In this document: piece by piece, positions 1 through 64,000 of the stretch
Layout of the letters: every line of letters starts with the position of its first letter
Position numbering within the stretch: position 1 is the first letter of the stretch
Source of the DNA: Acanthamoeba castellanii str. Neff
Taxonomy: Eukaryota > Discosea > Longamoebia > Acanthamoebidae
DNA: 64,000 nt
Assembly (NCBI RefSeq): GCF_000313135.1
Contig: NW_004457702.1
Span: forward strand, 357,410-421,409
Direction: 5' to 3'
Translations under genes and position numbers: made by a program
Notes under the pieces: generated by a model
Told to the model about the DNA's origin: nothing
The model's input: the letters and a program-made list of their open reading frames with translations, nothing else
Databases searched by the model: none

Positions 1-1600
1 CAATCGGGGCTCCGAAAGCTGCTGAGAAACCGGCAGCGATACCGCACGCGATGAACTCGAGCTTGTCGTGATCATTTCCTGCAAGTCAATACCGTTATTA
101 CCATTGATTCTCGCATGATCATGCGAGAACTCGACGTACGGAAGGATCGAAAGAGGCCGGTGTCCAGCTTGAACGAGGACGCTTTTCCCTGCGGAAGGCC
201 AGCACCAATGATGGCACCGACCTGAATGATGGGCGCTGTAGGTCGCACGTGTGTGGATAGGATCAGCCAACCGTTGCAGCCGCCGCGTGTGTTTATCAAT
301 TAAAATAAATAAATAATAATTAAAAACAAAGGCACAGGGAAAATGCAGAGAGGAAGGACATGAACCTTCGGGACCCATGGCCATGTTGGCAGAGACGCTC
401 AAAATGGTGCCCACGATTTTGCCGATCAGCGTCTTGAGTCGGACCACCTGAAGAGAAGTTGTGGTGAGAAGAGAGGCCGAGTTGGCCGCGATTTGGGCTG
501 CTCTCAGGGTACCTTGGGCATGTTGATGCAGTTGAGGTAGGCGACAACCTCTGGCGTGCCACCTCCTCCCATACGCGGCTGCATAGTCACGCGTAGCACA
601 TGCAAGTTTGAGCAAACCGAAACGGCACGTGCGTGTGCGTGTGCGTGTCTGAAGATGGTACCTCAATAAATACAACGGCCAACAAAATGGAGCCGGCAAG
701 GACAAGGTTCACGCCCCAGTACGCAAACAAAGGCCGGATGAACTCGCCGTCATCGATCAGTGGGGCAGAGTTAAGGGAATTAATAAACAAAAACAGCACA
801 GCAGAAGCATCACAACAAGAGCAAGGGCAAAAGAAGGGGAGGAAGAAGAGGATATTGTGCTGGAGCCACTCATACTTGAGGCCTTGTATGCTGAAGAAGA
901 CAAAGAAAAGGAAGTGGTGTCAGTACTTCACTGCAGAAGCAAGCAGGCAAACGATCAAGTCCAAATCAGTCAGGTCGACGCACCTCTTGATGGCAAACAT
1001 CATAAATATGGCACAGAGGGCGGTCACCACGCCCACGGCAAAAAGGCAGAGCACAGCCATCAGCTTGTCCTGTGCACGATGATGAAGAAGAAGGTAAGTG
1101 AAGAGGAAAGTGGAAGGAAAAAGGCGGCGATCGGCAAATGAGCATTCTCATTTTCCTTGTGGGCAGCCAGCATCGGCCAATAGGGCTTCGTGGTTTGTCC
1201 AGGTAAAGGTGACGGGGGTGCTGACAGCCACGACAAATAGAAGGGGTGGGTGTATGCACCATGCTGGACTTGCCCGAGGCGTGCTTCATGGTCTCGCTCG
1301 AGTCGTATGGATCATAGTCCAGTGATTCGAATTGCTGCGCCGGTGATGAGATTAGACAAAATAATCTTAAAAAAAGAATTGGTGAGCAAACGTACCTGTG
1401 TGGCGGGGTGAAAGTGACGGTGGGCCTTCACCGCCGGCTGCGAGAGCATTGGGATCTGGTATAAGAGGAATTCATTAAGTTGCGATTATGGAAAAAGAAC
1501 ACAAATGAATGAAGCGTACCGGCTCATCGCCAAAGTCGATGCTCTCCTCTTGATTGAGAAGCAGCGGCTGTCTCGCTGGGTCCTCCACCGGATTGTCCAT
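1..1600 (-). CDS. CLC-family chloride channel/transporter, divergent (5' part only)
   Basis: Multi-pass anion channel or exchanger of the CLC family; the gene runs off the left edge. On the minus strand the ATG at 1598-1600 opens MDNPVEDPARQPLLL. Later exons carry hydrophobic helices, e.g. LMAVLCLFAVGVVTALCAI near 1070-1010 and a segment near 770-670. Near 575-515 the family GSGIPE loop appears as GGGGTPEVVAYLNC. The exon at about 455-380 ends in GPE and the next starts APIIQVGA, so the GKEGPxxH anion-selectivity loop reads GPEAPIIQ. The gating glutamate is kept, while lysine becomes proline and histidine becomes glutamine. The exon at the edge (about 60-1) reads CGIAAGFSAAFGAPI, a clear CLC signature. 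It is a distant paralogue of the CLC gene at 15.8-20.8 kb. The family call is firm; the exon structure around 1290-1090 is unresolved. Confidence 0.85.
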
Positions 1601-1974
1601 CTGTGCCTACTAACCCAATTGGGTTTTGTAATCTGCTCTTTCGCGCGCGAATTCCTTTTTCTCTTTCTTTTTCTTTTCTTCCTCCTGCGACGAAGATCAC
1701 ATTGTGTCTTGGAGGGGAGATCGCGATGCAAAGCCACAACACCGTGGCCTTGGGGCCTGGCGTTCATCTCCTCTCGCCGTCTGATCTCGCCCTCCTTCTT
1801 GGTGCGCACTAAAGCGCAATTTTCATGTGGGACACAAAATTGGGGAGCATATCGCTGGGCAGAATCAAAAACATTCCAATCAAAGGGTCGCAGCACCAGG
1901 CAACTTGCGAGGGCGTGAGTGCAGCCTTTCCGGGACCAAACGCTGACCTCTGCTGGTTCTTTCCGGCGGTGCAG

Positions 1975-4900
1975 ACCCCACCCGGCTCGCGTCGTTGCCC
2001 AGTCTCTACAACAAACACAACGTCCGGCAGCTCAAGCAGTCGCTGTGCCACTTGCGTGACCAAGGTTTGTTTGAACACCACCCACTCCCTGCCTTTGGTG
2101 GCTTTCGCTGCGCCCTTATCCTACACTTGAAAGTCTAAGTCTGACTCGGTTGCAGGTGCCCTCAAGCGGATCGACTCGCTGCAGCTTGCCACGAGGCGAC
2201 CGTTTTGTCTCTACCCTTCCATAGTGCGGCTGTAAGGCTTCAGCTTTGACCCTCTGGCAGCGCTGCTTGGCGAGCGGCATCGCTCTCACACATCTTTCTG
2301 CATTTGCTCGCAGTTTGCTGACCTACGTGGCTGGGATCGATCCATTCGTGGATGAATCCACGGGCCAGATCACCTCTATCGGTAAGCGGTGGGCTCTCTT
2401 GTTCTGTCTCCTTGTGTGCTAGCATCGTTTGCTGACTCACGCGCGTGCAGGGAACGAAGTGCTTGCACATCTCGATGAGGTGCCCAAGCAAGCAATCCTT
2501 CTTCCCTTGAGCGTAGCCAGCCTGCACATGGAGGTAGGCAGGCCTGCCGCGCTCGCAATTTGCCCGCCGCTAACACACACACACACACACACAGTTCGTG
2601 ATGAGCCGCTACTGCTCGAATCAGTTCTCTTTGACGCTTCCTCTTCTGCCGTTCAAGATCAAGTAAGTAGACCTGACCTCGAACGCCATCGAGGCATAGT
2701 ACCGTGGATTGCCCACTCATCTCTTTGTACTTGTCAGGCACTCGCTCTACATCTTGTCTGAAGTAGGCTATCACTTTCGCAGCACACACATCTGGTAGCA
2801 CACTACCCTTGTGCAGCGTCGTGTCGTGTCGTGTCGTGTGTCGTGTGATGCATTCTCTTATTGTGCGCACACCGCCAATGACAGGTACAACGCTATTTCT
2901 CTGCTTCTCTGCTCGGATGAGCCAGCCGATTTGGCATTGGCTCAAGATCTGGTACGTTCTACCCCCCCCCGCGATTGTGTCCGAGTATTTTGGCGCACTT
3001 GCCGCCTGACACTGTTCTTTTTGTGATCTCGCAGCTCCATGCGGCATCCACTCTACCGCTGGTGGACAAGGCCCCCGTTTTGTTGCCTCTGGCTGGCCAC
3101 CCCAAGCTTGCCACCTCCGATCCAAATGGTACCAGACACCGTCATCACTACTGAGCGTCTTGTGTGCATTCATCTTTCTATATTAATTGATACACCTTGT
3201 ATGTGTTCAACCAGGTCGAATCAACGCTATCGCAAACGCGCTCAAGGAAGCCCAGGCTGCAGACGATGTCGAACTGCAGCGCAGGACTGATTTCGAGACT
3301 GCGCGCAAGTCCATCCTCGCCCGAACGGAAGGCGATTGGCTTCAGGTAGGACCATGTTCCAGCAGTTATTTATTTATTGATGATGCGTTATTATTATTGT
3401 TATTATTTTGAGTTTGAAGCATTTAACAGGGCCAATGGTGTGTTTTCCCCGATTGGGCCGGTTTGCAGGACTTGTACGATCTTTGGCAAGCGGAGATCGA
3501 GGCTCTACGTCAGCACTCCAGCTTCGCGCCCCAAAGCATCACGGGTACATCCATGAACCTCCACCCTCGCGGCTTGTCGGCCAACTATCTACTCTGAACC
3601 GGAGCTCACGCCGTCGTGTGCCGCCGATGCAGCTGGCGAGCGAACCCTGGTCCTTGACCCCGAGGCCTTCGTGCTGCTTCGGGCGCTTCTCGACTTCTAC
3701 AAGTTCACGCCCGGCACCGCCACGTCCAATGTACGTCAACGCTCCTCCATGCCGAGCCAGCATACGGCACCGCTGACAGCTAAGCATTTGTTGTGCCATT
3801 GTGTGTGTGTGTGTGTGTGTGTTCCTATGGAGCAGCATGGGCTGGCGGCCACCAAGGGCTACCTGCGCTACCTGGTGCAGACGAGCAGCTCGAGCCTTCC
3901 CGAGCCCGTGCAACGACGCGCCGTGGAAGCACTCGACAAGTTTAGGCGGCAGTTCGAACAGCAGCTGCATTGCCGGTACGCACATTCACACAACGCTTCT
4001 TGGTATCCGCGCCGCGGCGCACATGCGCGAGCAGTAACTAACTTCGGGCGTATTCAGTACCGAGGCGCACACGTGGCACGTGCTGGCACTTCTGGAGGAG
4101 CTCATGTACGATGCAGCTTCCATCTCACAGAGGCCCAAGACCGACGCTACCCAGGCCGCCTTGAGGTACCACCGACCACCGTTCTTTCGCTTCACACCCA
4201 GGAGACGACGCGCGACTCAGTTTTGTGTCGTCTCTTCATCAGGGTCTACACCGAGGCAGAGGAGGCCCTGGGCGAGCTGCCTGCGGAGCACATCTTCAAC
4301 GTCGCGCTGCTGCACATGATCCTCTCACCCACTGATGCTAACGTACGCCTACTTCGTGTCACTGTGGCGGACTCGTTTAACGAGTCACTGTTAGACGCGA
4401 TTGACAAAGAAACACTTATTCCATACTTGCAGACGTCTCGATCAGTGTTCAACGATGCGCTCCAGCAGGCCATTCCTCCTCTCACCTCCTTCTTCCCTTC
4501 CGATGCCGCTCTCGAGGTACATCACGCTCCTGTTCTCGGTTGGGGGTCTGCTTCTCACGCATCACGCGATGGGGTACGACACGTTCACTGTTCGGATCCG
4601 AACGCACACAGCGAGCCTTCGAATTATGGTCGCTCTTCGCCAAGTTCGAGACCCACATCCGACAGTACCGCCAGGCAGTCACCGTCTACGAGCGCGCAAT
4701 CGTTTCCCATCCTCAGGTCTCATGCCACCATTTATTGCCGGCTCCGCGTTGCTTGTTTTCACACGACACACACGACACACGACACACGCGCACGGTCCAT
4801 ATCTAGGTAGCGATTGAGCCGCGTCTGTGGCGCGAGTACGCATATTTCTCCATTCAACGGAAGCGCCACGCCAACGTGCCCAAGATCTACCAGCGCGCTG

Positions 4901-7069
4901 TGTGGCAGGTCAAGGTATGCGCACATCACTCACGCACGCACCGCACGCACCGCACACGCCACGCATTCTTCACCACCTCACCATCGTGTGCGACACACAC
5001 AAAGGACGAGGAGAAGGAGGCCATGCTGCAGGAGTACCTGGCGTTCGAGCGGGAGTTCGGCGGGAAGCCCGAACTCACGCTCGCGGAGTTGAGGGAAACG
5101 ACGCTGGAAAGCGCACCCCCGGTATGTGTGGTCCCGCCTCCAATCCAGCTCGCCCTCAAGACACCGATGTGCCTGACCAACTCGCCCTGTGTGTTGTGTG
5201 TTGTCTGTATTGTGTGTGTGTTGTGTTGTGTGTGTGTGTGTCGTGCGCAGGGCACAATTTTGCAAATGCCGCAGCATGCAGAGAACACCGAATATGGAGA
5301 GGCCGAAGATGCAGATGACCAGCCAGACCAGGCGACGGACGCTGGCGATGGCGAGGGCGAGGGCGACGACCAGGCCACCGATTTGGCTTCGGAGTCCACA
5401 GCGTCCGATCTGGTCGACGGCATGGAAGAGGAGGAGGGTAGGGAAGATGACAATGACGTGGAAGAGGAGGAGGAGGACGTCTTCGCTGCCGCCGACAACA
5501 ACGAAGGAGACGATGACGCCGACAGCGAGCAAAACGAACAGCAAGAGCGAAGAGAAAAGAAAAGGGACAGAGACGAATTCGCTGCGAATGGCGGTGTGAT
5601 GGAGACCACCACCGGCGATGATCCAAAGACGCAAGGGCCGGGCGGCGGAGAAGAAGCGCAGCTGCAGAGTAACGGCAATGGTGACGCGACGAGAGGCGAC
5701 GAAGAGGCGGAAGGCGGAGGAAGCTCGCCCAAACGACAGCGAGTGGACGACGCTGCGGAAGAGGAACAGCCGCAGAACCCCGCGACAGATGCCCCCACGT
5801 CGATTTCGGACCTGCTCAGCGCGATGCCCAACCTAGCGGACTTCATGCAGATGGTGAGCAGCGTGCGGGAGGAGGCCACTACTGCCGCCGCCGCCGCCGG
5901 ATCGGCGCACCAGCACCAGCAACTGGAGCCGCAACCGCTGCTGCCACCGCCTGCCGTCGCCAGCAACGCGGCGGCTGTCGGCGCACCATCAGGGACTCCA
6001 GCGACCAACGGCGTTTCGGATTCGAATTATGCCAAGGCGCCGAGCGGGGAGCCGGGCGCCGGCGGTGCTGATCCGCAAGCGATCCCAACGATCGACGAAA
6101 CGACCGGTACGCCACCAACCCCAAGTTTTTTTCTCCCCAGCTCCAGCGCACCGCAACTGGAGGAGAAGAGGCACTCGGGTCGCCCCGAGGCTATGCGCGC
6201 CGACTTGACGCTGATGTGGTGGTGGTGATTGCAGGTGCTGAGCTGCCCCTGAGCCTTATCGAGCAGTTGGTGACGGCCATAACCGACCCCGTGATTGTTG
6301 AAATCGTCCGCTCGCTGGAGAAGATTCAGGTGCGTGTCACACACGACACGCACACGCACACGAGACGCACACGACACACGACTGGCACTCACGTTGAGCG
6401 TCGATAGATCCTCAAAGAGCAAGACTTGGCAAATCGGAGGCGGGAAATGAAGCAAGCCCACGAACAGACGCTGTCCCAATTGAAGCAGCAGCACACGTAC
6501 GCTGCATTCCGCAACCTAATTCCCCACCCCCCCGTTTACTTGTGGTTCACTGCATTTCTTTAATCGATAGGCAACACTTTGCGGAGGCCCAGACGCCCGA
6601 GCAGAAGAGTGCGGCGCTCCAGCGGTTTGTGAAGGAGCTCCACGTACGCACCCACCGCCTGTCTCGCTCAACGCACAACGGCGGTTGTAGGGGCTGCGCG
6701 CGCGCTCACCAACCGGTGCACACCCGGACACAGGCCATGGAGGCCGCGCAGACAGAAGAGACCAAGTGGTTTGATGGTATGGTCCTCAAGGAGTTCGACA
6801 AGAAGATCACCGAACAGCAGACCATCCTCCAACAGGTACGCTACCCATCTTACCCCCAACAACGAACGACACTCACCACACACACACACACACACACAAC
6901 ACGCAAAGGCGAGCGTGCCGGGCTTCTCCCCTACGGCGGACCCGGCCGAGATGCAACGCCAGGCTCGAGTGCTGGAGCTCATACTCGCCCTCGGCGGAGG
7001 CCCGCAGCTGCCGTCCGCCCAGCTTGCCCCAGCCCCCGTGGTACTTCGCACTCCTTCCCCCCTACCGGC

Positions 7070-7104
<35 letters not shown>

Positions 7105-7877
7105 TTGCACACGCGGAGACTCACACCCGGCAGGCCCAGGCGCCGCCAGCCGCCATGGCAGCAGCTGCGGCCACGCAGCCCCTCTCGCCGCCACCAAGCG
7201 CGAGCTCGGCCCCCTTGGCGCCACCGCAGTCTGCTCCGGCAGCCGTCACTGGTCCACTGTCTCCTCCCGTGACCCCGGTGGTTGCGGCGGCCGCGCCTGT
7301 CACTGCCCCGACGAGCGCACCAGCACCTGCGGTCCCGCCCGCGACAGTGCCCGCAATCGCAGGGCTTCCTCCGCCGCCTTCTGCGCCGGGGTACGCTCCT
7401 GCCCCCGGCTCGGCCCCACCGGCGGCCACGTCAGCGCCTGCTCCCGGCGGCGCCTACCTTGCCTCTCCGCCCTCGTCAGCCACCGGTCTCGGTCAGCTGC
7501 CACAGCAGCCACAGCATCCGCAGCTCCACCAGCCGCCGCAGCTGCTCCCGCCGGCCCTGGCCACAGCGGCGCCGACTGATGCTCTGGCCTCGCTCTCGTC
7601 GCTTCTGTCCTCGCTGGTCACCGCCACCCATCAGCAGCAGCAGCCGCAGTACCAGCAGCCGCCGCCTCAGTACCAGCAGCAGCAGCCGCCACCGTACGGC
7701 TATCCGCAGCCGCCCCAGCAGCAGCCACAGTACCAGCAGCCGCCGCCTCAGTACCAGCAGCAGCAGCAGCCGCCACCAATGCAGTACCAGCAGCAGCAGC
7801 AGCAGCAGCAGCCACCCGGCCAGTCGTATGGCTACGCGCAGCCGCCCAGCGGCTACGGCTACCACCAGGGCTACTGA
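1975..7877 (+). CDS. HAT-repeat-like protein fused to a DGCR6/gonadal domain and a P/Q-rich tail
   Basis: Many-exon gene. The first confident exon is at 1975 (RLASLPSLYNKHNVRQLKQS); the true start is probably one exon upstream. The N-terminal half is helical and I cannot name its family. Near 4590-5100 it has HAT/TPR-like units (RQAVTVYERAI; LWREYAYFSIQRKRHAN; YLAFEREFG), as in RNA-processing scaffolds such as SART3 or Prp39. Exon 5251-6109 encodes a very acidic linker (runs of Glu/Asp). It splices in frame at about 6109/6235 into a DGCR6-family domain: LPLSLIEQLVTAITDP, VEIVRSLEKIQILKEQDL, then KWFDGMVLKEFDKKITEQQ and QASVPGFSPTADP, matching the order and spacing known in vertebrate DGCR6 and fly gonadal. 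The C-terminus (7130-7877) is Pro/Ala then Gln-rich (YQQPPPQYQQQQ) and ends in GYGYHQGY. Fusion or two adjacent genes is the open point: no stop codon separates them. Confidence 0.7.
7071..7100. repeat. CA microsatellite in the DGCR6-fusion gene
   Basis: Thirty bases of CA in what is probably the last intron before the P/A/Q-rich tail. A shorter CA run lies at about 6876-6898, and others at 2572-2593 and (as GT) 3801-3822, all within introns of the same gene. Confidence 0.9.
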
Positions 7878-7989
7878 TCACACGCGCAAAGCTCATAAGG
7901 AAGGTGTGTGAGAAAATGATGTATGTACACATTAAACACACGTGCGTGTGTCGTGTGAGGATAGATCAACATGTCCCACAACACGAGCG

Positions 7990-8793
7990 TCAGGTCAAGC
8001 GCATGCCGGTGCCGTCTTCGTCACTGTCATCGTCGAGCTCTTCGAGTTCTGTCTCCAGTGGCACCTGCGCCACAGAAGGGCAGACGCATCAACCACCATA
8101 CACGAATCAGCCGACCTTCTGCGCGCGTGTGCGGTTGCGCGTGTGCGGTCGTACCTTCCAGTAGTTCCAGGTGTTGAAGAGGGGATCGACTTCGGCTGAA
8201 CTCTCGCGCACTCGCTTCCTCCTGCCGCTCGGGTGGCCTTCATGGTCCGCTCGCGTCGAGGTCGTCGTCGAGGTGGCCTGTGCCAACTCTTCGTCCTCTT
8301 CTCGAGTTCGTCGCTTCCTGCTCGCTGTATCCCCTTCAGCGTGGGCCATGGATTGTCGTCGTTTAGGTTCCCTTGATCGTTCTTCCTGATCTTCATCTTG
8401 CACCCCTTTCGAGTCTCTGCTTCTCTTTTGCCGACAAGACACGGCTGTGGCACTCGACTCGCCTCCCACCTGCAGCCTCAATCGCTTTTCCATCTTCGTA
8501 GCTTCTTCTCCGGCGCCACATCGAAGATGATCGTGTAGTACAGCCGATCTCCTCCCCTCGCGATTTCGCTCATCTTCCCCGATTTTCCTCTTCCTGCTTG
8601 CGCTCTCGCTTGATCGCGATGTAGAGGTAGAGCAGAAAGGGCTGATAACATCACATCTTCGCAACTTACGGTCCATCATGGCCTCAGCTTCGGCTGTTGG
8701 CACACCAGACTCGGGTGCTATGTACATGGCAGCTGCTGATCTTTTGCGGCGAAGAGGCTCTGCCAGTGGCCTGAATAAGGCCTGTTCTTCCAT
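7990..8793 (-). CDS. Charged nuclear-type protein of unknown function
   Basis: I do not recognise this family. The ATG at 8791-8793 opens MEEQALFRPLAEPLRRKRS and an almost uninterrupted frame runs to about 8156. It is very rich in Arg, Lys, Glu and Ser (RKRKIGEDERNREGRRS; SRKRRTREEDEELAQA). The exon ends FNTWNYWK at a GTACG donor and joins in frame, after an intron with an AG at about 8065, to VPLETELEELDDDSDEDG and a TGA at 7992-7990. The composition suggests a nuclear, possibly RNA-associated protein, but that is inference. A splice near 8667/8600 would give a different, shorter protein, so the middle is uncertain. It is transcribed divergently from the kelch-kinase gene, sharing the 8794-9311 gap. 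Confidence 0.5.
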
Positions 8794-9311
8794 CTTCGCA
8801 AGTTGTAGAAGCTGCAAATCTTAGCCCAATCGCCCCAGCATTTTTGATGGCGATCTCATCTTTCTGTTCTTCGCCATTTCGGCGTTTTTTCAGTCCTTTC
8901 CCGCGCTTTCTTCTAACAGTCACAAGCCAAGAACACGAGCGCAAGCCCGCACACGCGCACCACGCGGACATGTTGGTCGGACCTACTAACTAACCGCCGC
9001 GCACCAAACCAAGGTCCTTTGTGTGTTGGTGGCGCATGCTTGCGTGCCGGCAGCAGTCGGGGCGACTGCGGGGTCGCGTGCCGTGCGAAATTTATTGGGT
9101 GTGGTGCCCTCGATACCCCGCGCAGAGCCACCACAGGGATATCCTCAACAAGCCCCGCATTCCTCTCTTCTTTCGAGCCCAGCCCTCAACCAAGAGTGCA
9201 CCCAGCGCAGGGTGCGTGAACACAAAACCACTTTGAATTTTATTTCTTATTATTTATTTATTTATTTTGTTGTGCAGCTTGGGGTGTTTGTAGAGCCGCA
9301 GAAGAGAAAGA
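8794..9311. promoter_or_regulatory. Divergent intergenic region
   Basis: About 520 bases between two divergently transcribed genes, presumably holding both promoters. It contains no convincing conserved ORF. The short run TTATTTATTTATTTATTTTG at about 9250-9270 lies just upstream of the kelch-kinase start. I cannot identify a canonical TATA box or factor site. Confidence 0.3.
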
Positions 9312-12300
9312 ATGGCCTCGTCGTCGTTGGGGTGGACGGTGCGGGCTGCGTCGGTCGACGACGGCCCTAAGGAGGAGCTGCTCAACCGGGGCCACGTGCC
9401 CGTGAGCGGTGACATCGCCTACCTCCACACCCAGCGTGCCGTCCACTTCATCGACTTTGGTGCCCCGCCCCTGCTCTGCTCCCTCTTTCCCTTTCCTCCG
9501 CCTTTTCGTCGCCACGTCGGAATCATCCCGCGGCGCATTCCGTGCGTGCGCGTGTGTGCGGTGTGCACTGCGGCATCTTGGTTGCGCTGCCACCGACTCA
9601 TCCCAAACGCGCGCAGGCAAAGCGACGTGGGGCAAGCTGTGCGAGTTTGGTGACGACCAGTCCGTAGAGGCACGAGCACACACCCACATCATTTTATTTA
9701 ATATATATAATGAAAGATATATTGGAACTGACATGGTGGCCACAATTTGTGATCGAGTAGGGCGTGTTTCTGTTCGAGAAGTGTCTGTACATACTGCTGC
9801 GCCACAACGGGAAGAAGGGCTGCTTCCAGATATTCGACCTCCGTACATTCTTTCTGCTCCTCTTGGAGTCTACATTGCCACCTTGAGCTACCTAACACCA
9901 CTCGTGTGGCGCGCGCGGAGCAGAGACGCAGGCATGGCGAGCGCCGCTGTCGATCAAGGGGGAGATGTGGGCCTCCACCTTCTGTCACGACGACGGCCGC
10001 ATCTTCGCCATCGACGACGGCCGAGTCAACTGCCTCGATCTCTGTATGTGTGCCACATCACTTTTCACCTGATTGCAATTCTTAGCTGTCGCGTGTGGTG
10101 CGTGCGTGTGCGGTGGTGCGTGTGTGCGTGCGGTGGTGCGTGTGCGGAACGCGCAGCGTGGAAGGAGTATCGGTGGGTCAGGCTGTCGCGGAAGGAGAAC
10201 GAAGGGCTGATCGGGACGGAGGGATTCTCGCTGGCCGTCGCCGACAACAAGATCTTCGTCTTCGGCGGCATCAAGCACCTCAAGCACGAGACCAACGCCA
10301 TCTGCGGATTCGACCTGCAGTCGAACGAATGGGAGGAAGTGGAGACCACCGGCCCCACGCCCAGCCCCCGGTACCGCAACACCCAACCCTCCACACTGGC
10401 ATACCATCGGTCGGCTGATGTGTCGTGTGTCGTGTGTCGTGTGTCGTGTGCAGATGGGGTCACACGGCGCGAGCCCACACAGCGGGACGAGCATTGGTGG
10501 TATACGGAGGATTTTCGAACAACGTGTTCACCAACGACCTCCACCTGCTTCTCCGTATGTGCCTGCACATCATCCAATCGTTCTGTGCTTGTTTATTGAG
10601 GTCCGCTTTGTGTGGTGTGTCGGCGATATACGCCAGCCTCGATGGAGTGGCGAGGCCTGGAGGTGAGACACGCGCCGCCGGTGAGCGCCTGGCACGCCGG
10701 GTGGATCCACCAGCCCGCCCAGCGACTGTACATGATCGCCGGCGATGCGTCACGCCTCTACTCCCTCGACCTTCCTTGTTTGAGTCCTGAAAAGAAGGCT
10801 CGTCCCCCACCCCGCACGACACGCAACACGCGCAACACGACACCGCACACGCACACGGCACGACACATGCACACGCCTTCGCTGATGGTTGGTGCAGCTG
10901 TCAGATGACAGTATCAAGCAGGAGATCACCAGCCGGGTGCAGGAGCAGGTGAGCCGCGAGCTGAAGAAGATACGGCGCGAGATGGTGGAGGAGATGAAGC
11001 GGCTCAAGATCGAGATCAACTTCCAGAAGAAGACGCGGTCGGAGATCGAAATGGAGAACATGTACCTGAAGGAGGAGCGCCTGCAGTGGGAGAAGGACAT
11101 GGACGACCTCAAGGCCGTCGTCGTCGAGTGGCGGCAGGAGGCCCTCCACATGCGCGATCAGCTCACTGCCCTGCACAGCGAAGTTGAACGCCAAAAGGAG
11201 GAAATTGCCAAGTACGAATGTGTGCGTGTGCGTGTGCGTGTGTGGTGCGCGCGTTGCGTGTCGTGTGTGCGTTGCGTGTTGCGTGTTGCGTGTCGTGCCG
11301 TGATGATTGACGCGTTGGCATTCTTTGCATTCCGTTGAAAGGCTTCGTGCGGTGGGCTCGTCGGCGAGCGGCATCGGGAACGGGTCGCCCATCATCGAGT
11401 CCAAGCACATCGACTTCAAGGACTCGGTTCGCCTGGGCGACGGTGCCTACGGGAAAGTGTACCTGGCCAGGTGGCGCGGCCTCGAGGTGGCCGTCAAGAA
11501 GTTCCGCCGGCAGGTGCTCACCGCCGAGAACATGTACAAAATACAGCACGAGGTCAACCTCATGCGGTACGCCTCGCTTCCCCCCCCCCAAACCACCGCG
11601 TCGCACACGCACCACCGCGTCGCACACGACACGACACACGAGACGCTGATGTGGGTGGGAGGGCAGGCAGGTGAGCATTCACCCGAACTGCGCGACGCTC
11701 TACGGGACGTGCCGACCGGCGGGGAAGAAGGGAATATGGATCGTTATGGAGGCTGCCACCGGCAGCGTGCGGGACGTCCTGGTAACGGCAACTCACCACT
11801 CACTCCACTAGACCCGACTCAATTGACCGTTGGGGGTGTGGCGTGTGCGTGTGCTCTCTACAGAGCAAGCTCGGTTCGCTACCTCTCCACACCGCGGTGA
11901 GAATCGCGGCGGACGCTGCGCAGGCGTTGGCCTTTCTTCACTGCAACGGCATCGCACATCGAGACATGGCCGGTACCTCTTCCCCCCCTCTGTCTCTCCC
12001 CCTCCGCGGCTCCGTTCTCGCTTCTAACCACGACACGACACGACACGACACGACACGACACGACCAACGACACGACCAACGACACGACACGACACGACCA
12101 ACGACACGACACGACCAACGACACGACACGACCAACGACACGACACGACCAACGACACGACACGACCAACGACACGACACGACCAACGACATGACACGAC
12201 ACGACACAGCCCGGAATGTGTTGGTCACGAAGGACATGCGGGGTCTCCTCTCCGACTTTGGCCTCTCCCGGCTGGTCTCCGATACCAGCGCCTCGCTGCA

Positions 12301-13278
12301 CACCCACACCGTCGGCAACATTCGCGTACGTACCACATAACTCGACGCCCTCCACGCGATGTCACATCTCACCTCGCGTGTGCGTGTGCGGTGGTGCGTG
12401 TGCGTGTGCGATGGTGCGTGTGCATGTGCGTGTGCGGTGGCTCTCGTGTGCCACAACAGTGGATGTCGCCGGATGAGCTGCTGTCGACCGAGGACTACAC
12501 GTCGTTCGAGATCTCGTCAAAGGCCGACGTGTGGTCCTTCGGCGTCTTTCTGTGGGAGATCGGCACCGGCAAGCTCCTGCGGCCCTACTCCAATATGAGC
12601 GACGCCCAGGTCGTGGCCGTGCTGCGGGCCGGCAAGACCCTGGCGGTAGACTGCCACGGCTTCCACCCGACCATCCGCGCACTCCTGCAGCGCTGCTGGC
12701 GCACCGAGCCCTCGAGCAGGTCCGCGCCACCCACATTCCATTCCATTAATTTGATTTATTGTAAAATATTTGATTATTTGAGATTGACTGGGTTGGCGCC
12801 AGGCCTGCGATGGAGACGGTGCAGCGGGAGCTGGCCGGGCTCGCGGAGGAACTGCGCCAAGAGGCGGCCGAGAGCGGCGCCAATCCGCCGTCGCCTCCGC
12901 CTGCAAAGGTTCGCCATGCTCGGCGTGTGCGTGTGCGTGTGCGGTGGTGCGTGTGCGTGTGCGTGTGCGACATGAACCTGAACTCGAATTACACGACAGC
13001 AAGCGGTACCCAAGCTGTCGTTCCCCGCGCCGCCGATGCCGCCGCTCTCGCCACCACCCTCACCCGTCCAGAAGCCGAACGACGCGGGCGTGACCAAGCG
13101 GCCGGCACCGGCGGCGGCGGCCAAGCGTAACGCGTCGCCACGGCCCGGGCGTGAGGAGAATTCCATGCGGACGGCACTGCGTACGGCCATGGACAAGCGC
13201 CGCACCTCCTTCGAGGACCTCAACTCGGCCACAGAGCCCTCCCAAGACTCCACCTCCTCCTCCATATGGCGGCCTTAG
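9312..13278 (+). CDS. Kelch-repeat, coiled-coil, tyrosine-kinase-like protein kinase
   Basis: Intron-rich signalling protein. The ATG at 9312 opens MASSSLGWTVRAASVDD. The N-terminal half has kelch/galactose-oxidase blades: SLAVADNKIFVFGGIKHL (10230), WGHTARAHTAGRALVVYGG (10450-10505), AGWIHQPAQRLYMIAGDAS (10700). Exon 10905-11213 is a coiled coil (EITSRVQEQVSRELKKIRRE and following). The kinase domain starts near 11400: glycine loop GDGAYG, VAVKKF lysine, catalytic loop HRDMA/ARN split by an intron at 11973-12209, DFGLSR at 12260, WMSPDELL in place of the usual APE, and DVWSFGVFLWEIG at 12526. All residues needed for catalysis are present. HRDxAARN is the tyrosine-kinase form, but amoebozoan TKL kinases also show it, so substrate class is open. 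The C-terminus is Pro/Ala-rich and ends SIWRP. Confidence 0.85.
11973..12209 (+). repeat. Minisatellite-filled intron inside the kinase catalytic loop
   Basis: An intron of 237 bp splits HRDMA from ARN. About 12029-12206 is an array of the pentamer ACACG, organised for most of its length into a 17-base unit, CCAACGACACGACACGA. The array has no stop codon in the kinase frame, and the intron length is a multiple of three. Confidence 0.85.
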
Positions 13279-13479
13279 ATGTGATCACCCTGAGCTGCAA
13301 GGCTTCGCTTGCAGATTTTTTCAAATTTGATCCCGTAGATTTTGATTTGCAAATCAAATTCTACACGCATTTGTCACATCAATACCAAGTGGTTTTATTC
13401 TTTGGGTTGGAATGATTGAAAGGAGCAAAGTGTTTTCATCTTCAGTAATCGACTACTCGAATACATGTCAACGAGAGAT

Positions 13480-13857
13480 CTAGTTGATCTTGAGGGTGTT
13501 GATGGGCTTGAAGGCCTGGTCGGCGACGGCGACGGTAGACGAGCAGGCACCGACCAGGGCGCAGGCGGCCTGGGGGGAGACTCCGCTGGCGAGGTAGTTG
13601 ATGATGGCGGGCACGTAGGTGACGACGAACTGATCGCACGACTGGCCCACGGGACCGAGCGCGGCGCACACGGCCTCGAGCGCGCTGATGATCTGCTCCT
13701 GGGTGTAGTTCTGCTGGAGGAAGCCATCGACGTACTGAACGGCGAACTCGCAGATGGTGCACACCTCGGGGTCCTGGGCGGCCACCAGGGTAGACGACGA
13801 CAGAGTAAGGGCCAGGATGACGGCCACGGAGACGAAGAGGGAGGCGAAGATGTTCAT
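13480..13857 (-). CDS. Secreted saposin-B domain protein (SAPLIP/amoebapore-like)
   Basis: Single-exon protein of 125 residues. The first 27 or so form a signal peptide (MNIFASLFVSVAVILALTL, then SSSTLVAAQ). The rest is one saposin-B module with the six expected cysteines: VCTICEFAV at the start, AVCAALGPVGQSC in the middle, and ACALVGAC near the end. Three disulfides and four to five helices are expected. Saposin-like proteins bind lipids; in amoebae some are pore-forming granule proteins used against bacteria, others are lipid carriers. The sequence alone does not say which. It is transcribed divergently from the GDP-fucose transporter, about 190 bases away. Confidence 0.9.
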   Translation of the reverse strand: MNIFASLFVSVAVILALTLSSSTLVAAQDPEVCTICEFAVQYVDGFLQQNYTQEQIISALEAVCAALGPVGQSCDQFVVTYVPAIINYLASGVSPQAACALVGACSSTVAVADQAFKPINTLKIN

Positions 13858-14047
13858 GTTGGGACTTGTGGTGGGCTAGTGAGTGGGTAGGACGAAGAAG
13901 TGAAGAAGAAGAACAAGAGAGACCGAGCTAGCCTCGCCCGTTCAATACCTTTGCCTTTTTAGGGCCAGGCTTGAACATTCGAATCGGCATTCGCATTTCT
14001 TTGTTTTTTCTCAGCATTTGATTTCTTTTCTTGTTGGTCTCTCTGCA

Positions 14048-15697
14048 ATGCAGGGGAAGGTGGTGCCGCGGCCCATCATCACCTCGCTCGACTGGGATGG
14101 CCGGGCCAAGGCCGCCGCCGGGACTCGTCCGCGGTGAGCGCCTCTACAAAATGTGGATAGAAAATTGTAAGACTTTTTTAAAACACTAATGTTGCGCATA
14201 ACACTTGTGGTGTTGCAGGCGAACAATTGTGTTGGTGGTGCTGTTCTACTACGTGGTGTCGATCTCGCTGGTGCTGCTCAACAAGATGGTCCTCAACTCT
14301 CGAAGTCTGCCCTATCCGCTCTTCGTCTCGTGGACCCAGCTCGTCGTCGCCGTGGTGTGCATCTGGCTCCTCTCGCTGCTGAAGCGATGGCACGTCGCAC
14401 CATTTCCCTCTTCCAGTTCAACCCTGTTGCTGACCACACTGATTTCTCGAATGGTGGCTGCAGGCGGCCGGCTCTGACAAGTGCGCTCCCGTCCATTAGC
14501 CTGGAGTTCGACCTGGACAAGGCACGACAGATCCTGCCGCTTGCCGTCATCTATATCCTCATGATGGCCACCAACAACCTGTGCCTGCACTATGTCCAAG
14601 TCTCCTTCTACCAAGTACTCCCTCCCCTCGAACCTACCACCGCCGCTCCGTTAGGTTCTGATACTTTTTTCTTCTCAGATTGCTCGATCTCTCACTATAC
14701 TCTTCTCCATCGCCTTCACTTCCATCTTCCTGCGAACCGGGACATCAGTCATGGTAGCCTTTTGCCGTTGCACCGACCGCTGATGAGGTGGCGCGTTGAT
14801 GACCATTTGATCGTTTGGTGTGGCCTGCAGGCCTGCCTGGCGTGCGTCGTGGTAATGGCCGGCTTTGCCCTGGGCAGCCTGGGCGAGGCCCAGTTCTCCT
14901 GCCTGGGTCTGGCCTACGGCCTCGTCTCCAGCATCTTCGTAGCCCTCTACGGCATCTTTGTCAAGCGTGCCTCACCCGTGGTCGATAACGACTCATGGTA
15001 AAATGTGCCCACTTTTGCCTTCTTGAATGTGTTTCTTATCCAACTGTCATTGTACCATCAGGCGGTTGATGGCGTACAACTCAGAGGTGTCGATCGTGGG
15101 CATGCTGCCCTTGATCGTGCTCTCCGGTACTTGGCGCCAGTCATAATTCTCAAACCTCTCGGCTGAAGGGTTCACACTTTCTCTCTGTACGCAGGGGAAG
15201 CTGCGGAGCTGCCTGGAGCCCTGGCCCAGATGGACGGCGCCACGCTCGCCACGTTGTTGCTGTCCGGGCTGCTGGGCTTCTTGATTAACATTGCCGTGTT
15301 CCTTCAGATCAAGCACACCAGGTACCCACCCCTTCCAGCAAGCTTGGGTTTGGGCAATTACGCGCCTTGCAAAGCCTGACAGCTTTTTTTTGCCACCATC
15401 ACAGCCCGCTCACAAACAACGTGAGCGGCACCTTCAAGGGTTGCATTCAGCTCATCATCTCCGCTGCAATCTTTGGTACTCCTGAGACACCAACGCCCAA
15501 CGCCTTGGTAGTCGCACTGACCTGCCGCGCACACGCACACCCAACACGCACCACCGCACACACCAGGGGATATGGTGACGCCGATGAACGTTTTGGGAAC
15601 GCTGCTGGTCGTGGTCGGTTCGGCCTGGTATTCACACGTGCGCTACACAGAGATGGGGCAGATCGAACACCAGACCGAACACAAGAAATGGATGTAA
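14048..15697 (+). CDS. SLC35C1: GDP-fucose transporter (nucleotide-sugar transporter, SLC35C1 type)
   Basis: Multi-pass Golgi antiporter importing GDP-fucose for glycan fucosylation. The ATG at 14048 opens MQGKVVPRPIITSLDWDG. About six to seven exons encode hydrophobic helices: LVVLFYYVVSISLVLLNKMV (14231), ILPLAVIYILMMATNNLC (14532), IARSLTILFSIAFTSIFLRT (14680). The second half has the SLC35C1-type signatures: a glycine-rich helix MAGFALGSLGEAQFSC, VVDNDSWRLMAYNSEVS across an intron, and LQIKHTSPLTNNVSGTFKG (15306-15435), closely matching the QIKFTSPLTHNVSGT of the animal protein. It ends HKKWM with a TAA at 15695. It converges on the second CLC gene, whose stop codon is only about 85 bases away. 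Confidence 0.88.
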
Positions 15698-15712
15698 ATA
15701 TAAATTAAAAAT

Positions 15713-15718
15713 AATAAA
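15713..15718 (+). terminator. Polyadenylation signal AATAAA
   Basis: Exact AATAAA about 15 bases after the GDP-fucose transporter stop codon, in an A/T-rich gap between two convergent genes. Placement fits a 3' processing signal. Confidence 0.45.
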
Positions 15719-15782
15719 ACACTCTAAATAAATTTAAAATAACATTTAAAATAATAAAAAGTACAACAAATAAGGAGACGTC

Positions 15783-18048
15783 TCAGGAGTGGTTGATGCT
15801 GCCGCGCAGGTCATTACTGACGGTGGTGGTAGTGGTGATGACGTCGTCGTCTTCGGTCTCGTCGTCGGTGTCGGGCTTCTCGACGGCGAAGTGGACCGAC
15901 CGCTGGCGCCCGGCGCTGGTGCTGGTGCGGGTGCTGGAGCGGCTCAGGTACTCGGGCGAGAGGACGTCCTGCAGCATCGTCGACGATCCATCCAATGGCG
16001 CTATCCAAGTGGTTTCTTAGATATATGGATATATATACATATATCATAGATACAAATAGATATGAGGCCCGGATATGAACATAATAATGAATGTATATTG
16101 ATGCAGAGTATATATAAATATATAAATATATATAAATATGTAATATATATCATAATATGAAATATAATGTTGATTTGGATTTATTTCGATATAAACAAGA
16201 TATTAGTAACCAAATTAATGAAAGTGGTAGTTGTCGATACCGAATTGGTAGAGACTCGGCTGTCGCATCGCCTGCGTCTTGAGCTTCGCCAACGTTGACC
16301 GTGCTGCAGTCGTGTAGTGTAGTGTAGTGTAGTGTTAGCACCACCGGCGCACAACCGCACAAATGCCGCACACAACAAGCGTACCGGACATGTCCTTTCT
16401 TGTGATCACGCCGACCACCACGCCCTCCTTGTCCACTACAGAATTACAATGATGTGAGCTGTGTGCGTGCGTGCGTGCGTGCGTGCAACCATACCAACGA
16501 TGAGATGTCGGAGACCCATCGTTCGGAAGACACGGAATACTCGTCGCATGGGGCACGTCTCCAACACTCGCACTGGGTTGGCGTTCATGTCTGCACGCGC
16601 CAACTACCATCAGTCACGACACACACAAACACGACACACACGACTCACAGTAGTGGGGTTGCGTACAGGGGGCGAGGGCGAGCCAGTTCTTCTTTTCGTC
16701 TTCGCCGAGGTGCACCTGGTCGATGTCGGGGTACCGCGGGTAGTAGTCCAAGAACGTATCGACGCTCAGCAGGTTCTGGTCCTGCACTCCCTTGTCCTGC
16801 ACCTCCGATTGCTGTGGACCACCGTAATGAGCTTTGGGTATGTCGTGTGCGATGGTGCGTGTGCGATGGTGCGTGTGCGTGTGCGGTGGTGGTGGTGGTG
16901 TTGTCACATACCGAATACCAGCGCTTGTTCATGAGAAGGATGACCAACTGCCATCGCAGGATGACACCCAGCAGGTGTCCCTTCTTGTCCACCACAGGGA
17001 ACCCGTTGTGGGTCGTCTTCGACAACACCTGGATGACCGTGTCGACGTCAGTGTGTGTGTGTGTGTGTGTGCGTGTGCGTGTCAGCTGCTGGTCTCACAT
17101 ACCCGGTGGACGATTGACACTTTTTCGATCTGGCGGAAGTAGATCGGCGGTTTGCTCATTACGTGCTTGGCCCGGAGATGCATCTGTTGTTAAACAACAT
17201 CGCATGTCGTGGCGCGAACGTACTGCTGTGTCAGCTCTCAACTTGTACACATAGAAATATATATCTCTATCTATTTTTTATATATATAGAAATATAGACC
17301 GAGGAAGAAACGAACCATTTCGCTGGGCAGCCACCAGTCGAGCAACGGCAGCTTGGCGATGTCGATGTGGATGTTGAAGCACCCGTCTGGAGAATACAGA
17401 ATTGTTATTATTATCATTGTTATTATTGTTGTTATTAGTATTTTGAGCCTAAATGCTCTCGCGCAGTGGAAAAAACGTACTGATGAACAAATAGCCGACC
17501 AACCGGGCAATCATGGCGACCAACATGATCGGCAGCGTGTAGCCGGCATCTGCCACGCGTCAACGCATATTATTCAATTCGACGTGTAGAAGAAGAAGAA
17601 GAAACGACATCTTTAGTATTAAATAGCAGGGGTGGCGCGTACTGTTGGTGGCCTCGGTGAGAATGACCGCCAGCGACCTGAGTGAGGGGGGAAAGAACCC
17701 GGGTTAGCGCCAGCCCAAACTGTTTGGAGACCGTAAGCGGGGACCGGAGCGTACAGTGTGAGTCGTGTGGTGCCGGCGAGCATGGAGGCGGCGCCCAGGA
17801 TGGAGAAGGTGCTCTCGTCGGCGGCGGCCTCGGGCCAGATGTGCTGGATGTATTGGCCCAACATTCTACCACACACACACGTACGTACGCAGGTCATTCG
17901 CCGGTGAGCTTGGCCGCCGTGAAGGCATTGCAGTGGTTGCCAACGCGCGCGTACGCACCTCCCGTAGCAGGCGCCGATCAGCAGGCACGGGGCCAAGATA
18001 CCCACAGGCACCGCTGCACCAAACGTCCAGCTATGTCGCATGGTGTTG

Positions 18049-18094
<46 letters not shown>

Positions 18095-20834
18095 TGTTAG
18101 TCGCGACACCGGGCAAGGCAAGGCGGCTGAAAGCGAAGTACGTACCAGGTGAGGACGAAGTAGAGGGCACAGATCATGAAGAGCGGCATGTAGTCCCACT
18201 GCAGCGTACTGGCCAAGGCGAACCGGAGATTAGGTTAGAGGAGTTGATAGTGATAAGAATATGCGCGCATGCCGAGACGAAGGCGGCGTACACTGTGGAG
18301 ATGGCGCGGAGAGATGACTCCTCGTTTTGGAACAAGATGGTGCCGATCTGGTTGTACTGGCCCTGCAGGGGTGTAAGCAGATGGTGCCTGCGATTCACAT
18401 GTCGTGCTGGGAGTGTACCTCGGGACAAAAGAGTGTGTTCACGGTAAGTTCCCCCATGTTTTTGCCGATAACCCTACACACACATACACAGCACACACAC
18501 ACGACAGACACACACACGGTGAGTTCTCGCTCGGGGGTGTTGAATACGTGGATGCAAGAACAGAACCAACGTACTTGCACGAGGGGTAGTAGTAGGGTAT
18601 AATGTAGAACAGGACGGAGGTGGTAAGGCCCAGGGCCAGCATCTCGAGGCCTTGCACCACCGGGTGCTTGAGCTTCACACGGGTGGTGTGGATCCACTTG
18701 TTGAAGAAATTGAAGATCGCACCCAGCAGACCACCTGGACCCAGGGACCAGGTGAATGCATGCTTAGCATTCCACTTTGCAGCGGACGTGCGTTAAATGA
18801 GGAGTACCAAGAATGCCGAGCATGATGTAAAAGGGGAACTGCTTGATGGTGTAGGGCACGAGCAGCTCTCGGCGGCCGAAGTCGAGCAATCCTAAAAAGA
18901 AACGAAAAGAAAGAAAAAGAAACGATGAGCCGCGCTTGTGGAGCGGAGGGGGGAGTCTCCTGCAAGGGAGCGTACCCACGTAGGACCAGTAGCCCCACGA
19001 GTGGTCGCTTCCCTCGCGAAAGAAGTTGAGCGCGGCTGCGGGAGAGTGACAAAACGTGCGAACACGGGCGTGAGCACGATGGAGCGTAGTACGCTCTCGA
19101 CAAAGGGAGCGAGCTCGAGGGTGCGTACAAATGGAGCACGCGCAACAGAAGAACGTGAACGCCGTCAGCGGAGCGCTCCAGAATGACATGCCTAACAAAG
19201 AAGAATAGAAAATAGAAATTGAATCCAACGTCAGCTCATGAGGTGATGCGTTGGGTCCAAGTGGTGCGTGTGCGGTGCGTGTGCGGCGGCGGTGCTGTTC
19301 GCACCTTCCTCGATCATGTACAGGACTCCGCCGATCGGAGCACCGAAACCCGCGGCAATTCCTGTTTCGACGAAAGTCATCAAAAAAGGGAGCCAAATGA
19401 AGGGGCAGAAGACTCAGCCGTCTCAAGCCGTGCGCGGGGCACGCTGTGCTTTCGCCGACGTGTGTGACCGAGGTGTGGTGTTATACATACCCGCCGAAGC
19501 GCCGCACGAGATGAAGAGCCGCTTCTCGTTATCCGTTCGGAAGAACTTGAGGATACCCGAGTCGAACTTGAGCGACGACGACTTGCCCTGGGAGATGGCC
19601 GCGGCCACGGTGGCGCCGATGTGCACCAGCGGGCCTTAAGGGGGGGAAGGGGAAGGGGAAACCGGATGTTAGTCAGTTCATTTGAACACCGCCGCATTGC
19701 AGGCACAATAATTGCAATAGACACGCGCGACGCACTCACCTTCCTTGTCGCCAGCTACGTTGCCACCGGTGGCCAAAATACTTCCCACGATCTTGATCAG
19801 CAGTGTCTTCCATCGCAACAACCTGTGATGCACCAATTTGTCATTATTCAGACATTATGCATTATTATTCATTATTAATGTGTTGCCCCAATGTGTACAT
19901 AAATAAATAATAAATATTGAGAATAATTTGGTTTGTCGAGCGGAGTGGGTACCTGGGGATGCGCACGCCGTTGAGATAGCACTTCACCTCGGGAATGCCG
20001 GACGAGTAGGCAATCGGCTGGAGAGTAAGGAGCGGGGGAGGTGCGTCAGCGATCGGAATGGTGCGTGCGTCGAACACTCGGTCACGTGTCGCAATTAATT
20101 GGGGAGCGGGGGAGGGGACGCACCTCGAACAACACGACCGGAAGACAGGCCAGGATGAAGAGGGCGGTCGACACGCCGACGTACACCCCGAAGGGCACCC
20201 AGAAATCGTCCTTGTAATCAGACAAAACTGCACAGGGACCCAACACGAACGGCATGCGTGAGCCGAAGAAACACGCGAAGATTGTGTGTGTGTGTGTCGC
20301 CATACGGTTGCTGATGAGCTGTGATTTGTATTTCATGATCGTTTGTGAGGCTTTGTCCATCCCAAAGGCGATGCACCCGACCACTACACACAATTCGCGG
20401 GTTAGCGTATGTTATGAACTCTTACGCTACACAGACGGGCCGGAAAAACAGAGCCAACGCACCAAAGCCGATTAGGGCGGTGATGGCGACGGCGGCGAGT
20501 CCCTTCGTGATCCACTCTCGTGAGGCCACGCCCGCCCGCTCCCGTTGATACAGCTCGCTGTCCACGATATCTGCGATGGCATGTTACAGTGCCATAATTT
20601 TCGTTTATTAAATAATAAATAAACAAAAAAAGGAGAGGTGCGTACCATAATCGGCGCTCTGAGTAGTGCCCCCATTTTGGAAAAGAAAAGTTGATTTGTT
20701 CAGATCTCACATCAGCGGGGCGAGGAGATTGCATGGGGTACCTCGAATTTTTGTTCTTGTTGAATTTGGGTGCCCGTCGAGGGAGTGACAAACCGCCGGG
20801 CACGATTTGTCAGAAAATTCCATGCGTCCCCCAT
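15783..20834 (-). CDS. CLC-6/7-like chloride/proton exchanger with two CBS domains
   Basis: Complete CLC-family gene with about 20 exons, probably acting in endolysosomal or plasma membranes. The ATG at 20832-20834 opens MGDAWNFLTNRARRF. SSGIPEVKCYLNGVRIPR (19925-20010) is the CLC-6/7 style first filter loop. DKEGPLVHIGA (19605-19800, across an intron) has the gating glutamate. GAPIGGVLYMIEEGMSFW near 19315 keeps the second acidic residue typical of proton-coupled exchangers. VPVGILAPCLLIGACYGR (18025-17950) is the third filter loop. Two CBS domains follow (HNGFPVVDKKGHLLGVIL at about 17010-16955; VVDKEGVVVGVITRKDM at about 16440-16395). The tail ends RGSINHS, TGA at 15785-15783. The CBS pair suggests nucleotide regulation, as is known for the family. 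It is a distant paralogue of the partial CLC at 1-1600. Confidence 0.92.
16010..16200. repeat. A/T-rich intron block
   Basis: About 190 bases of irregular TATATA-type sequence in the second-last intron of the CLC gene, in sharp contrast with the GC-rich exons. It is followed at about 16312-16336 by a small tandem array of TAGTG. Confidence 0.7.
18052..18093. repeat. GT dinucleotide microsatellite in a CLC intron
   Basis: Uninterrupted GT run of about 40 bases at 18052-18093, inside an intron of the minus-strand CLC gene (CA on the sense strand). Confidence 0.9.
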
Positions 20835-21128
20835 TCTTAACGAATTGAGCCCCTTCCTATGCGCATGCAAACTGACAGGCCTGCGGGCAGCACAGATGCC
20901 AGAGATGGGAAGATGAACCGCCTGTGTGAGAATGAGGAAAAAGCAACTACTTTCTTTTGGTCCAAGTATTTGAGGAATGCCAACACTTAGCGCCCAAAAG
21001 GTAAGGATGTTTGGTTTCCTTTTTGCCGCTTGAGAGCAGACTGTTCAACCAACAAAGTGAAAGTGCTGAGGTGCAGAGAAGAAAGTGCAACAGCTCTTCG
21101 ATTGATCAATGACGGAGGAAGGGGCAAA

Positions 21129-22842
21129 CATGGAACGAAAACTGTCGCGAACAGGGAGCATCTCTGTGGACAGTCAGGGAAAGTGGAAGGAGCAGAAGGA
21201 AGCATGTGCAACACTACTTGAGAGTATGCCCCCCTTGTGTTTGTTTTTTTCTTCTCCCTGTGAAGTTTGGGGTCTGGCGTAACAATTGCCCCGCTTAAAT
21301 CAGAGAAGGGCGACTCTGCATCGACATCTGAGCGTAGAGCCTCGTTCTCCAAGGGCCGAAGCATCTCGCTGCAGGTGATGGGGGAGGACTCAGTCGTAGT
21401 GAGCTTTGATAGCGCGGGCGCCCCCAAGACGGCCGAGCCAACAAAAACCGAAGCGACCGGTGAGCTGCGCTGCGCTTGACCATCGCCTTGTGGGGGGGGG
21501 GAACACGCTGACCATGTCTCTCTGAGCGAATGAACATACACAGACTCACCTGATAGTCCGGTCCAGGCACTGTCACGAACACGAAGTCACCGTAACCTCT
21601 CCGATCAGTACAGGAGCGTCAAGAAGGGAACGCCCAACAACAACAACGGAAACAACAAGAAACCAAAGGAGGAGAGCGGCAGGAAGCTGAAGAGCAGTGG
21701 CAGCGGCATTCACAGCAGAGGAGAGAACGGAGCGGACACAACGATGGCGAATGGGCACGACGCAAAGGACAAGGGAAAGAACTACCACTATAGCAACACA
21801 CCCGAGCGAGGAGTAAAGGGCATGCGGGACTCGGACGACCTCGACGCGGTCATTGAGTTGATCGAGGGACCCAAGACCGCGCGGGAGAAGGACCGCAAGG
21901 AAAGGGAGAGGGTCAAGCTCAAAGCGGCGAAGAAGGAGAAGGAGAAGGAAAAGGAAAAAGAAAAGGAGGAAAACAAGGACTGGGTGGCCAAGGTCATGTC
22001 GCCTCTGCGCTGGCGAAGGAAAGACAAGGTGCGTGCAATTTTGTGGTAGAAAATTATATACATTTCTGGCAGTAATAACATTAATCACCCACCACAGGAG
22101 AGCAGTCCGGCGGCCGGGCTGTCCGGGAGAAGCAAGAGCTCCGGCAGTTTGATGTCGTCTCTCTCGCTTCACGGGCGATCGATGTCCTCCTCAGTTCTCA
22201 CTTCGCCCGTATTCACTCCGTCGGTCAGCAGCTCCTCACCACACAAGGGCTCGCCTGGCTCCACCAACCCACCCCAAGGCAGTCCCGGCCGGTACTTCGT
22301 GTTATGCCCCACCGGGTGTGAGCCGCACGCACTCACTCACGACGACACGACACGACACGCACAGAACACATTCGTCGGCCTTCCTGTCCCTCTCAATTCC
22401 CTCGTCAAACGTGCTTACCTTCTTCAACGAGAAGGGCGGCAGCCCGATGGCCAAGGGTCTTTCTGTTTCCGGTGGTGTGCGCACGCGAGAACCACGAGAC
22501 CAGCTCAAGCACCGGTACCGCCACACATCCAGGGCACACCTGAATGGTGCCCAAGCTTCTCACCAGGTGCTGGATTTGGCCAGTCTTCTCGATGGAGAGC
22601 TCAGCAGCGACGAGGAGGAGAACACGAGAGGAGGTGAGATGGACATTCTTGAGTTCCTCGCCACGCTCAGTGACAAACGACCGTACGAACTCAACTCCCA
22701 ACACACACACACACGATAGTTTTTCCCCGTTCTCACTTTCGCTGTGTCCAGAGCAACACGAGCTGGGCGGGCACCACCAGTCGGGGGCAGCTCCTCGCTC
22801 AAAGAGGTGGTCAAGGAGGTGAAGTCGGTGTGTGTACCTTAG
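21129..22842 (+). CDS. Low-complexity Ser/Lys/Glu-rich protein of unknown function
   Basis: Not recognised. The likely start is the ATG at 21129 (MERKLSRTGSISVDSQGKW). An exon ending at about 21217 joins in frame to one starting after TTAAATCAG at 21302 (KKGDSASTSERRASFSKGRS). Later exons: 21599-22028, with Asn/Lys-rich stretches, SDDLDAVIELIEGPKTAREK, and a long Lys/Glu helix ending WVAKVMSPLRWRRKDK; 22099-about 22290, Ser/Pro-rich (SSSVLTSPVFTPSVSSSS); and one near 22540-22685 (VLDLASLLDGELSSDEEE; MDILEFLATLSDKR). The probable end is KEVVKEVKSVCVP, TAG at 22840. RRxS- and RTGS-like sequences look like kinase targets. The join at 21465/21599 is not in frame with the simplest splice sites, so the model is partly wrong somewhere. 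Confidence 0.5.
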
Positions 22843-23299
22843 CGAAAGCTTGGAGGACGTTGATCAGGACCAACGCCCCTGGTGATCGTCATCCTAGATG
22901 TTGGTCCTCGCCAACCGCAGTTGCTCTTTCCTTGTCTCCTAGGCAAGGAACGAAACTGAAAGAAGTCGTGATATGTCAAGTAATCTTGCACGGTCAACTT
23001 TCACAGCGGCTGCGTTAAAATTTGTCGAGCTTGTCCAATCAAAATCCCGTCTGATTTGTTCTCCAGTCGCAGCACCTGGTTGCGGAGTCTTGGTGTGGAG
23101 CAACTTCACCTCAAGGCAGACCGTCATTGGTGGGCGCCTTCTTCTAACTTTCACCCAGAGTTCTGGTTGGTTCTCGCCTCGTGACCTTGAACCACCAACA
23201 ATTCTCCAGCAACCAATGGTCGTCCGCTCTCCACACCATAAAATGGGCCACACCGCAGTCCCCACTTCACCCACAACCCACACAACTCCCATCAACAAC

Positions 23300-23698
23300 A
23301 TGCAGCACCTCCCCATCGCCCTCCTGCTCGCCTTCTGCGCCCTGTTCGCCGTGGTGCCCATCATGGCCCAGACCGCCGCCTGCGACATCCGCCTTGACGC
23401 CTTCCCCGGCAGCACCAGCTGCGGCGGCACCAGATACTGCGCCTTCGCCAAGGCCAACGAGACCTCCTGTGGCACGCTCCGCCTGGGCTCGACCGTGTTC
23501 GGCTCCAAGACCAACTGCACGGCCAAGAGCTACGAGCTCTACACCGCCACTGACTGCTCCGGCTCGCCGGTCAACACCGTCTCCAACAATGAGTGCTCGC
23601 GCGTTGCTTCGACCGCCTTCTCGGTCCACGTCTCGTTCGACTCGCAGTGCAGCTCGGCTGCCTCCGTGCAGAGCTGGATGTCGTACTTCCTCTTCTAA
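23300..23698 (+). CDS. Small secreted cysteine-rich protein
   Basis: Single-exon protein of 132 residues. The ATG at 23300 is followed by a signal peptide (MQHLPIALLLAFCALFAVV, then PIMAQ). The mature part has nine cysteines (including TSCGGTRYC, SCGTLRLG, NCTAKSYEL, DCSGSP, ECSRV and QCSS) and two or three N-glycosylation sequons (NETS, NCTA). It ends SWMSYFLF. The pattern suggests a disulfide-stabilised secreted beta protein; I do not recognise the family. Confidence 0.8.
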   Translation: MQHLPIALLLAFCALFAVVPIMAQTAACDIRLDAFPGSTSCGGTRYCAFAKANETSCGTLRLGSTVFGSKTNCTAKSYELYTATDCSGSPVNTVSNNECSRVASTAFSVHVSFDSQCSSAASVQSWMSYFLF

Positions 23699-23706
23699 AA
23701 TGTGGC

Positions 23707-23712
23707 AATAAA
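23707..23712 (+). terminator. Polyadenylation signal AATAAA
   Basis: AATAAA nine bases after the stop codon of the secreted cysteine-rich protein. Position and sequence fit a poly(A) signal with a very short 3' UTR. Confidence 0.5.
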
Positions 23713-24149
23713 CGAGCGACAGTGCTTGGACCTACTTGCTTCTTGGAGCGTGTTGGCCCAAACACTCGCAAGGCCTGTGTGCGCGAGTGAAACGTTAGGC
23801 ACCGGCTTGGTTCTGTTGGGGTGAAAGCAGAAATCGGTGGGGAGGGAGCTAATGGGCGATGACCACTTCATCAAGGGCTGGTCTTGGTTGGAGAGCAAAA
23901 CAGTCAGCGTCTCCGTCGGCCAAGAGTAAAGGCAACATCATCCGCTATGGTGTAGTTGGAAGAGAAAGTGCGCGGTGGCTGTACGTTTCCCTTTGTCTGT
24001 AGTGTTTTTGTTTCATACCTGTTTTGTGTGGGTGTTCACTTATCCCTATTGCCTCACTAGGGAAATGGGTCAGCACGCGGTTTGTCAACTTGGACCTCTC
24101 TGCGATGATACGGCATCTGGGGAACCTCATAATCAAATCGACACCCCTC

Positions 24150-24484
24150 GGTGAGGTAATGCATCGGCGATACTAGAACGTTGGGCTACGCACCAACAAG
24201 AGCTGATGGAGAGGTGGGATGGCAGCAGCAACGACGATGCTGGTGCCAAGGACGATGTAGAAATGAGTGCAGCAAAGAAAAGGAAGGGGAAGGGGAAGTA
24301 GTCCGACTACGAAGATGACGAACAAGAGTCAGAGCAGAATCTGGAGGAAGAGGAGCTGGAGGACGCTGGAGTGAAGAGGAGGTGAGTGTGTGAGGTAGAC
24401 GCCGATGACATGGACAATGATGATGATCACGACGACGACGTTGATGACGACACTGACGGCAATGCCAACCCCTATACGCCGTGA
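24150..24484 (+). pseudogene. Eroded acidic-protein gene fragment
   Basis: One frame reads ILERWATHQQELMERWDG, SSNDDAGAKDDVEMSAA and KKRKGKGK, hits a TAG at about 24299, continues SDYEDDEQESEQNLEEEELE to KRR, hits a TGA at about 24383, and continues VDADDMDNDDDHDDDV to a TGA at 24484. Protein-like acidic coding signal on both sides of two in-frame stops points to a decayed gene. The GTGAGT at the second stop could instead be a splice donor, but the first stop has no such excuse. Confidence 0.45.
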
Positions 24485-24654
24485 CTACAGCTGTGCGCTG
24501 TTCATGCGCATAGCCCATGAAGTCACTCTAGCATCATGCGCTTCCTGAGCGCGAGGACCCACTTACATGAGACGCATGCCTGCTCTCGCTGCCACGCGCA
24601 TATGCACTTGCTGGGTTTGCACCCTCTTATTTTCTCCAGTGCACACTCATTACA

Positions 24655-25494
24655 TCATTGGAAGGTGTAGGTGTAGGTTGGGAGATAGTAAGTGGTGCTG
24701 GTAGCAGAGTCGCTGCGGCGCTCCAGGTTGACCTGCCAGATCACTTCGGATGTAGCAGGGATGACCTTGAACGTGGTAGAGAACCCGCGCGCCTGCAGGG
24801 AGGATACTGGCTGACCGACGTAGGTCGACGCGTCGCCCTTGAAGAAGGTCTCGGTCAGGGTGAGGGACAGCACAGGCGGGAAGTTGATCCAGGGCTGGGC
24901 GAAATCAGCCGCGTAGCCAAGGGCGGGACCGAAGTAGGGCACGCCGCGATAGTCAGTCCAGCCTTCGTGACGCCGGATCGACAGGCGGCCCTTGCTCAGC
25001 TCATCCACGTTCTGCAAGGTGACCCTCAAGCCGTTGACTGGCTTGTGTGGGTTGTGGTCCACGCTGAACTGGAGGACGTTGTCGCCTTGAACGCAGAGGA
25101 GCCTGGTAGTGGTGAAGAATGGAGATGTCAAGCAAATTGACAAAACGAAAGGGAAGAGGAAAGGGAGAGGTGCTCACCAGTGGGTGTTGTTGGGTTGAAA
25201 GGCCAGGACGGGACCCTCGCTGTATACCTGGCCACCGACGTGGAAGGCGGCGGACAGTCCAGCGTGGCTCTGGTGCAGTACTGTGCTGAAGGACGACGGG
25301 GCTTGGGACAGGGAACCAGCGGCCCAGATGAGGGGCTCGTGGCTAGGTGCTCCAAGGATGGTCTCGTTGAAGTAGAGCACAAAGTCGACGGGCTCCAGGC
25401 GGGGCTGACTCTGTTCGACGCTGATCTTGAACTTGCCGGAGCCCAACGTGACGAAGAGGCTCAGCAAAAAGAAGGTGAGTGTGGCGGCATTCAT
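24655..25494 (-). CDS. Secreted protein of unknown family
   Basis: Two-exon gene. The ATG at 25492-25494 opens the signal peptide MNAATLTFFLLSLFVTLGSG. Exon 1 ends PNNTHW at a GTGAGC donor near 25177. Exon 2 starts near 25107 (LLCVQGDNVLQFSVDHNPHK) and ends STTYYLPTYTYTFQ, TGA at 24657-24655. The mature protein of about 240 residues is beta-rich, with aromatic and Thr/Ser residues, one sequon NETI and another NNTH, and few cysteines. No transmembrane segment follows the signal peptide. I cannot assign a function. Confidence 0.75.
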
Positions 25495-25509
25495 GGCGAA
25501 AAGGGCTGT

Positions 25510-26630
25510 GCAGTTGGTCTGGGAAGCTCGAATGACCACTGAGAAGTGGTGGTGCCAAAGGACAGACCTGATTGACAGCAGAATGTTGGAATGCCATATT
25601 CTGATTGGCTCCCCGACCCTACTGTCGGGTCCAATGGCGTGGGGACCACTTGTTGAATTGGAAGCTTATGAAGACCCACCACAAACAAATAATGGACAGT
25701 TACTATGCAACAGTAACTCCCATCATCATGAGTGGTAGGCACAGTGAATTTAGTGGAGATATTTTTGTGGTGACATAGTCACAGGGTGTCATCAGCCACA
25801 CTCAGTTGCTATGAATGGATGTTATTGATTTTGTCTGTCATGTTGTGAAACACAATCATGCAGTCAGACATTCTGGAGATGACTGTTGTAGCCACTCCCA
25901 TGCAATTTTGCTACCTCCTCCTCTCCAGTGGCATCATAGTTGTGGCCCATCCACCACCACCCCAACACAGGCAAACATGTAGCTCAGTTGGCTGCACAGT
26001 GCCACAAAGCAGCAGCCTTTACCAGCCACAAGTATTTTGATTGATTGATGGATGGCCAATTTATTGATTTAAAAGCAGTCAGCCCTTCAGTGGTTTCACA
26101 AGGTGGCAATCCATGCACTGTTGCTGCAGTCCACCCTGTGCCTGGCCTTGCATCTGCATTATGCAGTGATTAAGCATGGGTTGTCTCAAACCAGCAGGAG
26201 GTGTTGATAACCCCACTCTCTTCTCTTCTCCTTTGGCTACATCATGCACTTTGGGTACTGTCACTTTTTTCACTCCACAAGACAAGTCTTGGTGGCCAAG
26301 AATGACAATGTTTGATGGGCAGCCCAATGGAGCAGGGCAAGCAACATCCTGAGCTACACACAAATCTGCCTTCACACCATGCCCCAGCCAATCCTTGCCT
26401 ATGGTGGGGCACTGTACAAAGTAATGTTATTGGCCTCACTCATTAGCTCTTCATGCATGTTGATTAATGGAGCAAGGGGCGTTTTGGGAACACAATGACC
26501 AACAAGGAAAGTGAAAAGACCATTCATGTGCTCCCATCAGTGATGAGATGACCAATACTGGCCTTGCACTGCATGCAGCAACATGCACCACCTGACTTTT
26601 GTAAAGAGATGCCTAGCAAAAAGAGAGCTG
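25510..26630. other. Gene-poor, lower-GC region upstream of tRNA-Glu
   Basis: About 1.1 kb with no convincing gene. Base composition is clearly lower in GC than the flanking genes and rich in CAAC/TGG words. A minus-strand open stretch at 26079-26430 (e.g. DLCVAQDVACPAPLGCP, NIVILGHQDLSCGVKK) reads a little like protein, but no family match is visible. It resembles in texture the 44.1-44.98 kb region next to tRNA-Ala. Confidence 0.4.
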
Positions 26631-26633
26631 CTC

Positions 26634-26705
26634 TTCCGCTACCGGGAATCGAACCCGGGGCGCCTGGGTGAAAACCAGAAATGTTACCGACTACACCATA
26701 GCGGA
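26634..26705 (-). tRNA. tRNA-Glu (anticodon UUC)
   Basis: On the minus strand the acceptor stem TCCGCTA pairs with TAGCGGA. The anticodon arm TCTGG-TTTTCAC-CCAGG puts TTC at positions 34-36. The T arm has GGTTCGATTCCC (internal B box) and the D region TGGTGTAGTCGG (A box). No intron. A TTTT-type terminator downstream is not obvious. Confidence 0.95.
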
Positions 26706-26868
26706 TTGATTCTTCTTGCAGACGGTGACGCTCCCTGCCCACCCTTGATGCAGATGTGGCCTTGGAGTCTAGCCCGTAGACGCACTGTGCCCTCATTACC
26801 GCTGAAGTTCGTCATTCGTTCATCTTGAAATTGGCTGTACACACGCCACAACACACTCGCGCCGTAGA

Positions 26869-28800
26869 TCAGAAAGAGGACAGGTAGCCCGGGCAGCCGA
26901 GGTTCGCAAACGCCTCCCGTAGTTCCTCCCCGAGCGCCTCGAACTTGCGGCAGTAGTCGTCCTCCTCGAACTTCATGCACATGAGCCGATAGAGGTGGGC
27001 GCTCAGGGCCTCCTCGATCTCCTTCCACGTCTTGGCCGGCTTCGTTCTGTTGGCGGCCGCGGCTGACGCCGCAAGCGTGGCCTGCGCGAGCGAGTGGAGG
27101 AGCAGAGTGTTGCGCATCATCCAGGCCGTCTTGTCGAGCGGGCATCGGCAGTCGTAGGGCGCGTAGAGGTTCTGGCGCACGAAGTCCTGCCGGAACATGG
27201 TGGCCACGGCGACGCTGGCCAGCTCGGCCTCGCTCAGCGCCTCGCGCCGGGCCTTGACCAGGAGGTCGGTCTCCCTGAGGAGCAGCTGCTTACAAGCCTG
27301 TCCCATGTCGGCAAAGTCATCGGCGATGTGTAGGCGGTAGTAGTCGTCGACCAGCCAGGACGACCCCGAGCCGCTCCAGGCCAGGGCCTGGAAGTCGGTC
27401 TTGTGGGGCACCCACACCACCTGCGCCGCCTCCATGGCCGCCTGCTCGACCGTATCCACACCGTCGGGCACGTTCCAGGACTCGCGGCCCGAGTCGGCCG
27501 TTATGCCGACGATCGTGATCGAGCCCTCCCGGGCCGGCGCGCCCTCGCAAACAAACAGGCCCGCGCGGGCGTACAGAGCCTCCATCTGGGTCTTCAGCTG
27601 CTGTTGGCCCGCGCTGCGCGGGTCGTACTCGGGCGGCGTACTCGGCTGCTGACGATTCCAGGCGTCGCCGCCGGTGGCCTGCGCCCAGCGGAAGAGCGAG
27701 TCGATAGTGAGCGACACCTCGCAGCCCTGGTCTCTGAAGTACTCGGCGATGACGAGGCCCATGTGGACCGACGCCTCGCGCGCTGCGAGCGGCGCGTCAG
27801 CCGCGTTGGCCACCGCCACCGTGCGCTTCAGCAGTGGCACCTCGCGACCAGCGTCGGGATCGGGCGTGCTGATATTAGTCAGGTCAGCAATCAGACAGGC
27901 TAGGTCGGTCGACCGCTGGCCGCAGCCGACGTAGACGCCGACGTCGGCCTGCACGTTCTTGGCCAGGGTCCAGGTCACCATCGACGCGTTCTCGCCGCCG
28001 CCGGCCAGCGCCACCGTGCCGCCCACGGCGCACGGGAAGAGCGCATCGTGCATGCGCAGGCCGGTCATGAGCGGCTTCTCGAGCTGCTTGCGGGCTGCAA
28101 CGGGCCGCGCCCGGCGCACGGGCCACGTCTGCATCATCGTGTACCGGCGCCTGGTGGTGGACCCCTGAACAACGACCTCGAGCACGACGTCATTGATGGT
28201 GTAGTGGTGGCCCCGGTCGGCGATGAAGGTGATGCGGCCGCCGGGCTCGTCGGGCGGCATCATGATGCGGTGGGTGAAGAGCGATGTCTCGCGCACGGTG
28301 GCGTAGATGTCGCCGCCAGCGATGGCGTCGCCCACGCAGAACTCGCCTGTCGGCTCGAAGCACCACCTACGCTCCCGATCGAGCGACGGCAGATTCACGC
28401 CGCGCGGCACGAACGCGCACGTGTTGTCAGCGCCTGACCGTACACGCGTGTCGTTGTCTAGTTTGTGTCGCAAACCGCCATGTGGTGGTGGCAGGGTGCT
28501 GATGACGTCGAGCGGTCGCTGGAGGCCGTCGAATATGTGGTCCAGCAGGCCCGGGCCGAGCTCGACGCACAGCGGGCGGCCGGTGGGCTCGACGGGGTCG
28601 CCTACTGCCAGGCCGGCCGGGTCCTCGAAGGCCTCGATGGCGGCCACCACCGCGCCACGACCGGTCGACTCCAGCCGGACAACTTCGCCCCAGATGCCGT
28701 CGCGGCCCAGCCGCACCAGCTCGTTCTGGGCCACCGCCCCAAGGCCCTCGGCCCTCACCCCTGGGACCGACCAGACATGAAGGTGAGCGAAAGCGAAAAG
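26869..28800 (-). CDS. V-ATPase catalytic subunit A paralogue, catalytically inactive
   Basis: Long intronless frame of about 640 codons, colinear with V-type ATPase subunit A: NELVRLGRDGIWGEVVRLE, VGDPVEPTGRPLCVELGPG, LLDHIFDGLQRPLDV, GDIYATVRETSLFTHRIMMP, then the nucleotide-binding domain and the helical C-terminus (CRCPLDKTAWMMRNTLLLHS). The P-loop GAFGCGKT is replaced by AGGGENAS (about 27985-28012), without the Lys and Thr that hold ATP and magnesium. The catalytic GERGNE becomes GQRSTD (about 27905-27925). The EALREISGRLAEMP segment is also lost (RWAQATGGDAWNRQQ). TIAEYFRD survives as VIAEYFRD. It cannot hydrolyse ATP as the normal subunit does. The frame has no ATG at its upstream end, so the first exon lies upstream (perhaps in 28800-29100). 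High GC and no stops argue against simple decay. Confidence 0.85.
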   Translation of the reverse strand, partial: LFAFAHLHVWSVPGVRAEGLGAVAQNELVRLGRDGIWGEVVRLESTGRGAVVAAIEAFEDPAGLAVGDPVEPTGRPLCVELGPGLLDHIFDGLQRPLDVISTLPPPHGGLRHKLDNDTRVRSGADNTCAFVPRGVNLPSLDRERRWCFEPTGEFCVGDAIAGGDIYATVRETSLFTHRIMMPPDEPGGRITFIADRGHHYTINDVVLEVVVQGSTTRRRYTMMQTWPVRRARPVAARKQLEKPLMTGLRMHDALFPCAVGGTVALAGGGENASMVTWTLAKNVQADVGVYVGCGQRSTDLACLIADLTNISTPDPDAGREVPLLKRTVAVANAADAPLAAREASVHMGLVIAEYFRDQGCEVSLTIDSLFRWAQATGGDAWNRQQPSTPPEYDPRSAGQQQLKTQMEALYARAGLFVCEGAPAREGSITIVGITADSGRESWNVPDGVDTVEQAAMEAAQVVWVPHKTDFQALAWSGSGSSWLVDDYYRLHIADDFADMGQACKQLLLRETDLLVKARREALSEAELASVAVATMFRQDFVRQNLYAPYDCRCPLDKTAWMMRNTLLLHSLAQATLAASAAAANRTKPAKTWKEIEEALSAHLYRLMCMKFEEDDYCRKFEALGEELREAFANLGCPGYLSSF

Positions 28801-29246
28801 AGCAAGGTAAAAGTGGGTGCATACGGGTGCCGCTCACGGAGAGGATGGTGCCGTGTGTTGGGGCAGTGGGTGTGGTTGGCAAAGCATACATCCCCCTCTT
28901 CTCTTCGGGTGTGCGTTTTTTAAAGTGACACCGCACAAGCCCCGCCAAAGAGCACGCCGAAACTTTCTGTGCCGAATCAGACCAGAAGCGACAATTTTTT
29001 TCAGCTAAATGAATGTGTGTGTGTGCTTTTGGCAGGCAGCACGCTCGCCTCGAACCTGATGCCGTGGTCGCTTTCATCGAGGAGAACCGAACCACCTGAG
29101 AAAGGGAGAGAGAGAGGACAGGCCGTGCATTCAGACAAGGTGTAACTGTTTTTGTGCTGTACAAGAGATACAAAAGGGAGGGGGAGAAAGAGATGGTGTG
29201 ATGCGATGCGATGATCATGTGATGATCGTTGTCTCCTCCGATCAGA
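28801..29246. other. Intergenic region, possibly with 5' exon of the V-ATPase-like gene
   Basis: About 450 bases between two minus-strand genes. An ATG near 29091 (minus strand) starts MKATTASGSRRACCLP, which could be a first exon of the V-ATPase-like gene, but I could not find a clear in-frame splice. Purine-rich (GAGAGAGAGAGGA) near 29105. Confidence 0.25.
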
Positions 29247-30032
29247 TCAGGCGTGGGCGGCTGCCTTCCGGTGCGCCTTCTTCTCGGCCCTCTCCCGCTT
29301 CTTCTGCTCCTTGAGCGCCGCCTTAAGGTCCGCCTTGCTCCACCCCCGCAACAGACCTGACGCTTTCGACTCCTCTTCCGCCACGGCCTGGTCGTCGGCG
29401 GCGGTGGTTGTGGTGGTTGTGCGCAGGCGGGTGGTCCACTGGATCAGGGCGTCGAGCAGGGCCTTGACCTGGAGCCGCGTGGCGTCGTCCACCAGGTCGC
29501 CCGTGGCGCCGTCGCTGATGGGCTTGCCGCCCCACAGGTTGACGTTGACCTCGGGCTTGTTGACAAAGTGCCAATCCAGGAACACGCCCACCTGCCGCAG
29601 GTGGTACTGAGCCCGGCTGGTGCCCATCGCGCCGCCGGCGCCCATGATGGCCACGGGCTTGTTGGCCGCCGGGAAGGACGAGTAGGTGGCGTCGTCGGGC
29701 CGCGAGGCCCAGTCGATGGCGTTCTTGAGCGGGCCCGGCACCGAGTAGTTGTACTCGGGCGTGGCGATGAGCAGCGCGTCGGCTGCCCGCAGGGCCTCAC
29801 GCCACTCGCTCACGGCGCCGGTGAAGCCCTCGGCGGCCTCGAGGTCAGAGTCGAAGAGCGGCAACTGGCCGACGAGGTGGGTCACGACTCGGAACTCGAC
29901 GTGAGGAATTGAGCGGGCGAGGCCCTGGGCGGCGCGGATGAGCCCGGCGTTGGCGGAAGCCTCGCGGACTGAGCCGGCAAAGGCCACGATCTTGATCGTC
30001 TGCTGCTTGTTCTGGTTGGTTGTGGAGCTCAT
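29247..30032 (-). CDS. NADPH-dependent FMN reductase (flavodoxin fold)
   Basis: Single exon, 261 residues. The ATG at 30030-30032 opens MSSTTNQNKQQTIKIVAFAG. The flavodoxin-like core shows the phosphate loop AFAGSVREASANAGL, then VTHLVGQLPLFDSDLE, then the family hallmark TPEYNYSVPGPLKNAIDWAS near 29765-29690, and KPVAIMGAGGAMGTSRAQY. These match the NADPH-dependent FMN/azo reductase family (PF03358 type), which reduces flavins or quinones in the cytosol. The last 60 or so residues are a Thr then Lys/Ala-rich tail (EKKAHRKAAAHA) beyond the usual domain. A broken copy lies at 58.3 kb. Confidence 0.95.
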   Translation of the reverse strand: MSSTTNQNKQQTIKIVAFAGSVREASANAGLIRAAQGLARSIPHVEFRVVTHLVGQLPLFDSDLEAAEGFTGAVSEWREALRAADALLIATPEYNYSVPGPLKNAIDWASRPDDATYSSFPAANKPVAIMGAGGAMGTSRAQYHLRQVGVFLDWHFVNKPEVNVNLWGGKPISDGATGDLVDDATRLQVKALLDALIQWTTRLRTTTTTTAADDQAVAEEESKASGLLRGWSKADLKAALKEQKKRERAEKKAHRKAAAHA

Positions 30033-30467
30033 GGCTGTGGTGAAGTTGTTGTGGCGGCTGGTTCAAGTGGTTGTGCTTGTTTGTTTGAAGGAGCGATTGG
30101 AGTACTTTTATGCACCAAGAAGGGCCGGGAAATGCAGTTCGCGCCCGGGTCGGGAAGCACGTCGTGTTCGGCCCGAACCATCCCGAATCTCCGATATTTC
30201 TGTCTTTTCTTCTTCATTTTCTTGTCTTTCCCTTTTTTGTTTTCACTTTTTAAAAAGTGAAGCGCTCCTATTGGTCTCCTGCTTTGTGTGACTGGCAGCA
30301 AGAGCAGCAACTTTGCGCCAGCCTTGCTTCCTTGCTTCCAGTGAGGGCTTTCCACCACGAAGGTAGGTTCGTGGCCTCGATGATGTGGAAAGCCTCACTG
30401 GCGTTGATTCCTATGATCACTGTTTTTTTGATATTAATTTTAATGCTGCACAGTTGGCACTGTGGCT

Positions 30468-33400
30468 ATGAGGGGGCTCGCGGTGATAGCCCAACTGGTA
30501 CTGCTGCTGACGACGGCCGGTTACAGCCACGGCAGCTCGCCTGCACTGCCGTGCACCATCTACGTGGCACGGGGCCACGCAGACAGCGAATCGTGCGGCA
30601 CAACCCTGGCCGCAGCCTGCGGCACCATCCAGCAGGGCGTGTGGCGCGCCCAGGCGAATACCACCACTGGCAACGGTGCACCGCCAGCGGTGTGCGTCGT
30701 GGCGGGGGATGAGGCCTGGCCGTGCCCGGCCAGCGGCGTTGGGGTCGTCGTCAACGCCTCAATGACGATCACCGCCATCAACGGCACTGCTGTCCTCGAC
30801 TGCGCTCACAGCGGCCGTGCGTTCAACATTGTCGCCGGGCCGCCGTTGCCGCCGGTTTCGGTTACGCTGCGCGGGTTCACCGTGCGCAATGGCCGAGCTG
30901 AGGCTGGAGGCGCCGTGGCCGCCGTCGCAGCACACGGTGACGCCGAGGCCCTGGAGGTCAACAACTCGTGCAACGACCAGGGCGGCGCCGTGGCGCTGTC
31001 GGCCAATGACGCGGAGGCGAGCGCGTACGACTTCGTCGGCAATCGGTTCGAGGCAAACGCGCTGGTCACCTACGACAACTACCCGAGCTCGATCCTTTAC
31101 GGCGCCGGCCTGGCCGCCGAAGTGCTCGCCGCCAACGACAGCGTGTTGCGCTTCCGCGACAACCTGCTGGTGCGCAATACAGGCTGCAACAACTTCACCG
31201 ACCCCGACTCGGGCTGTCCCAGCGCGCTGGGCGCCGGCCTGGCGCTCCAGCTGGACTGGGTCACCAACGTGAGCCTCGAGTTCGTCGCCAACCGATTCGA
31301 GGCCAACGCGGCCTCGCAGGGCGCCGGGGTCTTCATGGAGTGCAACGACTACGACCAGGTGTCGGCCAGTTTCCTGGACAACGCATTCCTGGGCAACGAG
31401 GCCCAGGCCAATGGCGGCGGCCTTGCCCTCTTCTATGGACTGGACGATGTCGACTCGTATCAAGGCCGCGCAAGCCTGGTGCTTGATTCCAATGTGTTCC
31501 ACGGCAACAACGCCTCAAGCGGCGGCGCGGCGCTTATCCAGCACGCGCCCGACAGGGAGAGGTTCCAATGCAACCAGTGGCTCTATCGCGGCTCGACGAC
31601 CCTGACCAACAGCGAGTTCCTGGGCAACGCGGCCCTGGGCAGCGGCGGCGCGCTGTTCCTCACCCAGGGCACCACCACGCTAAGCAACTGCTCTTTCCAT
31701 GGAAATCAGGCCATGGTCGGGGGCGGGCTATCGCTCAACTCCGATTCGACAGCCATCTCCATCGACACCAGCCTATTCGCCGACAACCGGGCCTCGTTCG
31801 CCGGCCACGACCTGTGGTCGGGCAGCTTCGGCGCCTTCACCATGACCGACTCGACCCTGCAACCGGCCGGCAACAGCAGCGGCGGCAACCGCGAGGGCCT
31901 GGTGCTGGTCATCCCGCACGTGGCCCAGGCCTACGTCGACGACACGCGCCTCACCTGCGCTCCGGGCCAGCAGGTGCAGAACCAAAGCTCGCTCGCGCCG
32001 TTCATTCAACCGTGCCAGAACTCGCTGGGTGCTGGCAGCGCGCTGGTCTCGATCAACCTCGGCTGCGCCAGCTGCGCCTCGCGATCGTACAACCTCGTGG
32101 CTGACTCGGTCCAGCTATCGACCGGCGACGACGATGACGCAGTGACGACGGCGGCCGCGGCCAATAGTAACTACACGTGCCACGACTGCCCGGGTGGGGC
32201 CGACTGCCCGCTGGGCGGGGCGGCGGTGCGGGTCCTGCCGGGCTTCTGGTGCCAGCGCCGCGCGGCCGACCCGAGCGCGCTGCAATGCTTTCGCTGCCCG
32301 CCGGGCTACTGCTCGAGCGCAAGCGACCACCCGCGGTCCTGGGACGACGCCTGCGTCGGGCGGCGCACCGGCCCGCTGTGCGGCCAGTGTGCCGCGGGCT
32401 TCAGCGAGGCCTTTGGCACGGTCGAGTGCGCCCCCGACGATCAGTGCGACGACGCCGCGTGGCTGGTGCCCGTGGCGTTGGTCGTCGGCGCGGCCTACGT
32501 GCTGCTCGTGCTCTGCTTCCAGCTGCGCCGCCACCCGCTGTGGAAGTCGATCACCTACTTCATGCAGGTGGTCCCGCTCATCGCCAGCCTGGACAACCCG
32601 GGCCTGCGGGCCACGATCGGCCTCTTCGCGCTGGACCCGAGCGCGGTCGGGCTGCACCTGAGCGCCTGTCCGTGGCCCGGCACCACGGCCGTGGCCAAGA
32701 TGACCGCGAGCTATGTCATCCCCGCCGTGCTGCTTGCCGAGCTGGCCCTCGTGTGGCTCGGCCACCGGGTTGTGGTCGGCGGCTTCGTGCGAGCCGTGCA
32801 GAGTCGACGTCGCCGTGGGCCACTCCTTCAACACCATCGAGTGAACACTGCCGCCGATTACAATTACGAGGACGATGACGATGACAAGCCGCAATCCACT
32901 GAAGGTGGCGATGACGTGGCATCGACGACTGCGGCCAAGGCCACGACCCCGTACGCGGCGGCGGGAATGGCCCTCGGCCTGCTGCTGTACCAGTCAATCG
33001 CCGGGACCACGCTCGCGCTGCTCCACTGCGTCGAGGTCGACGGTGTGACACGGCTCTTCCGGTCGGGCGCCGTCGAGTGCTTCGCCGGCTGGCAGTGGGG
33101 CCTCGTTGCGGTGCTGGCCCTCATCGTCGCGCCCTTCCCCCTACTCCTCCTCGCGGCCCGTATCGTGCTGGGCCGCTACCGGGCCACCAGCGCGACGGCC
33201 CGCGGCGTGCTGGGCGTGCTCGAGGGACCCTACCGGCCAGGGCGCCGGTGGTGGGAGAGCGCCAACATGGCCCGGCGGCTGGTGTTGGCCGCGCTGGCCA
33301 CTTTCGTGGTCGATCCCGTGTGGCGCGCGATGGCCCTCTTCGGCGCGTGCCTCGTGGCGCTCCTGCTCCACGTCCACCTGGCCCCGTTCGCCAGCCGGGC

Positions 33401-33746
33401 CTACGGGTCGGCCGAAACGGCCTTTCTCGCCATTCTCGCGGCCATCGCGGCCCTGCAGGGTCCGCTGGCGGCCTACGCTCAGCTGGGCGCCGGCCTGGGC
33501 GGCTCGACGGCGACCATCATCGCCAACGACGTCCAGGTGGCCCTCACGCTGCTCCCGCTGGCCTACTGCGCGCTGGTCGCCCTGTGGCTCAACGCGCGGT
33601 GGCTCGTCGAACCGCTTTTGCCCGAGCTGGTGCGGCGCTGGTTGGGCTTCATCGCCAACGACGACACAGAGAACGCGATCGAAGAGCTGAGCATGGCCGA
33701 ACGCAGATTTGCTGATGAACGCCTCGCACTACTGCACCAGGATTGA
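30468..33746 (+). CDS. Large secreted beta-helix (Pmp-like) protein with C-terminal membrane helices
   Basis: Intronless, 1092 residues from the ATG at 30468. A signal peptide (MRGLAVIAQLVLLLTTAG) is followed by about 500 residues of right-handed beta-helix repeats with the polymorphic-membrane-protein type motif: ALGSGGALFLTQGTTTLSNC, SFHGNQAMVGGGLSLN, FEANAASQGAGVFMEC, FHGNNASSGGAALIQ. Many NxS/T sequons. A Cys-rich stretch follows (CHDCPGGADCPLGG; CFRCPPGYCSS; GPLCGQCAAGFSEAFG; about 32175-32420), then roughly eight hydrophobic helices (e.g. WLVPVALVVGAAYVLLVLCF at 32460; GLVAVLALIVAPFPLLLLAA at 33099). The likely role is a surface adhesin or sensor; that is inference. The short cytosolic tail ends ALLHQD. 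Confidence 0.85.
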   Translation: MRGLAVIAQLVLLLTTAGYSHGSSPALPCTIYVARGHADSESCGTTLAAACGTIQQGVWRAQANTTTGNGAPPAVCVVAGDEAWPCPASGVGVVVNASMTITAINGTAVLDCAHSGRAFNIVAGPPLPPVSVTLRGFTVRNGRAEAGGAVAAVAAHGDAEALEVNNSCNDQGGAVALSANDAEASAYDFVGNRFEANALVTYDNYPSSILYGAGLAAEVLAANDSVLRFRDNLLVRNTGCNNFTDPDSGCPSALGAGLALQLDWVTNVSLEFVANRFEANAASQGAGVFMECNDYDQVSASFLDNAFLGNEAQANGGGLALFYGLDDVDSYQGRASLVLDSNVFHGNNASSGGAALIQHAPDRERFQCNQWLYRGSTTLTNSEFLGNAALGSGGALFLTQGTTTLSNCSFHGNQAMVGGGLSLNSDSTAISIDTSLFADNRASFAGHDLWSGSFGAFTMTDSTLQPAGNSSGGNREGLVLVIPHVAQAYVDDTRLTCAPGQQVQNQSSLAPFIQPCQNSLGAGSALVSINLGCASCASRSYNLVADSVQLSTGDDDDAVTTAAAANSNYTCHDCPGGADCPLGGAAVRVLPGFWCQRRAADPSALQCFRCPPGYCSSASDHPRSWDDACVGRRTGPLCGQCAAGFSEAFGTVECAPDDQCDDAAWLVPVALVVGAAYVLLVLCFQLRRHPLWKSITYFMQVVPLIASLDNPGLRATIGLFALDPSAVGLHLSACPWPGTTAVAKMTASYVIPAVLLAELALVWLGHRVVVGGFVRAVQSRRRRGPLLQHHRVNTAADYNYEDDDDDKPQSTEGGDDVASTTAAKATTPYAAAGMALGLLLYQSIAGTTLALLHCVEVDGVTRLFRSGAVECFAGWQWGLVAVLALIVAPFPLLLLAARIVLGRYRATSATARGVLGVLEGPYRPGRRWWESANMARRLVLAALATFVVDPVWRAMALFGACLVALLLHVHLAPFASRAYGSAETAFLAILAAIAALQGPLAAYAQLGAGLGGSTATIIANDVQVALTLLPLAYCALVALWLNARWLVEPLLPELVRRWLGFIANDDTENAIEELSMAERRFADERLALLHQD

Positions 33747-33811
33747 GCTTGCAACATTTTCCCAATAATTGTAACACTATTTAGATAACATGTTTGTGCC
33801 TTTAGAACGCT

Positions 33812-35401
33812 TCATTTCCGCGGTGACTGTACAATCGCTCCAGATAATTCCTTGTCGGTCTTCTGTTTCTTTTGCTTCGGTTGGGGCGCGTTGTCTTCCT
33901 CCTCTTCCTCCCTGATGACGAGACTTTCTTCTTCCTCTTCTTCTTCTTCTTCATCGTCGGTTTCCTCCTGGTCCCCGAGCTGGCGCTTGCGGCCGCGCTT
34001 GGCCTCGCAGTCCATGCCATCATCTTCGAAGTCCGCGGGCAGCGACTGCGGCCCGTCGCCGTCGTTTGACTGCGACTGCGACTGCGACGGCACCAGTGGC
34101 CACGGCGGCAGCGGCGGCAGTGACGACGATGACGTGGACAGCTGCAGCGATGACGTAAGCGGCGGCTGCGACGATGATGACGCCAGCGGCAGAGAAGAGA
34201 ACGAGGGAAGCGAGAGCAGGGTTGACAACGAGGGGAAGGAGAGGGACGAGAACGGGGAGCGAGGTGAGGCAGCCGGGCGCCGTGGTCGTCGGCTGCGGAG
34301 GCGGCGATGGCTGCGACGATGGTGGCGACGTGGAGGTGAGATCGCCGGAGGAGAACTGGGACACGAGGCTGGCCGGCAGCGACATCAGCGACGGCTCCCG
34401 AACCAGTCCGTCGACCGTGGCGGCCTGGGCCTGGGCCTGGGCCGGTGGTGAAGTAGGCAGTGGTGGCGGCGACCGCGGGGTCACCTGCGGAGGAAGAGTG
34501 GCGGGAAAGGTGGGCGAGCGCGGGATCGAAGCCGAACTACGGCGGAGCTGCTGTTGCTGCTGGGCGGCGAGGAAGAGGGTGCGGCGAGAAGCGCGGGTGC
34601 CGCGCGCTTGGGTGGTCGTCGTGGGCTCGGACGACGCCGTAGACTGCGGAGGCGCGCCTCCGAAGAGGGAGAAGGGCGAGAACGAGGAGGAGTTGCAGAA
34701 GACGTAGTCCGGCAGGCTGACGTCAGCCATCGAGGCCGCCGGCGACGACGCCACGCGCGCGGTGGTGGGGGCCTGATGCGACTGTTGTGGAACCGGAGCA
34801 GGGGAGGGGAGGTTGGGCGGGCAGATGTGGCCGGCCTTGGGCTGGCCGCACCGGCCGCACAGGTAGGGCTTGCGCCGAGTCTGGCGCTGCTTGCGCCGCA
34901 GCGTGTCCAGGGCCTCGCGGGTCGACTCAGATGAAGTGGTCGATGAGGTTGATGATGGGGATGAAGGGGTTGGCGATGATGATGATGATGTGGTGGTGGT
35001 GGGCGAAGCAGGAGACGAGGCGGCGGGCGAGCGAGTGGGCGGCAGTGGCGAGTGGGCGGCTGGGCGCGTAGGCGTCGACGGACATGACCGGGTCTGGTCG
35101 GTCGGAGCAAAGATTTTTCCAGTTAATTTAATTATCAAAATACCAGGAAAAAAGCCCACGAAACGAATTTCCAGGTATTTGTTGCGGGCCAGACCCAGAT
35201 ACCAGAGACGGAGCGCTGGGATCGGGGAAGAGGATGGTGGTGTACCTCGGTCTCTTGTTGGGCCGTGCTGCTCTTGAGCCGCTGCATGAACAGGAGCACG
35301 TCCTTCTCCTGATTGGTGAGTGTCTGCATTCCGAACGTGGACGAGGCGGTGTGGAAGGGATTGGCGGAGAAGAGCGACGGGGAAGACGCCGTGGCGAGCA
35401 T
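33812..35401 (-). CDS. Zinc-knuckle, Ser/Pro/Gln-rich nuclear-type protein
   Basis: The ATG at 35399-35401 opens MLATASSPSLFSANPFHTA; exon 1 ends AQQETE at a GTACAC donor near 35246. After an intron, TRSCPSTPTRPAA (about 35090) leads into a basic stretch (LRRKQRQTRRKPYL) and a CGRCGQPKAGHIC knuckle at 34825-34865 (C-x2-C-x6-H-x-C). Then come long Ser/Pro/Gln/Thr-rich segments. The last exon, read in another frame after an unresolved intron near 34150-34230, is acidic and basic (AKRGRKRQLGDQEETDDEEE) and ends SGAIVQSPRK, stop at 33812. The knuckle type is known from nuclear DNA/RNA-associated proteins of protists. A transcriptional role is inference. Confidence 0.6.
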
Positions 35402-35648
35402 GTAGTGTTGTGGCTTCGCTGTACACCCGCCTGAGTGGAGCGTCGTGTCTGTGTGCTTCGTGGCCGCCAATTTGATTGGAAGGTTCTGTGTGTGAGCTCT
35501 CAATTTATCCAATCACACCAAAATTATACAGGAAAAGAAATTGGACGGACCAATGGCAATATCGCGCCAATCGGCCAATGCGCATAACTGTCGAGCTCGA
35601 AATGGATTCGCGGAAGTGCGTGTCCACAAATTTTATTTCGTGTCGACA

Positions 35649-37701
35649 CTACACGTTTTTGGTTTCATCTGCTGTCGCTTCGTTCTTGTGGGCCACGGCA
35701 CCATCAGCGCAGTCGAGCCGGACAGGTGCGGTGTCTTCCTCCGCTACTACGTTGTCGTGTCCACCGGCTTCGGTGGGCTCCACCACCTGCGTCTGCTGCA
35801 GATCTTCTGCGCTCTCTTCGTCGCCGTCGCCGTCATGGTCCTGGTCGTTGTTGTGCTGCTCTTCGTCCTCCGGCGCAGCACTGTACCGAGTCTCCTCTTC
35901 GCCGCCGATCTCGTCGGCGTACTGCTGGAGGTGCTGCTTAGTGCGGAAGTACAGATAGATGCCCACCCCGAGCCCCACCGTAATGCCTGCACGGGGTGTA
36001 GACACCGACTTGTGAGCGCACACACGACACTGTCCAGGACGGCCTGCCGCGATTGCTGAGGGAGCGGTGGGGTACCGACAACGAGGAAGACTATGTCCCA
36101 ACGGCTGCCCGTCTCGCCATTAAGCACATCGCTGAAGCTCGAGAGCGACTTCCCGACTGATATGTGGATCAGGATCTGGAGGCACGCGGCAGCGAGATAT
36201 ATGTACAATATCAGCGACACTGCAGATGTATATATGATATATATGTATGTATTTATGTGTGTATGTGTGTTTCTGTATGTACCTTGATGAGGGAGATGGC
36301 GGTCCCGATGGCGAAGATATGGAACTCGACTCGAGTGGCGGCGAACAGCGCGTTGAATATGGGGTAAGGGTACGGGGCGATGCGTATGAGAATTACCAGC
36401 GGCAGGCCCTCCTTCTCGAGCGCCCGCTCCAAGGCCACATACTTTGGGTAGCTCCTGCACACACACACCACCATGAAATATTATTCGAGATATTTCTACA
36501 TTAAATCAAAACTATCATAATTGAAATAATGAGAGCGTACCTGGTTTGCTTCTCGACCCAGTCTCGGAAGGCGTAGCGGAAGGCGAGGAATGACGTAAGT
36601 CCGCCCAGCAAGGCGCCTATTAAGGGGAGGGGGAAGAAGAGGAGTTAGAGTCGACTCAGTTAAGGCGACGACGGCAGGGATCGGTCGGTACCGATGTAGG
36701 CGGGTATGAAGCCGGCCCATCCATAGATATACCCGCACGCCAATAGACCCCTAGTCGCAAGCGCCGTGAGCGGCACGCGTGCATGTGCGGTGTGTGCGGT
36801 GTGTGCGTGCTATTATTGCGCGTACCATGAGTAGCCAACCATGGGAGGATAGCTGGTGATGGCGATCGCCAGAATCAAAAGGAGAGACCCCCTAAAACAA
36901 GGCGTTGATGGCATGTGAGTGTACACTTCTTTCCACCGGACAAGAAAGTTAAGTTGGGTCTACACGTACGCAATGCCCTGATCTCTGATGAAGCCCGCGG
37001 TCTTGTCGAACGCACGGAAAAGCTCTTCCCTTTGTGTGGTCAGAGATGAAGATGACGACGGGTAAGGAGTTAACTCTAGAGAGCAATTGCTGCCCTGAAG
37101 GTGCTGGTCTGGTGAACGAGAACGAACCTGTACACCAACGCCAGTATGCCTAGCACCAACGAGATCACCATAAGCAACACCAGCCCGAGTCCTCTGTAGC
37201 ACCACACATAACGCTACGAGTTCAGCACCAATGCGCACACAACACACACACGACGCACACGCAGATGACGCTACCGTTTTGAAAACAGGAAGCGCGACCA
37301 GGCATCGAGGAACGCTTCCTCGTTGCGCTGCTCTTGCGGTTCCTGCTCCGAGACCTCGTCCCGCAGTCCATCGTGGCCCTCCTCCGCGTCCAAGGGCGCG
37401 ACAACGACCTCCAGCTTTGGCTGCGGCCGTCGCTCATCGAACTGCCACTCGCCCACCACCCCATCGTGCTCGCGGTAGCGGCCTTTGCCCAGTGCACCAT
37501 ATTCTCGTTTATCTGTGCAGGCCGAGGGGTGTAATAAATGCACATAAACAGGCAACAATGATTAGATGCAAGCATGACAAGGCATCGTAATCATAACGTG
37601 AAAAAACAAACAAGCGATCGGCAGATTTGGTGCTCACCTTCATCCATCGCAGCAAGGAGCGGAGTCGATTCGGCGGCCCTTTTTCGTGAGGACAGGGCCA
37701 T
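35649..37701 (-). CDS. TVP38/TMEM64-family (VTT domain) membrane protein
   Basis: About eight exons. The ATG at 37699-37701 opens MALSSRKRAAESTPLLAAMD, followed by an acidic cytosolic stretch (KLEVVVAPLDAEEGHDG) and WSRFLFSKR. Helices follow (LVLLMVISLVLGILALVYRF across 37190-37130; SLLLILAIAITSYPPMVGYS). The VTT core is GLLACGYIYGWAGFIPAYIG (36760-36695) with LGGLTSFLAFRYAFRDWVEK, then RIAPYPYPIFNALFAATRV (36395-36340), which has the R-x2-P-x3-P-x3-N signature. VTT proteins (TVP38, TMEM64, relatives of DedA and TMEM41B) sit in Golgi/ER membranes and act in lipid movement or trafficking. The C-terminus is a long Glu/Asp-rich tail (GDGDEESAEDLQQTQ) ending ADETKNV, stop at 35649. Confidence 0.85.
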
Positions 37702-37848
37702 GAACCCGCTGAAAACGCGATGGAGTGCCTTAGCAGAGCTGTAGATCTGGATGCTGCGAAGAGCAAGCTTCTGATTAATTCGGCATAAATCAGATGTCGA
37801 CAGGTTCACAGTTGATTATTCGGCATAAATCAAAAGTGAAGGCAGAGG

Positions 37849-38315
37849 ATGAGGAGATGCTGCAGTATTGCAGCGAGTAGACCGCAGGTGCTGAGGTTGG
37901 GCACCTCGGCACGCACCCTCACAGCTTCATCAAGCAGCCCGGGTGGATTGCCCGCAAAGCAATTCAGAACTGGGGCGCGCGGGGTGCACCTGCCGTGGCA
38001 GCAGTCTGGCGCGGTCCGTTCGGGAGTGATCCGTCTGCGCTCCAGTGTGCCGCTAGGTGGAGCCTTGGCGGGGCGAGCGTGGCAGCCACCAGCGACGGTT
38101 TTGATCCGGGTCTACTCTACACCGAAATCTGCAGCTGAAGATGACGACAAGGCCAGCCAGGGCAACGTCAACCCTCCTACAACCGCAACAGCAAACGTGG
38201 AGGTAACTCACAAGCCAAGCCTTGCACAACTTGAAGTTCAACTGACGCCCGTGCACAGGCTACAACGTCGTCAACCAGGGTGCTCACCATCCCAAACATC
38301 CTCACCGGTACGTCA

Positions 38316-38365
<50 letters not shown>

Positions 38366-39454
38366 CACCACTCATGCGTGTCGTTCAGTGAGCCGCATGA
38401 TCGCGTCGCCGTTCATCGGCTATTGGATCATACAGGAGGAGTTTGCCCTGGCCATGGGCTGGCACGTACCTATCTCTCTGCGCCAAGCAAAGTCCAGTCA
38501 CGCATGCTGACGTGTTGGCGCCACCAACAGGTTCCTGGCGGCGAGTGCGACTGACGCGGTGGACGGGTTCATTGCCAAGCGCTTCAACCAGAAGTCGGTC
38601 GTTGGCTCGTTCTTGGGTGCGTGAGTGATCTCTCTCTCTCGCCTTCGCACTCTTGCTGATCGTCATGCCGCCCTATCATCGCCTAATCTCCTACGCACTC
38701 CCACACCAGACCCGCTGGCCGACAAGTTGCTGATGACAATCATGGTGACCACCATGGCCTACAAGGCCCTTCTCCCATGTACGTAGAAAGTTCTTTGTGA
38801 CTGGCAGTCACTTGCAGTGCTTTGTGCACACAATTGACGTGCGTGGTTCACTACTGCAGTGCCCTTGGTTGGGCTTATCCTGCTGCGCGATGTGTCGCTG
38901 CTCGCGGGCGGCGTAATCCGCAGGTACCGATCTCTCCCCAGGCCCGTCACCGTCTCGCGATTCTTCAGGTGCCCCCAACCCATTATTAAGATGTATTGAT
39001 ATAAATATTTATAATGATGAAAAACGAATTAAATGCATGCACAGTGTGTCCAAGGTGGAGAGCATCGAGATCAAGCCGACCGTCATCTCGAAGGCACGTA
39101 CCAATTCGAACGCTCCTGCGCGCGCAGACGGACTTGGCACTCACGAGATTCCATGGTTCGGACACCTGTGGGGATGACGATGCAGGTGAACACTGTGCTT
39201 CAGGTGGGTCTGGTGTTCCTCGTCTTGTCGGCTAAGGGACTCGACTTCACGCTCGATCCCATGTTCATGTCCGGACTCGAGTACGCCACTGCCTCCTCCC
39301 TCGCTACACGACACAGGGCACTCATAATATGAGTGGGTGTCGCAGGTGGAGCGTGGCGGGAACAACGCTGTTCTCAGGTCTGGACTACCTCAACAGCAAT
39401 GCCATGCAGCGCATCAAGACCTTCCAGGACCGGCTCACCAAACGAGACCCCTGA
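37849..39454 (+). CDS. CRLS1: Cardiolipin synthase (CDP-alcohol phosphatidyltransferase), mitochondrial
   Basis: Makes cardiolipin from phosphatidylglycerol and CDP-diacylglycerol in the mitochondrial inner membrane. The ATG at 37849 starts an Arg/Ser-rich, acid-free leader (MRRCCSIAASRPQVLRLGTS) typical of mitochondrial import. Exons join to VLTIPNILTVSRMIASPFIG (38279-38430), the family's first conserved block, then the catalytic motif ATDAVDGFIAKRFNQKS with GSFLDPLADKLL (38545-38740), matching D-x2-D-G-x2-A-x8-G-x3-D-x3-D. The usual A-R after the DG is A-K-R here, as in some fungal enzymes. Further helices: LPLVGLILLRDVSLLAGGVI (38860), VLQVGLVFLVLSAKGLDF (39196). Ends LTKRDP, TGA at 39452. 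The eukaryotic single-domain type, not the phospholipase-D-like bacterial one. Confidence 0.92.
38317..38363. repeat. CA dinucleotide microsatellite in a CRLS1 intron
   Basis: Unbroken CA run at 38317-38363 directly after a GTACGTCAC splice donor. Confidence 0.9.
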
Positions 39455-39572
39455 GCCCAGTGCTGCTTTGTTTCTCTTTTTGTTATTTATTTTTTTTATA
39501 TTTTATTTGGATTTGTATTGATTTCAGTGCAAGAGCGAAGAAGCTGGAGAGGTGAGCAGTACAAGAAGAAGA

Positions 39573-42500
39573 ATGGGCGACGCTGCAGAGAAGGCGAGCC
39601 CAGAGGAGGAAGAACAGCGGGAGGACGTGGCTATGGATGAATGGGCGATGGAAGAAAGAGAGCGAGATGAAGCGAAGGTTTCAGAACAAGAAGAGAACGT
39701 GTTGTTGCCGCTACTCAAGTCCATGTTCCCTCACGTCAATGACAAGGTGCTCCACACCAACGCATTAACTGCACTGCATCGCATCCGCGTGCTAAATAAT
39801 ATTATCATCAATTTCATCGATCAATGATGCATTAAACTGGAAATGTTCATCTGCGTGTGCAGGTGATCGCCGAGGTGATGGAGGCGAGTGGAGGCGACGG
39901 AGACATGGCCATTGACCTTCTCATGTACACCTTCTCCTTGGCATCTGCTCTGTAGCACGCCAACCGACCACCCACGCAGGACGATGGGCGGCGGTCGCTC
40001 GCCAGACCGAGGCAGCAGCAGTGGGAGCGTCACCGAACGGACCGACCGGCTCACCGCCGCCTACGCCTGGCAGGAGCCGCAGGTCGTCGAGGAGCCCGAC
40101 TTTGATCCCTCCATCGACGCGCCGTTTCTCGAGGGTTTCTCTCCTCTGCTCTTTCTCACGTGTGTGCCGTGCGTGTTGTGCAGCGTGTCTTGCGTGGGTC
40201 GTGTGTTGTTGGGTGCTCTCAGAGTGGCTGACTCGTTCCGTCGTGTTGGCTGCGGAGTGCAGATGTGCCACACTCGCCCACGATAGTGAGCCCATACGGC
40301 GAGCACGGTGGTCGCTGCGGATACTGTAACAAGTCTGCTACGGGCCGCATTTCCTGGGGTAGAACACCGCATGACACCACACGACACGCACGACACACCG
40401 CACGACACGCACGACACAGCACTGACTCGTGTGGGTTTCCCACGGTGGCAGGAATGACAGCAATCAAGGTGCGCATAGACGACTACGAAGCGATGCAGGA
40501 CCTGGGCTGGACGCGCTCGGGCACCTGGATGTACCACCCGTCCAACGACAAGGCCTGCTGGTACTACCTCCCCCCCTCCCACGTTGTCGTTGATTGTTGG
40601 TCTTTCCCTTTCTGGTATGACCGCTCACGATCAAGCCTATCGCTTGGGACTTGGGCACGACAGTCCGCAGTATGTGATTCGGCTCGACGTGGCCAAGTTC
40701 GTGGCGTCAAAGGAGCAAAAGCACGTGCTCGCCAAGATGGAGCGATTCCTGAGCGACATCAACAACACGCCCGAGAACTTTCGTCACCACCAGCAGCAGC
40801 ACGGGCGCACTGACGCCAACGCCAAAGACGAACACGAACGCGGGCGCGAAAGTGAAGGCGAAAGCGAAGATGAGGTCGACGAGACGTCGGTGACCGCTAC
40901 GCAGCCCGAGAGCGTCGAGCCGCAGCTGAAGGACAACGACGATGCGCTGAAGAAGGCGCTCCTGGCGGACATCGTGCGCAAGGCGGTGCGACGATGCGTC
41001 GACGCGGGCGAGATTCCGGCGGTGAGCGGCGGTGATGACGTCGAAGTGGCGATTTCCGCCGCGGCGAGCGAACGCGAGCGGAAGCGGAGGGGCGACTACT
41101 CGAGCAACGTGGCCCTCAAGCTCCTGGCACTGTACAAACACTCTGACGCCGCCAAGAGCGAAGCGAAAGCGACGGAAAGAGCGAAGGACGACGATGAGGT
41201 ACCGCGAGAGGAATGCGTCGAGGCGAGCGGCAGCGGTGGCGATGGCGATGGCGCCGGCCATGACCGGAGTCAGGTCGTGAAGAAGCCCGGGAAGGAAAAC
41301 ACGAAAGAGAAAAAGAACGAAACGCGAAGGGCCGACGCCGGCCGAGCGAACGAAATAGCTGTGAAGCTGCTGGCGCACGTCGAGCGCGTCTTGGTGGAAG
41401 AAGAGTCAGCGGCCGGGGTGAAGCAACTCTTTGGCGACGAGGGCGTGCGTGTGGTCGTGGCCGGCCCATGGATCAACTTCTTCGCCCAGTCGACCCGTGC
41501 GCAGCACCAGCAGCGATCGGCTCAGGGCACGCGCGGCTCAAGGAAGGCAAAGAAGCAGCAAAGTGAGCCCGACGCCCCAAGCCACGGCCCGCCGATCCCG
41601 CACCAATTCGAGGTCCTCCCTTTCTCACAACACTCACGACCGACATTAGTTGACCTCATGACGGTTGGGTGGACTCATTGCAGATGGAAATCAGGCCGTC
41701 CCAATACACCGAGGAGTCCTACCTGCTGTACCGCAAGTACGGCCGGCTTCACCTTGACCGTACCTCAGTGGCGGGCTGACCCGATCTATTCTTCGTCTTT
41801 CGTTCTTTTCTTTTCTTTCGCGCTGGTGCTGGGCAGATACACGATGCAGATCCACGCCAAGGAGGAGGCGAGCGAGAAGAGCTACACCGACTTCCTCTGC
41901 AGCACGCCTCTGTTCGACGACCCCCAGGGGCGCGAAGACGAGGCCCTGCCCCCTTCCGGAGGTGATCCCCTACTCGACTCTATTCGCTCTTTCTGTCGTT
42001 TTCGTTTTCGTTTTCCGTGCGGGGGGGGGGGTTGGCTCATGTGCGAATTCGCGTTCGGTGGCGGTGGCACAGGCTACGGCTCGTTCCACCAGTACTACCG
42101 TCTGGACGGGAAGCTCATCGCCGTCGGCGTGCTCGACGTCCTTCACTCGTGCGCTCTCAAACGCTCTCAGACATCCCTTTTTTTCGAGCTCAGCCCTCCT
42201 CAGGCCTTACCTTTATCTGTGTGTGCAGGTGCCTCACGTCGGTGTACTTCTTCTACGATCCCGATTACGCGTTCCTGTCCCTCGGCGTCTACTCTGCGCT
42301 GAAGGTACATACAGCTGACTTCGTGGCTGCAGCGTTGAGTCGGGCGTCACCACCGGCCACTGACCACCCATGCATCGGCACAGGAGATCGAGTGGGTGCA
42401 GCAGACCAGCCTCGCCATCCCGCGCTTCAAGTACTACTACATGGGTACTACACAGAAACTGCTCCGCCACGTTGTTCTTGCGTGCGTGTGATGTGTCTGA

Positions 42501-43162
42501 CCATATCTCGCGCATTTATGAACATGGATCACCACAGCGTACTACATCTACGACTGCCCAAAGATGAACTACAAGGTATAGATTTAGGTCCATTTCCACC
42601 ATTTTATATAATTATTATATAATGTTACTGTGGTGACGTCCGCGCAGGCTAAGTATCGGCCGTCTGACCTGATGTGTCCGTTCTACCGAGAGTGGGTGCC
42701 CCTTGAAGAATGCATTCCTCGCTTTCAGTACGCCATTGCACGACACGACACGACACGACACGACCAAGACACGACACACGCCAGCGCTGGCTCACTGAGA
42801 TGCATGGACCAGGGCGTCGGCTGGGCGCTTCACGGCGTTAGTCGAGCGGGAGGAGCCACCACCGCAAGCCGAGCGCCTCCCCATCGACTACGTGCCTGTG
42901 CTCTACGAGGACTGCCTCGTCGGCTTCAGCGTGCGTGGGAACGTTTCTTATTTTTATTTTATTTTACTTTTATTCATTTTTTTGGTTCGTGGGCGCACTT
43001 GATTTTTTGTTTTCTCTTTTATGGATTTTTTACTGTTTTTCGCGGCAACAGCAAATAGGGGGCAGGTTGCGAGCGCGCGTGCAGCCGCTGGTGGAACAGT
43101 GGTGTGCCCTCGTCACGGCCGACATCGCGTCTCGCGTGGTCCTCTCCATCCGGCGGCGCTAG
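39573..43162 (+). CDS. ATE1: Arginyl-tRNA-protein transferase (ATE1) with an N-terminal CUE-like domain
   Basis: Transfers Arg from Arg-tRNA to acidic N-termini, creating N-degrons. The ATG at 39573 (MGDAAEKASPEEEEQRED) leads to a CUE-like helix bundle, LLKSMFPHVNDKVIAEVMEA then GDGDMAIDLLM. This splices in frame (AT/GTACAC to CACGCAG/G at about 39982) to PDFDPSIDAPFLE, and again in frame to the ATE N-domain: SPYGEHGGRCGYCNKSATGR (40280-40345) and DYEAMQDLGWTRSGTWMYHP. The conserved Cys-Cys is rebuilt across the intron 40561-40663 (KACC/PQYVIRLD). A long Glu/Lys-rich insert follows (40790-41610), then the C-domain: HQFEMEIRPSQYTEESY, YGSFHQYYRLDGKLIAVGVL (42080), SSVYFFYDPDYAFLSLGVYS (42240), KYRPSDLMCPFYREWVPLEE (42650). 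Ends VVLSIRRR, TAG at 43160. The splice near 42733-42800 is unresolved. Confidence 0.88.
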
Positions 43163-43408
43163 TTGTCGCGCACGACGGCGGGTGGTGCGAGACACTGAGA
43201 CTGAAGAGAAAAGAAAAGAAAGCGGAACCAGGTGTCGGGAATGGGCCATGTCGCGGTTGTGGTGTTTCCGCCATGTCACAGCCCCATAAAGCACCAGGTG
43301 ATTGGTTGTTGTGAAGTGAGGTCTCCCAGCACAACTTAGGGCAGGCGGAGGCAAAGACCCACTTTGCTTACTTCCCCCAACTCCACTACCGACCACCAAG
43401 CCCCTGAC

Positions 43409-43888
43409 ATGAGTACCCCCCACCTCCACGATCAGGGTGAACGGGTGAGCGTCCAGCAGCGCAGTGCGCAGGCATACCGCATGGTAAGATACCTGCACCA
43501 CAGCCACCACCACCTGTCCTTCAAGGCAATGGCACCCGAAGCATGCATCGTCCTCTTCCCAATCAATCGATGCATCAAACAACGCCAACAAATCGAAAAA
43601 GATCGAAGCTATCCATTCTCATCCGATCTTAACTAAACCAATCTCCCTCTCTCGTGCCACAAATCTCTGCAGATGAACGACTTGGCCGCGATCTCGCGCT
43701 TATGCCAGGCGCGGCTGCACCAACTCGACGATGATGAGCTCCAGAATCCAGAGGCACAACAGGAGGAGGCCACACTCTGGGATCTCACCCAGCGCATGGG
43801 CCAAGTGCACCACGATCTCGCCAGCCTTGCGCCACCCACGCCAAACAACCCCCCCAGCCCCACGATTCAAGAGGCCCCTCGAGTTTAG
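43409..43888 (+). CDS. Small helical protein of unknown function
   Basis: Two-exon gene of about 96 residues. The ATG at 43409 opens MSTPHLHDQGERVSVQQRSA; the exon ends QAYRM at a GTAAGA donor near 43483. The second exon starts after CTCTGCAG near 43672 and continues MNDLAAISRLCQARLHQLDD, ATLWDLTQRMGQVHHDLASL, ending in a Pro-rich TPNNPPSPTIQEAPRV with a TAG at 43888. Heptad-like leucines suggest two helices that could form a coiled coil, as in small subunits of larger complexes. No family recognised. Confidence 0.6.
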
Positions 43889-43955
43889 CAACACCGGGGG
43901 CAAGAAGGATTTCCCGTTTTGTCATTATTGTCGACCAATGGCATCGCAATGCAAT

Positions 43956-44028
43956 GGGGGTGTAGCTCAGATGGTAGAGCGCTCGCTTAGCATGCGAGAG
44001 GTAAAGGGATCGATACCCTTCTCCTCCA
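43956..44028 (+). tRNA. tRNA-Ala (anticodon AGC)
   Basis: Acceptor GGGGGTG against CTCCTCC, giving the G3:U70 wobble pair that marks alanine tRNAs. The anticodon stem TCGCT/... holds the AGC in CTTAGCATG. T arm AAGGG-ATCGATA-CCCTT; D region TAGCTCAGATGGTAGAGC is the A box. Discriminator A, followed by a TTTTTTT stretch at 44030-44036 that fits an RNA polymerase III terminator. No intron. Confidence 0.95.
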
Positions 44029-44079
44029 ATTTTTTTGACACATTACTTTATTGTTTTTCTACTTCTGGTAGGTGTTGCA

Positions 44080-44980
44080 TGAAGCACCAACAGTAATGTT
44101 GATTGCAAGTGAGTATATTCTTGGAGTTACCCATCACCTCAATTTGTCTCCATCACAGTTTTGGATTGAGAGCTGTGGCATCAAGTGGAGAAGGAGGTTG
44201 GTATTTTTTCTTCTTCTTGTCCACAACCAACACACCTCCTGCCCACCCATCCCATGTGTCAGTGTTTGCTGCTCTAGCTATCTTGTGCTATGGTAGAGGT
44301 AGGGTGTGTGGAGGTGCTAGGAGTCATTCTATCACTCTGTATCATTCCTGTTCACAGCTGGCACAACTTGCACTGCCCAGGTGCCAGTGGGGTGGGTGGC
44401 GGCCATGGCGGGATTGGCCATGCCATGCTTCAGCATGCAACCCTCCTCCTTCTTGGCTGGGTTGCGCTTCTGCAAGCAGTCCAGCAAGTGCTGCATAAAA
44501 CTCCAGTTAGGCATTCTCTGTGAGTGAGCAATAGAACACCTCACCCTTGTTGAGGTGACCACTCCAAGGGGGTCATCAAGCTCCTCCCCCAACATCCAGC
44601 TGTCCCAGGGCACAATCACCAATCAGGATCAATGGCAGCCTCAAAACATGGACAGGGAGAATCACAACACTTCAACCACACAACATTCTACTCAACACCA
44701 AAACAGAACAGCTGAGCAGCTTCAAGCTGTCAGACCCTTACAGCTGCGGGCCAGTGAAGTCCCACCACCAACACACTCACGCTCAAGGCCACCACACACT
44801 ACTCACCCTGCTCCCACCTCCACAGACACCTCCACAGAAAGGCAGTAGCAATCTTATGCAGTTGCAGTGGAAAAAAACAGAATAAAAACAACACGTTCCC
44901 CTTTCTTGGATAAGCCAACCTACAGCCAACACACTCCCTTTGGTCTGCCAACAACCTCTAATTTGGCCTCCTGCTTCATC
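44080..44980. other. Gene-poor, lower-GC region downstream of tRNA-Ala
   Basis: About 900 bases with no confident gene. GC is lower than in neighbouring exons and CAAC/CACA words are frequent. A minus-strand open stretch at 44332-44622 (NWSFMQHLLDCLQKRNPAKK) and a plus-strand Thr/Gln-rich one at 44555-44848 (TSTTQHSTQHQNRTAEQLQ) are the only candidates; neither has clear start context or family. Confidence 0.4.
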
Positions 44981-44982
44981 TC

Positions 44983-47217
44983 CTACATGTTCTGCTTGTA
45001 GGTGCCGACCCCGTGGCCGTTGAGCTTGGCGAGGATGGTGAAGATGTCGCCTTTCTGGCCCGCGAGCGCGTAGACGGCGGTGTAGGTGCCGTCGCCATTG
45101 TCGTTGGTCTGAACCTCGCCCACCTCCGACGCGTCGCCGGTGGGACCCGCTATGTCGACGGTGAACTTGTCGCCGCCGAACGTCTTCTTGTCGCCGCGCC
45201 TGTCGCGGGCCTGGATGGTGAACGAAAACACGCCAAAGCCTGACGCGCTGTAGTCGGTGCCTTCCGTGCAGGGCACCGTGAAGGGCGCGCCTTGGATGGC
45301 GCCGCCCTCAAAGGTGACGGCGATGGTGTACTGGCCGGGCACGATGGGCTCGAACTGGACGGCGTAGGTACCGTCGCCGTTGTCGGTCACAGTGGCGGGC
45401 AGGTCGCCGTTGGGTGCGGCGATGGCCACCTCGAACTGGTCGCCGCCGTCGGTCCGCTGGACGCCGGCCTTGTCGACGGCGTGGATGACAAAGTGGCCCA
45501 TGTCGGTATCGACCAGGGCGACCAGGCCCGTACCCTCGGCCCAGCTCTTGCCGGCGTCGGGTGATGACTTGATGAACACGGTCACGGGCGACTCCTTGAT
45601 GGGCTCGCCGTGGAGCGTGACGTTGACCTGATAGTCGCCCGGCTCGGTCGGGGTGTACTGCACGGTGTAGGTGCCGTCGGCGTTGTCGGTAATGGAAGGC
45701 TGCACTTGGGCCGGCCCTTGGATGTCGACTTGGAACGGGTCGCCGCCATCGGTGCAGCGGTCACCGTCGGGGCTGTAGGCGTGGATGGTGAACACGCCCG
45801 GCTTGGTGGTCTGGCCGCCCACCAGGCCGGGACCCTCGGCGAACGACAGCGCGGCGCGGGCGCCCTCGATGAGCAGGCCGTAGGGGCTGCCCTTGATGGG
45901 CTCGCCGTCGAGGGTGACCTTGACGACGTAGCGGCCGGGAGTGGCTACCTGGTAGGCGCCGTCAAAGGTACCGTCCTGGTTGTCGGTCAGGGACGGCGCG
46001 GGCACGGCCTCGGGACCCTCGACCTGCACCTCATACTTGTCGCCGCCGGTCTTGATCTGCTGACCCTGGGCGTTGAAGGAGGTGACGCGGAACTGGGCCG
46101 GCTTCTTGGTCTGCGCGCCCTCGACTCCGGGGCCGGTGGCGACCGAGTGCCCGGCGGACGGACCGTCGATGTGGACGGTGTACGGGGAGTTCTTGATGGC
46201 CTCGTCGCGGAGCTTGATGGTGATGGTGTAGTCGCCGGGCTTGGTGACGGTGTAGTGCACGGGGTACTTGCCGTCACCGCCGTCGGTCACAGTGGGCTGG
46301 ATGTGGCCCTCGGGGCCGGCAATGGTCACCTCGAACTGGTCGCCGCCGGTGGGGAGCTCCTCGTCAAAGTAGTTCTTGGCCACGATGGTGAAGTCGGCCG
46401 ACTGGTAGGTGTCGGCGCGCTCTAGGCCCGGACCATAGGCGTAGCAGTGGGCCGGGTCGGCCGTGCGCTTCTTGCGGGCCAGCTCCTCGCGCTTGCGGTG
46501 CTCCTCCTCGCTGAGGTAGTTGCGGAAGGCGGAGAGGTAGGTCATGAGCGAGAGCTCGTCAGGGGTGTTGACCATGTCCTCGGGGTCGATGAGCCGGGCA
46601 ATGTTGAAGTGGTCGAGGGCGGTCTGCATGGCCTTCTCGAGGTCCTGGAGGGCGTCGTTGGTGAGGGCCGACATGTCCGTGGGGGTGAGCACGCCCGGCT
46701 GAACCGAGTCGCAGAGAGCGCTCAGCACGCGGCCGTCGCACCAGTTGGTGGTGAAGTTGACCACCGGCTTGTCGACGTTGTAGGGGGCGATCTGGGCGTT
46801 GACCCACTGGAGCAGCTCCCACTTGGGCGAGCCCTGGCCGATCATGTTGATCTGGTAGCGCAGAATGAGAGTCCAGATGAGGCCCAGGATGAGCTTGACC
46901 TTGCCGTCGACGATGTCCTCCGGGCCGATACCGACCAGCTGGAGGCCCTCGTCCTTGATGAACTTTACGGCGCGGCCGTTGTTCTCGAGGTAATGGTACC
47001 GCATGGTGGGCTTCAGGTTGATCTTACCCAGCGACTTGGACGAGATGATCTCGAGCAGGTTGCACAGGTTGATGCCGTTGGACAGACCAGTCTCGATGTC
47101 CTCCACCTTCATGCGCCTCTCCGCTAGGAACTGGTTGGCCCACCTGGTAAACGCCTTCTTCTGAACATCGACCCAGGTCTTGTCAGCCGGTGAGACGGCA
47201 TGTTGTTGTTGAGCCAT
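44983..47217 (-). CDS. Filamin/gelation factor (ABP-120-like actin crosslinker)
   Basis: Intronless, 744 residues. The ATG at 47215-47217 opens MAQQQHAVSPADKTWVDVQK. Two calponin-homology domains form the actin-binding head: FTRWANQFLAERRMKVEDI to LGLIWTLILRYQI, then WELLQWVNAQIAPY, NFTTNWCDGRVLSALCD to LMTYLSAFRNYL. After a basic hinge (HRKREELARKKRTAD) come five filamin Ig repeats, each opening like AYGPGLERADTYQ, ATGPGVEGAQTKK, AEGPGLVGGQTTK, AEGTGLVALVDT and TEGTDYSASGFG, and containing GGDQFEV and DNGDGTY motifs. Dictyostelium ABP-120 has six such repeats; the last ones there dimerise. The end GVGTYKQNM lacks an extra repeat. The expected role is an F-actin crosslinking dimer in the cortex. 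Confidence 0.95.
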   Translation of the reverse strand: MAQQQHAVSPADKTWVDVQKKAFTRWANQFLAERRMKVEDIETGLSNGINLCNLLEIISSKSLGKINLKPTMRYHYLENNGRAVKFIKDEGLQLVGIGPEDIVDGKVKLILGLIWTLILRYQINMIGQGSPKWELLQWVNAQIAPYNVDKPVVNFTTNWCDGRVLSALCDSVQPGVLTPTDMSALTNDALQDLEKAMQTALDHFNIARLIDPEDMVNTPDELSLMTYLSAFRNYLSEEEHRKREELARKKRTADPAHCYAYGPGLERADTYQSADFTIVAKNYFDEELPTGGDQFEVTIAGPEGHIQPTVTDGGDGKYPVHYTVTKPGDYTITIKLRDEAIKNSPYTVHIDGPSAGHSVATGPGVEGAQTKKPAQFRVTSFNAQGQQIKTGGDKYEVQVEGPEAVPAPSLTDNQDGTFDGAYQVATPGRYVVKVTLDGEPIKGSPYGLLIEGARAALSFAEGPGLVGGQTTKPGVFTIHAYSPDGDRCTDGGDPFQVDIQGPAQVQPSITDNADGTYTVQYTPTEPGDYQVNVTLHGEPIKESPVTVFIKSSPDAGKSWAEGTGLVALVDTDMGHFVIHAVDKAGVQRTDGGDQFEVAIAAPNGDLPATVTDNGDGTYAVQFEPIVPGQYTIAVTFEGGAIQGAPFTVPCTEGTDYSASGFGVFSFTIQARDRRGDKKTFGGDKFTVDIAGPTGDASEVGEVQTNDNGDGTYTAVYALAGQKGDIFTILAKLNGHGVGTYKQNM

Positions 47218-47494
47218 TCTATACTATACTATTACTGAACAAGAGCGGATTGTCTACTTCTTCCTCTCCTTCCGCTTCTTCTGAAGGTCCTTTCGATTTC
47301 GCACACACCCACCCCGCAGATCCTTACGAGCGGCCACTTCTCTTTCTTTGGGACGAGGACCCAAGAAAGGAGAAGTTGCGGTTTGTGCCTTACTCCGGCG
47401 ACTTATTGTTCTCCGGTTTCGCCCGCTTTTCTTGAATCATCAATCATCAATATTATCAATCATCAATCCGCCAATTCTCACCAAAGCATACAAA
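47218..47494. promoter_or_regulatory. Divergent upstream region of the filamin gene
   Basis: Roughly 280 bases upstream of the filamin start codon with a pyrimidine-rich stretch (TCTACTTCTTCCTCTCCTTC at about 47252) near the start, and a cluster of ATCATCAATnn repeats at about 47436-47466 upstream of a small ORF. No TATA box can be assigned with confidence. Confidence 0.3.
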
Positions 47495-47578
47495 ATGCCC
47501 TTTCAATTCGTTGGTGACGCATTCCAAAAATCGGAGGTCACTTCGAAGATGCCTGGCAGTGCCGCCTCCTACCGCTAA
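47495..47578 (+). CDS. Possible 27-residue small ORF
   Basis: ATG at 47495 in a favourable context (ACAAAATGCC), reading MPFQFVGDAFQKSEVTSKMP then GSAASYR and a TAA at 47578. It lies between the filamin promoter and tRNA-Ile, preceded by an A/T-rich leader. G/C-rich codons resemble the coding style of the genome, but the length is too short to be sure. It could also be a first exon, though no donor site fits. Confidence 0.3.
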   Translation: MPFQFVGDAFQKSEVTSKMPGSAASYR

Positions 47579-47646
47579 GCGAAGCTTTGAATGATGGACA
47601 AGGTGCGCAATCTGTAGTCACTAAATTAAAACCTGCCAAAAATGAT

Positions 47647-47719
47647 TGCCCCAGGTGAGGCTCGAACTCACGACCTCTGCGTTATAAGCACAGCGCTCTA
47701 CCAACTAAGCTACGAGGGC
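47647..47719 (-). tRNA. tRNA-Ile (anticodon UAU)
   Basis: Minus-strand cloverleaf: acceptor GCCCTCG against CTGGGGC; D region TAGCTTAGTTGGTAGAGC (A box); anticodon arm CTGTG-CTTATAA-CGCAG with TAT at 34-36; T arm GTGAG-TTCGAGC-CTCAC (B box). No intron, although tRNA-Ile(UAU) often carries one in other eukaryotes. Confidence 0.93.
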
Positions 47720-47938
47720 ATTTCTATCGCAATTATTCCCTAATCACGAAACCATGAATTACCTGTGACGCCACAACCCAGCCCCGTGGCCGGTTTTTAC
47801 CAGACGTCCCACCACCAAACAAGGGAAAGAGAATATAAAAAAATAAAGACCCTGCGGTGGCGGTCACTACAGAAAGAAGTGGTCGGGGAGACGTGTGGAA
47901 GAGCCCCCTTTGAATCGCAAACGTTTAAGATAGAAAGA

Positions 47939-49868
47939 ATGAGAATGGCGCAACCGCCATCCTTCATGGCCTTCTTCGCTGTGGTCTCTCTTCTTCTCGT
48001 CCTCTCCCCCTCTCTCACCCTCGGTACGGAGAAAATCATAATCTTAAGATGGAGAGGACCGTATGATGGTGGAAACTTCAGTGATCCTGGAAAGATGTCG
48101 GGCCAGATCAAGAGATGTGGAGGAGATGGAGAATCATCAGAAAGCAGAGGCTAACATGTTCGCCTCCTTGGCTGATCATTGCGAATCTCCCCCCCCCCAA
48201 CGCTATACAATACAGGCAAGGAGACATGTGCCACTTGTGAGTTCGTGGTAGGGCGAGCCCAGGGCGCTCTGAGTCTGGCCGGTACAGATTCGTCGATCGT
48301 CCTGAGCCGGGCCACCTCGAAGGCCATCCAGCACTCGGCCACGCCCCTCTCCTTCACCCTCGAATCGTGGGTCTACTTCGAGCAGACCGAGGAGCGCCTC
48401 TCCCAGCCCATCTTCGCGCGCTACCCGCGCACTGCCCCCATCCGGGGCAACTCCTTCGCCGAGTTCCTCCTCCAGCTGCAGAGCAATGGCAACCTCAACC
48501 TCTTCTTTGGCGGCGGCTGGGCCAACCCGAACCGCGTCGGGCTCGAGCTCGACTGCGGCTTCGACGCCTTGCGCCAGGGCGAGTGGACTCACGTGGCCCT
48601 CACGGTCGACACTCCGGCCGGGCAGGCCAACCCGGCCACGGTCCTGATCTACATCAACGGCCAACAGGTGTGCGGCTGGTCGTCGATGGACGGCGGCGTG
48701 TTCGACGGCACGCGACAGGTCATGCACGACCAGCCCTTCGCCATCGGCAACTACGAAGACATCGCCGAGGCCTGCGGCGGCGTCGCGCAGACGATGACCA
48801 CCGGCACTGTCGACGAGCTGCGCGTGTGGGCCGGCGCCCGCTCGAGCGTGGAGATCCTGGCCTGGTACGCCGACGTCGTGCCCGCCACCTCGGCCGGCCT
48901 CGTGGGCCAGTTCCACTTTGACCGCGAGCCGATCGAGCTCCTCGGCCAGCAGGCGTTCGACTCGTCGCCGACCGGGGCCAACGCGATGCTCACCGATGCC
49001 GGCCTGTGGATCCCCTCCACCGCGCCCATCCTGTCCACCGTCACCGTGGCCAACTTCCAGCTGACGCCGGTCAACTTCTACGCCTACGCGACCGACCCCA
49101 CCGACGGCTGGTTCGTGGTGCTGTCGGGCCTGCCCGGCGACGCCCAAAACGTGCTGTACCAGGACGCCCAGGGCCTTGTGCCCCTCCCGAGCGGCGCCAC
49201 CATCCTGACCGCCCCCAACGCCCGGTTCGTTTCCCAGCCCAAGTGAGCGTGTGAGTTCATAGGTAGTGCGGTCATGTCTGACGTCGTTTGTTGGTGTTGT
49301 TGTTGTTGGATCGACGTCCAGGAACCCCGTGGCCTACTTTAAGAGCACCAGCCCGAGGGGCGCTCAGGTGTCGGTCCCCTACACGCTGGCGTCGCGTGAC
49401 TCAAATGGCGACGAGCTCCTGTTCGACAGCACGCAGGTGGTGATCACGGTGGTGCCCAACGGGTGCGACGGGGCCGGAGGCAAGTTCGACCGCTGCGACG
49501 TGTGCAACGGCGACGGCAAGTGTTCGCCCTACGGCTGCGACGGCCAGGGCAACGAGCCCGACGACTGCGGCGACTGCAACGGCGACAACACCGGGTGCGC
49601 GTGTGCGCTCACTTCGTGGCGCAACCACACGGCGGCGGACATGGACGAGAGCCTGGCCTACGCCGAGCTGGCCGGGCTCGACCAGGTGGTCCAGCAGACC
49701 CAGGAGCTGCTGGACGAGGTCACGCAGCTGCTGCTGAGCGGCCACGGTGAGAACCAGGGCTTCACCTGCGCCACCTACACCGACGTGCTGGACAGGGTCA
49801 AGGCCCTGCAGACCAAAGCCAGGGCCTACAACCGCAACGCCCTCCACTTCCTCAACAGTCTCGAGTAG
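47939..49868 (+). CDS. Secreted LamG/concanavalin-like protein with a Cys-rich module
   Basis: Three exons. The ATG at 47939 opens a signal peptide (MRMAQPPSFMAFFAVVSLLL then VLSPSLTLG); after an intron the frame resumes at about 48212 with GKETCATCEFVVG. A LamG-type jelly-roll follows: LESWVYFEQTEERLSQPIF, GEWTHVALTVDTPAGQ, LIYINGQQVCGWSS and TVDELRVWAGARSSVEI, ending GLVGQFHFDR. After the 49245-49319 intron there is a calcium-binding-looking Cys/Asp module (CDGAGGKFDRCDVCNGDGKC; DDCGDCNGDNTGC at 49463-49598), then a helical tail ending NALHFLNSLE, TAG at 49866. Such extracellular lectin-like proteins bind glycans; the ligand here is unknown. Confidence 0.85.
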
Positions 49869-50071
49869 GCTCATCGTCACTCACAGCCTCTTCACCTCGA
49901 ACTCAGCCACCACTTCGCTTTCTCTTCTCTCACACACACGCCTGGGTCTGTGTACAGATCATGCCCCACCAACTACAGGCCCCTATTAATGATTTCATCA
50001 ATATAACAACATTAGCACAGTAAATAGTCTGCGTTTTGGAAGAAAGATACAAAGATGTTGATAAAGATAGG

Positions 50072-51974
50072 TCACTTGGTGGTGGCGTGGAGGTCTGGTC
50101 GTCGCCCGCGCAGCTCCTGCAGGGCAGCACGATAGCCGCGCCAGTTGAGTTTGAGGTCCTGCAGGGCTGGCGCGCCGTCGGCGAAGCACGCGAGGCCCGC
50201 TGGCGTGATGCCGCGGCAGTCCATGAGGTTGATAGTGGTCAGGGCCGGCAGGCCGCGCACGATGACCGCCAGCGCCGCGTCGTTGACGCCGGTCCCGTTG
50301 ATTTTGAGGTGTGCCAGCGATGATGCGAGGCCGCCACGGGCGTCGGCCGTGAGCGGCGACCAGTCGGTTATGCTGTGGCACTTGGTCAGCGCGAGGCTCG
50401 TGAGCGAGGGCAGCAGCCGACAGAGCGCGGCGAGCGCGGCGTCGGTGATCCAGACGCAGCCCGATACGTCGAGCTCGGTCAGCGATAACGGCGTCGGCGT
50501 CGTCGACATTGTCTCACCGTCCGCCGGGGCCGGCGCGCAGAAACTGTCGACAGAGACGCTGGCGTTGTTGGAGGCGATGAGGGACTCGAGGCGGGGCAGG
50601 CCGGTGAGCACCTGGCGGAAGGTCGCGCCCCTGACCAGCTGCGCGCAGCGGGACAGCTGGAGGTGCGTGAGCTCGGTGCAGCAGCGCACGATTTCCGCGA
50701 GCTGCGCGTCGTCGACGCTCGTGTAGTTGAGGTTGAGCGAGCGCAGCCCGGCGAGCGCGCCCAGCAGCTCGAACGGAACCGCCTTGTCGCTGCGGCAACC
50801 GGAAACATCCAACGATCTCAGCTGCGTGAGCTTGGCCAGGGACTGAAGCACGGGGTCGTCGCACGCTGTGGTGTTTTGTACAACACGGCCGTTATTAATT
50901 AATTTACCCACACTCACTCTCTCTCTCACACACACGCGCACACATTCTACACACACACGCACACGCACACGCACACAGGTGTATAAATGTAGTCTCTCTT
51001 TTAAAGAATTGTAACGTACTGGTCGCAGAGATACGCAACGAGACGAGTTGTGGAAGGTGTGAGGCCACCCCATCGACTAACCCTGCAACGCTCACTTTGA
51101 TACACTCGCTGAACGCATTTCACACCCACCACCACCACAAGCAGCAGCAGCAGCAGCAGCAGAAGAACGAGGTTAGAGCGATGACAAGATGACGACGACG
51201 ATGACGACAACAACACAGATCATCTTGTGTGCAGGGACCCCTACCCAATGTCCAGGAAGGTGATCTTGGAGCAGCCGCCGCAGATGTCGATGAGGTTCGA
51301 GTCCGTCAGCCCCACGCAGCCGTAGAGAACGAGAGATTCCAGGTTGGTGCACCTGTGTGACCAATGAGCACACTTCCGTGTGCTCGTGTGCGTGTCGTGT
51401 GCGTGTCGTGTCGTGAGAGTGTGTCGTGTGAAGCGAACCTCGCAATGCACGCAAAGCCATCATCTTCGACTCGAAAGTTGCAATGGAGGTTGAGTGAGGT
51501 CAAGCCTGTGGCGAGACCCTGTGGTGTGAAGAACAAGAACACACACGCAAGTAGGAAATCGACGTCGTCGTGTTGAGTGAGATCTGTGGCGAGTGGCGAT
51601 GTGATGATGTGGTGATGTGATGACGTGGAGGTAGAGGTACGGGCGTGGAGATGATGTGCTCGAGGAAGGCCCGCTTCGTGTGCGAGTACCCATAGAGGCT
51701 GAGCCGCGTGGTGTTGGGACCCAGCAGCCACCCCACGTTCCGGGGCAACAACAAGAAGTTGCGTACACCGTACCTGTTAGATGGAGATCGATGAGAGCTC
51801 AACAAATCAAATTGAAACTAACACCGTCGTAGAGAGAGAGTGAGGGATTGATGTAAATGGGTACCCCCACATCCGCTCCCGCAGGTCATCCGGAAGCAGG
51901 ACCTGGCCGGGGGGCGTCATCACCTTCTCATCAAGAAGGAGAGAAAGCAGACAGTACTCCCACAGCGTTCGCAT
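50072..51974 (-). CDS. Leucine-rich repeat protein (AMN1/F-box-LRR type)
   Basis: Five or so exons. The ATG at 51972-51974 (MRTLWEYCLLSLLLDEKVMT) follows an in-frame TGA. Exons carry NFLLLPRNVGWLLGPNTTRL, GLATGLTSLNLHCNFRVEDD (about 51530-51460), LVLYGCVGLTDSNLIDICGG (51330-51260), LPQLVSLRISATSTLQFF, then a long exon 50900-50072 with cysteine-containing LRRs: LRSLDVSGCRSDKAVPFELL, LTHLQLSRCAQLVRGATF, LTELDVSGCVWITDAALAAL, LTTINLMDCRGITPAGLACF. This repeat type (LxxLxLxxCxxITDxxL) is typical of F-box/AMN1 proteins that recruit substrates to SCF ubiquitin ligases. I see no clear F-box, so only a protein-binding role is safe. Confidence 0.8.
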
Positions 51975-52149
51975 CTTCTCCAGCACCGAGTAGTTTCAAT
52001 CTTCAAGCTACCAAATGCCGGCGCCAAAATCAAATCAGCGTTTCCAAATCAGAATTGCGAGGAAAACCCTCTCCAGAAGTCATTCAGCGAAGAGGTGTGG
52101 AGGTGTTTATAATTGCCCCCCCCCATGCAATACTCCACTAACTGGAAAG

Positions 52150-53634
52150 ATGGAACGGCAGGAGTCGGTTGACCTCGATGAAGCTGCTATCCAAGGTGCG
52201 CCCACAACCTACAGGTCATCCATCCATTCATCTTTTTCGGCGTAGTACGGACCTGTAATTTCTTCTTTTTTTCTGGTGTAGACGGGGTGCAGAAGGCGGC
52301 CGACGCTCTGCGCTACGCGACTGCCGTTCTGTTCACCTCTGGCGCCGGCCTGGGCGTCGACTCTGGCCTGCCCGACTTCCGGTACGGCTTCCGGGTCTTG
52401 TCGCGTAGGGTTGATGTTGGCCAGCCCTAACCCGTGTGGTGGTTGTTGGGGTCTGCAGCGGGCCGCAGGGCTTTTGGCGGGCGTACCCACCCATGAAGGA
52501 GATGGGCCTGGAGTTCTCAAGCATCAGCAACCCGGCCTGGTTCACCCAAGACCCCAAGTTCGCCTGGGGCTTCTGGGGTACGTGCTGGCGGGTGGTGTGT
52601 GTGTGTGTGTGTGTGACAGTGAGTTATGTCACCGCGGGGCTGATGGTGGTGCATGTCGTGTATACAGGCCATCGCTACGATCTATATACCAAGGCCGCGC
52701 CCCATGCGGGCTACCAGTTCATGCGCCAGCTGGGCGAGCGTATGCGGGACGGCTATTTCAGCTTCACCTCCAACGTGGACGGTCACTTCGCCCGGGTGTT
52801 CCCTGACGATCGCATCCTGGAGTGTCACGGGTACATTGCCGGCAAGCCATTGGAGTTGACCAAGCCAGCCCTTGAACTGTGCTTGCTATGTGGTGTCTAC
52901 GCCCATGTTCAGGTGCATTCACTACCTGCAGTGCTTCGATGACTGCAGCCCCGACCTGTGGGAAACCCAGCGGACGGTTGATGTGGAGAAGCTGCGCATC
53001 GACATGACCACCTTCAAGTGCGTGCTTTTACCCCTCCAACACCACAAAATGTCGCATTTGCCCGGCCCAGGGCTGACCCCGCGTCACAGGGCAATGGGTC
53101 CTCTTCCCGCTTGCCCCAAGTGCCACGGATTGGCTCGACCCAATGGTGCGCTCCGCAACAAGTCACACCTATCGGCAATCGGTTGTTGTGATTGTTTGCG
53201 CCCGACGCCTAGTCTGCTAACTGGTGCGCCGGGGACAGTGTTGATGTTCGGCGACTATGGGTGGAACGAAGATCGATTCGAAGTGCAGCTGGAGCACTAC
53301 GAGGCGTGGATGGCCTCCCTCAAGGAGAAGAAGGACACCCGCCTGGTGGTGGTCGAGATCGGCGCAGGTACGGTATCGCAGCGCACACGCACCACCGCAC
53401 ACACCACGCAGATTTCTTACCGCACACGCAGGTACGGGCGTGCCGACGGTGCGAAAGCAGAGCGAGCGGCGCGTAATGTCGTTCGAGGAGCGCTTCGGGA
53501 AGGGCTCGGCCGTGCTGATGCGGATCAACCCGAGGGACCACCACTGTCCCGCCACGGTGCCCTGCATCCCCATTCCGCTCGGCGGCCTCGACGCCCTCGC
53601 ACGCATCCAGGACGCCCTCCACCAACAGCAATAG
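52150..53634 (+). CDS. Sirtuin (Sir2-family NAD-dependent protein deacylase)
   Basis: Six or so exons. The ATG at 52150 (MERQESVDLDEAAIQ) splices to DGVQKAADALRYATAVLF. Family motifs in order: GAGLGVDSGLPDFRGPQGFW (52340-52470, across an intron), FTSNVDGHFARVF in place of TQNIDxLH (52775), ECHGY with the catalytic histidine (52820), two zinc-binding pairs (CFDDC at 52935; CPKCHGLARPNVLMFGD, CxxC at 53110, continued after an intron at 53238), and IGAGTGVPTVRKQSE for the NAD ribose site (53361-53462). The C-terminus holds NPRDHH and a hydrophobic strand. Divergence at the TQNID site places it outside SIRT1-7 proper; substrate class is unclear. Confidence 0.88.
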
Positions 53635-53928
53635 AGACTCCAGCGCCATACCAGTCCGTGTGGTATTGCAGCTGTGCTATGAATCACATGGCCTGGTTCG
53701 TTGACGTTGGCCTCTCACCCGTCGACAGTTCGAGGGTTCTGTGCAGGCAGCTGCAGAGCGCAACAAGCACGCGGTTGGTTGTGAACGAAGAAGGGAGCCC
53801 GAAAAACCTTTCGTCTAACTATTCCGCGTGGGAATCACACAGGACACCAACAGCAGACGAAGAAGAAGAGGACGACTAAAAGGAAACTATCTTTATAGGT
53901 CTGATATCACAGACAGGAGAGAGAGAGG

Positions 53929-56038
53929 ATGAAGTCACTGCTGTCCTCTTCGTTGGGGCGGCAGTCGCCCTCGTTCACGCAGAGGATGGAGGCCAAGAAG
54001 CGGCAGGAGGAGGAAGAGGAGGCGCGCAAGCGACGGCACTCATCGTCGCCCCATCACCATCAGCGATTGGGCCTTTCTTCTTCTTACAACGGCCCTTCGA
54101 CCCTTCGGTCCTTCCTCTACAGCAACTCCCCGTCAACTGCACAAACAAATGCACCCGACACGGCAACTAGCGATGAGGATTCCTCAATGGAAACGATGGT
54201 GGTAATAGAGGGCTTTCTAACGAAGCAGGGCCAACGATTCAAGACGTGGAAGAGGAGATGGTGCGTTGTACTCGCCGATCCCCCTGCGTCACGCAGCGGC
54301 ACGCCCAACGTAGAACGAGACGATCTCCAGGAAGATGGTGAACGGCAACCGCGACCACTTGGGCGAAAGGGCAAACTCTACTACGCCAAGCAGCCCCAGG
54401 TACAACCCACATTCACACAATCACGAATTCAATATTGATTTTACAGTATTTTATTTTATTCGATTTTGATTTTATTTTGGTGGTGCCTTTGTAGAGCCGC
54501 AGTTCTCGGGGCGAGGTGACGCTGGACCACTTCTCGGTGCTCGACATCAGCACAGGTACCACCAATCCGCCACCTTCCCACTTGTCGCCTCTCTCTTGTG
54601 CTAATCTTGCCTGGAAAATGGCGTTGTGCCCTGCAGGCAGCCTCGATGAGGAGGCGATGGCCCTGCTGCCCAGCGACCTGATGCCAACGGGCCACTGCTT
54701 CTGCGTGAACACGCAAAAGCGCGTTTACTACTTCTGTTGTGACACGGCGGAGGATCTGGTGAGATGGCAGCGCGCCCTCCAGTCGCTCATGCCCCACAAC
54801 CAGAACCGTGCGTGCCTCCTCTGCTCTCTCTTTTCGCGTGTGCGTTCCATCTTTGCTGATCCAACCGTCGGTCGGCACCAGCAGGATCGGACGACGACAT
54901 CCAGCAAAGGCAGCCGCGGCTAGAGCGGGAGGTGAGGCATCTCTTCCGAGACATCTGCGAGGTCATGCGCGACCACGACGTGGATGGCGGCAACGTCGAC
55001 GAGAATCATCACCACCACGACAACGACGACGACGGCAGCAGCAGCCACGTCAACGGCGATGACGACAGCGACCCCGAAGAGGCTGACTACGTGGCCAAGG
55101 GGAAGGAGGCGATCCGCGATGGCTCCTTCAGCCCCGGCAGCCAGAAGAAGAAGAAGGGGAACAGGAAGGAAGAGCAGCGGCGCGAGAAGGAGAGGGAGTG
55201 GCTGCGAGTGATCGAAGCCGAGGTGCAGCAGGCGGAAACGATCGAGGACGAGGACGAGCGACGGGAGGAGTGGGTGCGCCTCAAGCAGGCCCTCACCAAG
55301 GGCATGGAGCGGGCGCTGCTTCACTCCGACCGGCGGCGAGCGGAGCTCACCCTGCGCGCGGCAGCGGCCAAGGCGTCGTCGATGATGGCAGACGGCAGCA
55401 CCAGCACTAGCGACGAGAGCGAGGGAGAAGCCGCCAAGAAGCAAAAGAACGAAGAAGGCAAGGACCAAAAGAACGAAAGCGATGGCGCAGCTGCGGCGAA
55501 AGAGCGAAGGAGCGAGAGCGGCGCCGCGGGCCGGCGCCGCGAGGGGACGCGACGGGCGGGCGGCCGCGATGAAGACGACCAGGACGACGGGTGGAACTCC
55601 GACGGGTTCGACACGTCACGCGAGGCGACCCTAGCGCGCGAGATCATGGGGAAGCGAGGCGATGACAGTGGACACCGCGACGATGAGGGTCTATACGGCG
55701 ATGACAGCGACGGCGGCTTGGATGACCAGGGGAGTGACGACACCGAGGACGAAGAAGACGGTCTGCTCGAGTCGGACAAGCGGAGGCACGCGAAGCGGAA
55801 GCGGAAGAGCCGGCAGGGCCGAAAGAAGGCGCCCACGCGGCGCATCTACAGCTACGGCCAGGAGGAGAACATCGGGTTCGAGGGCGAACCCGAGACTGAG
55901 CAGTCGTTCGCCGGCGGTGGCGGCACCTATGGGACCTACGGCGCGCAACGAAAGAGCGGCGACGACGGCCACCAACGCGACTTTGATCCGACGAGGACCT
56001 CGTCCTCGTTCTCCTTCTGGTCCTGCTTCTGCTGTTGA
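53929..56038 (+). CDS. PH-domain protein with long charged tail
   Basis: The ATG at 53929 opens MKSLLSSSLGRQSPSFTQRM. A PH domain starts EGFLTKQGQRFKTWKRRWCV (54205), continues GKLYYAKQPQ, joins across an intron to SRGEVTLDHFSVLDIS, then GHCFCVNTQKRVYYFCCDTA and EDLVRWQRALQSL with the invariant tryptophan (54760). The KxnKxWKRRW loop fits phosphoinositide binding, as known for the fold. After another intron comes a His/Asp-rich stretch (NHHHHDNDDDGSS), a Lys/Glu coiled coil, and an Asp/Arg-rich region (GDDSDGGLDDQGSDDTEDEE). The protein ends SSSFSFWSCFCC, TGA at 56036. The terminal cysteine cluster could be lipidated; that is inference. Confidence 0.85.
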
Positions 56039-56270
56039 GCATCGTGGTGAGGGCGATCATGATTGTAAATTATACGGCTTCTTGGTATCTTGTTCTCGTT
56101 GAATGACGTCAGGAAACAAAGCGACCATCACCCCATAACCACGTTCGTGGAAGGCCAGGGCAGAAAGTGCGGTGGCAACTTCGGTTGAAGCTTCAATGCA
56201 CACGAGATTGAACTCATCTTGATTCGAAAGAAGAGGGTATCGGATAAGAGCGCGAGCGGCGTGGTTCACG

Positions 56271-57273
56271 ATGTGCCAATGCGGCGAGGAGGACTGGGCG
56301 TGGTGCTGCAATCGTTTGTGCGAGCCCTGCAGCAGCACATGCTGCGATGGAGATGATTTCTGCGACGTGACTGGTGCAGGCAAAAAGTGCTGGTGTGCGC
56401 CCCTGTGGCCCCTCGTCTTCTACTCGCGTTCGCACGATTGCAAGCCATGCAGCTTCTTTCGATTCCTGCCCTTCCTGTTCACCCTCTCCATCCAGCCGCA
56501 CGGATCGCGATCTTCATCGTTCTTCTTTAGCTTCCTCGTGATCCTCTTCAGCATCAGAAAAGAGGAGCACCGTCTTAGCATCGACATCCTCTACCCGCTC
56601 ATCAGCTTTCAATTCACTTGGCACCAACTTGAAGGAAGCGACTACGACGAGGAGCGTTCTGTACAGCATCTGGTACGCGGACGGCGCCAAGCGAGGTATG
56701 GACCATCCGTCAATCTCGAAGATGGAGTCGTTGCAGCTGTAGACGAGTCCGGATCTCAGCTGTTGTGGACGATCGATTTCCGTGTGCTGCCCATTCTGCT
56801 CGGGCATTGGTCACCCAAGCGAGCCTGGATCATGTCCCTCGCTCCTTTGCCACTCTACTTCTCCTTCAGGTATAAACACGCTGTCTCGCTCACATCTCTC
56901 TTCTCCTCTTTGCGTCATCTTTGTATCAATCAATTCGGCTCTCTATGGCGATCAACAAACTCACCAAACTGCCTTTGTCTCGCGCTGTGCAAAGGCGGAA
57001 GCTGGGTCTGTTGATGAATCAAGAGCCGAGCGTGGAGCTCCAGTTGCACGTCGTGCCTCTCGTGTCCTTCTACTACCACGACGAGCCGCGCTCCTTCACC
57101 GCCTTCTTCACGCTCTTCTACGTGCTCTACTTCCACCGCCTCAGCTCCACCCCGCCGTACCTGGCCAACGGGCAGACCACCTACTGGTCCCTCGTCGTGT
57201 TCCCTCTCCTCTGGGTGTTCAGGTGGAACGACGGCTGGACCGTCTCGCTCTTCAGTACAGACATCATTCCCCT

Positions 57274-57307
<34 letters not shown>

Positions 57308-58195
57308 GGCGCGCGCGCGCGATGGTACGTGTGCGATGGTGCGTGTGCGTGTGGTCGTGGCCTCACATACTTTTACTCTGTCAAGTGGTCTTGTGGGTCA
57401 GTGCCAGCAAGGCCGCGGTGGTCCTCGTCATCTTCCCCATCTTCTGGTTGATCTACACCAAAGGCGAGGTACGCACCGCGCCACGCAAACACACACGCGC
57501 GTGCTCGTTGTCACAATCGTTGGCGCGTTCGAACCCCCCACTCGGGTGTGCCCCGTGGTCGTGCAGGCGATCAGGGTCATGGTCCTATTCGTGTTGTGGC
57601 TTTCGATCAACCCCAGCACATCAAGGGTGCGTGCTCTCTCCCGCGCTCCCCTTGCTTGCGCTTTCACTGCGCACTCACCGCACTCACCGCACACACCGCA
57701 CACCACACGATTCATAACAGGTTCACTTGATGCTCCTGTTCCTCCTGTGGATGCACTGTGGCTGGGGCCGCAACTGTCGGTTGGGCCTCGTCCTGGTCCC
57801 GTTCCTGTGGGTGCAGTACGAGAAGCAGCTCTCGCTCCTCCACGGCGCCCCGACCTACTACAAAGCGCGGGTGTGGCTCGTACCATTCTTCTTCTTCCGA
57901 CAGCTCAGCCACGATCAACGGTGCCACTTTCGAGCCCCTCACCTCTCGCACCATGTATACAACTGACCCTGTGTGCGGTGTGTGCGGTGGTGTGTGCGGT
58001 GTGTCTAGGAGCGTGTGTTTGTTCCCACTGTTCTACGTGAGCAAGGACGACACGGCGACGGACAGGTCGGTGCTGTGGTCGGTCCTCATGCTACTCTGGT
58101 TCCGTTCGAGCCGGTCCGCGCACTCGACCCACAAGTGCTGCTTCCTCCCGCCCGTCTTCTACTGCAGCTCCTCGGCCTGCCCTCGCTGCTTTTGA
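56271..58195 (+). CDS. FPLLW-repeat protein (about 17 aromatic/proline repeats), unknown function
   Basis: Not a family I can name. The proposed ATG at 56271 opens a Cys-rich head (MCQCGEEDWAWCCNRLCEPC). The rest consists of units of about 14-25 residues with the pattern hydrophobic-hydrophobic-F/L-P-L/I/F-hydrophobic-W/Y/F-x-F/Y then polar/charged: PLWPLVFYSRSHD, FLPFLFTLSIQPHG, DILYPLISFQFTW, LAPLPLYFSFRRK, HVVPLVSFYYHDEP, VVFPLLWVFRWNDG, VIFPIFWLIYTKGE, VLVPFLWVQYEKQ, WLVPFFFFRQLSHD, CLFPLFYVSKDDT, FLPPVFYCSSS. Several splices preserve this (AG/GCGGAAG at 57000; A/TGGTC at 57384; GAG/GCGATC at 57566). It ends SSACPRCF, TGA at 58193. The repeats could be transmembrane hairpins or strands of a beta array. 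Plus-strand third-position GC and the repeat itself support this strand. Confidence 0.65.
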
Positions 58196-58311
58196 TTCAA
58201 GCACGTACACCAGTTACTGGGGCACAGTTGTACATATTTCCGAAACATTGACAACATACTTGTAAGTTTGCTATTTAAAATGAAAAATTTAAATTTAAAT
58301 AACAATTTTCA

Positions 58312-58670
58312 AGATCGTGGCCTTTGCTGGCTCCACCCATGGAGCCCCACGTCGAGTTGCGCGTCGTGACCCATCTCGTCTGCCAGCTGCCGCTCTTCGA
58401 CTCTGACCTCGAGGCCGCCGAGGGCTTCACCGGCGCAGTGAGCGAGTGGCGCGAGGCCCTGCGGGCCGCCGACGCGCTGCTCAGCCGACACGGCGTTCCT
58501 CATCGCCGCCCCCGAGTACAACTACTCGGTGCCGTACCCGCTCAAGAACGCCATCGACTGGGCCTCGCGGCCCGACGACGCCACCTACTCGTCCTCCCGG
58601 CGGCCAACAAGCCCGTGGCCATCATGGGCGCGATGGGCACCAGTCGGGCGCAGTACCACCTGCGACAGGT
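58312..58670 (+). pseudogene. Broken copy of the NADPH-dependent FMN reductase
   Basis: Reads KIVAFAGST, then lacks about 21 residues present in the intact gene at 29.2-30.0 kb, then matches it almost exactly: HVELRVVTHLVCQLPLFDSD through EWREALRAADALL. A short insertion after GCGCTGCTCA shifts frame, so the conserved APEYNYSVPYPLKNAIDWAS continues in a different frame. A single-base loss in TCGTCCTCC near 58593 shifts it back to AANKPVAIMGAMGTSRAQY, and the match ends near 58670. The rest of the gene is absent. High nucleotide identity suggests a recent duplication. Confidence 0.9.
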
Positions 58671-58796
58671 GGGCGTGCATGCGTGCGGTGTCGAGGGTTC
58701 TCCTGGAAGCCCTGCACCAGATGCTTCACCTGACCGAAATGGCTCTAGTCTTATGGCCTGTTCATATGAACATGTGGCGAATGCATGGACTGTTTA

Positions 58797-64000
<5,204 letters not shown>

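Follow-up and report, generated by a model that had tools for sequence, protein, structure and literature searches.

An amoeba protein family built of FPLFW-type repeats and its putative bacterial relatives

The 64,000-nucleotide stretch of Acanthamoeba castellanii DNA analysed here (the window) holds an FPLFW-repeat gene at positions 56271-58195 of the plus strand, with a start ATG at 56271 and a stop codon ending at 58195. Frame-keeping splice options with GT-AG and GC-AG introns were enumerated; in the chosen model all introns are GT-AG, and six exons, all on the plus strand, join in frame to encode a product of 462 residues. Exon 1 (56271..56869, followed by the donor GTATAA at 56870) encodes residues 1-42 as a Cys-rich head, after which six repeat units can be made out by eye, with a long polar loop past unit 4. 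Exon 2 (56995..57254) contributes units including HVVPLVSFYY and VVFPLLWVF, exon 3 (57386..57468) the unit VLVIFPIFWLIYTKGE, and exon 4 (57567..57626) the unit VMVLFVLWLS, which has no proline. The units VHLMLLFLLW, LVLVPFLWVQY and VWLVPFFFFR lie in exon 5 (57721..57920), and exon 6 (58009..58195) encodes VCLFPLFYV, VLMLLWF and CCFLPPVFYC, the C terminus and the stop.

In a direct search (E <= 10) of some 5.8 billion predicted proteins, the window protein has two matches only, P0001 and P0002, and no bacterial one. A profile search with alignment A1 gave no members beyond these. P0001 (448 residues, encoded without introns on a 1440-base contig) is 85-87% identical to the window protein and backs each of the six exons. 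It runs ungapped across all five splice junctions; the exact 10-residue junction strings are identical at two of them and carry one or two substitutions at the other three. The source label of its contig, 'lgn', presumably denotes an assembly of public reads. Since P0001 is unbroken over all junctions, it seems to represent the transcript of an orthologous gene. P0002, a metagenomic gene call, represents a near-identical gene read through its introns, with a wrong gene model in the source. The splice model and the continuity of P0001 bear out the sequence-only reading, which had placed a real gene in this frame and on this strand, with at least six exons. A frame error or a wrong strand, considered as alternatives, are both contradicted by P0001.

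Upstream, at 54495-56038 (plus strand), lies a frame with a piece of a PH domain, followed by an acidic, low-complexity frame of 392 residues that has no Pfam match and ends in FSFWSCFCC. On the other side, at 58351-58582 (plus strand), an NADPH-dependent FMN reductase domain (PF03358) is represented by two adjoining pieces in different frames, which may reflect gene decay, an intron or a mistake in the sequence. Convergent with the repeat gene, part of an intron-bearing helicase gene occupies 58816-60335 on the minus strand (Helicase_C pieces in two frames); we read it as being of SNF2 type.

By eye, about 18 units can be counted in the window protein, each roughly 18 residues long, which agrees with the 17 or so copies claimed from the sequence (17-18 units by count), and all five segments then quoted are found in the protein. 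Some units lack the proline (by eye, e.g. VMVLFVLWL and LMLLFLLWM). The best off-diagonal self-alignment of residues 41-462 scores 97, against 39.95 +/- 5.6 (maximum 56) in 60 full shuffles, and the hydrophobicity of the protein recurs at a lag of about 18-21 residues. Class-preserving shuffles keep the aromatic/aliphatic/Pro/polar pattern and are a harder test than plain ones. Here, the mean is 59.1 (sd 12.2, maximum 101, n = 100) and one of the 100 shuffles reaches 97, so that the repeat of the window protein alone beats its own pattern at about the 1% level only. We also used a unit profile, built from 456 units of ten bacterial proteins only and scored against each amoeba protein's own composition. 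In the window protein it picks out 14 places, where 200 plain shuffles average 2.0 and never exceed 6. The threshold, set at 99.5% of shuffled positions, is low: seven of the places have negative bit scores, and one, at Pro254, lies in a loop and is probably spurious. By this profile, the window protein and a paralog described below both carry the unit [LIV]FP[LI][YF]W at a spacing of about 17-18 residues, as in proteins of Bacteroidota. The self-alignment, above all 60 plain shuffles, and the 14 profile places confirm the repeat. Chance low complexity was considered and set aside on the shuffle tests of phmmer, self-alignment and profile, with one in 100 class-preserving shuffles reaching the score for the window protein alone.

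The Cys-rich head that had been noted ahead of the repeats is present, with 13 Cys within the first 60 residues (manual count); its conservation in P0001, with nine Cys within the first 47 residues, is partial. By eye, the amoeba head is Cys-rich, polar and not leader-like. One might guess that it carries lipid anchors.

Searching the amoeba genome (38.4 Mb, 250 contigs) with P0001 at E <= 10 gave eight matches: six are the window gene, one lies on contig C133 (E 0.001) and one on contig C190 (E 0.08). The C190 match (L009) was dropped as a family member, its frames holding no repeat by eye. The C133 match marks a paralog (L010; minus strand, 6010 to 3650) with six exons and 645 residues. Two of its 36 frame-keeping splice models tied as best, and the 645-residue one was chosen on the support of P0003, a protein of 576 residues from a 1979-base contig that is 99% identical over 89% of the paralog query. 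P0003 holds four of the five paralog junction strings exactly and the fifth with two substitutions; it begins within paralog exon 1, and the start of the paralog is predicted. The self-alignment of the paralog scores 365 against 164.2 +/- 22.9, with none of 100 class-preserving shuffles reaching it, and the bacterial-unit profile marks 27 places (plain shuffles: mean 3.0, maximum 9), three of them below zero bits. This clearer score removes most of the doubt about the repeat.

Of 376 residues aligned between the window protein and the paralog, 99 are shared. Introns 1-3 of both genes have the same phases (2, 1 and 0) and lie at alignment columns 205/204, 292/292 and 320/320, while introns 4 and 5 show no positional agreement (three of five shared overall). 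We read the common introns as the mark of an old duplication, and the two genes as duplicates that arose within the eukaryote lineage. The searches being lower bounds, the amoeba family has at least two genes.

The lack of a name for the unit, as claimed from the sequence, is borne out by Pfam. The window protein matches no family at E <= 10, MORN included (HMMER filters drop most matches above about 0.1), and P0003 none at E <= 1; the few Pfam matches in bacterial members are all under the curated cut-offs. A sequence search of the PDB with the window protein gave only two unrelated chains (E 0.45 and 0.96), and one with the bacterial profile nothing at E <= 1. PHROGs holds no match for P0001, P0003 or P0015 and two for P0006 at E 0.07. 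No relative was found in three scans of viral contigs, none among the 528 pattern stretches that amoeba alignment A2 marked in genome contigs, and no plasmid match for P0006 or P0015. Six phage records matched by tblastn at E 2-4, five in 'major capsid protein E' and one unannotated, were taken as chance. In the open-licence PMC literature, unit core strings of the FPLFW type led to no account of the repeat. A paper on P. aeruginosa PA1624 (PMC7716261) has TPLFW once in a construct sequence, printed twice, and the word 'repeat' is absent from its text.

With the paralog as query (E <= 10), 13 proteins are found: P0003 and twelve others (P0004-P0015) of 430-1128 residues, with E values from 7.5e-22 to 1.1e-3. 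Organism names are attached to two of the twelve, which come from a Bacteroidales and a Tenuifilaceae bacterium. When one genome per species was scanned with the bacterial profile A3, 226 pattern stretches emerged; 25 of them, at 22 loci (L020-L041), encode relatives. All 22 loci are labelled as belonging to Bacteroidota lineages, and since the scan is keyed on two Bacteroidota signature patterns (one of them C-terminal) and not on the repeat, it would miss members in other lineages. As probes, P0003 and P0006 each match one of 296 evenly drawn Bacteroidota genomes, the genome used as centre; the probes are thus not prone to chance matches, and the family seems rare among these genomes. P0003 matches all four genomes chosen for holding a member, and its 21 listed matches all lie inside long open frames of 1071-1579 residues. 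Judging from sequence, the FPLFW-type repeat is thus present also in proteins of some environmental bacteria. The unit is therefore not restricted to a eukaryote, as had been supposed, and some of its bacterial carriers weakly match the curated family LA_1737_Cterm.

At eight bacterial loci examined by eye, five repeat frames start with a cleavable-looking leader, and the bacterial relatives are probably exported. By eye, no neighbouring gene recurs, so function is not given by genome context. Members vary in unit number and length (frames of 1439-1579 residues at L024, L037 and L041, 787-1245 at the others), which suggests that the number of repeats evolves freely.

The likeness between amoeba and bacterial proteins poses the question whether it reflects descent or convergence. 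In phmmer comparisons with the 12 bacterial proteins, the paralog reaches 95.7 bits at best (reversed, 1.1; class-preserving shuffles, mean 22.2, sd 10.3, maximum 43.5, 40 runs) and the window protein 43.9 (reversed, -3.5; shuffles, mean 5.1, sd 4.7, maximum 18.4, 40 runs). The aromatic/aliphatic/Pro/polar pattern alone thus contributes part of the score, and both proteins score above every class-preserving shuffle. Around the proline, the choice of residues within classes agrees between amoeba and bacterial units (1.01 vs -2.67 +/- 0.52, a value that none of 2000 shuffles reaches), in a test that includes 37 amoeba units, some of them doubtful. These comparisons argue for a common origin of the amoeba and bacterial repeats, which we consider probable. 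The alternative, that repeats of proline-broken aromatic beta strands drift to one consensus, is less probable and still a serious contender; it is compatible with any reading of the fold and is weighed separately from them. In line with convergence, only the repeat is common to both sides: the C-terminal signature IFW[LF]IR[IL]RSN, conserved in the bacterial alignment, cannot be seen by eye in the window protein or the paralog. The reciprocal search is also weaker, with P0004 matching three places in the amoeba genome, all within the paralog gene (best E 0.06), and P0015 matching none.

Structure models are all-beta, at moderate confidence for a bacterial relative and at low confidence for the window protein. 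The sequence-only reading had offered a beta array as one option, with structure prediction as a check, and both models agree with it. The alternation of hydrophobic residues that it described along the chain is absent: over the whole window protein, hydrophobicity autocorrelation is positive at lag 1 (+0.16) as well as at lag 2 (+0.21). As a whole, that reading stands for the gene, the number of units, the missing Pfam name and the beta array, and gives way on alternation and taxonomic breadth. Without alternation, the units look hydrophobic on both would-be strand faces, and around the proline the two faces are indeed about equally so. The hydrophobic cores are runs of 5-15 residues (mean 7.9), and the mean run is 7.6-8.1 residues in the amoeba proteins vs 6.1-6.7 in seven bacterial ones.

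A long beta sheet is fairly likely. Each unit of about 18 residues would contribute beta strand, polar or charged turns would link one unit to the next, and the whole chain would form one long, mostly single-layered sheet in which neighbouring strands are probably antiparallel. As the hydrophobic cores leave no polar face, we infer that the sheet contacts lipid. It would lie against or in a membrane or lipid droplet and not free in water, its charged turns at the lipid-water border, and may act as a structural or lipid-holding scaffold. The absence of alternation together with two hydrophobic sides argues against a water-filled barrel and a simple amphipathic belt, and favours a long lipid-packed sheet. 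Taken as a whole, a long beta-sheet array with its hydrophobic faces buried in lipid, serving as such a scaffold, is the best explanation we can offer, and a tentative one.

The main rival is a protein scaffold that stands free or stacks on itself, like the sheets of MORN repeats or CPAP/TCP10, so that a second copy or a partner would shield its hydrophobic faces in place of lipid. Structurally, the bacterial model is best matched by MORN1, CPAP/SAS-4 TCP10, ApoB and OspA, which points this way, and the window protein has no Pfam lipid-binding domain. Sheets of the MORN, CPAP and OspA type have largely polar faces, unlike the window protein, in which both faces are hydrophobic around the proline, with runs of up to 15 residues; Pfam detects no MORN repeat or any other family either. 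We regard this scaffold as rather unlikely. Less probable still is a membrane protein whose short hairpins, helical or re-entrant, insert their proline-kinked cores from one side of the bilayer; the sequence-only reading had offered re-entrant membrane hairpins as its other option. Several cores in which 9-15 hydrophobic residues follow one another between flanking charges would suit it, as would 19-residue stretches that are favourable on an octanol scale (scale values entered by hand), the highest reaching 11.0 in the window protein and 13.0 in the paralog. Most cores, with a mean run of 7.9, are nevertheless too short for a crossing helix, the bacterial relatives average still shorter runs, the residues V, I, F, W and Y are beta-formers, and both structure models are beta.

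A bolder version of the lipid-packed sheet is about as doubtful as the hairpins: an open, non-barrel array of hydrophobic aromatic strands in or on a membrane, both faces in lipid, whose repeat came to the amoeba from a bacterial envelope protein and was later duplicated together with its introns. To our knowledge, few of the known structures show a beta sheet of this open, non-barrel kind in or on a membrane. A closed transmembrane beta-barrel, for example of the mitochondrial outer membrane, is improbable, given the lack of hydrophobic/polar alternation with two about equally hydrophobic faces, the free strand number implied by the 27 places that the same scan marks in the paralog, and the low confidence of the amoeba model, whose fold matches to porins and ApoB are too unreliable to serve as proof.

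The comparisons made here widen the subject from a single odd eukaryotic protein to an amoeba family of at least two genes that, by sequence comparison, shares its unit with bacterial proteins. Pfam does not match the unit in the window protein or P0003, yet nearly whole proteins in amoeba and Bacteroidota consist of it. If confirmed, this defines a repeat common to different domains of life and raises the structural question of what keeps a long sheet stable when both its sides are hydrophobic.

Among named families, LA_1737_Cterm (NCBIfam NF047486) comes nearest. It is weakly matched by four of the seven bacterial members tested (E values: P0006, 4.4e-5; P0015, 2.6e-5; P0004, 0.005; P0011, 0.004), with a best score of 24.2 against a 60-bit cut-off, and it matches neither P0001 nor P0003 at E <= 1. 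Since the bacterial matches stay under the cut-off and neither amoeba protein has one, LA_1737 appears as a distant neighbour and not as the family of the window protein. A search of the amoeba genome with this model was silent, but its controls were equally silent, so it is uninformative; the open-licence PMC literature on LA_1737 yielded only tomato and mosquito papers. With the open sheets of the MORN repeat, of CPAP-SAS-4 TCP10 (G-box) and of OspA, sequence identity is 4-8%; Pfam gives no MORN match, and the faces here are hydrophobic and aromatic. The beta belt of Apolipoprotein B-100 superposes on the unreliable amoeba model with an rmsd of 11.4 A and 4% identity. ApoB strands are amphipathic, whereas those of the window protein look hydrophobic on both faces, and the N-terminal lipoprotein domain of Apolipoprotein B and vitellogenin is not recognisable in the window protein by Pfam or PDB sequence search. 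The closest likeness is to the Bacteroidota repeat proteins (P0004-P0013, L020-L041), which are unnamed or called 'hypothetical protein'. Almost their entire chain consists of a unit of about 17-18 residues with polar turns and the core [LIV]FP[LI][YF]W; they differ in having no introns, a leader-like start at five of eight loci, conserved signatures at start and end, and shorter hydrophobic runs.
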